From NCBI GenBank assembly GCA_018239725.1, contig JAFEGU010000405.1, positions 1-42,092 of the forward strand: a stretch of DNA of 42,092 bases, in the 5' to 3' direction. A program made the translations under genes and the position numbers. Positions 1 through 42,092 of the stretch are shown one piece after another; the first letter of the stretch is position 1; every line of letters starts with the position of its first letter. The stretch comes from Verrucomicrobiota bacterium (GTDB lineage Bacteria > Chlamydiota > Chlamydiia > Chlamydiales > Rhabdochlamydiaceae). The notes beneath the pieces were generated by a model. That model did no database searches. It was not told where the DNA came from and saw only the letters and a program-made list of their open reading frames with translations.

Positions 1-2
1 CT

Positions 3-116
3 AGGGAGAAAATCAAACAAGTACAGGAATGGCTGAATGAAAGGCCTAGACAAACACTAGGATGGAAAACGCCAAAAGAAGTATTTTATAAACTCATTGG
101 TGCAACTGAAGTGTGA
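3..116 (+). pseudogene. C-terminal end of an IS30-family transposase (5' part outside window)
   Basis: An open frame runs from the window edge to a TGA at 114-116 and encodes 37 residues. They include NERPRQTLGWKTPKEVF, the very typical tail of IS30-family transposases (an 'N-x-RPR-x-TLG-x-KTP' block just after the catalytic Glu). Only the tail is visible, so whether the full gene is intact cannot be judged; it may be a complete element that continues upstream. No clear terminal inverted repeat could be assigned, but the hairpin-rich stretch that follows could contain the right end. Confidence 0.75.
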
Positions 117-168
117 CATGGCCCTCCTTGATGTCTTTCCTACATATAAATAAGGGAAATTTATTTTC

Positions 169-215
169 CCGCTGTGAATTTTAATTCAAAAATTCAGAGC
201 GGAAATAGCTCTGAA
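169..215. repeat. Two mutually exclusive hairpins sharing one arm
   Basis: Positions 169-182 pair with 189-202 (14 bp with one mismatch, loop AATTCA). The right arm of that hairpin, TTCAGAGC at 193-200, also pairs perfectly with GCTCTGAA at 208-215 around a 7-base loop. Only one structure can form at a time. The element lies between the transposase stop and the DUF2608-like gene. It may be part of the insertion-sequence end, a terminator or a leader switch; the sequence alone does not decide. The rest of 117-299 is AT-rich and shows no gene. Confidence 0.6.
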
Positions 216-299
216 AGAGAAAAAGTCATTTATCCGAAACAATTCGGAGTGTTCTGGAAAAATTGTTAGTAGTAAATTTTTAGATCCATTGAACGATAG

Positions 300-1181
300 A
301 TGCCCAGAGCATATAATTTTGTAAAATTTTTACAAAGGCGAGGGCTTATGAGCGTTACTGCTGCATCGAGTGTAACGTACTATGTTACAAACAATATTGA
401 GGATATTCGCAATGAAATTGAAGAGGGATGCGCTGTCTTTTTAGATCAAGACGACTCGCTGACCAACTCTCCTCTAATGATCGGCACTGGCGCAGGACGG
501 CAATACATGCGGGAGCACCTTTCAAAAGAATACGATTTAAAGGCTCCCGGAAACCCCCATGACATGATCACCTACCGGATCGCTTCTGAACTGCCGACAA
601 AGGCTGTCGAGCTAGCCCTTGCTCCGTTGATCAGCGATCTTCAAACGAATAATGTCGATGCCTTTTGTTTGACCTCAAGAGGCTCTAGTCGCTGGTATTC
701 GACCATCATCGAAAAGATCAATGAACTTTCTGAACGGCAACTGAATAGCATAGGGATCGATTTTTCCCGCACTAAAGTTCCTGAAGCCTTCAAAAAGTTG
801 GCGGCTTCTTTCTTTCATAATGGGATCTTTTTAACGGATGGAACAAAAAAAGCAGCATTCATCAAAGACCTCTTTTTGACAACAGGATACCGACCTTCTA
901 AAGTCATTTTTGGCGATGACAAAGAAGATGAGGTCAAGGCGATGAAGCTGATCCTGGACTCCATGGGAATTCGCAATGCGTGCTTTCATTACACTCGGGC
1001 TGCAAGCGACTGCAAAGGATTTGATCCTGTGGCTGCTGCAATCCAACTGAAAGCATTTTATGAGGGTGCAGCGATTCCAAGCGAAGAAGAGGCCAAAGCT
1101 CGAGCCAAAGAGATGGCCGTTTCTGATCCAAACGAATATTTCAAGCAAATCATCCGGACCTATTATCCACTCAAAGTCTAG
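300..1181 (+). CDS. DUF2608-like HAD-superfamily protein
   Basis: A 293-residue protein. VFLDQDDSL at about residues 46-54 looks like HAD motif I (DxDxT/S), and FGDDKEDEV at about 204-212 looks like the late acidic HAD motif. The order and spacing resemble DUF2608 (PF11019), a family I know from Chlamydiae, Legionella and Coxiella with no settled function; a phosphatase-like activity is only inferred. No signal peptide is visible, although many family members have one. The start is uncertain: ATG 300 has no good ribosome site, whereas ATG 348 (residue 17) follows a purine-rich AGGCGAGGG and may be the true start, giving 277 residues. The gene sits alone between an insertion-sequence remnant and the convergent CAT-like gene, only 8 bases away. 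Confidence 0.7.
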   Translation: MPRAYNFVKFLQRRGLMSVTAASSVTYYVTNNIEDIRNEIEEGCAVFLDQDDSLTNSPLMIGTGAGRQYMREHLSKEYDLKAPGNPHDMITYRIASELPTKAVELALAPLISDLQTNNVDAFCLTSRGSSRWYSTIIEKINELSERQLNSIGIDFSRTKVPEAFKKLAASFFHNGIFLTDGTKKAAFIKDLFLTTGYRPSKVIFGDDKEDEVKAMKLILDSMGIRNACFHYTRAASDCKGFDPVAAAIQLKAFYEGAAIPSEEEAKARAKEMAVSDPNEYFKQIIRTYYPLKV

Positions 1182-1189
1182 CGTCTAAT

Positions 1190-1840
1190 TTAGGTGTTCG
1201 GGAACAGGTTGTTCATTGCTTCTTGCAGTTCATTAATGAATCTTGCTGCATGAAAGCCATCGCAGACAGCATGATGCGCTTGAACAGCTAGAGGCAGCCA
1301 AATTTTGCCATTCTGTTCGAAATACTTGCCTGTGGTAAAAATCGGCAGAAGATAGTCTGTAACCTTTGGCAAATTCAAGTTAAAGCCCGTGAAGCTTATC
1401 CAAGGAATGCTCGAAATCGTAAAACTGTTCGGCGGCATATTCGGTTTTGCCATAAAACCTTGGACCTTCTCATAATTCTGAACGTCTGACAAATACCTGT
1501 TATAAAATTCAGAGAACGATGGAGTGTACTCGGTCCAAATATTCGTAAAGATCTCGCTATCTTTGTGCAAAATTGCATAGCAAGGATGGACAAGATCGAA
1601 AACGCCTACTTTTCCATTATCATGAAGAGCTGTTCGGAACTCTTCATGCTTATTGACGATCAAAGAAAGCAAATAGATCATCGTCGGATAGAGCTTGAAA
1701 TTGCGCTCTTTGATTTCTTTAAGAAGCCTAGTTAAGTCTAAATTGACTGTTATACTATAGGTGCATGTAATCCGATTGAGATAATGTTCAAAATACTCCT
1801 TGCGAGACCATGTGGAAACATCAATCTCCCTAAAGGACAT
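1190..1840 (-). CDS. Chloramphenicol acetyltransferase-like (type A CAT family) protein
   Basis: 216 residues, the normal length of classical (type A) CAT trimers, which transfer acetyl from acetyl-CoA to a hydroxyl. The C-terminal signature AHHAVCDGFHAARFINELQ is intact: the catalytic His is residue 190 and the structural Asp is 194. An upstream FTISSIPWISFTGFNLN block matches the substrate-pocket region around the conserved Ser. The N-terminus (IDVSTWSRKEYFEHY) is also typical. The ATG follows the dnaE TGA after one base, with a purine-rich GGGAGAA inside the end of dnaE, so it is very probably translated from the dnaE mRNA. Many chromosomal relatives have unknown natural substrates, so chloramphenicol resistance should not be assumed. 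Confidence 0.88.
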   Translation of the reverse strand: MSFREIDVSTWSRKEYFEHYLNRITCTYSITVNLDLTRLLKEIKERNFKLYPTMIYLLSLIVNKHEEFRTALHDNGKVGVFDLVHPCYAILHKDSEIFTNIWTEYTPSFSEFYNRYLSDVQNYEKVQGFMAKPNMPPNSFTISSIPWISFTGFNLNLPKVTDYLLPIFTTGKYFEQNGKIWLPLAVQAHHAVCDGFHAARFINELQEAMNNLFPNT

Positions 1841-1841
1841 G

Positions 1842-4800
1842 TCAATTCTCCCAATGCAACGCTTCTAAAGACTGGACACGGCGGATCTTTTCTTCAAGTT
1901 CAGAATGGTAATCGACTCCCCAACCCGCATCGATATGGATCGATCTTATGGTCTCTTTTTTCGTCATGAAAAGAAGATGGATCGGGATTTTGCCAGAGTG
2001 GGAACGGAAAGCTTTTTTTAATGAGAGGATATGGCTCATCCTGAGGTTATCGATATTCAATTTGATGGTTAGCTTTTGCGGGCCTTGCATCTTTGCCTCC
2101 TTTGGTTTTTCAACCTGAGCAGCCTTCGACTTCGCTTCGTTTCTTTTTTCTCTGAGTTCCGACATTCTGGCCTGGTTCTTGGCTCGATCGAATGCCTCAT
2201 CGCAAATGCGGATCATTTCCTCATCTGCCTTCGTGAGATCGTCAAGCCATCGGCATTGGAGCTTCAGCTCCCCTTCTTGCCGCTCCAACTGGATAACTGC
2301 ATACAGAAGCTGATTTTCAAGCAGCAGCAGCGCTTTTTCCTCATAGAGGTCTGGCCAAATCGGAAGCTCGAACCGATCAATCCCGTCGCTGATCGTTAAG
2401 ATTGCAAACTTCCTTTGGCTCTTCGCTGAAATCTTCACCGAGATTGCTTCAATGATGAATGCAACGCGGCAAACAGAGCCGTTAGGCAAGTTTTCTAGCT
2501 CCTTTAATGGAACGCAAGAGAGCCTTTGCAAGCTGGAACGGAAATCGTCAAGCGGATGTCCATTGAGGTAAAACCCGAGCAGCTCATATTCCCTCTTTAA
2601 GATTTTTTGCTTTGAAACTGGATCTTTGACTACAGGGGGAGTATGGAAGCTCTGTTCTTTCTCATTGTCGATCAAAGAGAATAAATTCATGATCCCCTTG
2701 GCGGCATCCTTCTGATCTTTAGCAGCGGCATCGAATATCGGATCGACACTGATGAGAAGAGCAGGGCGGCTCCAACCTGTGAAATCAAAACAACCTGCTT
2801 CGATCAAGTTCTCGATCACTTTTTTTCCGACCTTCCGCGTGTCGATCCGGCGCACAAAATCATAAAGGGATGCAAAAGGGCCTGCTTTTTCTCTTTCTTC
2901 AAGGATCGCCTCGACGACTCCTTCTCCAACTCCCTTGATCCCAGACATGGCAAAACGGATCCCGCGGTCTGTAGGGACGAACATTTTTCCAGATTCATTG
3001 ACATCGGGTGGTAAAATAGCAATTCCCATTGTCTGGCATTCGCGGATGACCTTAGTGACTTTAGAGAGATCATCCCGATCAGACGTCATTAATGCCGCCA
3101 TCCACTCAGACGGATAATTCGCTTTGAAATAGGCGGTGACATAGCTCAAGTAGCCATAGGCAGCAGCATGCGACTTGTTGAACCCGTAGGAGGCAAACTT
3201 TTCCACCTTGTCAAAAATGCGCATCGACGTCTGTTCATCGATCCCATTATTCAAGGCCCCCAAACGGAATTTTTCCCTCTGGCGGGACATTTCATCATGA
3301 TCTTTTTTCCCCATTGCACGCCGAAGGACATCGCCCTCGCCAAGCGTGTATCCTGCAAGGCGGCTTGCAATTTGCATGACCTGCTCTTGGTAGACCATAA
3401 TCCCATAGGTTTCCAGCAAAATATCTTCCATGAGCGGATGGTCGATCTCGATCGTCTCCCTCCCATGCTTCCTGTTGATAAAAGAGGGGATCATCTCCAT
3501 AGGGCCTGGCCGGTAGAGGGCCCCGACCGCAATGATCTCTTCAAATTTATCGATATGCAATTGCTTTGCCAAATCCTGCATGCCGGGAGATTCAAGTTGG
3601 AAGATCCCCATCGTTCTGCCCTGGTTGAGCAAATTGAACGTGGCCTGATCATCCAGCGGCAAATTCACCCAATCGATCTTCTTCCCATTTTTTTGCATGA
3701 CCGCATCGACTGCGTGCTGGATCGCGGTTAACGTCTTTAGTCCTAAAAAGTCGATCTTCAACATGCCGACAGCCTCGACAGGCTTCATCGAAAACTGGGT
3801 CACCGCCATATCGGAATCTTTAGCATTGCATACAGGGATATGATCGACGATCGAGTCTCCGCAAATGATCATGCCGGCCGCATGGATCCCCGTATTGCGG
3901 ACTGATCCTTCGAGTTTTTTTGCAAGATCGATCAACCTTTCCACTTCAGGATCGGATGTAGAGAGGCTCTTAAGCTCAGGATCGATTTCTAATGCCTTGT
4001 CTAAAGTCATTGTCGGATCTTCAGGAACCAACTTAGCGATCTCATTGACCCTGGCCAAAGGAATGCTCAATACGCGGCCCACATCTTTGATTGCCATTTT
4101 GGCCTTCATCGTGCCAAAAGTGATGATTTGAGCTACTTTTTCTTTCCCGTATTTGCCTAAAGTGTAATCGATCACTTCTGCCCTGCGATCCATGCAGATA
4201 TCGACATCAATATCAGGATAGGAAATCCTTTCAGGATTGATAAAGCGCTCAAAGAACAGATTGAAGCGGAGCGGCTCGATATCAGTAATTCCGATCAAGT
4301 AGAGGATGATTGATCCAGCCCCCGATCCCCTTCCAGGACCCATGGGAATCCCATTGCGCTTAGCCCAAGCAATAAAGTCCCACACGATCAGTAGATAATC
4401 TCCCATTCCCTTCGGCAAAATCACGCTGAGTTCATAGTCCAACCTCTCCCGAATGACCTCTAAAGGATCTTTTCCAGGATATTTTTCTTGGACCTTGAGC
4501 AGTCTCTCCGGCGTGTAGCGGCGAGGTATCCCTTCTTCACATAGTTGCCTTAAGAAGGCCTCTGCGGCCGCCTGCCTTTCTTCAAGTGTGAAGGAGGTGT
4601 TCTGCAGCGAAGGAGGGACAAATACAGGATAATATTTCGATTTAAGGTCGAACTCGAACTGGCATTTATTTGCTATTTCCTGCGTGTTTTCAACTGCTTC
4701 AGGAATATCGGCAAATAGAGCTTGTATCTGATCGGGAGATTTAAAATAGAGTTCATGAGTCTGGGTCACTTCCCTCTTGGGGTTGCGCACCCTTACTTTA

Positions 4801-5591
4801 GGATTTCCATAAGAATCCTTTTCCCATATCTCGCAAGGTTCTCCCGACTGGATATTCTGAAGAACTTCATGGGCTTTCCAATCATCTCTGTCAAGGTATC
4901 TGACGTCATTGGCAGCGACACATTTTATCCCCCGCTGCTTCGATAGCTCAATCAGCTTGGAGTTGATCTTTTTCTGGCCTGAAATATAATCAAGATGCCT
5001 CTGATAAAGCCAACTCTCCTGATCCATTTCATCTTTGCGAATGTCATCTGGATGCATCTCATGGCGCAAAAGCTCAAAGTAGTAGTCCTCTGCAAAAAGA
5101 GAATGAAACCAATCGATCTCTGCGAGCAATTCCCCTTCTTTATCCAAAACAATCCATTGGGAAACGCTAGAATAATAGGGGCCCGAAAGGCACACCAGTC
5201 CTTCTGCAGACTCTTTTAGCAAATCCTTATCGATGCGCGGCGTATAGTAAAATCCTTCAAGGTAGGCTAACGATGACAACCGACATAAGTTCTTATAGCC
5301 CTGCTGGTTCTTTGCGAGCAGGACGATTGGATAGCCGGAAAACAACCCTGGGATCCGCTTTTTCTCTAAGCGGGAACCGGGTGCTACATTGAGTTCGCAT
5401 CCGATGATCGGTTTGATTTTTTTGGCTTTGCACGCCTTGTAAAAATCGATAGCCCCGAACATGTTCCCAGAATCTGTTATTGCAAGAGAAGGCATTCCAA
5501 ATGATGCGGCTCTTTCGGCCAGCGCTTCGACTGATGCTGAGGAATCAAGAATTGAAAACTGAGAGTGGTTATGTAGAGAGATCCAGGTCAT
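1842..5591 (-). CDS. dnaE: DNA polymerase III alpha subunit
   Basis: The replicative polymerase of the chromosome, 1249 residues, close to the roughly 1240 of chlamydial DnaE. The N-terminal PHP domain starts at residue 4 (SLHNHSQFSILDSSAS) with further metal-site residues to about 230. The polymerase active site is PDIDVD at about 459-464, preceded by the GPGRGSGAGS nucleotide-binding loop at about 418-427. The third catalytic Asp lies in the KIDFLGLKTL block. A helix-hairpin-helix (GIKGVGEGVVEAIL) and an OB-fold (near VAFIIEAISVKI) follow, then a lysine-rich linker and a divergent tail. The ATG at 5591 has no strong ribosome site. It lies downstream of uhpC on the same strand, as in C. trachomatis, and is followed by the CAT-like gene. 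Confidence 0.98.
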   Translation of the reverse strand: MTWISLHNHSQFSILDSSASVEALAERAASFGMPSLAITDSGNMFGAIDFYKACKAKKIKPIIGCELNVAPGSRLEKKRIPGLFSGYPIVLLAKNQQGYKNLCRLSSLAYLEGFYYTPRIDKDLLKESAEGLVCLSGPYYSSVSQWIVLDKEGELLAEIDWFHSLFAEDYYFELLRHEMHPDDIRKDEMDQESWLYQRHLDYISGQKKINSKLIELSKQRGIKCVAANDVRYLDRDDWKAHEVLQNIQSGEPCEIWEKDSYGNPKVRVRNPKREVTQTHELYFKSPDQIQALFADIPEAVENTQEIANKCQFEFDLKSKYYPVFVPPSLQNTSFTLEERQAAAEAFLRQLCEEGIPRRYTPERLLKVQEKYPGKDPLEVIRERLDYELSVILPKGMGDYLLIVWDFIAWAKRNGIPMGPGRGSGAGSIILYLIGITDIEPLRFNLFFERFINPERISYPDIDVDICMDRRAEVIDYTLGKYGKEKVAQIITFGTMKAKMAIKDVGRVLSIPLARVNEIAKLVPEDPTMTLDKALEIDPELKSLSTSDPEVERLIDLAKKLEGSVRNTGIHAAGMIICGDSIVDHIPVCNAKDSDMAVTQFSMKPVEAVGMLKIDFLGLKTLTAIQHAVDAVMQKNGKKIDWVNLPLDDQATFNLLNQGRTMGIFQLESPGMQDLAKQLHIDKFEEIIAVGALYRPGPMEMIPSFINRKHGRETIEIDHPLMEDILLETYGIMVYQEQVMQIASRLAGYTLGEGDVLRRAMGKKDHDEMSRQREKFRLGALNNGIDEQTSMRIFDKVEKFASYGFNKSHAAAYGYLSYVTAYFKANYPSEWMAALMTSDRDDLSKVTKVIRECQTMGIAILPPDVNESGKMFVPTDRGIRFAMSGIKGVGEGVVEAILEEREKAGPFASLYDFVRRIDTRKVGKKVIENLIEAGCFDFTGWSRPALLISVDPIFDAAAKDQKDAAKGIMNLFSLIDNEKEQSFHTPPVVKDPVSKQKILKREYELLGFYLNGHPLDDFRSSLQRLSCVPLKELENLPNGSVCRVAFIIEAISVKISAKSQRKFAILTISDGIDRFELPIWPDLYEEKALLLLENQLLYAVIQLERQEGELKLQCRWLDDLTKADEEMIRICDEAFDRAKNQARMSELREKRNEAKSKAAQVEKPKEAKMQGPQKLTIKLNIDNLRMSHILSLKKAFRSHSGKIPIHLLFMTKKETIRSIHIDAGWGVDYHSELEEKIRRVQSLEALHWEN

Positions 5592-5711
5592 AAGATGGTT
5601 GTCGCTAAATGATGAACTGTGCCCATCTTACTAGATAAAGTGATGAATTATCCAGATAATTTATAAAGATAGATCTTGGTTCTTGTTCTTTCTAGGAATC
5701 TGCACCAAATG

Positions 5712-5751
5712 GCGCGAACCGACCAGAACAACTTCTTCGTCCAGTTCGCGC
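5712..5751 (-). other. Structured element between uhpC and dnaE
   Basis: GCGCGAAC at 5712-5719 is exactly complementary to GTTCGCGC at 5744-5751. Inside the 24-base loop a second small stem (AGAA/TTCT around GTTG on the reverse strand) can stack. It begins 11 bases after the uhpC stop. There is no U-run after it, so it could be a weak or Rho-aided terminator, an mRNA 3'-end stabiliser, or a processing site between uhpC and dnaE. Confidence 0.35.
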
Positions 5752-5761
5752 TTCTGTGCAA

Positions 5762-7138
5762 TTAAGTCTTGACGACTTCTGAAGGATCTTCCGATTTATT
5801 CACAGCAGGTTCTGCTGTGTATTTGGGGTTTGTCTTAATACGCCACAATGGAAGCAGCAGAAGGACTGCGATAGCTCCGCAAATGCATAAAGCTAGGAAA
5901 AAGCCGTACCATCCCCAAACTTCCGCTACCTTACTGATCGGATATCCTGCAGTAGCAGCACCCAAATAGGCCACCCAACCGGTAAACCCTGTTGCTGTTC
6001 CCGCAGCCTTTTTATGCGACAGCTCAGCTGCAGCCATGCCGATCAGCATTTGCGGACCGAAGATGAGGAATCCGATCACAAACATCATCAAATAATCCAG
6101 GAGGATCATCCCTTGAGGAACTAAATAGAGGCCTGCAACGGCAAAGATGACGCCCGCGCTAAACAAAACGTTAATAGGGCCTCTTCGCCCCTTGAAAATC
6201 CGATCTGATGCCCATCCTGCTGCAAGGCTTCCGCAAATTCCGCCCGCTTCGAACCAAAGAACACTCGCATTCGCCTTGATGAGGGAATACCCTTTGGTCT
6301 TCATTAAAAACAGAGCCCCGAAGTCATTGACAGCCTGACGGATGATGTACACGAAGAAATAGGAAATCGCTAAGATCCAAATATACTTATTGCTCAACAC
6401 ATGCTTGAATAGGATCTCTTTAACGGACAGCTCATGCTCCTCTTCCCGTTTTGCAGTGGGATAGTCATCCTTAAATTTTTCAATAGAGGGCAATCCTAGA
6501 GATTGAGGAGTATCGCGCAACCGGTTAATCAAAAACAATCCAACAACGATGCAAAGCACGCCAGGCACGTACATCGCAAACCGCCATCCCATATATTGTG
6601 CAAAAAAGCCGGCAATTAACGGTATCAACGCGCCGCCGACACTATGAGAAGTATTCCAGAAACCCCACCATGTCCCTCTCTCTTTTTGAGAGTACCAGTG
6701 AGTAAGGAGTCGGGCGCAAGGAGGCCAGCCCCACCCTTGAAACCATCCATTCAATCCCCAGAAAATTCCAAAGAAAATAATCGAGGAGGACATCCCGAAC
6801 AAAATGTTCAAAATTCCCGTTAAGATAAGGCCTATCGCCATAAAAAAGCGGGGGTTCGACCGGTCGGCCAGAACTCCGCTTAAGAATTTGCTCATCCCGT
6901 AAGTTATCGATAAAATGCTGCTCAATATCCCTAGATCGCTGATCTGAAGCCCTAAGTCTTGCATCAAGACCGGCATCGCAAATGTAAAACTCTTCCGGGT
7001 AAAGTAATAGAAAATGTATCCGACATACATCCCATAGAAAATCCTCAAGCGCCAGTATTTGTAGCGCTCTTTTACGACATCAGGATCCTGAATCTCAGGC
7101 GTATGAGGGGCGGGCTTGAAAAGATCGAATACACTCAC
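5762..7138 (-). CDS. uhpC: Hexose-phosphate:phosphate antiporter, OPA family (UhpC/UhpT-like)
   Basis: 458 residues with about 12 hydrophobic membrane segments, in the organophosphate:phosphate antiporter branch of the major facilitator superfamily. N-terminal RYKYWRLRIFYGMYVGYIFYYFTRKSF and the internal GLNGWFQGWGWPPCARLLTHWY are characteristic of the UhpT/UhpC/GlpT group. In chlamydiae this inner-membrane protein imports glucose 6-phosphate from the host cytosol in exchange for phosphate. The start is GTG at 7138 with a good AAGGAG six bases upstream. The gene is adjacent to dnaE on one side and the hisS region on the other, as in C. trachomatis (CT544). A near-consensus -35 lies about 65 bases upstream. 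Confidence 0.93.
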   Translation of the reverse strand: MSVFDLFKPAPHTPEIQDPDVVKERYKYWRLRIFYGMYVGYIFYYFTRKSFTFAMPVLMQDLGLQISDLGILSSILSITYGMSKFLSGVLADRSNPRFFMAIGLILTGILNILFGMSSSIIFFGIFWGLNGWFQGWGWPPCARLLTHWYSQKERGTWWGFWNTSHSVGGALIPLIAGFFAQYMGWRFAMYVPGVLCIVVGLFLINRLRDTPQSLGLPSIEKFKDDYPTAKREEEHELSVKEILFKHVLSNKYIWILAISYFFVYIIRQAVNDFGALFLMKTKGYSLIKANASVLWFEAGGICGSLAAGWASDRIFKGRRGPINVLFSAGVIFAVAGLYLVPQGMILLDYLMMFVIGFLIFGPQMLIGMAAAELSHKKAAGTATGFTGWVAYLGAATAGYPISKVAEVWGWYGFFLALCICGAIAVLLLLPLWRIKTNPKYTAEPAVNKSEDPSEVVKT

Positions 7139-7180
7139 GGAGCACTCCTTCCGCTTATAATTTTTCGAAACGAAGAAAAA

Positions 7181-7207
7181 ATTAAAGAGAAATTGGCCTT
7201 AAGTCAA
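7181..7207 (-). promoter_or_regulatory. Candidate promoter for uhpC-dnaE-CAT
   Basis: On the reverse strand TTGACT (7202-7207) and TTTAAT (7181-7186) form a sigma66-like pair, but the spacer is only 15 bases, shorter than optimal. The predicted leader to the uhpC GTG is about 35 bases. Confidence 0.4.
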
Positions 7208-7329
7208 TCAATTTCTACCCAAACAAGACCGATCGAACCAATCAACAGAGGGGCAAAAACTTGATTTATTATTGCGCCTTAGGCATTAAAGAAATTTTAT
7301 AGTCTTTAAGCCTCAAGAGCCAGCTTCTT

Positions 7330-7992
7330 ATGAACGATTTCCAAAAATTCGTCCATCGACGGGATCCGGCGCCGTACGAAGAAATCCGGATCAACCCTAT
7401 CGAAAAAGACAAACAAGGCAAAGAGGAACCTTATAAAGGTCTGCCCCCTTCAACTGCCAAGCCTCTTGTCTTCGGCTCTCTAGTCTCTTACTTTCAAAAG
7501 TTTCTTAATATTTTTTTTGGTAAAGGCAGATCACCTTTGCTGTTTTTCGATCAGCAACAGATGCTTGAAGATGTAGCTGCCTTTAAAAAGCTGCTGCAAA
7601 TACTCAGCGAGGACGATCAAAGCCACAACCCTGAATACACACAGCAATTGTCTGAATTATGGCATAATCTTCTTGATGATTGCAACTCCATCCTTGCCAC
7701 CTCTGATTCGGCACCTAAGAACTTAGCTAAATTAAAAGTTTTTGTTGATGAAATGTACCACTTCCCTCCCGGCGAAGACCATACTTTGGGGTATTATTTC
7801 ACCGAGTATGCTGGCAAAGACTGGATCCCGTTTCCTTTTATGGAAATCCTCCAGCAACTGCATGAAGAATGCGGAGACTCACCGCAAAAGGCAACGCTGA
7901 TCAAGTGGGTGGAGACGCTGAATGATATCCTAGCCGGCGCCGGCTATAAAGCCCCCACCGACAAGATCGATCTGCCCGACGACCCCACCTAA
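7330..7992 (+). CDS. Uncharacterised 220-residue protein between uhpC and hisS
   Basis: I do not recognise this protein. It is a soluble-looking polypeptide with a charged, proline-rich N-terminus (about residues 1-45), a short hydrophobic/aromatic patch around 46-72 (VFGSLVSYFQKFLNIFFG), then predicted helical, acidic sequence to the end (DDPT). There is no signal peptide, no convincing transmembrane helix and no cysteine-based motif; a peripheral membrane or secreted-effector role cannot be excluded. The reading frame is well used: codon usage resembles its neighbours and no frame competes on the other strand. It is transcribed divergently from uhpC and precedes the hisS promoter. I cannot assign a function. 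Confidence 0.75.
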   Translation: MNDFQKFVHRRDPAPYEEIRINPIEKDKQGKEEPYKGLPPSTAKPLVFGSLVSYFQKFLNIFFGKGRSPLLFFDQQQMLEDVAAFKKLLQILSEDDQSHNPEYTQQLSELWHNLLDDCNSILATSDSAPKNLAKLKVFVDEMYHFPPGEDHTLGYYFTEYAGKDWIPFPFMEILQQLHEECGDSPQKATLIKWVETLNDILAGAGYKAPTDKIDLPDDPT

Positions 7993-8059
7993 CAGATCCC
8001 TTCTTTACCTTATAGAATTAACAATCCAAACTTACGAGGATCAACACCTTTATTTGCAT

Positions 8060-8075
8060 CTCTAACTTATTAGAG
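8060..8075 (+). terminator. Short hairpin after the 7330 gene
   Basis: CTCTAA (8060-8065) and TTAGAG (8070-8075) form a 6-bp hairpin with a 4-base loop, followed by a broken T-rich stretch (GCTTTACTGTTTT). It is 67 bases after the stop of the uncharacterised gene and just before the hisS promoter. A weak terminator is plausible. Confidence 0.35.
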
Positions 8076-8077
8076 GC

Positions 8078-8106
8078 TTTACTGTTTTCCTAAGAGACCT
8101 TATAGT
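8078..8106 (+). promoter_or_regulatory. Candidate promoter of the hisS-aspS-mip operon
   Basis: TTTACT (8078-8083), a 17-base spacer, then TATAGT (8101-8106). Transcription would begin near 8113, giving a leader of about 26 bases before the hisS ATG. Confidence 0.55.
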
Positions 8107-8138
8107 TTCTATGTCATTGATTAAGATTTGGTCTGCAC

Positions 8139-9428
8139 ATGGAATACACAGCTCCCAAAGGGGTCTTCGATATTGTTCCCTTTGAACAGAAAGAAGAAGA
8201 TAAGTGGCGCGAATCCCATCGCTGGAACTACTTAGAATCGATCCTCCGTCAAACAGCGAATGATTACGGATACCAAGAAATCCGCACGCCGATTTTTGAG
8301 AAAACGGAACTTTTTGTGCGCGGAGTAGGAGAAAGCTCCGACATCGTCTCAAAAGAAATGTACACCTTCCTCGACCGGGCTGAACGTTCGATGACCTTGC
8401 GCCCTGAGGGCACTGCTTCCGCAATGCGCTCCTTTGTCGAAAACCGTCTCTACCAGAACCCTGGATTGCAAAAGTATTTTTATATTGGCCCCATGTTTCG
8501 GTATGAACGGCAGCAAGCTGGCAGATACCGCCAGCACCACCAATTTGGAGCCGAGGCTATCGGCATTGGCAAAGCAGAGCAAGACGTTGAACTCATTGAT
8601 ATGGTCTGCGAGATCTACCGGCGGTTAGGGTTGAAAAACCTCAATGTCATGATCAACTCAGTCGGCGATGCCGCATCGCGCACTGCTTATAAGGAAGCGC
8701 TTGTTTCCTTTTTGACCCCTCATTTCGAACAACTTTCTGCCGATAGCAAAGTCCGTTTTTCTAAGAACATCCTCCGGATCCTCGATTCAAAAGACGCGGG
8801 TGATCAGAAAATCCTAGAAGGCGCTCCTACTATCCTCGACCACCTGACAGTCGATGCCAAACAGCACTTTGAACAAGTCCTTCGACTGCTCGATGGACTA
8901 AAGTTATCATACACCGTCAACCCTAAGCTTGTAAGAGGACTGGATTATTATAATAAGACAGTGTTTGAGATCACTTCCGGCGAGCTTGGGGCTCAAAACT
9001 CCCTTGGCGGCGGCGGCAGGTATGACAGCCTGACCGAATCGCTTGGAGGACCAAACCTTCCTTCTGTCGGTTTTGGAACAGGCTTGGAAAGGATCCTGCA
9101 AACAATGATCAAGCAGAATGCGCCGTTTCCTGAACCACCCCATCCGACACTGTTCATTGTTCCCTTAGGCGAAGCAAGCTTGTCATGGGCGTTCGAGCTA
9201 GTCTGCAGACTCCGGCATGAACATATTCGCGCAGAGATCGACCTATCAGGGAAAAAAGTCCAGCAAGGGCTTCAACTCGCAAACCAGCTCCAAGCAGAAT
9301 ACTGCCTTGTCATTGGCGATGAAGAATTAGCACAAAAGACCGGCAAACTCAAAAAAATGACCACCCGCGAGAGCTTTGATGTTTCTCTAGACAACCTTGC
9401 GGCCAAACTAAAAGAATTAAAAGGATAA
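8139..9428 (+). CDS. hisS: Histidyl-tRNA synthetase
   Basis: 429 residues, a class II aminoacyl-tRNA synthetase charging tRNA-His. The start MEYTAPKGVFDIVP fits the family N-terminus. Motif 1/ATP region: EIRTPIFEKTELFVRGVGE. Motif 2: RPEGTASAMR and YIGPMFRYERQQAGRYRQ. The histidine-specific block is LVRGLDYYNKTVFEI. Motif 3: GFGTGLER at about residues 309-316. A C-terminal anticodon-binding domain follows (LFIVPLGEA to the end). The ATG has no clear Shine-Dalgarno sequence. It is followed by aspS after three bases, the arrangement seen in C. trachomatis (CT543-CT542), so the two synthetases are translationally linked. Confidence 0.98.
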   Translation: MEYTAPKGVFDIVPFEQKEEDKWRESHRWNYLESILRQTANDYGYQEIRTPIFEKTELFVRGVGESSDIVSKEMYTFLDRAERSMTLRPEGTASAMRSFVENRLYQNPGLQKYFYIGPMFRYERQQAGRYRQHHQFGAEAIGIGKAEQDVELIDMVCEIYRRLGLKNLNVMINSVGDAASRTAYKEALVSFLTPHFEQLSADSKVRFSKNILRILDSKDAGDQKILEGAPTILDHLTVDAKQHFEQVLRLLDGLKLSYTVNPKLVRGLDYYNKTVFEITSGELGAQNSLGGGGRYDSLTESLGGPNLPSVGFGTGLERILQTMIKQNAPFPEPPHPTLFIVPLGEASLSWAFELVCRLRHEHIRAEIDLSGKKVQQGLQLANQLQAEYCLVIGDEELAQKTGKLKKMTTRESFDVSLDNLAAKLKELKG

Positions 9429-9431
9429 TCC

Positions 9432-11222
9432 ATGTTCGACTACAGAAGAACCCACACTTGCGGGGCCTTAACAAAAGAGGCCATCGGGAAAAAAGTCACG
9501 CTGTCCGGTTGGGTCCATCGGAGAAGAGACCATGGCGGGCTTATTTTCATCGATCTACGAGATCGTTTCGGCCTTACGCAGCTGGTTTTTGATCCTGCAA
9601 AGGTAGCTAAAGCCATGTTTGAAAACGCGTCCCGTTTGAGAAGCGAATGGGTCATCTCGATCAAAGGATCGGTCATACCCAGGGCTGAAGGGATGACAAA
9701 CCCCAAGCTTTCGACCGGCGATATTGAGATCCAAGTTGAAGAACTATCGATCCTCTCTCCAGCAAAAACACCTCCGTTTTCCATTTGCGATGAGGAGACA
9801 GATGTCAATGAAGAGCTCCGTTTAAAATACCGCTACCTTGACATCCGAAGAGGCGACGTTGCCGAAAAGCTTGTGCTTCGCCATAAAACGATGCTCTGCA
9901 CTCGCAATTACATGAGCAATCAAGGCTTTGTCGAGATCTCTACTCCAATCCTCGCTAAGTCAACGCCTGAGGGCGCAAGAGACTACCTCGTCCCTTCAAG
10001 AGTTTATCCGGGCAACTTTTATGCTCTTCCTCAATCTCCACAGATCTTTAAACAGCTCTTAATGGTCTCAGGGATGGACCGCTATTTCCAAATCGCCCAA
10101 TGCTTCCGGGATGAAGACCTCCGGGCAGACAGACAGCCGGAATTCACTCAGATCGACTTGGAAATGAGCTTCGGAACGCCCGAAGACCTAATGCACCTTC
10201 TCGAAGGTCTTGTGTCCACAATTTTCAAAGAATGCAATGGAGTAACTGTTTCCCAGCCATTCCGCAAAATGCACTATCGCGACTGCTTAGAGATGTACGG
10301 CACCGACAGGCCTGATTTGCGCTTTGGCATGCCGCTCATCCGGATCGACGACATTGCCTCCCGCTCTACCTTTAGCATTTTCCTTGAACAGCTCTCAGCT
10401 GGCGGGATCATCAAAGCGATCTGCGTCAAAGGAGGCGCTGACATTTCGCGAAAAGAAATCGACGGCTACACCCAATTTGTTGGAAAGTTTGGTCTCAATG
10501 GTCTTGCCTGGATGAAAAAACAGGATGGTGAGTTGACATCGAATATCGTCAAATTTTTCACGCCGGAGCTGCAAGCTGAATTAAACGAAAAACTCAACAT
10601 CGAAAATGGCGACCTCATCTTTATTGCTGCTTCAAGTGAAGATCGCGTCAACCAGGCTATGGACCATCTGCGGCGAAGAATTGCAAAAGACCGCCAATTG
10701 ATCGATCCGAATGCCCTTGAGTTTTTATGGGTGACCGACTTTCCTCTGCTTCGATGGAACCCGGACGAAAACCGTTTGGAGAGCGAACACCACCCCTTCA
10801 CTTCTCCGAACTTTGAAGACCTCGATCTTCTCGAAAAGGAACCTTTAAAAGTCAGAGCGCTGGCTTACGACCTCGTCCTAAACGGCTACGAGATCGGCGG
10901 CGGCTCGCAAAGGATCCACCAAAGCGATTTGCAGGAAAAGATCTTCAAGGCCCTAAAACTAACTCCTGCTGACATCCAAGAGAAGTTTGGGTTCTTTGTC
11001 GAAGCGCTGCAATATGGGACCCCTCCGCACCTTGGATTTGCATTCGGACTCGACCGCATTGTGATGATCCTTTCCAAAACAGAAAATATCCGGGATGTGA
11101 TCGCCTTTCCAAAAACGCAAAAAGCAAGCGATCTGATGATGCAATGCCCTTCCAAGGTTCATCCAAAGCAGCTCGATGAGCTCAAACTAAAAGCAGAGGC
11201 AACTGAAATCAGTTGGATATAA
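9432..11222 (+). CDS. aspS: Aspartyl-tRNA synthetase (bacterial type)
   Basis: 596 residues, class II synthetase. The N-terminal OB-fold anticodon domain ([22 protein letters not shown], about residues 27-48) is followed by catalytic motif 1 ([13 protein letters not shown]), motif 2 ([25 protein letters not shown]), the bacterial GAD insertion (about 290-410) and motif 3 ([10 protein letters not shown]). The full bacterial architecture is present. An AAAGGA precedes the ATG by a few bases and overlaps the end of hisS. It is the second gene of the hisS-aspS-mip unit. Whether it also mischarges tRNA-Asn cannot be told from this window. Confidence 0.98.
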
Positions 11223-11268
11223 TCATTCGATCAACTAAATTCATTTATCAAAAGCGAGGTTCGCAGCC

Positions 11269-12042
11269 ATGATCAAGCATTTATTCATTCTCAGTTCGGC
11301 ATGCCTATTAATGAGTGCAAATGCACCTGTTTTCAGCGAGGAAAAGGCCAACGAGCAACAAGCTCCTGCTCCATCCAAACAGTTAGACATTGGAAAAATT
11401 TCAGAAGCTTTTGGCCATTTAATTAGCAAAAACATTGAAACGACAGGCGTGCAGTTTGATATTGCACAAGTCATCAAAGGTCTTCAAGATGCCGCTTCCG
11501 GCAAAGATTCTCCTATGTCGGAAATCGAGTGCATACAAGCAATTACAGCTGTACAAGAGACTCTGTTCAAAGAACAATCAGAAAAAAACCTTAAAAAAGC
11601 GCAAGAATTCCTTTCTGCAAATTCTAAAGACAAAAACATCGTCTCCTTAGCAGACGGCAAAGTCCAATATAAGGTCGAAAAAGAAGGTGAAGGCGCCGCT
11701 ATAGAAAGCCACTTTTCTCCTCTGATCCACTATAAGGGCAAGTTTCTAGACGGTTCTGTCTTCGGCGCTTCTAAGGAAGAGGAAATGCTTTCTTTGGACG
11801 AAATTATTCCTGGTCTAAAAGCAGGTTTAATTGGAATGAAAGAAGGGGAAAAAAGAACGATTTTCATCCATCCTGATATGGCTTATGGAACTAACGGCTA
11901 TCTTCCTCCAAACTCCCTTTTGACATTTGAAATTGAACTCGTCAAAGCAAACTCTCCTAAACCTGAGCAAACGGAAGCTGCAGCGACAGGAACTCCAAAG
12001 ACCGCTTCTGAAGTTGCCGAACCTGAAACGCATATTCGCTAA
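11269..12042 (+). CDS. mip: Mip-like FKBP-type peptidyl-prolyl cis-trans isomerase
   Basis: 257 residues. A signal sequence (MIKHLFILSSACLLMSANA) ends near residue 19-23. LSSAC is a poor lipobox, so cleavage by signal peptidase I is likelier than lipidation, unlike Chlamydia Mip, which is a lipoprotein. The FKBP N-terminal dimerisation helix region spans about 35-120 and the C-terminal FKBP domain about 125-225 (PLIHYKGKFLDGSVF, IPGLKAGLIGMKEGEKRTIFIHPDMAYG, LLTFEIELV). A Thr/Ala/Pro-rich tail follows. It probably catalyses prolyl isomerisation on envelope or secreted proteins. The gap to aspS is 46 bases with no good promoter, and a strong terminator lies 38 bases after the stop, so it closes the hisS-aspS-mip operon. 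Confidence 0.95.
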   Translation: MIKHLFILSSACLLMSANAPVFSEEKANEQQAPAPSKQLDIGKISEAFGHLISKNIETTGVQFDIAQVIKGLQDAASGKDSPMSEIECIQAITAVQETLFKEQSEKNLKKAQEFLSANSKDKNIVSLADGKVQYKVEKEGEGAAIESHFSPLIHYKGKFLDGSVFGASKEEEMLSLDEIIPGLKAGLIGMKEGEKRTIFIHPDMAYGTNGYLPPNSLLTFEIELVKANSPKPEQTEAAATGTPKTASEVAEPETHIR

Positions 12043-12079
12043 TATCCCCACCACAAACATCTTCTTAAGCCAATGAATT

Positions 12080-12106
12080 ACCCAGCCCTTCGAGGCTGGG
12101 TTTCTT
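12080..12106 (+). terminator. Rho-independent terminator after mip
   Basis: ACCCAGCC pairs perfectly with GGCTGGGT around CTTCGA, followed by TTCTT. It is a compact GC-rich stem with a U-rich tail. The trmL start codon lies only 13 bases beyond it. Confidence 0.9.
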
Positions 12107-12119
12107 AAAACTAGCGCTC

Positions 12120-12572
12120 ATGAAGATTATCTTATTTCAACCACAGATCCCGCAAAACACCGGAAATATCGTCCGAACATGCTCGGTAACGGGAAACGAA
12201 TTGATTTTAGTCAAACCTTTAGGATTCAGTACATCGAACCGGATGTTGAAACGGGCGGGATTAGATTACTGGGAAGGGATTACAGTCTCATTCCTCGACG
12301 ATCTCGAGCATTATTTAGAGTCAACGCAAGCCCCTTTTTATTTTTTTTCAAGCCATGCTGAACAGCTCTACACAGAACCCAGCTATGAGGGTGATTCGAT
12401 CCTCATTTTCGGATCAGAAACTTCTGGACTTCCTGAAACCTTCCACAAGAAATACCAAGATAGGTTCTTCACTCTGCCAATGACCGAAAAATCTCGTTGC
12501 TTAAATCTATCAAATGCTGTTTCCATAGTGATATACGAGGCATGGAGACAACAGCGATTTCAGGGCAGGTAA
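12120..12572 (+). CDS. trmL: tRNA (cytidine(34)-2'-O)-methyltransferase, SPOUT family
   Basis: 150 residues, full length for TrmL (YibK), a knotted SPOUT methyltransferase acting on wobble position 34 of tRNA-Leu. The N-terminal IILFQPQIPQNTGNIVRTC, the SAM-binding loop LIFGSETSGLPE and the C-terminal knot FTLPMTEKSRCLNLSNAVSIVIYEAWRQ are all canonical. No Shine-Dalgarno sequence is evident. The start is 14 bases after the U-tract of the mip terminator, leaving no room for a conventional promoter between them, so expression must come from read-through or from a promoter inside the end of mip. The DAACS-SBP gene begins nine bases after the stop. The position matches C. trachomatis CT540. Confidence 0.95.
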   Translation: MKIILFQPQIPQNTGNIVRTCSVTGNELILVKPLGFSTSNRMLKRAGLDYWEGITVSFLDDLEHYLESTQAPFYFFSSHAEQLYTEPSYEGDSILIFGSETSGLPETFHKKYQDRFFTLPMTEKSRCLNLSNAVSIVIYEAWRQQRFQGR

Positions 12573-12581
12573 TAGTTAGCT

Positions 12582-14744
12582 ATGCGCTTATTTAAAATGT
12601 CGTTAACTCTCCAAATGGCAATTGCCACAGTTCTTGGAATACTTTGCGGTTTTTTCTTTGGCGATCTTTGCGAAGTCTTCAGCAACTGGGCTTCCGCCTA
12701 TATTATGCTCCTTAAAGTCACTGCAGTTCCCTACCTAATCGCTGCTATTATTCATGGTGTGGGGCAGCTGAGTTTAACCCAAGCAAAGATGATCATGAAG
12801 CGGGGGATCCTCTTCATTGGGCTTGCTTGGTCAATCAACATCTGCATCATCTACTTGATCAATTATGTCTTTCCTCGCTCTGAATCGACCCAAGTCAGCG
12901 GATACGTCTCTACCGAAACGCCCCATCTAAATTTTGCTGAATTACTTATCCCCGATAATATTTTTTACGATCTTTCGAACAACATCATTCCTGCCATCGT
13001 GATCTTCTCTTTGCTGATCGGCATTGCCCTCATGTACCTCAAAGAAAAGCACACTTTGATGTATTGCTTCGAAAACTTAGTCGAAGCCCTCACGAGGATC
13101 ACATCTTGGATAGCTCGCATTACCCCTTATGGGACCTTCCTTATTATCGCTAACCAGGTAGGAACTGTCCAACTGTCGACTGTCAAGCAGGTGAGCACTT
13201 ATATCATCCTGTACATGGTTGGAATTTCCATCATCGTTTTTTGGATCTTCCCCCGTTTGATCCAAATGTTGACCTCTATTCCTTCCTATAAATGGCTTCA
13301 GCAGCTGCTGCCCATCCTCTTGCTCGCATACACGACAAACGTTGTCATCGTTTGCTTGCCCTACATTATCGAACTTTTGAAAAAAGAAACTCAACTCCTC
13401 GATCCAAAAGATGAAAAAGCTCAGAGCCAGATCCAAGGTACCGTTTCTGTTGTTTTCAATCTGCCGCTAGGGTCCTTGTTCATTACTGTCTTCGTATTCT
13501 TCGTTGCGATTTTCTACAATTTCCCCCTTTCTTTCGGCTCTCAAGTTGAGCTCTTTGTCACCACTTTTTTAACGAGTCTCGGAGCTGTTGGCCTCGGCTC
13601 TTGGATCAACAGTTTGACATTCATCCTTGATTCTCTTGGCCTACCTATTGAAGCTGTCAACATCTACTTGACGACGCTGCCATTCACCGCAGGCTTTCAA
13701 TCGATGCTATCGGTCATGCAAATCGCTTCTATATCCCTTTTTATCACACTCTCCTGCCGCCAGATGATCATCCTCAAGTGGTCAAAAATCATCCGCAACG
13801 TGATCATCACTGCTATTCCCGTCATTGCTGTATTTGCCGGAATCTCTGTGTTTAATCCCCTTCCTAAAATCATCAATGAGACAAAAAGCATCTACGAACT
13901 GAAGATCTCCTCCAATATTCCTACAACTGTGTATCAAACTCCGAGCGCATCTCCCGTCTCCTCCACCGAGAATGAAGACGCTCTTGACAGGATCCTTCGA
14001 ACAAAGGTGCTAAAAGTCGGGTACAATACGGCTGTTCCACCATTTTGCTTTTTAAATGTCGATGGAAACATTGTCGGATACGATATCGCTTTTGCTTACG
14101 AATTGGCCTACGACTTGGGCGTAGATCTTGAGTTAGTTCCGCTCAATTATAGTAAAATCTCCGATGAGCTGAACGAGAACCTATACGATATTGCAATGGC
14201 TGCGATCACCATTAATGAACAGCGTTTGAAACAGATTGTCTTCACCCATGAATACATCAGCCCTCGGATCGTGTTTATTGCTCGCGAAGAGGGCCGTAAG
14301 ATGTTTATGAACACAGAAAAAGTCCAAGAGTCAAGGCATACTAAAATCGCTGTCTTAAAAGGGTCTTCGTTCGAACAACTTGCACGAGAGCTGTTTCCCA
14401 GCAAAGAACTCATTTTGCTTAAATCTTACGATGAATTTCTTTCCCTGGACAAAGAAGTCGCCCTTCTTTGGGAAGAACAAGAGGCCATCGCTTGGCTGCT
14501 TGTCCATCGTGGATACCGTTTAGTTTTACCTGATCCTGCGTTGGGATATGACACTCTTGCCTACGCAATTCGAAATAACAGCCCTTTATTTTTGCATTAT
14601 CTCAATACATGGCTTGCTCTGAAGAAAACCTCGGGCTACAGTCCCAAACAATATGATTTATGGATCAAAGGAAAAACAGAAATTGCTGCGCCGAACGAAC
14701 CGCGCTGGTCGATCATTCGCAATGTGCTGCATTGGGTTGAATAG
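12582..14744 (+). CDS. Fusion: DAACS (SLC1-type) membrane domain + periplasmic amino-acid-binding domain
   Basis: 720 residues. Residues about 5-395 follow the sodium:dicarboxylate/glutamate symporter fold, aligned by eye with GltP: TM1-6, hairpin 1 near AYTTNVVIVCLPYIIE (249-264), TM7 near FNLPLGSLF (292-300), hairpin 2 near SLGAVGLGS (332-340) and TM8 near 365-395. The key residues are missing: the NMDGT-type motif reads NLPLG, the serine-rich hairpin 1 motif is absent, and the TM8 D-R-T-N-D residues read as neutral ones. An extra hydrophobic helix at about 402-423 would carry the chain outside. A Ser/Pro/Thr linker (450-465) and a complete SBP_bac_3 domain (470-698: VLKVGYNTAVPPFCF, GYDIAFAYELAYDLG, AAITINEQRLKQIVFTHEYI) follow. 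Arg548 matches the carboxylate-binding Arg of LAO/HisJ-type binding proteins. Nine bases separate it from trmL. An inner-membrane amino-acid transporter or sensor is inferred; substrate unknown. Confidence 0.9.
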   Translation: MRLFKMSLTLQMAIATVLGILCGFFFGDLCEVFSNWASAYIMLLKVTAVPYLIAAIIHGVGQLSLTQAKMIMKRGILFIGLAWSINICIIYLINYVFPRSESTQVSGYVSTETPHLNFAELLIPDNIFYDLSNNIIPAIVIFSLLIGIALMYLKEKHTLMYCFENLVEALTRITSWIARITPYGTFLIIANQVGTVQLSTVKQVSTYIILYMVGISIIVFWIFPRLIQMLTSIPSYKWLQQLLPILLLAYTTNVVIVCLPYIIELLKKETQLLDPKDEKAQSQIQGTVSVVFNLPLGSLFITVFVFFVAIFYNFPLSFGSQVELFVTTFLTSLGAVGLGSWINSLTFILDSLGLPIEAVNIYLTTLPFTAGFQSMLSVMQIASISLFITLSCRQMIILKWSKIIRNVIITAIPVIAVFAGISVFNPLPKIINETKSIYELKISSNIPTTVYQTPSASPVSSTENEDALDRILRTKVLKVGYNTAVPPFCFLNVDGNIVGYDIAFAYELAYDLGVDLELVPLNYSKISDELNENLYDIAMAAITINEQRLKQIVFTHEYISPRIVFIAREEGRKMFMNTEKVQESRHTKIAVLKGSSFEQLARELFPSKELILLKSYDEFLSLDKEVALLWEEQEAIAWLLVHRGYRLVLPDPALGYDTLAYAIRNNSPLFLHYLNTWLALKKTSGYSPKQYDLWIKGKTEIAAPNEPRWSIIRNVLHWVE

Positions 14745-14750
14745 GACACC

Positions 14751-14765
14751 TGCCATGTGATGGCA
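14751..14765. terminator. Small hairpin between convergent genes
   Basis: TGCCAT and ATGGCA form a perfect 6-bp stem around GTG, between the stop codons of the transporter fusion and trxA. No U-tract follows on either strand. A bidirectional terminator is possible but weakly supported. Confidence 0.35.
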
Positions 14766-14786
14766 AGCATCCTATTAGAAAGATGA

Positions 14787-15110
14787 CTATTTCTTAGCTG
14801 AAGAGATAAAATCTTTAACTGTATCAGCATCGCGCAATCCGACGAGACGGCCGACTTCTTTTCCATCTTTAAACAAAATAAGTGTTGGAACGGAAGTGAC
14901 TTGAAATCCCCCAGCAATCTTTTGAGCATGATCGATATCTAACTTCGCAATCGTAGCACTGCCATGCACATCATTTGCCACCCGTTCGAGCACAGGCGTC
15001 ATCATACGGCAAGGTCCGCACCAGTCGGCATAAAAGTCGACTAGGACGACCCCTTTACCAATTTCCGAATGAAAAGAATCTTCTGTTAATTTTTTTATGT
15101 TGTCTGCCAT
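14787..15110 (-). CDS. trxA: Thioredoxin
   Basis: 107 residues, the standard thioredoxin length, with active site WCGPC (Cys31 and Cys34), conserved Asp25 (VDFYADW) and the cis-proline loop VTSVPT. It is a cytoplasmic protein-disulfide reductant. The open frame extends 23 codons further upstream, but ATG 15110 is chosen because GGAGG lies five bases before it and the protein then begins at the family N-terminus (MADNIKKLTEDSF). The promoter is probably the TATAAT at 15157-15162. The position corresponds to CT539, the end of the first C. trachomatis-like block. Confidence 0.97.
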   Translation of the reverse strand: MADNIKKLTEDSFHSEIGKGVVLVDFYADWCGPCRMMTPVLERVANDVHGSATIAKLDIDHAQKIAGGFQVTSVPTLILFKDGKEVGRLVGLRDADTVKDFISSAKK

Positions 15111-15156
15111 AAGGCCTCCATTGCCTATTGAATCTATAAAGTTAAATAAAATCAGC

Positions 15157-15162
15157 ATTATA
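15157..15162 (-). promoter_or_regulatory. -10 element for trxA
   Basis: On the reverse strand a perfect TATAAT lies about 47 bases before the trxA ATG. No good -35 is visible at 16-18 bases upstream. Confidence 0.45.
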
Positions 15163-15207
15163 CAAGGTTTCCCTCTCATTTTTCTAGCGGAAAACCATGG
15201 GCGCCTA

Positions 15208-15213
15208 TATAAT
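15208..15213 (+). promoter_or_regulatory. -10 element for tRNA-Leu
   Basis: A perfect TATAAT ends 14 bases before the tRNA 5' end, so transcription would start about eight bases upstream of the mature tRNA. The -35 region is not conserved. Confidence 0.55.
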
Positions 15214-15227
15214 TTAGCCTTCAGAAT

Positions 15228-15311
15228 GCGGTCATGGCGGAATTGGTAGACGCGCTAGATTCAGGTTCTAGTCGGGGCAACTCGGTGGATGTTCGAGTCA
15301 TCTTGACCGCA
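15228..15311 (+). tRNA. tRNA-Leu (anticodon CAG)
   Basis: 84 bases fold into a class II (long variable arm) tRNA. The acceptor stem is GCGGTCA with TGACCGC, followed by discriminator A; CCA is not encoded. The anticodon stem CTAGA/TCTAG encloses TTCAGGT, giving anticodon CAG, which reads CUG. The T arm contains GTTCGAGTC. It lies between trxA and thiN. Confidence 0.95.
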
Positions 15312-15356
15312 TATTTCTTTTCTATACTGCGACCACTTAGGTTATAAGCATTCAGG

Positions 15357-16010
15357 ATGGTCTCCATGGTCATAGCGGATTTACCTCCCCGTGTTGCGAT
15401 CGTCGCTAATGGCGCTACTGAAAATAGCGAAGAAATTCTTGACCGGATCCACTCCTATTCCTACTTAGTTGCTGTTGACGGCGGATGCAATGCTTGCTAC
15501 ACCCTCAAACTCTCTCCGCAGCTCATCATTGGAGACATGGATTCCATATCGCCTGAAGCCAGCGCCTATTACGCTGATGTCCCTAAACTCTGTTTTCCTT
15601 CAGAGAAAGATGAAACAGACCTTGAACTTGCTCTTAATCATTTATTGGCCAATCACGTCAAAGAGATCACTGTCTTTGGGGGACTTGGCAACCGGGTAGA
15701 CCACACCCTGGGAAATATCATTCTTCTATCCCGTTTTCCCGGCAGAGTATTTCTTGAATCTGATGCTGAAAGGCTCTCAGTAGTTAATCATACCCTTGAA
15801 TTCAGTTGCTCTGTAGGCCAAACGATATCTTTGATACCCGTCAACGGACCTGTTAGCGGAATTAGGACAACCGGTCTGAAATGGCCGCTTAATAATGGCC
15901 GGCTTGACAAAATGTTCATTGGGATTTCTAATGTGGCTACTCAAGACCGCGTTAAGATCAGCGTTGAACAGGGCGACTTGTTGTGCGTTATCAATTTTAA
16001 AAGCCCCTAG
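15357..16010 (+). CDS. thiN: Thiamine diphosphokinase (thiamine pyrophosphokinase)
   Basis: 217 residues. The catalytic-domain signatures are present in order: VAIVANGATE, AVDGGCNACY, LIIGDMDSISPEA (metal/ATP-site Asp residues), PSEKDETDLELAL (thiamine-site acidic cluster) and GGLGNRVDHTLGNI. A C-terminal beta-sandwich domain with the GLKWPLNNGRL thiamine-contact region follows. It converts thiamine to thiamine diphosphate using ATP, meaning salvage of imported vitamin; no thiamine synthesis gene is in the window. The start could be ATG 15357 or ATG 15366; GGATGG precedes the second one. It lies 45 bases after tRNA-Leu and ends convergently 18 bases from plsC. Confidence 0.93.
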   Translation: MVSMVIADLPPRVAIVANGATENSEEILDRIHSYSYLVAVDGGCNACYTLKLSPQLIIGDMDSISPEASAYYADVPKLCFPSEKDETDLELALNHLLANHVKEITVFGGLGNRVDHTLGNIILLSRFPGRVFLESDAERLSVVNHTLEFSCSVGQTISLIPVNGPVSGIRTTGLKWPLNNGRLDKMFIGISNVATQDRVKISVEQGDLLCVINFKSP

Positions 16011-16028
16011 AGATATATCGATTGCGGC

Positions 16029-16703
16029 TTAAGGAGGCGTTCCTTTTGCTCCATCGAGGTACCATTGGCGGAGCTCGTTCATCCTCTCTCCAAGCCGTTC
16101 AAGAAAAGCCCTTTGAGCAACCTTTTTATCCATATGGGCAAAATCAGACCATTTTAGAGGCGAGCCGAAAACACAAGCCGTTTTTCCCCACAATTTTGGC
16201 AGAGACCTTTTTCGGTTCCAAATCTGAAACGTTCCATGGATATATGCTGGAACTACAGCAGACTGGGTCCGAGAGACTAAAAGCGCAATACCCGGCTTCA
16301 GAGGAAGGTCCAACTCATCCTTTACACACCGTTTGCCTTCCGGAAATAGAATGATCTTTTTTCCTTCATCCAGCAACTTGCATACAGTCTTAAACACAGC
16401 AACATCTCCTGCATCGCCGCTGACAGGATGGGAGTTCAAGCTTCGGATCAGCCATCCGAACAATCGGTTTTTAAATAACCCTTCCCTCGCTAAGAAATGA
16501 ACCTCTTGGGGCCATGAAATAGCAAGGATCGGGGGATCGTAAAAAGAGGCGTGGTTGCCAGCAATAATCGCGGCTTTGTCGTAATAATTTTCAATGCCAT
16601 ATACGCGGTGACGGTAAAAAACCTTAAAAAAACACCACGTGAAAAAAAGGATCATTCGATAGAGAAACGATAGAGGTTTAGATTGAAGCCAAGCAGGTTT
16701 CAT
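16029..16703 (-). CDS. plsC: 1-acyl-sn-glycerol-3-phosphate acyltransferase
   Basis: 224 residues. It acylates lysophosphatidic acid to phosphatidic acid at the inner membrane. The acyltransferase motifs are NHASFYDPP (HX4D, about residues 49-57), the glycerol-phosphate-binding FPEGKR block and the downstream VPAYIHGT. A hydrophobic N-terminal segment (PLSFLYRMILFFTWCFFKVFY) would anchor it. ATG 16703 is preferred over an upstream GTG at 16715 because it overlaps the cmk TGA in an ATGA arrangement, and an AGGGTG lies upstream. It is the last visible gene of purA-uppS-cdsA-cmk-plsC; argS, the next gene in C. trachomatis, is not here. Confidence 0.95.
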   Translation of the reverse strand: MKPAWLQSKPLSFLYRMILFFTWCFFKVFYRHRVYGIENYYDKAAIIAGNHASFYDPPILAISWPQEVHFLAREGLFKNRLFGWLIRSLNSHPVSGDAGDVAVFKTVCKLLDEGKKIILFPEGKRCVKDELDLPLKPGIALLVSRTQSAVVPAYIHGTFQIWNRKRSLPKLWGKTACVFGSPLKWSDFAHMDKKVAQRAFLERLGERMNELRQWYLDGAKGTPP

Positions 16704-17389
16704 GTTGATGTGCACCCTGAATGTTTTATTTGGACGAACGCAACGATTGCATCGACAACTTGATCAATGTTGAGTTGGCTTGTATCGATTTGGTAGGCGT
16801 CGACAGGACAGCGCAGGGGAGCGACTTCACGTGTGGAGTCATATTCATCTCTAAGCATGATCTCTTGTTTCATCTGCTCTCGATCGAGATGTCTGACTTC
16901 ATCAGGGTTTTTCTGCAGCATTTCTTGCAGCCGCCGTTCAGCTCGAATTTCAGGATCGGCATTTAAATAGATTTTAATCTCCGCTTCAGGAAAGACAACT
17001 GTGCCCAGGTCCCTTCCTTCGAAAACAACATTTTGACGCTTGGCAAACTGATGCTGGATATGAAGCAATGAGGAGCGCACCTCTTTTTGGGCTGCGACCT
17101 TAGAAACATTAGCTGTAACAGGACGGGATCGGATGATCTCAGTTACATCCGCCTCTCCAATGAAATACTTCTTAGCACCTTTCAAGTCCTCAATCTTAAA
17201 ATCAAACAAGGGGAGCAAGTTTTGAATTTCTACCGGGTTTGAAGCATCGACATTATTTTGCATAACCAGCCAAGTCAACGCGCGATACATTGCCCCTGTA
17301 TCGAAATAGACAAAACCAATTTTTTCAGCGACTCTGCGCGCAACAGTTGTTTTGCCAGTTCCTGACGGGCCATCAATGGTAATAATCAT
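16700..17389 (-). CDS. cmk: Cytidylate kinase
   Basis: 229 residues, bacterial CMP/dCMP kinase. The P-loop GPSGTGKTTVARR is at residues 7-19. The CMP-binding region has YFDTGAMYRALTW. VFEGRDLGTVVFPEA is the conserved Asp/Arg motif. RRLQEM and the LID-like RDEYDSTREVAPLR follow. It phosphorylates CMP with ATP, feeding CTP to the neighbouring cdsA and to nucleic-acid synthesis. AAGGAT lies nine bases before the ATG. Its TGA overlaps the plsC ATG. Confidence 0.97.
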   Translation of the reverse strand: MIITIDGPSGTGKTTVARRVAEKIGFVYFDTGAMYRALTWLVMQNNVDASNPVEIQNLLPLFDFKIEDLKGAKKYFIGEADVTEIIRSRPVTANVSKVAAQKEVRSSLLHIQHQFAKRQNVVFEGRDLGTVVFPEAEIKIYLNADPEIRAERRLQEMLQKNPDEVRHLDREQMKQEIMLRDEYDSTREVAPLRCPVDAYQIDTSQLNIDQVVDAIVAFVQIKHSGCTST

Positions 17390-17402
17390 ACCTTAGAGAT
17401 CC

Positions 17403-18272
17403 TTAGTGCATGCATAAGAAAAAGTAAACAATCGGCGTGGTCAGCAGCAGAGAGTCGACCATGGCCAAGATCCCTCCAAGCCCGGGCAAGGTATGGCTGT
17501 CTTTAACAACGGCATCGCGCTTTAACAACGATTCAGCTAAGTCGCCAACCTGTCCAAATATCCCTATAAGGATCCCAAGCCAAACCGACTCGGTCAAAGT
17601 TAAATGAAATGTTCCGCCTGAGAAATTGACGCCTAAGAAATGCATTCCTATGCTCATGAGGACTGCACAGATCAAACCAGCAATTGCCCCTTCCATCGTT
17701 TTTTTAGGGCTTAAGGAAGGAGCTAGCTTATGAGCTCCCCATAGCCTTCCGACAAAATAGGCCCCGACGTCTGTGATCTTAGTGACAACGATCAAGTAGG
17801 CCAGCCACCACTTCCCTTCCTGAGTTGCTCCATGATGGGGAAATGGATAAAGGACTCCAAGAAGAAGACTTAATGGTACAGCGACGTAGCAAACTCCAAA
17901 AAATTGGACGGCGATGTTCGCCAAAGCGTTAGAAGTTTGGTTGAAGTGTACGATAAAAAATACGATCGCAGCACAAGCGAGAACAAGAACGGGCAATTGG
18001 GGAAAGTCAACAAACACCAAAGAGGCATAGAACGCTGCGACTTCCATGGCGGCAAAGATGACCATAAGCCGAGCACGCGGCTTGATCTCTTTTTCAAGGG
18101 CAAGCTGGGCATACTCCCAAACACCGATGCCTGCAAGAGCAGCGACGACAAGCATTAAAACCAAACTGACTGCCGAATTAGAAGAAAAAGCAATTAATGC
18201 CGCAACGGCAATCCCTACTACCGAAGAGACGATCAGCCGTCGATTTAAATCTGCCATCCGTTTCAAACTCAT
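17403..18272 (-). CDS. cdsA: Phosphatidate cytidylyltransferase
   Basis: 289 residues with about eight hydrophobic segments. The C-terminal signature LSPKKTMEGAIAGLI followed by GQVGDLAESLLKRDAVVKDSHTLPGLGGILAMVDSLL is the CdsA family pattern with the catalytic Asp residues. It makes CDP-diacylglycerol from phosphatidic acid and CTP. The frame opens with TTG at 18281, but ATG 18272 is the likelier start, 14 bases after the uppS stop. It lies between uppS and cmk, the same order as C. trachomatis CT450-CT453, linking CTP supply to phospholipid synthesis. Confidence 0.96.
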   Translation of the reverse strand: MSLKRMADLNRRLIVSSVVGIAVAALIAFSSNSAVSLVLMLVVAALAGIGVWEYAQLALEKEIKPRARLMVIFAAMEVAAFYASLVFVDFPQLPVLVLACAAIVFFIVHFNQTSNALANIAVQFFGVCYVAVPLSLLLGVLYPFPHHGATQEGKWWLAYLIVVTKITDVGAYFVGRLWGAHKLAPSLSPKKTMEGAIAGLICAVLMSIGMHFLGVNFSGGTFHLTLTESVWLGILIGIFGQVGDLAESLLKRDAVVKDSHTLPGLGGILAMVDSLLLTTPIVYFFLCMH

Positions 18273-18286
18273 GTTCGCCAACCTAT

Positions 18287-19069
18287 TTACGCTTTTCCAA
18301 GACGTCTGTCCCGCTTCTGGTACTCCTTGACCGCAAGCAGCAGATCCTGGGCATCAAAGTCTGGCCATAGTACGTCAGTATGATAAAATTCGCTATAGCA
18401 GAGTTGCCAAAGCAGAAAATTGCTTTGCCGCTTTTCCCCGCTTGTACGAATCAAGATATCTGGATCGGGCCACTGTGCTGTATCCAAATAACGGGAGATT
18501 AGGTCTTCTGAAACTTCCGCTGCCGAAAGCTTCCCGTTTTGATGATCATCCATCATCGCCATGACGGCTCTTCTGATATCATCCCGCCCGCCATAATTTA
18601 ATGCTAAGACAAGATCGATCCGGGCGCCCTGAGCAGTCGCATTCTTTGTTTCCAATAAGGTGTCTTGAACATACCGGGGCAGTTTTGAAATATCGCCGAT
18701 CGACTCCAGTCTAACGCCTTCATTGATCATCACATCCTTCTGATTGATGAGATAATGATTGAACAGCTGCATCAAAGCATCGATCTCTTCAGGGCTTCTT
18801 CCCCAGTTCTCCGTAGAAAATGCATAAACTGTCAGAACTTTGATTCCAAGATCAGATGCTGCTCGAACGATTCCGGGAAGCGTTTCTGCTCCTTTCCAAT
18901 GGCCGACCATTGGCGGCATGCCTCGTTCCTTTGCCCACCGGCGATTTCCATCCATAATGATCGCTATATGATAAGGAATGCGGCTCCGATCGATCTGAAC
19001 AAGATCTTCATCTGAATAGGTGCTCGCCTGGTCGGCTTGCGGCTGGTCTTCAATAATCAATGAATTCAT
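18287..19069 (-). CDS. uppS: Isoprenyl (undecaprenyl) diphosphate synthase
   Basis: 260 residues. The cis-prenyltransferase signature HIAIIMDGNRRWAKERG carries the catalytic Asp (about residue 40). Other family blocks are VLTVYAFSTENW and the C-terminal DILIRTSGEKRQSNFLLWQLCYSEFYHTDVLWPDF. It builds the C55 carrier lipid for peptidoglycan and other envelope polymers. The first about 30 residues (acidic, Gln-rich) extend beyond the core. ATG 19069 is preferred to a TTG at 19090; neither has a good ribosome site. It is 29 bases downstream of purA. Confidence 0.95.
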   Translation of the reverse strand: MNSLIIEDQPQADQASTYSDEDLVQIDRSRIPYHIAIIMDGNRRWAKERGMPPMVGHWKGAETLPGIVRAASDLGIKVLTVYAFSTENWGRSPEEIDALMQLFNHYLINQKDVMINEGVRLESIGDISKLPRYVQDTLLETKNATAQGARIDLVLALNYGGRDDIRRAVMAMMDDHQNGKLSAAEVSEDLISRYLDTAQWPDPDILIRTSGEKRQSNFLLWQLCYSEFYHTDVLWPDFDAQDLLLAVKEYQKRDRRLGKA

Positions 19070-19098
19070 GGTTTTACTTGTTATGGACAAAAGTATAA

Positions 19099-20397
<1,299 letters not shown>

Positions 20398-20712
20398 CTA
20401 AAAACCTTTACTTTAAATCACAGCTAAGCTCGACCTTCCGATCTTAAAAAAGATCCATTTTGCCAAGACAGGCAGATTTTATACTGCTTTCCACTTCAAT
20501 CGGAAAAGCCAAAATCGCTTGTGCGATTGAATCGTCACCAGTATATGCTTTCAGGAAAGAATATCTGAAGGATCAATTCAATGGGTATTGATTTTTACAT
20601 CGAGACTTTCCCTCCTTGATAGGAAGGGCTCAAGATATATTTATCTAGACAGAATCAAAGGGTCTGCGTATTCTAGCCTCTCAACATTACACAAGCGTCC
20701 TAAAGAGGAATC
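20398..20712. promoter_or_regulatory. Divergent intergenic region purA / secDF
   Basis: 315 bases without a gene. For secDF (forward) TTGTGC (20519-20524), 17 bases, then TATATG (20542-20547) is the best promoter match, with a leader of about 160 bases. For purA (reverse) a TATAAA-like -10 lies at 20478-20483 without a good -35. A perfect dyad GATCTT...AAGATC at 20440-20455 sits in the purA leader. A weak pyrimidine/purine hairpin (CCCTCC with GGAAGGG, one bulge) lies near 20610-20630. Confidence 0.45.
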
Positions 20713-23700
20713 ATGGAAAAGCAAAAAAGATGGCAGTATTATTTAATTGTCGCTGTTATTTTTTTGACAATTTACAACATCTTACCGACTGTATTCTATT
20801 ACACCAAGCCCCTCAAATCTCCTATCGAAGAAAAGAAGGCTCAGTCCATTGCAGCCTCTATTGTAAAACGTGTCAACGATTTAGAGCCTGAAGCTGAAGA
20901 TTGGATCAGTTCCTACTGCAACCTCATTAAGGTCAAGCCCCTCGGGATCAAGCTCAATCCTGCACAGCCCCAGTTCATCACGGTCAACTTCAAAAACAAC
21001 GAAGATGCAAACCTCTTCCGGCAAATGGTTCCGCGAGCCGGATCGCTTATCCCCTTCGTTCCAGCCCAACTATCCCTTTATAATCCCAATGACCAAACGA
21101 CAAAATCGGTCACCGTTCAACGCCGCATCCCCGTCCATTTCGACGAAAGCAACCTCGCCCAATACTACCAATATTCAGCCAAATTTGATCTGAATGGTTC
21201 TCCGACGCCTCTTTATAGAGCTCTTGTCAATGATCGATCACTGCAGATCGGGATGTCTCTTGGCGGACCCAGCGAGAACGCCCTTAATGTCCAAGGAATC
21301 GTCAACAATTCCAAGCAAGGCCAAACTGATGATCTGACTGTATTCCTTGCCCAAAACATCCTTTCCTTTACAAAAGTATATGGGGAAACATCGGAAGCCG
21401 CAAAACGCTACTTCGCTTCGTTTTCCCAACTTGAGAACGTAAACCGCTCTCAACTAATCCAAGATTTTTCTAACAAGATCGATCAGCTTGCGCTGCAGAT
21501 CAAAAACGAAAAAAGCGGACTCCTTGAAGAAAGCGACAAGCTAAAAAGCCAAGGCGGCTTTCTTGAAACTGTCAAGCAGCAGCGGCTTGATCTATTGACC
21601 GCTCGTGAAAAGACCCTTCTTTCAGCCAGCTCAATCCTCAAACGAAACTTAAAGGTATTTTCATCTGGCCTTGAACCATGGAACTTTGCCTCAATGGGAG
21701 CTGCCTTGCAAGCATCGGAGCAAACGCCGTCTCAAGTCCAAACAATGTCCCTTAATGGACGCAACCCCTATATTGAATCCATTTCGATTGACTGGACTAA
21801 TGAAAAAATCAACCTTACCCTTTATCCCGACCTAAGCTCCTTTAAGCAAAAAGCAGCTCAAGAGTCAAGTTCCGCTTACCTAAACGACTTAGCGGATCAG
21901 CTCCTTTACAACGAGATCGCTGCCGCATCCCGCCAAACAGGAGAAGAGATCTCGCCGACCATGGGGAAATTCAGCGTCAACCTTAATCAATTGACCAACA
22001 GCAAGAGCTTTATCGCTTGGAAATTGAGTTCGATTGCCCAAGCCCAGGTCGAACAACTCAAAGACGCGCTTACTTCCACCTGGAGTCCAAAACATCCCGA
22101 TCTTTCCCACGAAAACCTTCCAATTTATGACTACGAGACCTACATCTCGCTACCATCTGAGCAACAGAAGCTTGCCCTAGTCATCTATTCCCCTGCTCTG
22201 TACAAAAAAATCCCGCCGCATGGATTTCATATGAACTCCATCTATGTGATCGCAAAAGGTATGGACAAGATTATTAATCGGCTTCAATCAGATGGCGCTT
22301 CTGTGCAAGCACAGCAGTTTGTCGAAGAATTCAACCAACTGCGCAACCTCTTGCAACAGAACGGATTTGTCGGATATTCCGGCGGCTCGTTTGCCTTGAG
22401 TCCCGAATTCTCCCAAGACTTCGTCTTTGAAGCGGAAGACTACTTTCAAACAGTCCTTAAAGCTACCCGCGAGGACTTTGCTGTCAATGGAACAAAGCGC
22501 TATGCCGTCCTCGAATTCACCGATGTCGAGCAGAGGATCTTAACTGAAAATAAAATCGACAACCATATTCATGAAGACCTCTTGAAATGGCGCGACGACT
22601 ACTACGCTGCACAGCTTGGGATCAAAGGGATATCTAAATTTGACGTCCCTAAGCCGACTCAAAATGTGTACTGGGACAACTTCAAATTGAGCTTTGTCAA
22701 GTATTTCAGAGGAGATGACAGGAAAATCCTCCACTGGGGACTCGACCTTTCCGGCGGCAAAACAGTCCAGATCGAACTTCGCGATACAAACAACCGCGTT
22801 GTGACCAATGAAGCAGACATCAAGCAAGGGATCAACGAACTGTATAATCGCGTGAACAAGATGGGCGTCTCAGAAGTGAGCATCCGTCAAGAAGGAAATT
22901 ATATCACATTGGATTTCCCTGGCTCCCAAGGCCTTTCGGCTGCCGAGCTTGTCAAAGCTTCGACAATGTATTTCAACATTGTCAATGAGAAGTTCACACC
23001 GAACAACCCAACCCTTGCAGATGCTACCAATCGCTTCCTTCAAGACATTTGGAACGAAGCTGTGGTCACCAATCGCAAATCCGCAGAAGAGTTGAACTTG
23101 ATCGCCTGGAAACACATTTATGGGGATTCGATGGACCCGGATGTGATCCAGCCACGCACAGAAGCTGCACGCATTCTTTACAACAATGGCCTTAGGCTTC
23201 CAAATCCCCAAGATGCCGTCTACAGCTCCATTTTTTCAGAAAACTACTCCAAAATCGCCATCTTCCGAGGAAACGATTTTACAGATTGGCAGGGGCAAAC
23301 CCACCCTCTGGTCATCGTTTTCCAAAATTATGCTTTGGAAGGGTCAAACCTCGACCAAGTGCACGCATCTTACGATCCTTCTAAAGGAAACTTCCTCTCC
23401 TTTTCCATTAAAAGCTCGTATACTGGAAAAGATGGTCAAAAGGTGCAGCCTCGCGACGATCTATTCGCTTGGACCTCCCAATTTGCCAAAGAAAAAATCA
23501 ATGGCACTCCTTTAGAGGCCTACTCAAACGGCAGGGGATGGCGCATGGCGGTCATCCTAAACGGGACGATCATCAGCGCACCAACCCTAGACTCGGCCCT
23601 TAAAGACAGCGCCATGATCACAGGAAGCTTTACGCAAAGAGAAGTGAACCAGCTGGAAGCTGACCTTAAAGCAGGGTCCTTGAGCTTTACACCTCACATC

Positions 23701-25278
23701 CTTTCCGAGAAGAACGTCAGCCCAGAGCTCGGCTCCAAAGAAAGGACAAGAGGGATCGTGTCAACGCTCCTTTCGTTAGCCTTGGTCATCGCCGTCATGG
23801 TGGGCTACTACAAGTTCGGAGGTCTAGTTGCCTCGGTTGCCGTCTTGTTCAACCTTCTCATCATGTGGGCGACTCTGCAAAACCTCGAAGCAACAATGAC
23901 GCTTGCAGGCATCGCAGGGATCATTCTAACGGTAGGGATGGCAGTCGATGCGAACGTCCTCGTATTCGAAAGGGTTCGAGAAGAGTTTGCCGTCAGCGGC
24001 CGGATAGCTTCTGCTGTCCATGCCGGCTACCGCAAGGCCTTTTCTGCAATTCTGGACTCGAATGTGACGACCATCATCGCTGCAATGGTCCTACTGCATT
24101 TTGACTCTGGACCTATCAAAGGCTTTGCAGTCACACTGATCATTGGAATTATCTCTTCCATGTTCACTGCCCTATTCATGACTCGGTTTTTCTTTGCTGG
24201 ATGGGTGCAGAATCCAAAGAACAAATCTTTGAACATGTTGAATTGGTTCCAATCGAAGGGATACGATTTCCTTAAATATACGAAACCGACTCGTCTCCTT
24301 TCATCGATCATCATCTTGATTGACAGCTTTATGCTCATCCATGAAAGGCACACCATGTTCGGGATGGACTTCAGCGGAGGATATGCACTGAACGTCGAAG
24401 TTCAGCCGCAATCCCAAGGCAATTACCGCCAGTCTATCGAAGAAGCTCTTCTCAAGCAGGGAGCTACTCAGCAGGATATCCAAATCCGCGAGCTGACTCC
24501 ATCCAATAATATTCGGATCTTCTTAGGCAGAAGCCTGCAGCAACCAGGACATCCATTCTATGGAATGCCTTTGGAACTAGAAACAAAAGATGTTGGCTTT
24601 TCCTATGAAACGAATCCTAAGATCGTTTGGACAGTTGAAGCACTGAGCAAATCAGGGATTGAACTGACGCCTCAGTCGCTTGCCAGCCTCGATAAGAACT
24701 GGACAGAAGTGAGCGGACAAATGTCCGACACCATGCGCAATAATGCGATCATTGGACTGACAATCGCCTTACTGTGTATTTTGGTCTATATCACAATCCG
24801 ATTCGAGTTCAAATATGCGATCAGCGCCACACTTTGTCTTGCGCATGATGTCATTTTTACTGTCGGTGTGATGGCACTACTTCATGCTCTGGGGCTACCC
24901 ATCCAGATCGACCTCAACACTGTAGCTGCGTTGATGACAATGGTAGGATATTCTCTCAATGATACGATCATCGTCTTCGACCGAATTCGCGAAGATGTCC
25001 GATTAATGCGCAAATCAAGTTTTTCAGAGATTATCAACCACGCTCTGAATGTAACGCTTAGCCGCACCATGTTAACATCGGGATCCACCTTGCTGGTATT
25101 GATACCGTTGATATTCTTAGGCGGAAGCACCCTATTCGGATTTGCTCTCGTCATGGCAATTGGTGTGATCTTCGGTACGCTCTCTTCATTGTACATCGCA
25201 GCGCCGCTCATGAAATTCTTCCACGACCGTGAAGAAAAGAAGAATGCCAAAATACTGGTTAGCGACCCAAGATCGTAA
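20713..25278 (+). CDS. secDF: Fused protein-export membrane protein SecD-SecF
   Basis: 1521 residues joining SecD and SecF, as in chlamydiae (about 1400 in C. trachomatis CT448); it uses the proton gradient to help Sec-dependent export. TM1 is at about 10-30. A very long extracytoplasmic region follows to about 1020; within it the SecD P1 motif WGLDLSGGKTVQIEL is near 674-688. The first transmembrane bundle (about 1020-1170) carries GMAVDANVLVFERVREE with the proton-relay Asp near 1076. The SecF half starts near 1190, with FGMDFSGGYALNV near 1216-1228 and the second bundle at about 1340-1500 holding NDTIIVFDRIREDV. About 640 residues precede the first SecD motif, far more than in E. coli SecD. 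AGAGGA lies just before the ATG. A hairpin terminator follows. Confidence 0.97.
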   Translation: MEKQKRWQYYLIVAVIFLTIYNILPTVFYYTKPLKSPIEEKKAQSIAASIVKRVNDLEPEAEDWISSYCNLIKVKPLGIKLNPAQPQFITVNFKNNEDANLFRQMVPRAGSLIPFVPAQLSLYNPNDQTTKSVTVQRRIPVHFDESNLAQYYQYSAKFDLNGSPTPLYRALVNDRSLQIGMSLGGPSENALNVQGIVNNSKQGQTDDLTVFLAQNILSFTKVYGETSEAAKRYFASFSQLENVNRSQLIQDFSNKIDQLALQIKNEKSGLLEESDKLKSQGGFLETVKQQRLDLLTAREKTLLSASSILKRNLKVFSSGLEPWNFASMGAALQASEQTPSQVQTMSLNGRNPYIESISIDWTNEKINLTLYPDLSSFKQKAAQESSSAYLNDLADQLLYNEIAAASRQTGEEISPTMGKFSVNLNQLTNSKSFIAWKLSSIAQAQVEQLKDALTSTWSPKHPDLSHENLPIYDYETYISLPSEQQKLALVIYSPALYKKIPPHGFHMNSIYVIAKGMDKIINRLQSDGASVQAQQFVEEFNQLRNLLQQNGFVGYSGGSFALSPEFSQDFVFEAEDYFQTVLKATREDFAVNGTKRYAVLEFTDVEQRILTENKIDNHIHEDLLKWRDDYYAAQLGIKGISKFDVPKPTQNVYWDNFKLSFVKYFRGDDRKILHWGLDLSGGKTVQIELRDTNNRVVTNEADIKQGINELYNRVNKMGVSEVSIRQEGNYITLDFPGSQGLSAAELVKASTMYFNIVNEKFTPNNPTLADATNRFLQDIWNEAVVTNRKSAEELNLIAWKHIYGDSMDPDVIQPRTEAARILYNNGLRLPNPQDAVYSSIFSENYSKIAIFRGNDFTDWQGQTHPLVIVFQNYALEGSNLDQVHASYDPSKGNFLSFSIKSSYTGKDGQKVQPRDDLFAWTSQFAKEKINGTPLEAYSNGRGWRMAVILNGTIISAPTLDSALKDSAMITGSFTQREVNQLEADLKAGSLSFTPHILSEKNVSPELGSKERTRGIVSTLLSLALVIAVMVGYYKFGGLVASVAVLFNLLIMWATLQNLEATMTLAGIAGIILTVGMAVDANVLVFERVREEFAVSGRIASAVHAGYRKAFSAILDSNVTTIIAAMVLLHFDSGPIKGFAVTLIIGIISSMFTALFMTRFFFAGWVQNPKNKSLNMLNWFQSKGYDFLKYTKPTRLLSSIIILIDSFMLIHERHTMFGMDFSGGYALNVEVQPQSQGNYRQSIEEALLKQGATQQDIQIRELTPSNNIRIFLGRSLQQPGHPFYGMPLELETKDVGFSYETNPKIVWTVEALSKSGIELTPQSLASLDKNWTEVSGQMSDTMRNNAIIGLTIALLCILVYITIRFEFKYAISATLCLAHDVIFTVGVMALLHALGLPIQIDLNTVAALMTMVGYSLNDTIIVFDRIREDVRLMRKSSFSEIINHALNVTLSRTMLTSGSTLLVLIPLIFLGGSTLFGFALVMAIGVIFGTLSSLYIAAPLMKFFHDREEKKNAKILVSDPRS

Positions 25279-25296
25279 ACTTATGTATTGAGATCG

Positions 25297-25320
25297 AAAG
25301 GGAGTTGCAAAACTCCCTTT
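25297..25320 (+). terminator. Terminator after secDF
   Basis: A perfect 10-bp stem, AAAGGGAGTT with AACTCCCTTT, around GCAA, 18 bases after the secDF stop. The stem ends in TTT but no long U-run follows. Confidence 0.75.
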
Positions 25321-25418
25321 AGTGAAGACTTTATCGGCTCTAAGTCTAAAAGGTGGGTCTTTACAAAACTATAAAGGACACTTTCGCCGGTCGCCGGCGT
25401 ATTGCATACGCTACGAAA

Positions 25419-25462
25419 TTAGGCATCGAACTGCTTGCTGATAAATTGAAAATAATGCCTAA
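25419..25462 (+). repeat. Inverted repeat in the recJ leader
   Basis: TTAGGCAT (25419-25426) and ATGCCTAA (25455-25462) are exact complements separated by 28 bases, 47 bases before recJ. They could form a leader hairpin or serve as an operator. A chance match of this size is possible. Confidence 0.35.
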
Positions 25463-25508
25463 TAAGCAAAGACTGATGGTAGGGATGAACACAATCGGGA
25501 GAGCCTAA

Positions 25509-27254
25509 GTGATGGTAATGACACACCGCGATCCGATCTGGGTCTATCCTAAAATTGATGAAAGCTGGCTTAAGTCGATCATCAAAGAATTCAACATCCA
25601 TCCAGTCACAGCCCAAGTATTGGCATCCCGCGGTTTTAAGTCTTTAGAAGATATCCACGATTTCCTTTACGCCAAATTGCCTAACCTTCTTGATCCTCAG
25701 CTATTTGAAGATATGGACAAGGCTGTTGATCGCGTCTGCAAGGCCCTGAAGGGCAAAGAAAACATCCTTGTCTACGGAGACAACGATGTGGACGGGATTA
25801 CAGCCGCTGCACTTCTGACTGAATTCCTACGTTTCATCGGCGCCAACGTCTTTTACTACGTTCCCAACAGAAACTCCCTGAAGCAAAGCATTATGCTCGA
25901 TGCTCTCGAGTACGCTGTCACCAACCAATGCAAGCTCATCATCACAGTCGACTGCGGAATTACTGCTGCCAGCGAAATTGAAGAAGCAGTCAGACGCCAT
26001 GTCGATGTGATTGTTACCGACCATCATGAGCCCACCGCAAAACTTCCCCACTGCATTGCAACCTTAAATCCCAAGTTGTTCAATAGCACCTACCCTAACC
26101 GCAATTTGACCGGCGTCGGCGTAGCCTTCAAGCTAGCCCATGCGATCACCAATTTTTTAATTTCATCCGGCGCAATCAGCCCCACGAAAGTCGACTTAAA
26201 GCGGTATCTTGATCTTGTTGCCCTAGGCACAATTGCTGATATGGGAGCTCTAGTCGGAGAAAATCGCATTTTGGTCCGCTACGGTCTGAGGCAGCTGCGC
26301 AAAACAAAGCGCATCGGTCTAGCCAAGCTATTTACCGTTTGCGACTTGAAGTTAGGAGAGATTACTCCTATCGACATCGCATCAAAAGTGGCGCCTCGCC
26401 TGAACAGTCTTGGCAGGATCGCCGACCCGAGAAAAGGGGTCGAACTTCTACTGATCAGAGATCCTGTCGCTGCGGAAGCACTTGCGAAAGAACTCGACCT
26501 CAATAATATCGAGCGACAAAAAATTGAAAGGCGCGATTCAGAGGACATCGAGCAGTACATCTTAAAGCATCCGCAAATATTAAATGAGCACGCCATCGTC
26601 CTTTTTTCCAACAAATGGCATCCAGGCATTATTCCGATCATCACTGCACGCATTGCTAAACAATATAACCGACCGACTGTCGTTATTTCTATTGATCAAG
26701 GACTTGGCAAAGGATCGATCCGCACCATTCCCGAATTTCCCCTTCTGCACCATTTGCGCGATAATGCAGAACTTTTAGAGAATTTCGGAGGGCATGACTT
26801 TGCTGCGGGGTTGACGATTAAAGAAGAGAACATCTCTTCGTTCAAAGACCGTTTTATCCAAGCAGCCAATCAACACCTCAAAGAACATGATGTGATTGCA
26901 AAGCTGCACCTCGATGCGAAGATCAGTTTCAATGACCTAACCTTCGACTTCATGGAATCTTTCAGCTTACTTGAGCCCTTCGGCAATGAAAACCCTGCGC
27001 CGATCCTTTATTGCGATGCCCGGCAAATCTGGCCTCCGAAAATTGTTGGGAAGGCCCACCTTAAGCTCTACTTGGAACAAGATGACCGGATGTTGGAGGG
27101 GATTGCCTTCAATATGGTCCAAAAGCGTCCCCGGCTCTGCAAGAAAAATCTCACCCTCCACATTGCGTTCACTCCGCACATCAATAATTTCCTTAACAAA
27201 TCAAGCATCCAGCTGCAAGTCCGCGATTTTCAAGTCACTGATGGTCATGGATAA
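25509..27254 (+). CDS. recJ: Single-stranded-DNA-specific exonuclease RecJ
   Basis: About 581 residues, a DHH-family 5'-3' single-strand exonuclease used in recombination and mismatch repair. The motifs are in order: YGDNDVDGITAAALL (about 88-102), IITVDCGITAASE, VDVIVTDHHEPT (the DHH motif), TLNPKL, VALGTIADMGAL and the DHHA1-side RLNSLGRIADP. The C-terminal GGHDFAAGLTI and OB-like tail are present. The GTG at 25509, ATG 25512 and ATG 25518 are all possible starts; GGGAG at 25497-25501 fits either of the first two. It lies downstream of secDF, as in C. trachomatis CT448-CT447. The end overlaps or abuts rlmD. Confidence 0.96.
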   Translation: MMVMTHRDPIWVYPKIDESWLKSIIKEFNIHPVTAQVLASRGFKSLEDIHDFLYAKLPNLLDPQLFEDMDKAVDRVCKALKGKENILVYGDNDVDGITAAALLTEFLRFIGANVFYYVPNRNSLKQSIMLDALEYAVTNQCKLIITVDCGITAASEIEEAVRRHVDVIVTDHHEPTAKLPHCIATLNPKLFNSTYPNRNLTGVGVAFKLAHAITNFLISSGAISPTKVDLKRYLDLVALGTIADMGALVGENRILVRYGLRQLRKTKRIGLAKLFTVCDLKLGEITPIDIASKVAPRLNSLGRIADPRKGVELLLIRDPVAAEALAKELDLNNIERQKIERRDSEDIEQYILKHPQILNEHAIVLFSNKWHPGIIPIITARIAKQYNRPTVVISIDQGLGKGSIRTIPEFPLLHHLRDNAELLENFGGHDFAAGLTIKEENISSFKDRFIQAANQHLKEHDVIAKLHLDAKISFNDLTFDFMESFSLLEPFGNENPAPILYCDARQIWPPKIVGKAHLKLYLEQDDRMLEGIAFNMVQKRPRLCKKNLTLHIAFTPHINNFLNKSSIQLQVRDFQVTDGHG

Positions 27255-27282
27255 GAACTTGTCGGAAAGCTCGTGCTCCCCT

Positions 27283-28563
27283 ATGAAAATTAAAGGGACG
27301 ATAGACGCAATTGCCTTTGGTGGACAAGGGATATTGCGTGATAACGGATTTGTCGTCTTCGTGCCTTTCACAGCTCCAGGCGATTTTGTTGAAATCGAAC
27401 TGACCTCCAAAAAAAAACAGTTTGGCGAAGGCAGGCTTCTTCAGCTCATCGAACCAAGCCCTCTTAGAACCGAGCCGCACTGTCCGTATTTCGGCGTATG
27501 CGGAGGCTGTCAATTTCAGCACCTCTCCTATTCCGCTCAGCTTGAAATGAAACGAAAATTTATTGAAGATGCTCTTAAACGGATCGCCCATGCGCCAATC
27601 GTTGTTGGGCCTGTTATCCCCTCCGAAAAAAATTGGGCTTACCGAGAACATGTCAGGCTGAATATCCGGCTTCAAAATCAAACGCTGGTCGCAGGCTATG
27701 TCGGACAGGAGCACAACACTTTCCTTTCAGTCCGCCAGTGCCCCATTTTTCATCCGAAAAATGATCCGCTTCTCATCGATCTGCACAACTTCTTGGCCCA
27801 ATTTGATCAAGAAAATAATCCCCCTTCGCATGTCAGGATCTTCAAGCACAGCAATCAGTATCTATTGATTTTTAACTCTTCAGGTAAAATTACAAACGAC
27901 TTGAAAGCAAAATCTGAAAGGGCGCTCCAAACCTATTCCACCTGGAAAGGGATCATCCTTTCATCGCCTCATGAAACAATGCATGTCGGCGAAACCCAAT
28001 GCTCGCTTGAAATCTTCGGGCTTAAGCTCCACTATTCCCCTTTTGGCTTTATCCAAAACCATGCCGACCAAAGTAAAAAGCTATACCAATACATCCTTGA
28101 TCAGGTTCCATCCAATGCTAAAAGAGCCCTCGACCTCTATTGCGGCATCGGCGTTACGTCCTTACTTTTAGCAAATATTGGAATTGAAACTTTAGGGATT
28201 GAGTCCCATCCCGACACCGTTGCAATGGCAGAACAAAATGCAAAAATGAATGGGCTTGACCGCGCAGCTTTTTATTGCGGAAAAGCGGAATCGGTCATTG
28301 GCCGTTTCCTCAAGCAGCACAGCTACGATGTCGTTTTGCTAAATCCTCCTCGAACAGGCCTTGATGCTCGGGTTATTTCCGAAGTTTCGACGGCATCTCC
28401 TGAACGCTTGATCTATGTCTCCTGCATGCCTTCGACATTGGCGCGGGATATCGCCCAATTGTTAAAGAACGGATATCACATTGAACATGTCCAAGGTTTT
28501 GATATGTTCCCTCAAACAACCCATGTCGAGACCGTTGTAAGCCTCACTAAAAAACCTATTTAG
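27283..28563 (+). CDS. rlmD: 23S rRNA (uracil-5-)-methyltransferase RlmD/RumA-type
   Basis: 426 residues from ATG 27283. An N-terminal TRAM domain (KIKGTIDAIAFGGQGI) is followed by the 4Fe-4S cysteines CPYFGVCGGC (Cys67, 73, 76) and the fourth Cys in VRQCPIF. The SAM-binding LDLYCGIGVTSLLLA and NPPRTGLD precede the catalytic nucleophile Cys381 in SCMPSTLARD. It makes 5-methyluridine in 23S rRNA, or possibly another uridine target; the RlmD/RlmCD/TrmA-like distinction cannot be settled by eye. ATG 27247, whose codon overlaps the recJ TAA region, would add 12 residues and is a real alternative. The stop overlaps the convergent pepF by eight bases. Confidence 0.9.
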   Translation: MKIKGTIDAIAFGGQGILRDNGFVVFVPFTAPGDFVEIELTSKKKQFGEGRLLQLIEPSPLRTEPHCPYFGVCGGCQFQHLSYSAQLEMKRKFIEDALKRIAHAPIVVGPVIPSEKNWAYREHVRLNIRLQNQTLVAGYVGQEHNTFLSVRQCPIFHPKNDPLLIDLHNFLAQFDQENNPPSHVRIFKHSNQYLLIFNSSGKITNDLKAKSERALQTYSTWKGIILSSPHETMHVGETQCSLEIFGLKLHYSPFGFIQNHADQSKKLYQYILDQVPSNAKRALDLYCGIGVTSLLLANIGIETLGIESHPDTVAMAEQNAKMNGLDRAAFYCGKAESVIGRFLKQHSYDVVLLNPPRTGLDARVISEVSTASPERLIYVSCMPSTLARDIAQLLKNGYHIEHVQGFDMFPQTTHVETVVSLTKKPI

Positions 28564-30295
28564 ATGACGCTTCCAACTCAAAGAAGTCATTCACATCCCC
28601 AATGGCTAAATCGACGGCTTGGTTCCAAAAAGAAGGCTGAGACAAATCGATCCCTAAATGTTTCAATGCCAGGTCCTCGACGGTCATGATCCCGCTATCT
28701 CGCAAAAGAGCGTCATACTTGTCCGCAAACGACCTCCCTTCCTTTTTCGCTAGCGCATAAATCCCCAGGCTGAACAAATAGCCGAACGTATAGGGGAAGT
28801 TGTAAAAGGAGAGATCTGTAAAATAAAAGTGCATTTTTGCTGCCCAAAAATGGGGGTGCAGATCTCCTAATAGATCGCAGTACGCCTCTTTTTGGCTCTG
28901 TTCCATAAGGGAACATAGCTCAGCCGCAGATAAAATAGCCTTCTGCCTCTTCGCGTAAAATGCCTCTTCAAAGAGGAAGCGCGCATGAATGTTCATTAAA
29001 AACATCACGCTCCTTTGGATCTTTGCAGCAAGCAGTCCCCGTTTTTCCAACACTGATCCGCTCTTAGCAATTAATGAGTCCAAAACAATCAATTCGGCAA
29101 ATGTCGAAGCCGTTTCAGCAATGTTCATCCTGTAATGCTGAGCAAAGCTTGGCAAATGCTCCACCATCGCATTATGATAGCCATGTCCAAGTTCATGGGC
29201 TAAAGTCGCTACATTCAACGGTGTTCCCGAATAGGTCATGAAGATCCGGCTTTGCCGGCTTTTTGGAAAAGGAATGCAAAATCCTCCAGGCCTCTTTCCA
29301 GACCGATCTTCTGCTTCAATCCAATTTTCACGGAATGCTCTTTCGGCAAATGATTTTAAATGATCGGAGAACTCCCCGAACTGTTCAAGAATCAAGGCGC
29401 GGGCATCGTCATAGGAGATCGTTTGCGCAGAGGACTGGAAAAAGGGGGATTCCACATCAAACCATGCCAGTTTTTCACAGCCGATAACCTTGGCCTTCTC
29501 ATTAAAATACCGTGCAAAGGCCTTTTTCTTTGACACGACGGCATGCCACATCGCGTTCAATGTCTTTTCCGACATCCTGTTTTGCAGAAGAGGCTCCTTT
29601 AGAAACGAACGCCATCCCCTATGAGCGTAGACCTTTAGCCGAAACCCCGCAAGATGGTTAATGACCTTACTAAAGAGGCCCTCATGCTCTTTCCATACAG
29701 CTTCCCATCTGTGAAAGGCTTCCTGCCTTGTTTTCCGATCTTGCGACGAGAGAAGATTTTCAGCCTGTCCAGCTGAGAGGACCTTTCCTTGATCTTCAAA
29801 CTTTAAACTTCCAACAAGGGCGCAATAGAGATTCCACCAAGCATGCATCCCATCCACGGACAGATCAGAGATCAAACTTTCTTGATCAGAAGGTAGTTTT
29901 TCTGCTCCGATTTGACGCCGCTCAGACAATATGAATTGAGGACAAATTGCCTCTGCTATCCTTTGAAAGGTCTTAAAATCGTGTTCATTCAAACGGACAA
30001 GGGCCTGATCAAATGCATTTAACACCCTATCAAAATCGGCTTTGAGCTGAGCTACAGAATGGGAAAATTGAGGGGCTCGAGGATCGTGAACATCTTGAGC
30101 TTCTAGACAGCAAACAAAAGCATCTACTTCGCGCAATCGCAAATCGATCTGCTGAAGATCAAAAAAGTTGCGGTAAAGTTCCTCCGGATCAATTCCTATG
30201 GAGATGGCATTGATCAATGCAATAAGAGATTCGATTTCTTGTTCTAATGAATTTGAGCCTGTTGTCTGAAAAAAACAGGCGAGATCCCACTTCAT
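28556..30295 (-). CDS. pepF: Oligoendopeptidase F-like M3 metallopeptidase
   Basis: 579 residues. The M3 zinc motif is intact: HELGH at about 367-371, with the downstream ETASTFAELIVLDSL supplying the third ligand Glu. The C-terminal FPYTFGYLFSLGIYA is typical of the PepF group. It is a cytoplasmic enzyme that cuts short peptides and so helps recycle peptide nitrogen. ATG 30295 is chosen because it follows AAGGAGGAGCTG, an excellent ribosome site; the frame itself extends into that site with a TTG. It ends convergently with an eight-base overlap of rlmD. Confidence 0.95.
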   Translation of the reverse strand: MKWDLACFFQTTGSNSLEQEIESLIALINAISIGIDPEELYRNFFDLQQIDLRLREVDAFVCCLEAQDVHDPRAPQFSHSVAQLKADFDRVLNAFDQALVRLNEHDFKTFQRIAEAICPQFILSERRQIGAEKLPSDQESLISDLSVDGMHAWWNLYCALVGSLKFEDQGKVLSAGQAENLLSSQDRKTRQEAFHRWEAVWKEHEGLFSKVINHLAGFRLKVYAHRGWRSFLKEPLLQNRMSEKTLNAMWHAVVSKKKAFARYFNEKAKVIGCEKLAWFDVESPFFQSSAQTISYDDARALILEQFGEFSDHLKSFAERAFRENWIEAEDRSGKRPGGFCIPFPKSRQSRIFMTYSGTPLNVATLAHELGHGYHNAMVEHLPSFAQHYRMNIAETASTFAELIVLDSLIAKSGSVLEKRGLLAAKIQRSVMFLMNIHARFLFEEAFYAKRQKAILSAAELCSLMEQSQKEAYCDLLGDLHPHFWAAKMHFYFTDLSFYNFPYTFGYLFSLGIYALAKKEGRSFADKYDALLRDSGIMTVEDLALKHLGIDLSQPSFWNQAVDLAIGDVNDFFELEASSK

Positions 30296-30450
30296 CAGCT
30301 CCTCCTTCAAAATGAAGAAGATCAGAATAGAAGATACCGATTTTTAGCGATAGAGGCAGCTAGCAAAACTACTTTAAGTGGAAAAATCGATGATTTTGAA
30401 ACCAGTCACAAGTAACACAAAGACTGCTACAATTCATTTGTGTATAGCGA

Positions 30451-30473
30451 GGCCGGCCTCAAGTGGGCCGGCC
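30451..30473. other. Very stable GC-only hairpin in the pepF-euo1 gap
   Basis: GGCCGGCC (30451-30458) and GGCCGGCC (30466-30473) pair perfectly around a 7-base loop, TCAAGTG. All eight pairs are G-C, in an otherwise AT-rich gap (30296-30602) that contains no gene. It lies downstream of euo1 and upstream of pepF, both on the reverse strand. No U-run follows, so a classical terminator is not assured; it could end the euo1 transcript or insulate pepF. Confidence 0.55.
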
Positions 30474-30602
30474 GATAAGAATGGGTGGAAATGTCCTCAA
30501 AAAGGCAATATTTTCCGGCTAAAGCAGTATTGCAACATGGAACCGCAAACGACCAAACATGTACAAAGTTGAGCAAAAGGCAAGTGTTAAAAACTTCAAC
30601 CT

Positions 30603-31040
30603 TTAGGAGATCTCTTCATCGAAGTTTGAGATCCGTCGATTCAAATAACTGTCTTGGTATGTCTTCAGATCTTCCATATGAACTACCCATGCAGCGCCTT
30701 TCCGGCTGGCCTTTAAAAGCCCGATCCGGGTCGCATAGTAGATCTTCTGATATGGAACATTCAGCATTTTCGCAGCTTGCTGGATGGAATAGAATCCTCG
30801 TTTATTGTCGAAAAGCAATTCGCCGTTATACATCGATTTAGTCCGCGAATACTTTAAGTTGCGATAGGCCTCTAAATCATCTCTATGGATAATCCAGCGG
30901 GTAGGATTTTTGTACGCTCTAAGCTTTTTTTGCTTAATGGCTACGTAGATCGCTTGCCGTGTTACATTGTTTATCCGTGCGGCTTCCGATAGCGAAACAA
31001 AGTTGTCGGCATCATTATTTATTTCTTTAATATCGCTCAT
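30603..31040 (-). CDS. EUO-type DNA-binding regulator, copy 1
   Basis: 145 residues. In Chlamydia, EUO is an early-expressed repressor of late developmental genes. Two excisionase/MerR-like winged helices are visible: domain A at about 14-63 (SLSEAARINNVTRQAIYVAIKQKKLRA, then a hydrophobic wing and EAYR) and domain B at about 84-133 (SIQQAAKMLNVPYQKIYYATRIGLLKA, then a wing and KTYQ). A linker with KSMYNGELLFDN joins them. It is roughly 70% identical by eye to copy 2. It is shorter than Chlamydiaceae EUO (about 180). GGGGAG lies ten bases before the ATG. A perfect TATAAT is at 31071-31076. Confidence 0.9.
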   Translation of the reverse strand: MSDIKEINNDADNFVSLSEAARINNVTRQAIYVAIKQKKLRAYKNPTRWIIHRDDLEAYRNLKYSRTKSMYNGELLFDNKRGFYSIQQAAKMLNVPYQKIYYATRIGLLKASRKGAAWVVHMEDLKTYQDSYLNRRISNFDEEIS

Positions 31041-31070
31041 AGATATTTATCTCCCCTTTTTTCCCTTACA

Positions 31071-31076
31071 ATTATA
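31071..31076 (-). promoter_or_regulatory. -10 element of euo copy 1
   Basis: A perfect TATAAT on the reverse strand, 30 bases before the start codon, giving a leader of about 24 bases. The -35 region is AT-rich but has no good match. Confidence 0.5.
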
Positions 31077-31418
31077 TCTATGGTTCATTAATTTTGTATT
31101 AAAATTTAGCAATTAAAGCAAAAAAGACATCAAACATTGAAATAAAATCTATACTTTTTACGTAAATTTTTAGTTATATGTTTTAAAGATATAACTTTGA
31201 TTAGTTTGTCTCTAAAAATCAATAAGTTAGAGACGAATATCAGATAGTTAATGATTTAGGCCATTTTAATGCCCGAATGCCATCTTCTAACTTGATCATG
31301 CACATTTTTAAGGGAAGAAGAGCGAAATCTTGTAGAATAGGCTTATAAGCCTTCTAATTGCTCTATCAACTTAAGAGGAATACCATTTGGCCTCAAAACA
31401 GATCAGCAATTTGCAGGC

Positions 31419-31454
31419 AAAAAAAAACCGCTGGCACCATGAATGCCGGCGGTT
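31419..31454 (-). terminator. Rho-independent terminator of euo copy 2
   Basis: On the reverse strand AACCGC-C-GGCA pairs with TGCC-A-GCGGTT (one mismatch) around TTCATGG, followed by an unbroken run of nine T (the last two stem bases included). It starts 55 bases after the euo2 stop and shows that copy 2 is transcribed separately from copy 1. Confidence 0.92.
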
Positions 31455-31464
31455 CTAACTCCTG

Positions 31465-31504
31465 AGGGATTGGCCTAAATCCCTATAAAAAACATCTCGC
31501 GAGA
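31465..31504. repeat. Two extra dyads just after euo copy 2
   Basis: AGGGATT (31465-31471) pairs with AATCCCT (31478-31484) around six bases. TCTCGCGAGA (31495-31504) is a perfect 10-base palindrome. Both lie between the euo2 stop and its terminator. Confidence 0.5.
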
Positions 31505-31509
31505 GAAAA

Positions 31510-31965
31510 TTACATAACTTCTGAACGTTGTGTTTTCTTCTCTAAATAATTTTGCTGATAATCTTTGATCTCATTCATATGAATGACCCAAGCTGCTCCT
31601 CGTCGTGAAGCTTTCATCAGACCTACGCGGGTAGCGTAATAGATCTTTTGAGCTGGCACGTTGAGCATTTTTGCAACTTGGTTAACAGAAAAGTAACCTT
31701 TATGATTATCAAAAAGCAACTCACCGTTGTACATCGATTTGGATCTAGAATACTTCTGTTTCCGGTAGTTTTCTAGGTCCTCTAGCTCGATTGTCCAACG
31801 CGTCGAGTCCTTCGAAGCTCTGAGCTTCTTTTGCTTAATGGCTACATAGATCGCCTGGCGGGTCACATTATTAATCTTCGCCGCCTCTGTTATTGAAACG
31901 ACCTTTTTGCCTGGGGAGGAGGCTGATAGACAGCTTTCTCCGTGGCTAAGTGTTTCTTTTTCCAT
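31510..31965 (-). CDS. euo: EUO-type DNA-binding regulator, copy 2
   Basis: 151 residues, with the same two-domain layout as copy 1: winged helix A at about 22-72 (SITEAAKINNVTRQAIYVAIKQKKLRA) and B at about 93-143 (SVNQVAKMLNVPAQKIYYATRVGLMKA), with the KSMYNGELLFDN linker. The recognition-helix sequence of domain A is identical in both copies, suggesting overlapping targets; the tails and N-termini differ. GGAGG lies eight bases before the ATG, an extended -10 (TGC-TATAAT) lies about 100 bases upstream, and a strong terminator follows. Which copy is the functional equivalent of Chlamydia EUO is not clear; this one has the stronger expression signals. Confidence 0.9.
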   Translation of the reverse strand: MEKETLSHGESCLSASSPGKKVVSITEAAKINNVTRQAIYVAIKQKKLRASKDSTRWTIELEDLENYRKQKYSRSKSMYNGELLFDNHKGYFSVNQVAKMLNVPAQKIYYATRVGLMKASRRGAAWVIHMNEIKDYQQNYLEKKTQRSEVM

Positions 31966-32278
31966 GTTTTAATCCTCCAAAAGTCAAAACAAACTTTTAC
32001 AAAGCTGCCCCTCTTTATTCAGAAACCATTTTGGTTCAGTATCTTATTTTTAAAGAGGCCAATTATAGCAGCTTTTGAAATAATACAATTCTATTCGCCG
32101 CTTTGAACAATAATTATGGCATATAAATGAATTGAAATCAAGCATATACTGATTTTTTAGGTTCCCTAAGTCCTTGAAAACAGTAGCTTAAAGAGCGGGT
32201 AAAATGTGAATTCCTATAGCCATAAAGTATTGAATCGCTATAAGCTACGTAAAAATAGCATTAGATATAGGTAAATTT
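31966..32278. promoter_or_regulatory. Divergent region euo copy 2 / prc
   Basis: 313 bases without a gene. For euo2 (reverse) an extended -10, TGCTATAAT, lies at 32062-32070, giving a leader of about 90 bases. On the prc side GTAGCTTA (32183-32190) is complementary to TAAGCTAC (32241-32248), and TATAGC (32215-32220) to GCTATA (32237-32242). The two pairings overlap, so they are alternative structures. No convincing -35/-10 pair for prc was found. Confidence 0.5.
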
Positions 32279-34237
32279 ATGGCTCGAGGGCTTTTTTTAT
32301 TGCTTTTCCTCTGTTTGGCGCAATTTGGCTTTGCAAAGCCGCCAACGCTTACCCCCAAAGATACCCGTAATAAAATTGAGGAAATTTTAAAAGCTCATGT
32401 CTGCCATCAGCAACTGACCCATGACCTGACAGGGCGGGCCATCCAGAATTTTCTTGAAGAACTCGATCCTGGCAAAACCTACTTTGTCGAGTCTGATATC
32501 GCAGAATGGCTGACGCCGAGCAACGAACTTCTTGCAAGAGCAACCGAAGACATTAAGCGTGAGGATTTTACGGCATTTGAGACAATCCATGCCGCTATGG
32601 TAGCCGCTATCGAGCAAAGAAACGACATTGAGAAACAGATACAAAACGCCCCCCTTCCTGCAAATGTACAACCCACTGAGTTCAAAGACATCAAATGGGC
32701 CAAGTCCAAAGAAGAGCTTGCAGACCGCCTTCTACGAATCAAGTCCCTTCAACTCCAAACAGCTCAGAAAATCGACCCTGAAACACAAGACCAATTCTTG
32801 CAGCGGCTTTCCAAGCGGAGGCTCAATCGGGAATCGGAGCTGATCACCTCTTCTTTTGAAGAAAGAAAGCAGCTCGTTTTAAGTTACGTCTTAAAAGCAA
32901 CAAGTTCAGCGTTAGACTCTCAAACCATCTATTTCACACCAGCAGAAGCGAGCCAGTTCATGATCCAAGTGCAACAACGGCTGTTTGGCATCGGCGCCCA
33001 ACTGCGCGATGATTTGAGCGGCTTTACCATCGTTCGACTCGTTGATGGCGGTCCCGCAAGCCTTGGCAACAAGCTAAAAGTCGGCGACCGGGTCGTTGCA
33101 GTCGATCAAGAACCTGTGGTCGGAATGGACATTGTTGAAGCTGTCGAACTGATTAGAGGCCCGCAAGGATCTACTGTCAATCTCACTGTATTGCGAGAAA
33201 CAAAAGATGGAGATCTTTCTAAAGAAGACAAGCTGGACATCGAAATTGTCAGGGGCGAAGTGGTCTTAAAAGAGACACGCCTCGAGTCCTATTACGAACC
33301 CTATGGAGACGGGGTCATTGCCATTTTACATTTGTTTTCCTTTTATCAAGATTCCAAGAGCTCATCCGCTTCAGATCTCGCTGATGCGCTGGAAGCAATC
33401 AAGAAAGAGCAAAATGTCAAAGGAGTGATCTTAGATTTGCGAAATAATGCCGGAGGACTTCTTCCTCAAGCAGTTTCGGTAACAGGGCTTTTCATTTCTA
33501 AAGGCGTCGTCGTTTCCGTCAAAGACAATACAGGCCATGTCCAGCACCTACGGAATATCGACGGAAAAAAAATATGGGACGGACCTTTAATGGTATTAAC
33601 GAACCGGACGAGCGCTTCCGCTGCTGAAATCGTTGCCCAAACCCTGCAAGACTATGGCAGAGCATTTGTTATTGGCGATCCTGAAACTTTTGGGAAAGGA
33701 ACATTCCAGACCTTTACATTAGAAGCTGCCAACTTTGGGAAGGTGAACCCAAAAGGGGAATACAAAGTAACACGGGGACGCTACTACACCGTTTCAGGGA
33801 AGAGTCCTCAACTCGTCGGCGTTAAAGCCGACATTGTCGTGCCAGGGATTTTCTCCGAAATGGAAATAGGGGAAAAATTTTCCAAATATCCCGTAGAAAC
33901 TGATCAAATCGCTCCTAGCTTCCAAGATGATCTAAGCGATGTTCCTCCAATGCATCGCTACCAGATCAACCGGATGTACAAAGACCAAATGCAGCCGATT
34001 ATGACAACCTATCAGCCCTTTTTAGAAAAATTGAAGAAAAACTCTGAACTGCGCATCGCTCAAAATAAAAACTACCAAAACTTCCTCAAAGAGCTCAGCA
34101 AAAAGGATGAGCTTGCAGACACCTTCGAATTTTTTGGACAGAACGATCTTCAGCTGACAGAAACATTGAACATTATGAAAGATTTCATCCTTTTTATCGA
34201 CCAAAGCAAAATTAGGCAAGCTGCTAAGGCGGCTTGA
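32279..34237 (+). CDS. prc: Tail-specific (carboxy-terminal processing) protease, S41 family
   Basis: 652 residues, matching the about 644 of C. trachomatis Tsp (CT441). A signal peptide (MARGLFLLLFLCLAQFGFA) is followed by an N-terminal helical domain (about 25-200), a PDZ domain (about 235-315, GIGAQLRDDLSGFTIVRLV, KVGDRVVAVD) and the S41 core. The catalytic Ser447 is in TSASAAEIVAQ and Lys473 in FGKGTFQ, the same Ser/Lys dyad as E. coli Prc. The C-terminal domain is about 530-650. It acts in the periplasm on protein C-termini; the Chlamydia enzyme is also discussed as acting in the host cell. The ribosome site is weak (TAGG). Confidence 0.96.
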   Translation: MARGLFLLLFLCLAQFGFAKPPTLTPKDTRNKIEEILKAHVCHQQLTHDLTGRAIQNFLEELDPGKTYFVESDIAEWLTPSNELLARATEDIKREDFTAFETIHAAMVAAIEQRNDIEKQIQNAPLPANVQPTEFKDIKWAKSKEELADRLLRIKSLQLQTAQKIDPETQDQFLQRLSKRRLNRESELITSSFEERKQLVLSYVLKATSSALDSQTIYFTPAEASQFMIQVQQRLFGIGAQLRDDLSGFTIVRLVDGGPASLGNKLKVGDRVVAVDQEPVVGMDIVEAVELIRGPQGSTVNLTVLRETKDGDLSKEDKLDIEIVRGEVVLKETRLESYYEPYGDGVIAILHLFSFYQDSKSSSASDLADALEAIKKEQNVKGVILDLRNNAGGLLPQAVSVTGLFISKGVVVSVKDNTGHVQHLRNIDGKKIWDGPLMVLTNRTSASAAEIVAQTLQDYGRAFVIGDPETFGKGTFQTFTLEAANFGKVNPKGEYKVTRGRYYTVSGKSPQLVGVKADIVVPGIFSEMEIGEKFSKYPVETDQIAPSFQDDLSDVPPMHRYQINRMYKDQMQPIMTTYQPFLEKLKKNSELRIAQNKNYQNFLKELSKKDELADTFEFFGQNDLQLTETLNIMKDFILFIDQSKIRQAAKAA

Positions 34238-34386
34238 CCTTAAGCACCAGTTGCTAGAGCTGACGTTAATTCAGGTTTCGTCGATTTTTCCGGGTATCCG
34301 AGTTTTTCAACTGGCTCCATAGTTGAAATCTAAGAGGAAAACAGAGAGAATATGAGACTTTGAACCTTCTTAAGGACTTCCCATCC

Positions 34387-35883
34387 ATGAAAGTACGCGT
34401 ACGCATTGCTCCATCCCCTACAGGCGATCCCCATGTCGGCTCTGCCTACATGGCTCTTTTCAATTTAATTTTTGCACGCCGCTTCAATGGCGACTTTATC
34501 CTTCGGATCGAAGATACAGACCGGACACGTTCCCGGCCTGAATATGAAAAAAACATCTTTGATGCTCTGAACTGGGCAGGGATCCGCTGGGATGAAGGCC
34601 CCGATGTTGGAGGACCTTTCGGACCCTATCGACAATCTGAGAGGACGGAGATCTATCGTGAGCACTGCCAGATGCTTCTCGATCAAAATAAAGCCTATAA
34701 GTGTTTTGCCACACCTGAAGAGCTTGCTGAAATGCGCGAAATGGCCGCTAAGCTGGGACAGCGGGTAGGCTACGATCGCCGATACCGCAATTTAAGCCCC
34801 GAAGAAGTTGCCGAACGGGAAAAGGCTGGCCAGCCTTATGTGATCCGTCTTAAGGTGCCGCTGACAGGAGAGTGCGTGTTTGAAGATGGAATTAAAGGGC
34901 GCATCACATGCCCCTGGGCAGACATCGACGACCAGATCCTCCTTAAGTCGGACGGGTTTCCAACTTATCACTTGGCCAACGTGGTTGATGATCATTTGAT
35001 GCAGATTTCCCACGTGATTCGCGGCGACGAGTGGATGAGCTCTACGCCTAAACACATCCTTCTTTATGAAGCCTTTGGATGGACCCCTCCAACATTTTTG
35101 CATATGCCATTGCTACTTGGCAAAGATGGAAAAAAGCTCTCAAAGCGACGCAACCCCACTTCGATTTTTTATTACCGCGATAGCGGATACTTGCCCGAAG
35201 CGTTCTTGAACTTCATGACCTTGATGGGCTACAGCATGCCGGAAGACAAAGAGATCTACTCGCTTGATGAGATTATCGCTGTCTTTGATCCCAAGCGGAT
35301 CGGAATATCAGGAGCATTCTTCGATATCCAAAAGTTGGACTGGCTCAATCAACAGTACCTCATTAACACTGTTCCTGAAAATCAACTTTGGGAAAGGATA
35401 AAAACATGGAGCTTCAACGAAGCGTTCATGCAGCGTCTGATGCCATTATGCCATACGCGCATCAAGACTTTTGGGGAATTCATGGAACTCTGCAGCTTTT
35501 TCTTTGTCAATCATCTCCCCTATACAGACGAGCTCCTCTGCCCCTCCCAAGTGCCAAAAGAAAAAATAGCGCTCCTCTTGCAAGCCATTATTTGGAGCTT
35601 AGACGAGCAAGAAAATTGGAAGCGGGAAGGGATTGAAAAAGCAGCGAACTCTGTTGCAGAAATATTTGGCGTCCATTTGAAAAAAGTGATCATTCCAATT
35701 TTATACGGATCTCTCACCGGAAAAAGACATGGGCCTCCGCTCTATGATTCTTTCGAGATTTTAGGCAAGGACCGCTGCAGAGCGCGCTTCCTTAATTCGA
35801 TCGAATTTTTAGGCGGGATATCCAACAAGAAGATGGACACTCTTGCAAAAGCTTGGGCAAAGAAAGATTGCAAAGAACTATAG
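34387..35883 (+). CDS. gltX: Glutamyl-tRNA synthetase
   Basis: 498 residues, class I synthetase. The start [18 protein letters not shown] at ATG 34387 gives the standard N-terminus with the HIGH-type motif (PHVG); the frame extends nine codons upstream to a TTG that is not needed. AAGGA lies about nine bases upstream. The second signature, KLSKRR (KMSKS motif), is at about 256-261. DYxxR-type and acceptor-binding blocks are intact, and the C-terminal anticodon domain is complete (506 residues in C. trachomatis). It lies next to euo and prc, consistent with the CT441-CT446 neighbourhood. Discriminating or non-discriminating charging cannot be decided here. Confidence 0.97.
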
Positions 35884-35922
35884 AACGAAAACGAGCCTTG
35901 GCAGATATTGGTTTTAGAATCG

Positions 35923-36126
35923 TTACCGCTTCGGGTCCTCGGAGGATTTTGAAGTTACAGCTTTTTCTTCCGTGCCGTCGGAAATGATGTATGTGGATGA
36001 ATTGCCTGAGCCGCCGCAGCCTGCAAGAGCAAGAAGCAACAGAAAAAAAACTGGCAACTCTTTGAGTAGCTTTTTATAAGTAAAATTAGCCATAGGTACT
36101 AGGAGACATATGCTTTTTGTTTGCAT
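35923..36126 (-). CDS. Small lipoprotein, 67 residues
   Basis: Signal sequence with a clear lipobox: LPVFFLLLLALAGC, so lipidation at Cys37 and a mature peptide of only 31 residues (GGSGNSSTYIISDGTEEKAVTSKSS...) rich in Ser, Gly and charged residues. AAAGGA precedes ATG 36126 at a good distance; an internal ATG at 36093 would give a shorter, more typical signal peptide but has no ribosome site. It lies directly after gltX, the position of the cysteine-rich lipoprotein gene omcA in C. trachomatis, but has no other cysteines and shows no similarity I can see. It is transcribed divergently from the cysJ-like gene. Confidence 0.75.
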   Translation of the reverse strand: MQTKSICLLVPMANFTYKKLLKELPVFFLLLLALAGCGGSGNSSTYIISDGTEEKAVTSKSSEDPKR

Positions 36127-36162
36127 TGATTTTCCTTTTATCTCTTTTTACAACGATTGTCT

Positions 36163-37338
36163 ATGATTATTTCATCTGAAACCCCATCTTTGAATGCAGC
36201 TATCAGCAAAGCAAACCCAGCACAGGCATGCATCCAAGAGCGTTTTTTGCTGACCAAGGAAGGCTCTTCCAAAAAAACATTCCATGTCTCGCTCAACCTT
36301 GAAAATAGCGGAGTTTCTTTCAAAGTAGGCGATTCGATCGGCATTTTTGCAGAGAACGATCCGATCCTTGTTTCCCATCTGATCGCTGCAATGAAAGCCT
36401 CGGGCGATGAGATGATTCTAGATCCTCGTTCCCAGCAAGAGATCTCGTTAAAGTCATTTTTGTCCCAAAAAGCAAACCTCTCCCGTCTGACCTCTTCATT
36501 CTTAAAGCTGTTTCACGAGCATGAAACGCTTCATGAAAAGAAAAACCACCTCCATCGGATGCTCCAACAAGAGAATAAGCCGCTGCTGTCGCAATATTTA
36601 AGCACTCACGACCCTCTTGACCTTTTCAAAGAGTTTCATGAAGTCAACGCCCCTCTGCAAGAAGTCTGCGCTCAGTTCGGTCCGCTCCTTCCTCGATTCT
36701 ATTCTGTCGCTTCCTCTCAATTAAGCCGTCCAAACTACGTCGATCTTACTGTAGCGCTCTTCACATTTACCCATTCCGGAGAGCAACGGTTTGGCGTCGC
36801 CAGCCATTTCTTATGCAATTTGGCCAAAGTCCAAGAAACCCCGATCCCCATTTATGTCCAGCCTGCGCATCATTTTACTGTTCCTTCCGATGACTCTGCT
36901 CCGATCATCATGATCGGTCCTGGCACGGGAGTTGCAGCGTTTAGAGCTTTTATGCAGGAAAGAATGGCCCGAGGGGCCCAAGGCAAAAATTGGTTGTTCT
37001 TTGGCGAGCGGAACCGGGAGACCGACTATTTCTATCAAGAATATTGGGAAGACCTTGTCAAAGACAAAAAGCTGCGCCTTGACCTCGCATTTTCACGAGA
37101 CCAGGCAGAAAAAGTGTATGTCCAGCACAAAATGATGCAATCGGCATCCGACATATGGCGATGGCTTCAAGAGGGCGCTTACTTTTATGTCTGCGGCGAT
37201 GCTCACCGGATGGCTAAAGATGTCGAAGCAGCCCTTGTACAGATCGCAGTTGAGCAAGGTTCGATGAGCGAAGAATCCGGAAAAGCCTTCGTTAAATCGC
37301 TCCGCACTCAAAAACGCTATCTAGCAGACGTCTATTAA
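36163..37338 (+). CDS. cysJ: CysJ-like NADPH:flavin oxidoreductase lacking the FMN (flavodoxin) domain
   Basis: 391 residues. An FAD-binding domain with connecting helical insert (about 20-235; RFYSVASSQ is the FAD motif, GVASHFLCNL the pyrophosphate contact) is followed by an NADPH-binding domain (IGPGTGVAAFRAFMQER, FFGERNRETDYFYQEYW, YFYVCGDAHRMAKDVEAAL) and the family C-terminus KRYLADVY. This is the reductase half of the CysJ/cytochrome-P450-reductase family; the N-terminal flavodoxin is absent. C. trachomatis CT435 has the same reduced form. The electron acceptor is unknown; no sulfite reductase hemoprotein is in the window. ATG 36163 is preferred to a TTG at 36157; no clear ribosome site is seen. 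Confidence 0.93.
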   Translation: MIISSETPSLNAAISKANPAQACIQERFLLTKEGSSKKTFHVSLNLENSGVSFKVGDSIGIFAENDPILVSHLIAAMKASGDEMILDPRSQQEISLKSFLSQKANLSRLTSSFLKLFHEHETLHEKKNHLHRMLQQENKPLLSQYLSTHDPLDLFKEFHEVNAPLQEVCAQFGPLLPRFYSVASSQLSRPNYVDLTVALFTFTHSGEQRFGVASHFLCNLAKVQETPIPIYVQPAHHFTVPSDDSAPIIMIGPGTGVAAFRAFMQERMARGAQGKNWLFFGERNRETDYFYQEYWEDLVKDKKLRLDLAFSRDQAEKVYVQHKMMQSASDIWRWLQEGAYFYVCGDAHRMAKDVEAALVQIAVEQGSMSEESGKAFVKSLRTQKRYLADVY

Positions 37339-37376
37339 AAGAAAAATCGCTAAATACTGATCATTAATCGCTTACA

Positions 37377-37889
37377 CTATTCGACTGTTGTAAGAATACA
37401 GAAACACTGCAAGCCGTCGCCGCAGCCGAAATCGGTCAGTCCATCTCCAGAAGTCACTGTCATGCCAACTTGATCAGGAGTAATCTTCATCACCTGGGCG
37501 ATTTTTGCGCACATTTCAGGGATTTTTGCTTGAAAACGTGGCCTTTTTCCTTCGATTGTCAGAGCGACATGCTCGATCTGTTGTTTACCCAAGGTCTCAA
37601 GCGCCTTTTCAAGATAGACTTGGCTGTCGGTGATCCCATCCTTATGGCACAGGTCGATTGCAATTTTTCCTAGAATTGGAACCCCCGCGACCGATGTGAT
37701 TGCATTGCAAATGGCATGGAATACCACATCGCCATCGGAATCCGCTGATAGCCCTGGAGCATCCGGAAAAATAAGTCCTGCGACTACGCAGGGCTTTGTA
37801 GAATCTGCGGATAGAAACCGGTGGCTGTCCTGTCCGATCCCTACGCGCACCCTTGGAAATCGGTTTGCCTTTGTACTCAATTCGCTCAT
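37377..37889 (-). CDS. ispF: 2-C-methyl-D-erythritol 2,4-cyclodiphosphate synthase
   Basis: 170 residues. The zinc and substrate motif [10 protein letters not shown] (about 16-25, Asp-x-His ligands) and the [14 protein letters not shown] block (third ligand His) are intact. C-terminal [18 protein letters not shown] replaces the usual T-x-E-x-LGFTGRGEGI wording but keeps the turn, an unusual but chlamydia-like ending. It catalyses the fifth step of the non-mevalonate isoprenoid pathway, which feeds the UppS substrate made elsewhere in this window. It starts 15 bases after the ddl stop, so ddl and ispF are probably one transcript. It ends convergently with the cysJ-like gene. Confidence 0.94.
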
Positions 37890-37904
37890 TTTAGCATCTC
37901 AGAT

Positions 37905-39011
37905 TTAAAAACTTGTTTTGAGCTTAATTTCTTTTTCATGACGCTCGATGGCAAGCTGGATCAGCCGGTCGATCAGCTCGGCATAGGGAATGCCGCTAGC
38001 CTCCCACAATTTGGGATACATGCTGATCTTCGTAAAACCGGGGATCGTATTGATCTCATTCACCAGAACATCGCCGTTCGGCTTTAAAAAGAAATCCACA
38101 CGCGCCATCCCTTCGCAACAGAGGGCGCGATATGCATCGAGCGCCATATTTTGAATATGGAAAACCAGCTCTTTGTCCAAAACAGCAGGTATTGTAAACA
38201 AAGCGCCATTTTCATCGATATACTTAGCTTCGTAAGAATAAAACTCATGCTGAGGGATCAGCTCGCCGGGCAATGAAGCGATCGGGTTGTCATTTCCGAG
38301 GACCGAGCACTCGATCTCCCTGCCAGGGATAAACTCTTCGATCAACACTTTCCTGTCATATAAAAATGCATCTTCTAACGCAGGGATAAAATCTTTTTTA
38401 TCTTTAACCTTTGCAATGCCGACCGAAGAGCCTAAATTGGCCGGCTTAATGAAGAACGGAAAACCTAACTGCTTAACGACCCCGTCAAAATCGACCTTAT
38501 TTTTATTCATTTCATGCACCGTGATAAAACGTGCGATGGGGATTTCGGCATCCCTTAACAGCCTTTTCATGACATCTTTGTCCATTCCGATAGCAGAACC
38601 TAAGACTCCGGCTCCTACAAATGGGATGTTTGCCAGTTTCAGCAATCCTTGAACAGTCCCATCTTCTCCAAAAGTGCCATGAAGGACGGGGAAAATCACA
38701 TCGAGCTGCAAGGAATCTTGCAGCTGATTGCCCGAATAGCAGATCAGCTCCTTGCGATGTTTTGTGGGGACTAATGCGACAGATTCCTTATGTCCATACA
38801 AATGAACAAGCTTGGGATTATCGGCGTGCATTAAATACTCATAGCCCTTCTTAAGATGCCACTCTCCATTCTTATCGATCGCAATAAGGAACACTTCATA
38901 TTTGCTTTTATCAATCGCATCGATGACATTCTTTGCAGAGATCAATGAAATCTCATGTTCTGCAGATTTTCCACCAAAAAGCACACCTACCCGCAATTTT
39001 TTCGGAGACAT
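37905..39011 (-). CDS. ddl: D-alanine--D-alanine ligase (free-standing)
   Basis: 368 residues, ATP-grasp ligase joining two D-Ala for peptidoglycan precursors. N-terminal VGVLFGGKSAEHEISLISAKNV, ATP loop FIKPANLGSSVGIAKV, EIECSVLG, the omega-loop EFYSYEAKYIDENG and the C-terminal metal site RVDFFLKPNGDVLVNEINTIPGFTKISMYP are all intact. The FYSYEAKY form is typical of D-Ala-D-Ala rather than D-Ala-D-Lac ligases. In Chlamydiaceae Ddl is the C-terminal half of a MurC-Ddl fusion; here it is a separate gene with a normal N-terminus. It precedes ispF by 15 bases and is divergent from the ATP-grasp gene at 39300. Confidence 0.96.
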   Translation of the reverse strand: MSPKKLRVGVLFGGKSAEHEISLISAKNVIDAIDKSKYEVFLIAIDKNGEWHLKKGYEYLMHADNPKLVHLYGHKESVALVPTKHRKELICYSGNQLQDSLQLDVIFPVLHGTFGEDGTVQGLLKLANIPFVGAGVLGSAIGMDKDVMKRLLRDAEIPIARFITVHEMNKNKVDFDGVVKQLGFPFFIKPANLGSSVGIAKVKDKKDFIPALEDAFLYDRKVLIEEFIPGREIECSVLGNDNPIASLPGELIPQHEFYSYEAKYIDENGALFTIPAVLDKELVFHIQNMALDAYRALCCEGMARVDFFLKPNGDVLVNEINTIPGFTKISMYPKLWEASGIPYAELIDRLIQLAIERHEKEIKLKTSF

Positions 39012-39086
39012 AAAAGGACCTTGACTGAAGATTGAACTTAAGAACCAGGCTGACCGGAATCCGCAACTTCCTCATCAACTTATATA

Positions 39087-39259
39087 TATACACATCATGG
39101 TTCAAAAATTGGTTTTGGCTTTGCTGGCATCCCAGACTTTGATCCCGCCTGCATCGACCATGTGTATTCACATGACCTCTTTCGGCGACGGCTATAGCCT
39201 GGTCCAAATTCTGCGCGCCAGCTTTGCCAAATTCCAATTTTTGAACCACTCTGTGTATA
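39087..39259. repeat. Long imperfect palindrome (possible MITE-like element)
   Basis: The two ends are inverted copies: TATACACA (39087-39094) with TGTGTATA (39252-39259), then, after three unmatched bases on each side, a perfect 15-bp match TGGTTCAAAAATTGG (39098-39112) with 39234-39248. Similarity continues inward with gaps (TTTGGC, GCTGGC, CAGA, TTTG) for about 60 bases per arm. Near the centre a separate perfect hairpin CATGTG-TATT-CACATG sits at 39159-39174. The left end is bordered by a run of TA repeats. It fills most of the 288-base gap between divergent ddl and the ATP-grasp gene, which otherwise holds no gene. Confidence 0.75.
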
Positions 39260-39299
39260 CTTGTTTCTGCTAAACTTTGTCCATTACGAATTGAGGACC

Positions 39300-40400
39300 A
39301 TGACCAAAAAACTCCACATCGCAAACACCTTCTTTGAATGGGAGCTCGAGCAATCTTTTCCCAGCTCTCGTACGATCCCAGAAGTCTTGCGCACAAGTCC
39401 TATCTATCTCCAGCTCCAGTTCCTCCCTTTCCTTTATGCGGATGAAAACGATGCTATTTTAGTTTCCCACCCTCCGCTGCCTGAATACGAAACGATCAGG
39501 AAAGAACATGGCCTTCCTAATCTCACTGTATACACTTTCGATACGCTGTTCTCCGATACGGACCTTCAAGTCAATCCCTGGGGGCATTCTGAACTGATTG
39601 CGCGATGGGCTACCTCGCAATACTTACACTGCCCAATGCCTTCATGGGAAATAGTAAAAACAGTGAATTCCAAAGCCTATTCGTTTGCACATTCAAAGAA
39701 CCTTGCAGGTTCAGCGCTTTTGCATAACAAACAAGAAGCTGACGCTTGGCTGAAAAGAACAGAAGGAATACAGAGGGTCCTAAAGACGTGTTTCGGCGTA
39801 TCTGGACGCGGACATATGCATATTCCTTCCGAGACCTCTTCTTCAAGTAAAAAAATAGACCTGTTTTTTGAAAAGGAACTCCGATGCAACCGTCCCGTGA
39901 TTGCAGAACCTTGGGTCGATCGGATCCTGGACTTTAGCACCCAGTGGATCATTTCCCCACAGAAGCAGACCGAATATGCGGGGGCTACGCTATGCATGAA
40001 TGATCCCAAGGGACAGTACCGCTCAAACACCGTTGGCAGCGAGGATTCCGTTTTCGGACCCTACTTGCCATTTCTACTTCAGCATAAGGAAGCCGTGCAG
40101 GGCATTCTCCATAATATGGCACATTTAGGATACTTTGGCCACGTGGGAATCGATGCGATGCTCTATCTCGATGTTGAGACCCGTTCGGCACAGCTTCAAC
40201 CGATTGTAGAAATCAACGCACGCAAAACAATGGGATGGGCAGCAATTCTCTTTCAGAAAAAGCACTTTCCTGACTGCTGCGTTGAGCTCCAGTACCGTTC
40301 TGGATCATGCGGAATCCTCCCTTCGAAGATCGCAATTTCTAATGGGGATCAACTCGAATTCAGACGAAACATCAGCGCAGAAATCAAAAAAAACATGTGA
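39300..40400 (+). CDS. Uncharacterised ATP-grasp-like ligase
   Basis: 366 residues. The C-terminal half shows an ATP-grasp pattern: Lys162 and a small-residue loop (KTCFGVSGRGH, 162-172), the adenine-hinge Glu203 (IAEPWVDRILDFS), GHVGIDAMLY (281-290) and the metal-binding pair Glu304/Asn306 in PIVEINARKTMGWAA. The N-terminal half (about 1-120) has no motif I recognise. There is no signal peptide, so it is cytoplasmic. Families with this pattern usually join a carboxylate to an amine or thiol through an acyl-phosphate; the substrate here is unknown. ATG 39300 is chosen over an upstream TTG because GAGG lies four bases before it. It is divergent from ddl, another ATP-grasp ligase, across a palindrome. 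Confidence 0.82.
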   Translation: MTKKLHIANTFFEWELEQSFPSSRTIPEVLRTSPIYLQLQFLPFLYADENDAILVSHPPLPEYETIRKEHGLPNLTVYTFDTLFSDTDLQVNPWGHSELIARWATSQYLHCPMPSWEIVKTVNSKAYSFAHSKNLAGSALLHNKQEADAWLKRTEGIQRVLKTCFGVSGRGHMHIPSETSSSSKKIDLFFEKELRCNRPVIAEPWVDRILDFSTQWIISPQKQTEYAGATLCMNDPKGQYRSNTVGSEDSVFGPYLPFLLQHKEAVQGILHNMAHLGYFGHVGIDAMLYLDVETRSAQLQPIVEINARKTMGWAAILFQKKHFPDCCVELQYRSGSCGILPSKIAISNGDQLEFRRNISAEIKKNM

Positions 40401-40453
40401 ATATTAATGCTTTGATAGGATATTAATGGATTAACTTGAATCTCGAGTTCGTA

Positions 40454-42092
40454 ATGAAACTGACGTCATCCATCCTCTGGTGCGCAGCGCTTTGCAAAAT
40501 CCTCTGTGCGCCATGCCTTTTCTCTAATGATTACCGATATCGCACAGAGAAAGATTTTATGAATTTGGACTCTGAGAAACCCGCCCAAGCCGAATCCAAA
40601 CGTTCCGACAAACAAAGCATTTCCTCTAGCAAAAAGGGGAAGAATGAGGATCGATTAAGCTCTGAATACAAGAGAAAGTTCAATGACCCTTCGCAGCACA
40701 TAGCTGGCGAAGCGGCCTTGGACACGGACCAGTCTCAAAATGCAGCCAGTCCAAATGCACAAAATCAGACTGAAAGCGGTATATCTTTCCCCTTCATTGC
40801 CGATGAAGCACCCATTGCTCCTCAAGAACCTGTCTTTTCTGTTTCTGAAATAACGCTTCTGTACGAACACCATCAGCGAGAACCTATTTCAATTGAAGAA
40901 CTCAATCAGATCGAGTTCGAATTCTGTGAAAAGAACAACGTTCTTTATGCATATAAAGATGCTTTAAAGCACACCGATTCCAATTGCCAGCACGTCGAAC
41001 TGAGCATCGATGATATCAACAGCGACTCACATACCACAGTTCTTTCAGCAAGCGCGATCCAGTATATTCTCGAAGAGTTACTGAACGCTTTTTATGAACG
41101 GAACATCCATTGGGTGGTGATGCATATCCCCGAGGATGACATTTCCTCTCAAGGAATTGATAAGCGCGAACATGACGACGATGAACTGACCATCCTCATC
41201 TCCGTTCCTGTCATCAAAGAGGTCGGGGTCACCTATGCCGATCCGAACGGCGGTTCTAAGCCCCCCGAAAATTCCAAGCTGTCGAAAAAAATCTGCGATG
41301 AGCTGCCTCTATCCGTCCCTGATCCATCAACAGGAATTCCGGGAGATTTCATCAACTCGAATGTTTTAAACAATTATCTGCATTCTCTGAACCGGCACCC
41401 AAACAGAAGGGTCGACCTAGAGATTGGCCCAACCGATCTGCCAGGAGAAGTCGGCCTTGATTTTATCGTAACGGAAAAACGGCCTTATTATTTTTACTTC
41501 AATGCCAATAACAACGTCCCAAAGCCGATCAACCGCTGGCAGGAATCGGTGGGATTCATCCACACCCAAATGACGGGAAATGATGATATCTTCAAGTTCA
41601 ACGCTTCAACCGACAGCTTTGATAAATTTTATTCCTTCAGCGCCTCCTACGAAGCCCCACTTGGAAGATCGTTAGGAAACCGCTGGGGAATTTCCGGAAG
41701 CTACTCCCGATTTTTATCCGCCGAATTTGCCCTTCCTCAGAACCTTTTTATCGGAACGCAGGCCATTGCCAATCTCGAGTTCATCAGCAATATCGGCCAG
41801 TGGGACAGGCTCTTTTTAGACCTGGATGCGAACTTGCAATACCGTCATATCCATAATGAGGGGCACTTCATTTTCCCCTCCGCCACCAAAAACTTCATCC
41901 TTCCTGAACTTGGCCTCAAATTGATCCAGTTGAAACGGGAAAGCAAGTTGATCGCCTCTTTGTCTGTTCAAAGCACGATCAGCTCCCTATTTTGGGATGT
42001 GAGAAAAGGGCTGGACAACCTCGGGCGTACCGATTTAAGTCCGAACTGGGGCATTGTCCAAGGCGGATTTTATGGCAGCTCGTATCTTGAGT
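40454..42092 (+). CDS. Two-partner-secretion type outer-membrane transporter (FhaC/ShlB-like), 3' end outside window
   Basis: An open frame of 546 codons from ATG 40454 to the window edge. A signal peptide (MKLTSSILWCAALCKILCAPCLF) is followed by a polar Ser/Lys/Asn/Glu-rich stretch (about 35-110) and a POTRA-like region: VFSVSEITLLYEHHQREPISIEEL near 122, then a C-terminal POTRA ending INSNVLNNYLHSLNRHPNRRVDLEIGPTDLPGEVGLDFIVTEKRPYYFYF near 290-340. A beta-barrel with alternating aromatic strands follows (FKFNASTDSFDKFYSFSASYEAPLG, RWGISGSYSRF, RLFLDLDANLQYRHI). This matches the TpsB/FhaC family, which exports large adhesin-like TpsA proteins. No TpsA gene is visible; it may lie beyond the edge. 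The ribosome site is weak. Confidence 0.82.
   Translation, partial: MKLTSSILWCAALCKILCAPCLFSNDYRYRTEKDFMNLDSEKPAQAESKRSDKQSISSSKKGKNEDRLSSEYKRKFNDPSQHIAGEAALDTDQSQNAASPNAQNQTESGISFPFIADEAPIAPQEPVFSVSEITLLYEHHQREPISIEELNQIEFEFCEKNNVLYAYKDALKHTDSNCQHVELSIDDINSDSHTTVLSASAIQYILEELLNAFYERNIHWVVMHIPEDDISSQGIDKREHDDDELTILISVPVIKEVGVTYADPNGGSKPPENSKLSKKICDELPLSVPDPSTGIPGDFINSNVLNNYLHSLNRHPNRRVDLEIGPTDLPGEVGLDFIVTEKRPYYFYFNANNNVPKPINRWQESVGFIHTQMTGNDDIFKFNASTDSFDKFYSFSASYEAPLGRSLGNRWGISGSYSRFLSAEFALPQNLFIGTQAIANLEFISNIGQWDRLFLDLDANLQYRHIHNEGHFIFPSATKNFILPELGLKLIQLKRESKLIASLSVQSTISSLFWDVRKGLDNLGRTDLSPNWGIVQGGFYGSSYLE

Follow-up and report, generated by a model that had tools for sequence, protein, structure and literature searches.

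A probable new type of nutrient importer, made of two parts, in relatives of Chlamydia: an SLC1-fold carrier half joined to a binding domain in one chain

The window, meaning the whole stretch of 42,092 nucleotides that was analyzed, encodes a protein in which an SLC1-fold carrier half, a ninth helix and a binding domain are joined in one chain. The gene is a single open frame of 720 codons (12582 to 14744, plus strand, as are all features of the gene given below) and begins 9 nt past the stop of a SpoU methylase gene. The protein is likely a new kind of two-part nutrient importer, present in many relatives of Chlamydia, and no description of a protein combining SDF with SBP_bac_3 was found in the open-access literature searched. 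As to function, we infer a single-chain secondary carrier on the SLC1/DAACS elevator fold that would be fed by its own binding domain, a reading to which we give a probability of roughly 0.55. The substrate carried would probably be amino acids.

Both halves match their Pfam profiles almost from end to end. Residues 8 to 387 (12603 to 13742) match PF00375, SDF, with 165.3 bits against a cut-off of 27.9 (E 2.8e-48, profile positions 1 to 383 of 387), and the best PDB relative of this membrane half by sequence is the aspartate transporter 9bgz. Residues 477 to 695 match PF00497, SBP_bac_3, with 80.2 bits against a cut-off of 26.4 (E 1.5e-22, profile positions 1 to 130 of 132), inside a binding domain that spans residues 465 to 697 (13974 to 14672). 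The earlier note on this DNA had described an uninterrupted 720-codon frame with a GltP-like half and a complete SBP_bac_3 half, and the two near-complete profiles bear it out. The full-length match above the curated cut-off places the membrane half in DAACS/SLC1, and the complete profile places the other half in SBP_bac_3. SDF was the only Pfam family on the membrane half, which showed no membership of the TRAP, TTT or GltS membrane families. The protein nevertheless has the pairing that marks the TRAP, TTT and TAXI-GltS class, namely a secondary-carrier fold with a binding domain whose extracytoplasmic side is inferred. An NCBIfam scan of the fusion protein gave 17 models, none above its cut-off.

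The fusion is real and widespread in the phylum. A match at E <= 1e-30 was found in 70 of 232 genomes of the phylum, comprising 52 of the 61 genomes of the window's own family and 18 from elsewhere; in several of the 70 the gene is cut by a contig end, and in one (G210) the contig stops after residues 3 to 310. In a first sample, 42 of 48 genomes (the window's own counted) had some match, and the matches within the family were mostly full length. Full-length members are also found on two plasmids of Gammaproteobacteria, one from Halioglobus pacificus (26.6% identity) and one from Pseudoalteromonas xiamenensis (23.8%), each with PF00375 and PF00497. These two were the full-length members among 453 plasmid records with a match, and the Halioglobus protein as a second query returned the same two and no others at full length. 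The sole annotation of the Pseudoalteromonas member is "cation:dicarboxylase symporter family transporter." A scan of IMG/VR with one alignment (A2) gave 38 pattern matches and no relatives. The home assembly is in 405 contigs, yet full-length orthologues occur in many genomes, and the joining of two genes by an assembly error, which the earlier note had named as what would undo its claim, is thereby ruled out.

Homologues were divided into two classes. Class A holds 45 nonredundant full-length rows with about 45% identity or more to the window protein, reduced from 52 by dropping four identical copies, L021 (the same as L002) and the partial L008 and L031. Class B holds 26 rows with 24 to 34% identity, reduced from 27 by dropping the truncated L062t, and is a mixed bin, with L042, L061 and both plasmid members in it. 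In a tree of the membrane half, 50 fused halves form one clade against 13 canonical carriers with support of 100/100, L042 being on a long branch. The membrane-half tree thus suggests a single fusion event, and the binding-half tree agrees weakly, with the SBP halves on one side of a branch supported at 57/54.

The class A gene sits at a conserved locus. The gene order in the window is uhpC-like, hisS, aspS, FKBP, spoU, trxA, which we take to match the order in Chlamydia and which suggests Chlamydiota as the phylum. Among 33 class A loci excised with their flanks, FKBP and/or SpoU lies directly upstream in 31 and a convergent thioredoxin gene is found in 25, some loci running to a contig end. 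Class B genes have no FKBP, SpoU or thioredoxin neighbors except L061 and L042, which occupy the SpoU/TrxA locus in two further families. In all, 13 SpoU/TrxA loci were retrieved, and the fusion is present in those two and absent in 11, one of which has a Na+/H+ exchanger gene in between. The 10 neighboring frames that were scanned in the window are all housekeeping genes (HisRS, AspRS, FKBP, SpoU, thioredoxin, thiamin pyrophosphokinase, acyltransferase, cytidylate kinase, cytidylyltransferase and undecaprenyl diphosphate synthase), and no known signaling partner was among them. We note that one locus (L040, G025:C31:20200-24800) holds a tandem pair of class B fusion genes, whose products share 28% and 31% identity with the window protein; the architecture is duplicated locally too. 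Moreover, the window genome has a class B paralogue (L037/L111, G000:C191) that is divergent from genes reading, by their translations, as both carbamoyl-phosphate synthase subunits.

DAACS carriers bind substrate and Na+ through serines of hairpin 1 (HP1), an NMDGT motif in TM7, and Asp/Arg/Asn/Asp in TM8. In the window protein, the HP1 region (residues 236 to 265, 13287 to 13376) has LLAYTTNVVIV instead of the serine-rich tip, and NLPLG sits at the NMDGT place in TM7 (residues 293 to 297, 13458 to 13472). The TM7 substitution, already read by the earlier note, is found both in an HMMER alignment to 9bgz and in a profile alignment to canonical carriers; the MAFFT alignment shifts the canonical rows by two columns in TM7, and those cells of the residue table were not used. 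TM8 (residues 366 to 381, 13677 to 13724) reads TTLPFTAGFQSMLSVMQI, against VDRILDMCRTTVNVFSD or a near form in three canonical stand-alone SDF carriers (L043 to L045, one of the window genome and two of its family). The last three keep the TM8 Asp and Arg. At TM7 they read NMSGS or NLSGS, not NMDGT. Residues A370, Q373, S377 and I381 presumably sit at D394, R397, N401 and D405 of GltPh, whose numbering and roles we assume, with the TM8 register taken from the multiple alignment and from a single HMMER alignment against an EAAT1 construct. A profile-profile alignment of class A to canonical carriers covers residues 1 to 365 and ends before TM8, so TM8 is strongly diverged and its register is somewhat open. 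Within those 365 residues, no intact sodium or substrate residues turned up elsewhere. Thus, the protein is a DAACS member by profile, but neither by the TM7 motif nor by the TM8 residues.

What replaces the canonical residues is nearly constant. In class A, T251 and T252 of HP1 are found in 45/45 rows, P295 of TM7 in 45/45 and N293 in 44/45, and Q373 of TM8 in 45/45, S377 in 44/45 and I381 in 41/45, with A or S at position 370 in 44/45. The hairpin 2 (HP2) region (residues 324 to 347, 13551 to 13622) has G334, G337 and G339, each in 45/45. Class B keeps Q373 in 22/26 and S377 in 23/26, has P295 in 4/26, and has an acid at position 370 in 4/26. By these alignments, the canonical substrate and Na+ residues of class A appear to be replaced nearly always by the same residues. 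The earlier note had seen the TM8 and hairpin residues as swapped for neutral ones, and while the replacement stands, the new residues are not randomly neutral but a near-invariant polar set. Seven acids between residues 1 and 430 are kept in at least 36 of the 45 class A rows (D28, D125, E155, E269, D277, E278 and D350), and all seven fall in loops by the segment assignment; no conserved acidic residue lies within the membrane segments of the 45 rows. With the acids that coordinate Na+ gone, the canonical coupling to Na+ has probably been lost or replaced.

The moving parts of the carrier are also the most constrained. Mean column entropy in class A was lowest, at 0.74, for HP2 (region 321 to 350), followed by HP1 and TM8 at 0.95 each, and these three were better conserved than the other nine of the 12 regions measured. 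TM7 was at 1.14, the binding domain at 1.60, the tail region at 1.61, the ninth helix at 1.93, and a variable linker (residues 425 to 464, 13854 to 13973, presumably periplasmic) was highest at 2.11. Because HP2, HP1 and TM8 are the most conserved and T251, T252, P295, G334, G337, G339 and Q373 are invariant, a different, strictly kept site in the membrane half seems likelier than no site. According to the earlier note, the attached binding domain had taken over substrate recognition from the membrane core; the loss of canonical residues agrees with that proposal, but the strictly kept residues of HP1, HP2 and TM8 point to a different site in the core. dN/dS could be computed in 10 of 15 pairs (dS being saturated in the other 5 and greater than 1 in 4 of the 10; three pairs share L005, and one, L036/L037, is class B) and was 0.013 to 0.085 for the membrane half and 0.024 to 0.113 for the binding half, the former being smaller in 8 of the 10. 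With purifying selection stronger on the membrane half in those eight pairs, that half is re-tailored rather than decayed. Missing canonical residues and a fragmented home assembly might still suggest a degenerate, pseudogene-like carrier or an artificial joining of two genes. That explanation is scarcely credible, as it is contradicted by the low dN/dS and the near-invariant substitutions, together with the many full-length orthologues.

Where the binding domain lies depends on one added helix. A ninth helix at residues about 400 to 424 (13779 to 13853), predicted from hydropathy and flanking charges, would export the C-terminal domain. A 19-residue window with hydropathy of at least 1.5 is present there in 70 of 71 homologues, and in the alignment the sequences of the three canonical carriers stop short of it. 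The earlier note had placed the helix at about 402 to 423, absent from GltPh-like carriers, and had argued for a periplasmic binding domain unless the count of extra helices was even; the count is odd. In class A, the loop ahead of the helix averages 3.2 K+R and 0.1 D+E, and the 42 residues past it average 4.0 K+R and 4.4 D+E, K+R not being scarce there. From this charge pattern, the positive-inside rule and SLC1 topology, the loop would be cytoplasmic, and the binding domain and C terminus are most likely in the periplasm. AlphaFold2, given the full chain and six close sequences, produced an unusable model (mean pLDDT 39.1, pTM 0.25).

The topology bears on whether the protein is a sensor or regulatory receptor that arose from a transporter and reports on amino acid supply; a transporter-derived sensor had been offered by the earlier note beside a binding-protein-dependent carrier. 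Loss of the canonical transport residues and the likeness of the binding domain to periplasmic receptors would fit a sensor. A sensor is, however, improbable, as Pfam found no cytoplasmic output domain, the C terminus is most likely outside, and the scanned neighbors are all housekeeping genes. The missing output domain and the most likely periplasmic end of the chain make the carrier the better fit. The amino acids might, as the earlier note had supposed, be those of the host.

What the binding domain binds may be read from its residues. The best PDB match of the binding half by sequence is AncCDT-1 (5t0w), and its PDB relatives are amino acid SBPs and members of the cyclohexadienyl dehydratase lineage, several of the best matches being ancestral or modern dehydratases. 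The C-terminal half might on that ground be an enzyme of this lineage, acting in the periplasm and supplying the carrier with what it makes, but AncCDT-1 is itself titled an ancestral amino-acid-binding protein, and we give the enzyme very little credence. An AlphaFold model of the binding domain alone had a mean pLDDT of 61.1 and a pTM of 0.46, and Foldseek with that model confirmed the fold alone, with TM-scores of 0.51 or less among the 50 matches listed. For ligand residues we assume the roles in HisJ/LAO-type proteins, in which Arg548 (14223 to 14225) would bind the carboxylate, Glu631-Glu632 (14472 to 14477) would stand in the place of the amino-binding Asp, and two Ser/Thr would assist, all placed by residue alignment. 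R548 is found in 42/45 class A and 17/26 class B rows, S/T543 in 42/45 and 0/26, S/T595 in 44/45 and 2/26, and either 631 or 632 is acidic in 42/45 and 5/26. The full signature of R/K548, S/T543, S/T595 and an acid at 631/632, that is, the Arg, two Ser/Thr and one acid of SBP_bac_3 domains for alpha-amino acids, is present in 39/45 class A rows, including the window protein, and in 0/26 class B rows. The retention of Arg548 claimed by the earlier note thus holds for the window protein and class A, but only partly for class B. Because the signature residues are kept, the class A domain most likely takes an alpha-amino acid; the class B domain may bind something else, or nothing. Apart from the fusions, the window genome shows one further SBP_bac_3 match, to a frame of 251 codons, and thus puts such domains to other uses as well.

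Class B keeps the carrier without the amino acid signature, and the membrane half might be a DAACS carrier that acts alone on a neutral substrate, with a dispensable tethered domain that merely concentrates ligand. The near-invariant polar pocket and the stricter conservation of the membrane half than of the binding half would agree. Dispensability, however, is hard to reconcile with the strong constraint on the binding half too (the dN/dS range given above) and with retention of the fusion in both classes and in two gammaproteobacteria, and we regard a lone carrier as unlikely.

How a carrier fed by its own binding domain would work can be outlined from what is known of SLC1 and TRAP transporters. 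The SLC1/GltPh fold is a textbook elevator, and the N-terminal half would assemble as a trimer in which the transport domain moves. Suspended from the ninth helix, the C-terminal Venus-flytrap domain would lie in the periplasm. In class A, the flytrap would shut on an amino acid and dock onto the transport domain, perhaps aided by the C-terminal tail, and the ligand would be handed to a re-tailored, carboxylate-free pocket made of T251/T252 (HP1), N293/P295 (TM7) and Q373/S377 (TM8). An elevator stroke would then move the ligand inward. Among the points against a carrier, the lack of a conserved membrane acid leaves no obvious ion-coupling site, and class B lacks the full signature, so the carrier mechanism cannot be assumed for class B.

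The tail, RWSIIRNVLHW (residues 708 to 718, 14703 to 14735), lies past the end of the Pfam domain. R708 is kept in 68/71 rows, W709 in 67/71 and S710 in 67/71, and a motif RWS-[IV]-[IL]-R-[ND]-V-[LF]-H-W stands after the binding domain in most rows of class A and class B alike, as well as in the Halioglobus protein. When the last 60 residues were searched against plasmids by tblastn, 44 records matched; among the matches listed, Halioglobus had an E of 3e-6 and the other 14 rows were Sinorhizobium at an E of 0.02. That the tail helps docking is a guess. An amphipathic helix was considered for the tail and rejected, as a fraction of 0.434 of shuffles reach the tail's value.

A more specific possibility, which we advance tentatively and consider doubtful, is a Venus-flytrap-gated SLC1 elevator without carboxylate-based Na+ or H+ coupling, in which the tethered domain sets selection and direction and the protein is an uncoupled facilitator or a ligand-gated channel. 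A pure ligand-gated channel would resemble the receptor GluR0 but be built on the SLC1 fold: closure of the flytrap on an amino acid would open a path for ions or anions, and the transport domain would no longer carry substrate. The anion conductance of EAATs and GluR0 serve as models for such a channel. The lack of a conserved acid for ion coupling, the replaced substrate residues of class A, and a flytrap attached outside the membrane would all be consistent with it. Nonetheless, HP2, HP1 and TM8 are conserved as in a working carrier, TM7 being middling, and we judge the pure channel quite unlikely.

Among known systems, the fusion shares fold-level homology over residues 8 to 387 and the same order of segments with DAACS/SLC1 carriers (GltPh, GltTk, EAAT and ASCT2; PF00375), but differs by NLPLG for NMDGT, by A or S/Q/S/I for the TM8 tetrad in class A, and by the added ninth helix and periplasmic binding domain. 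Secondary transport fed by a binding protein is also found in TRAP and TTT systems, but their membrane families and binding proteins are different, and the binding protein, in TTT as well, is usually separate from the membrane part. According to PMC12344293, no secondary carriers other than TRAP and TT transporters had until then been known to work with a soluble binding protein, and DctP-type TRAP transporters have their substrate residues in the transport domain. A precedent for the proposed carrier is given by the TAXI-GltS fusions (14 among about 10,000 GltS entries; PMC12344293), in which a binding domain is joined to a glutamate-type secondary carrier, presumed to be an elevator; theirs, however, is an N-terminal TAXI-type domain on GltS, another family, whereas ours is a C-terminal SBP_bac_3 domain on an SLC1 fold that has lost its canonical residues. 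The same paper proposes that elevator carriers are suited to binding proteins, suggests that something in the way elevators work may permit their use, and states that further classes would test the idea (PMC12344293). If the protein works as we propose, that idea could be tested directly on a fold for which many structures have been solved, and the protein would show how the recognition residues in the core of a carrier can be exchanged after an outside domain has taken over the choice of substrate. If the flytrap-gated, uncoupled reading were true, the best-studied elevator fold would have its first binding-protein-dependent system. PMC6490308 describes the tick symbiont Rhabdochlamydia helvetica, perhaps of the window's family, as without several Na+-driven transporters of the Chlamydiaceae and as having two sodium symporters and two family 2.A.23 symporters.

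Polar amino acid ABC importers use the same family of binding protein with a TIGR01726 permease, but the fusion has no attached ABC permease or ATPase. Dependence on such a permease as a fixed partner is unlikely, since TIGR01726 above its cut-off was absent in 39 of the 52 fusion-bearing genomes of the family (52 to 99% complete), in a scan for this one permease model. TIGR01726 was found in 13/52 fusion-bearing genomes of the family versus 6/9 others (Fisher p 0.02), and in 17/70 versus 62/162 across the phylum (p 0.049, kinship ignored). The nine include G015, where a contig-end fragment matches residues 649 to 719 at 49%, so there is no true absence, and G143 and G170, where close matches to the neighbor genes are missing as well and the absence of the fusion may be an assembly gap. 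With absences limited to the three genomes that have an intact SpoU-TrxA neighborhood (G007, G014 and G026), the same test gave p 0.18. Given that value on the confirmed absences and the assembly gaps, we do not claim that the fusion replaces an amino acid ABC importer. Finally, apart from the fusion, the window encodes at 1190 to 1840 on the minus strand a full-length protein of the chloramphenicol acetyltransferase family (PF00302, E 1.2e-86), beside a 1249-codon frame.
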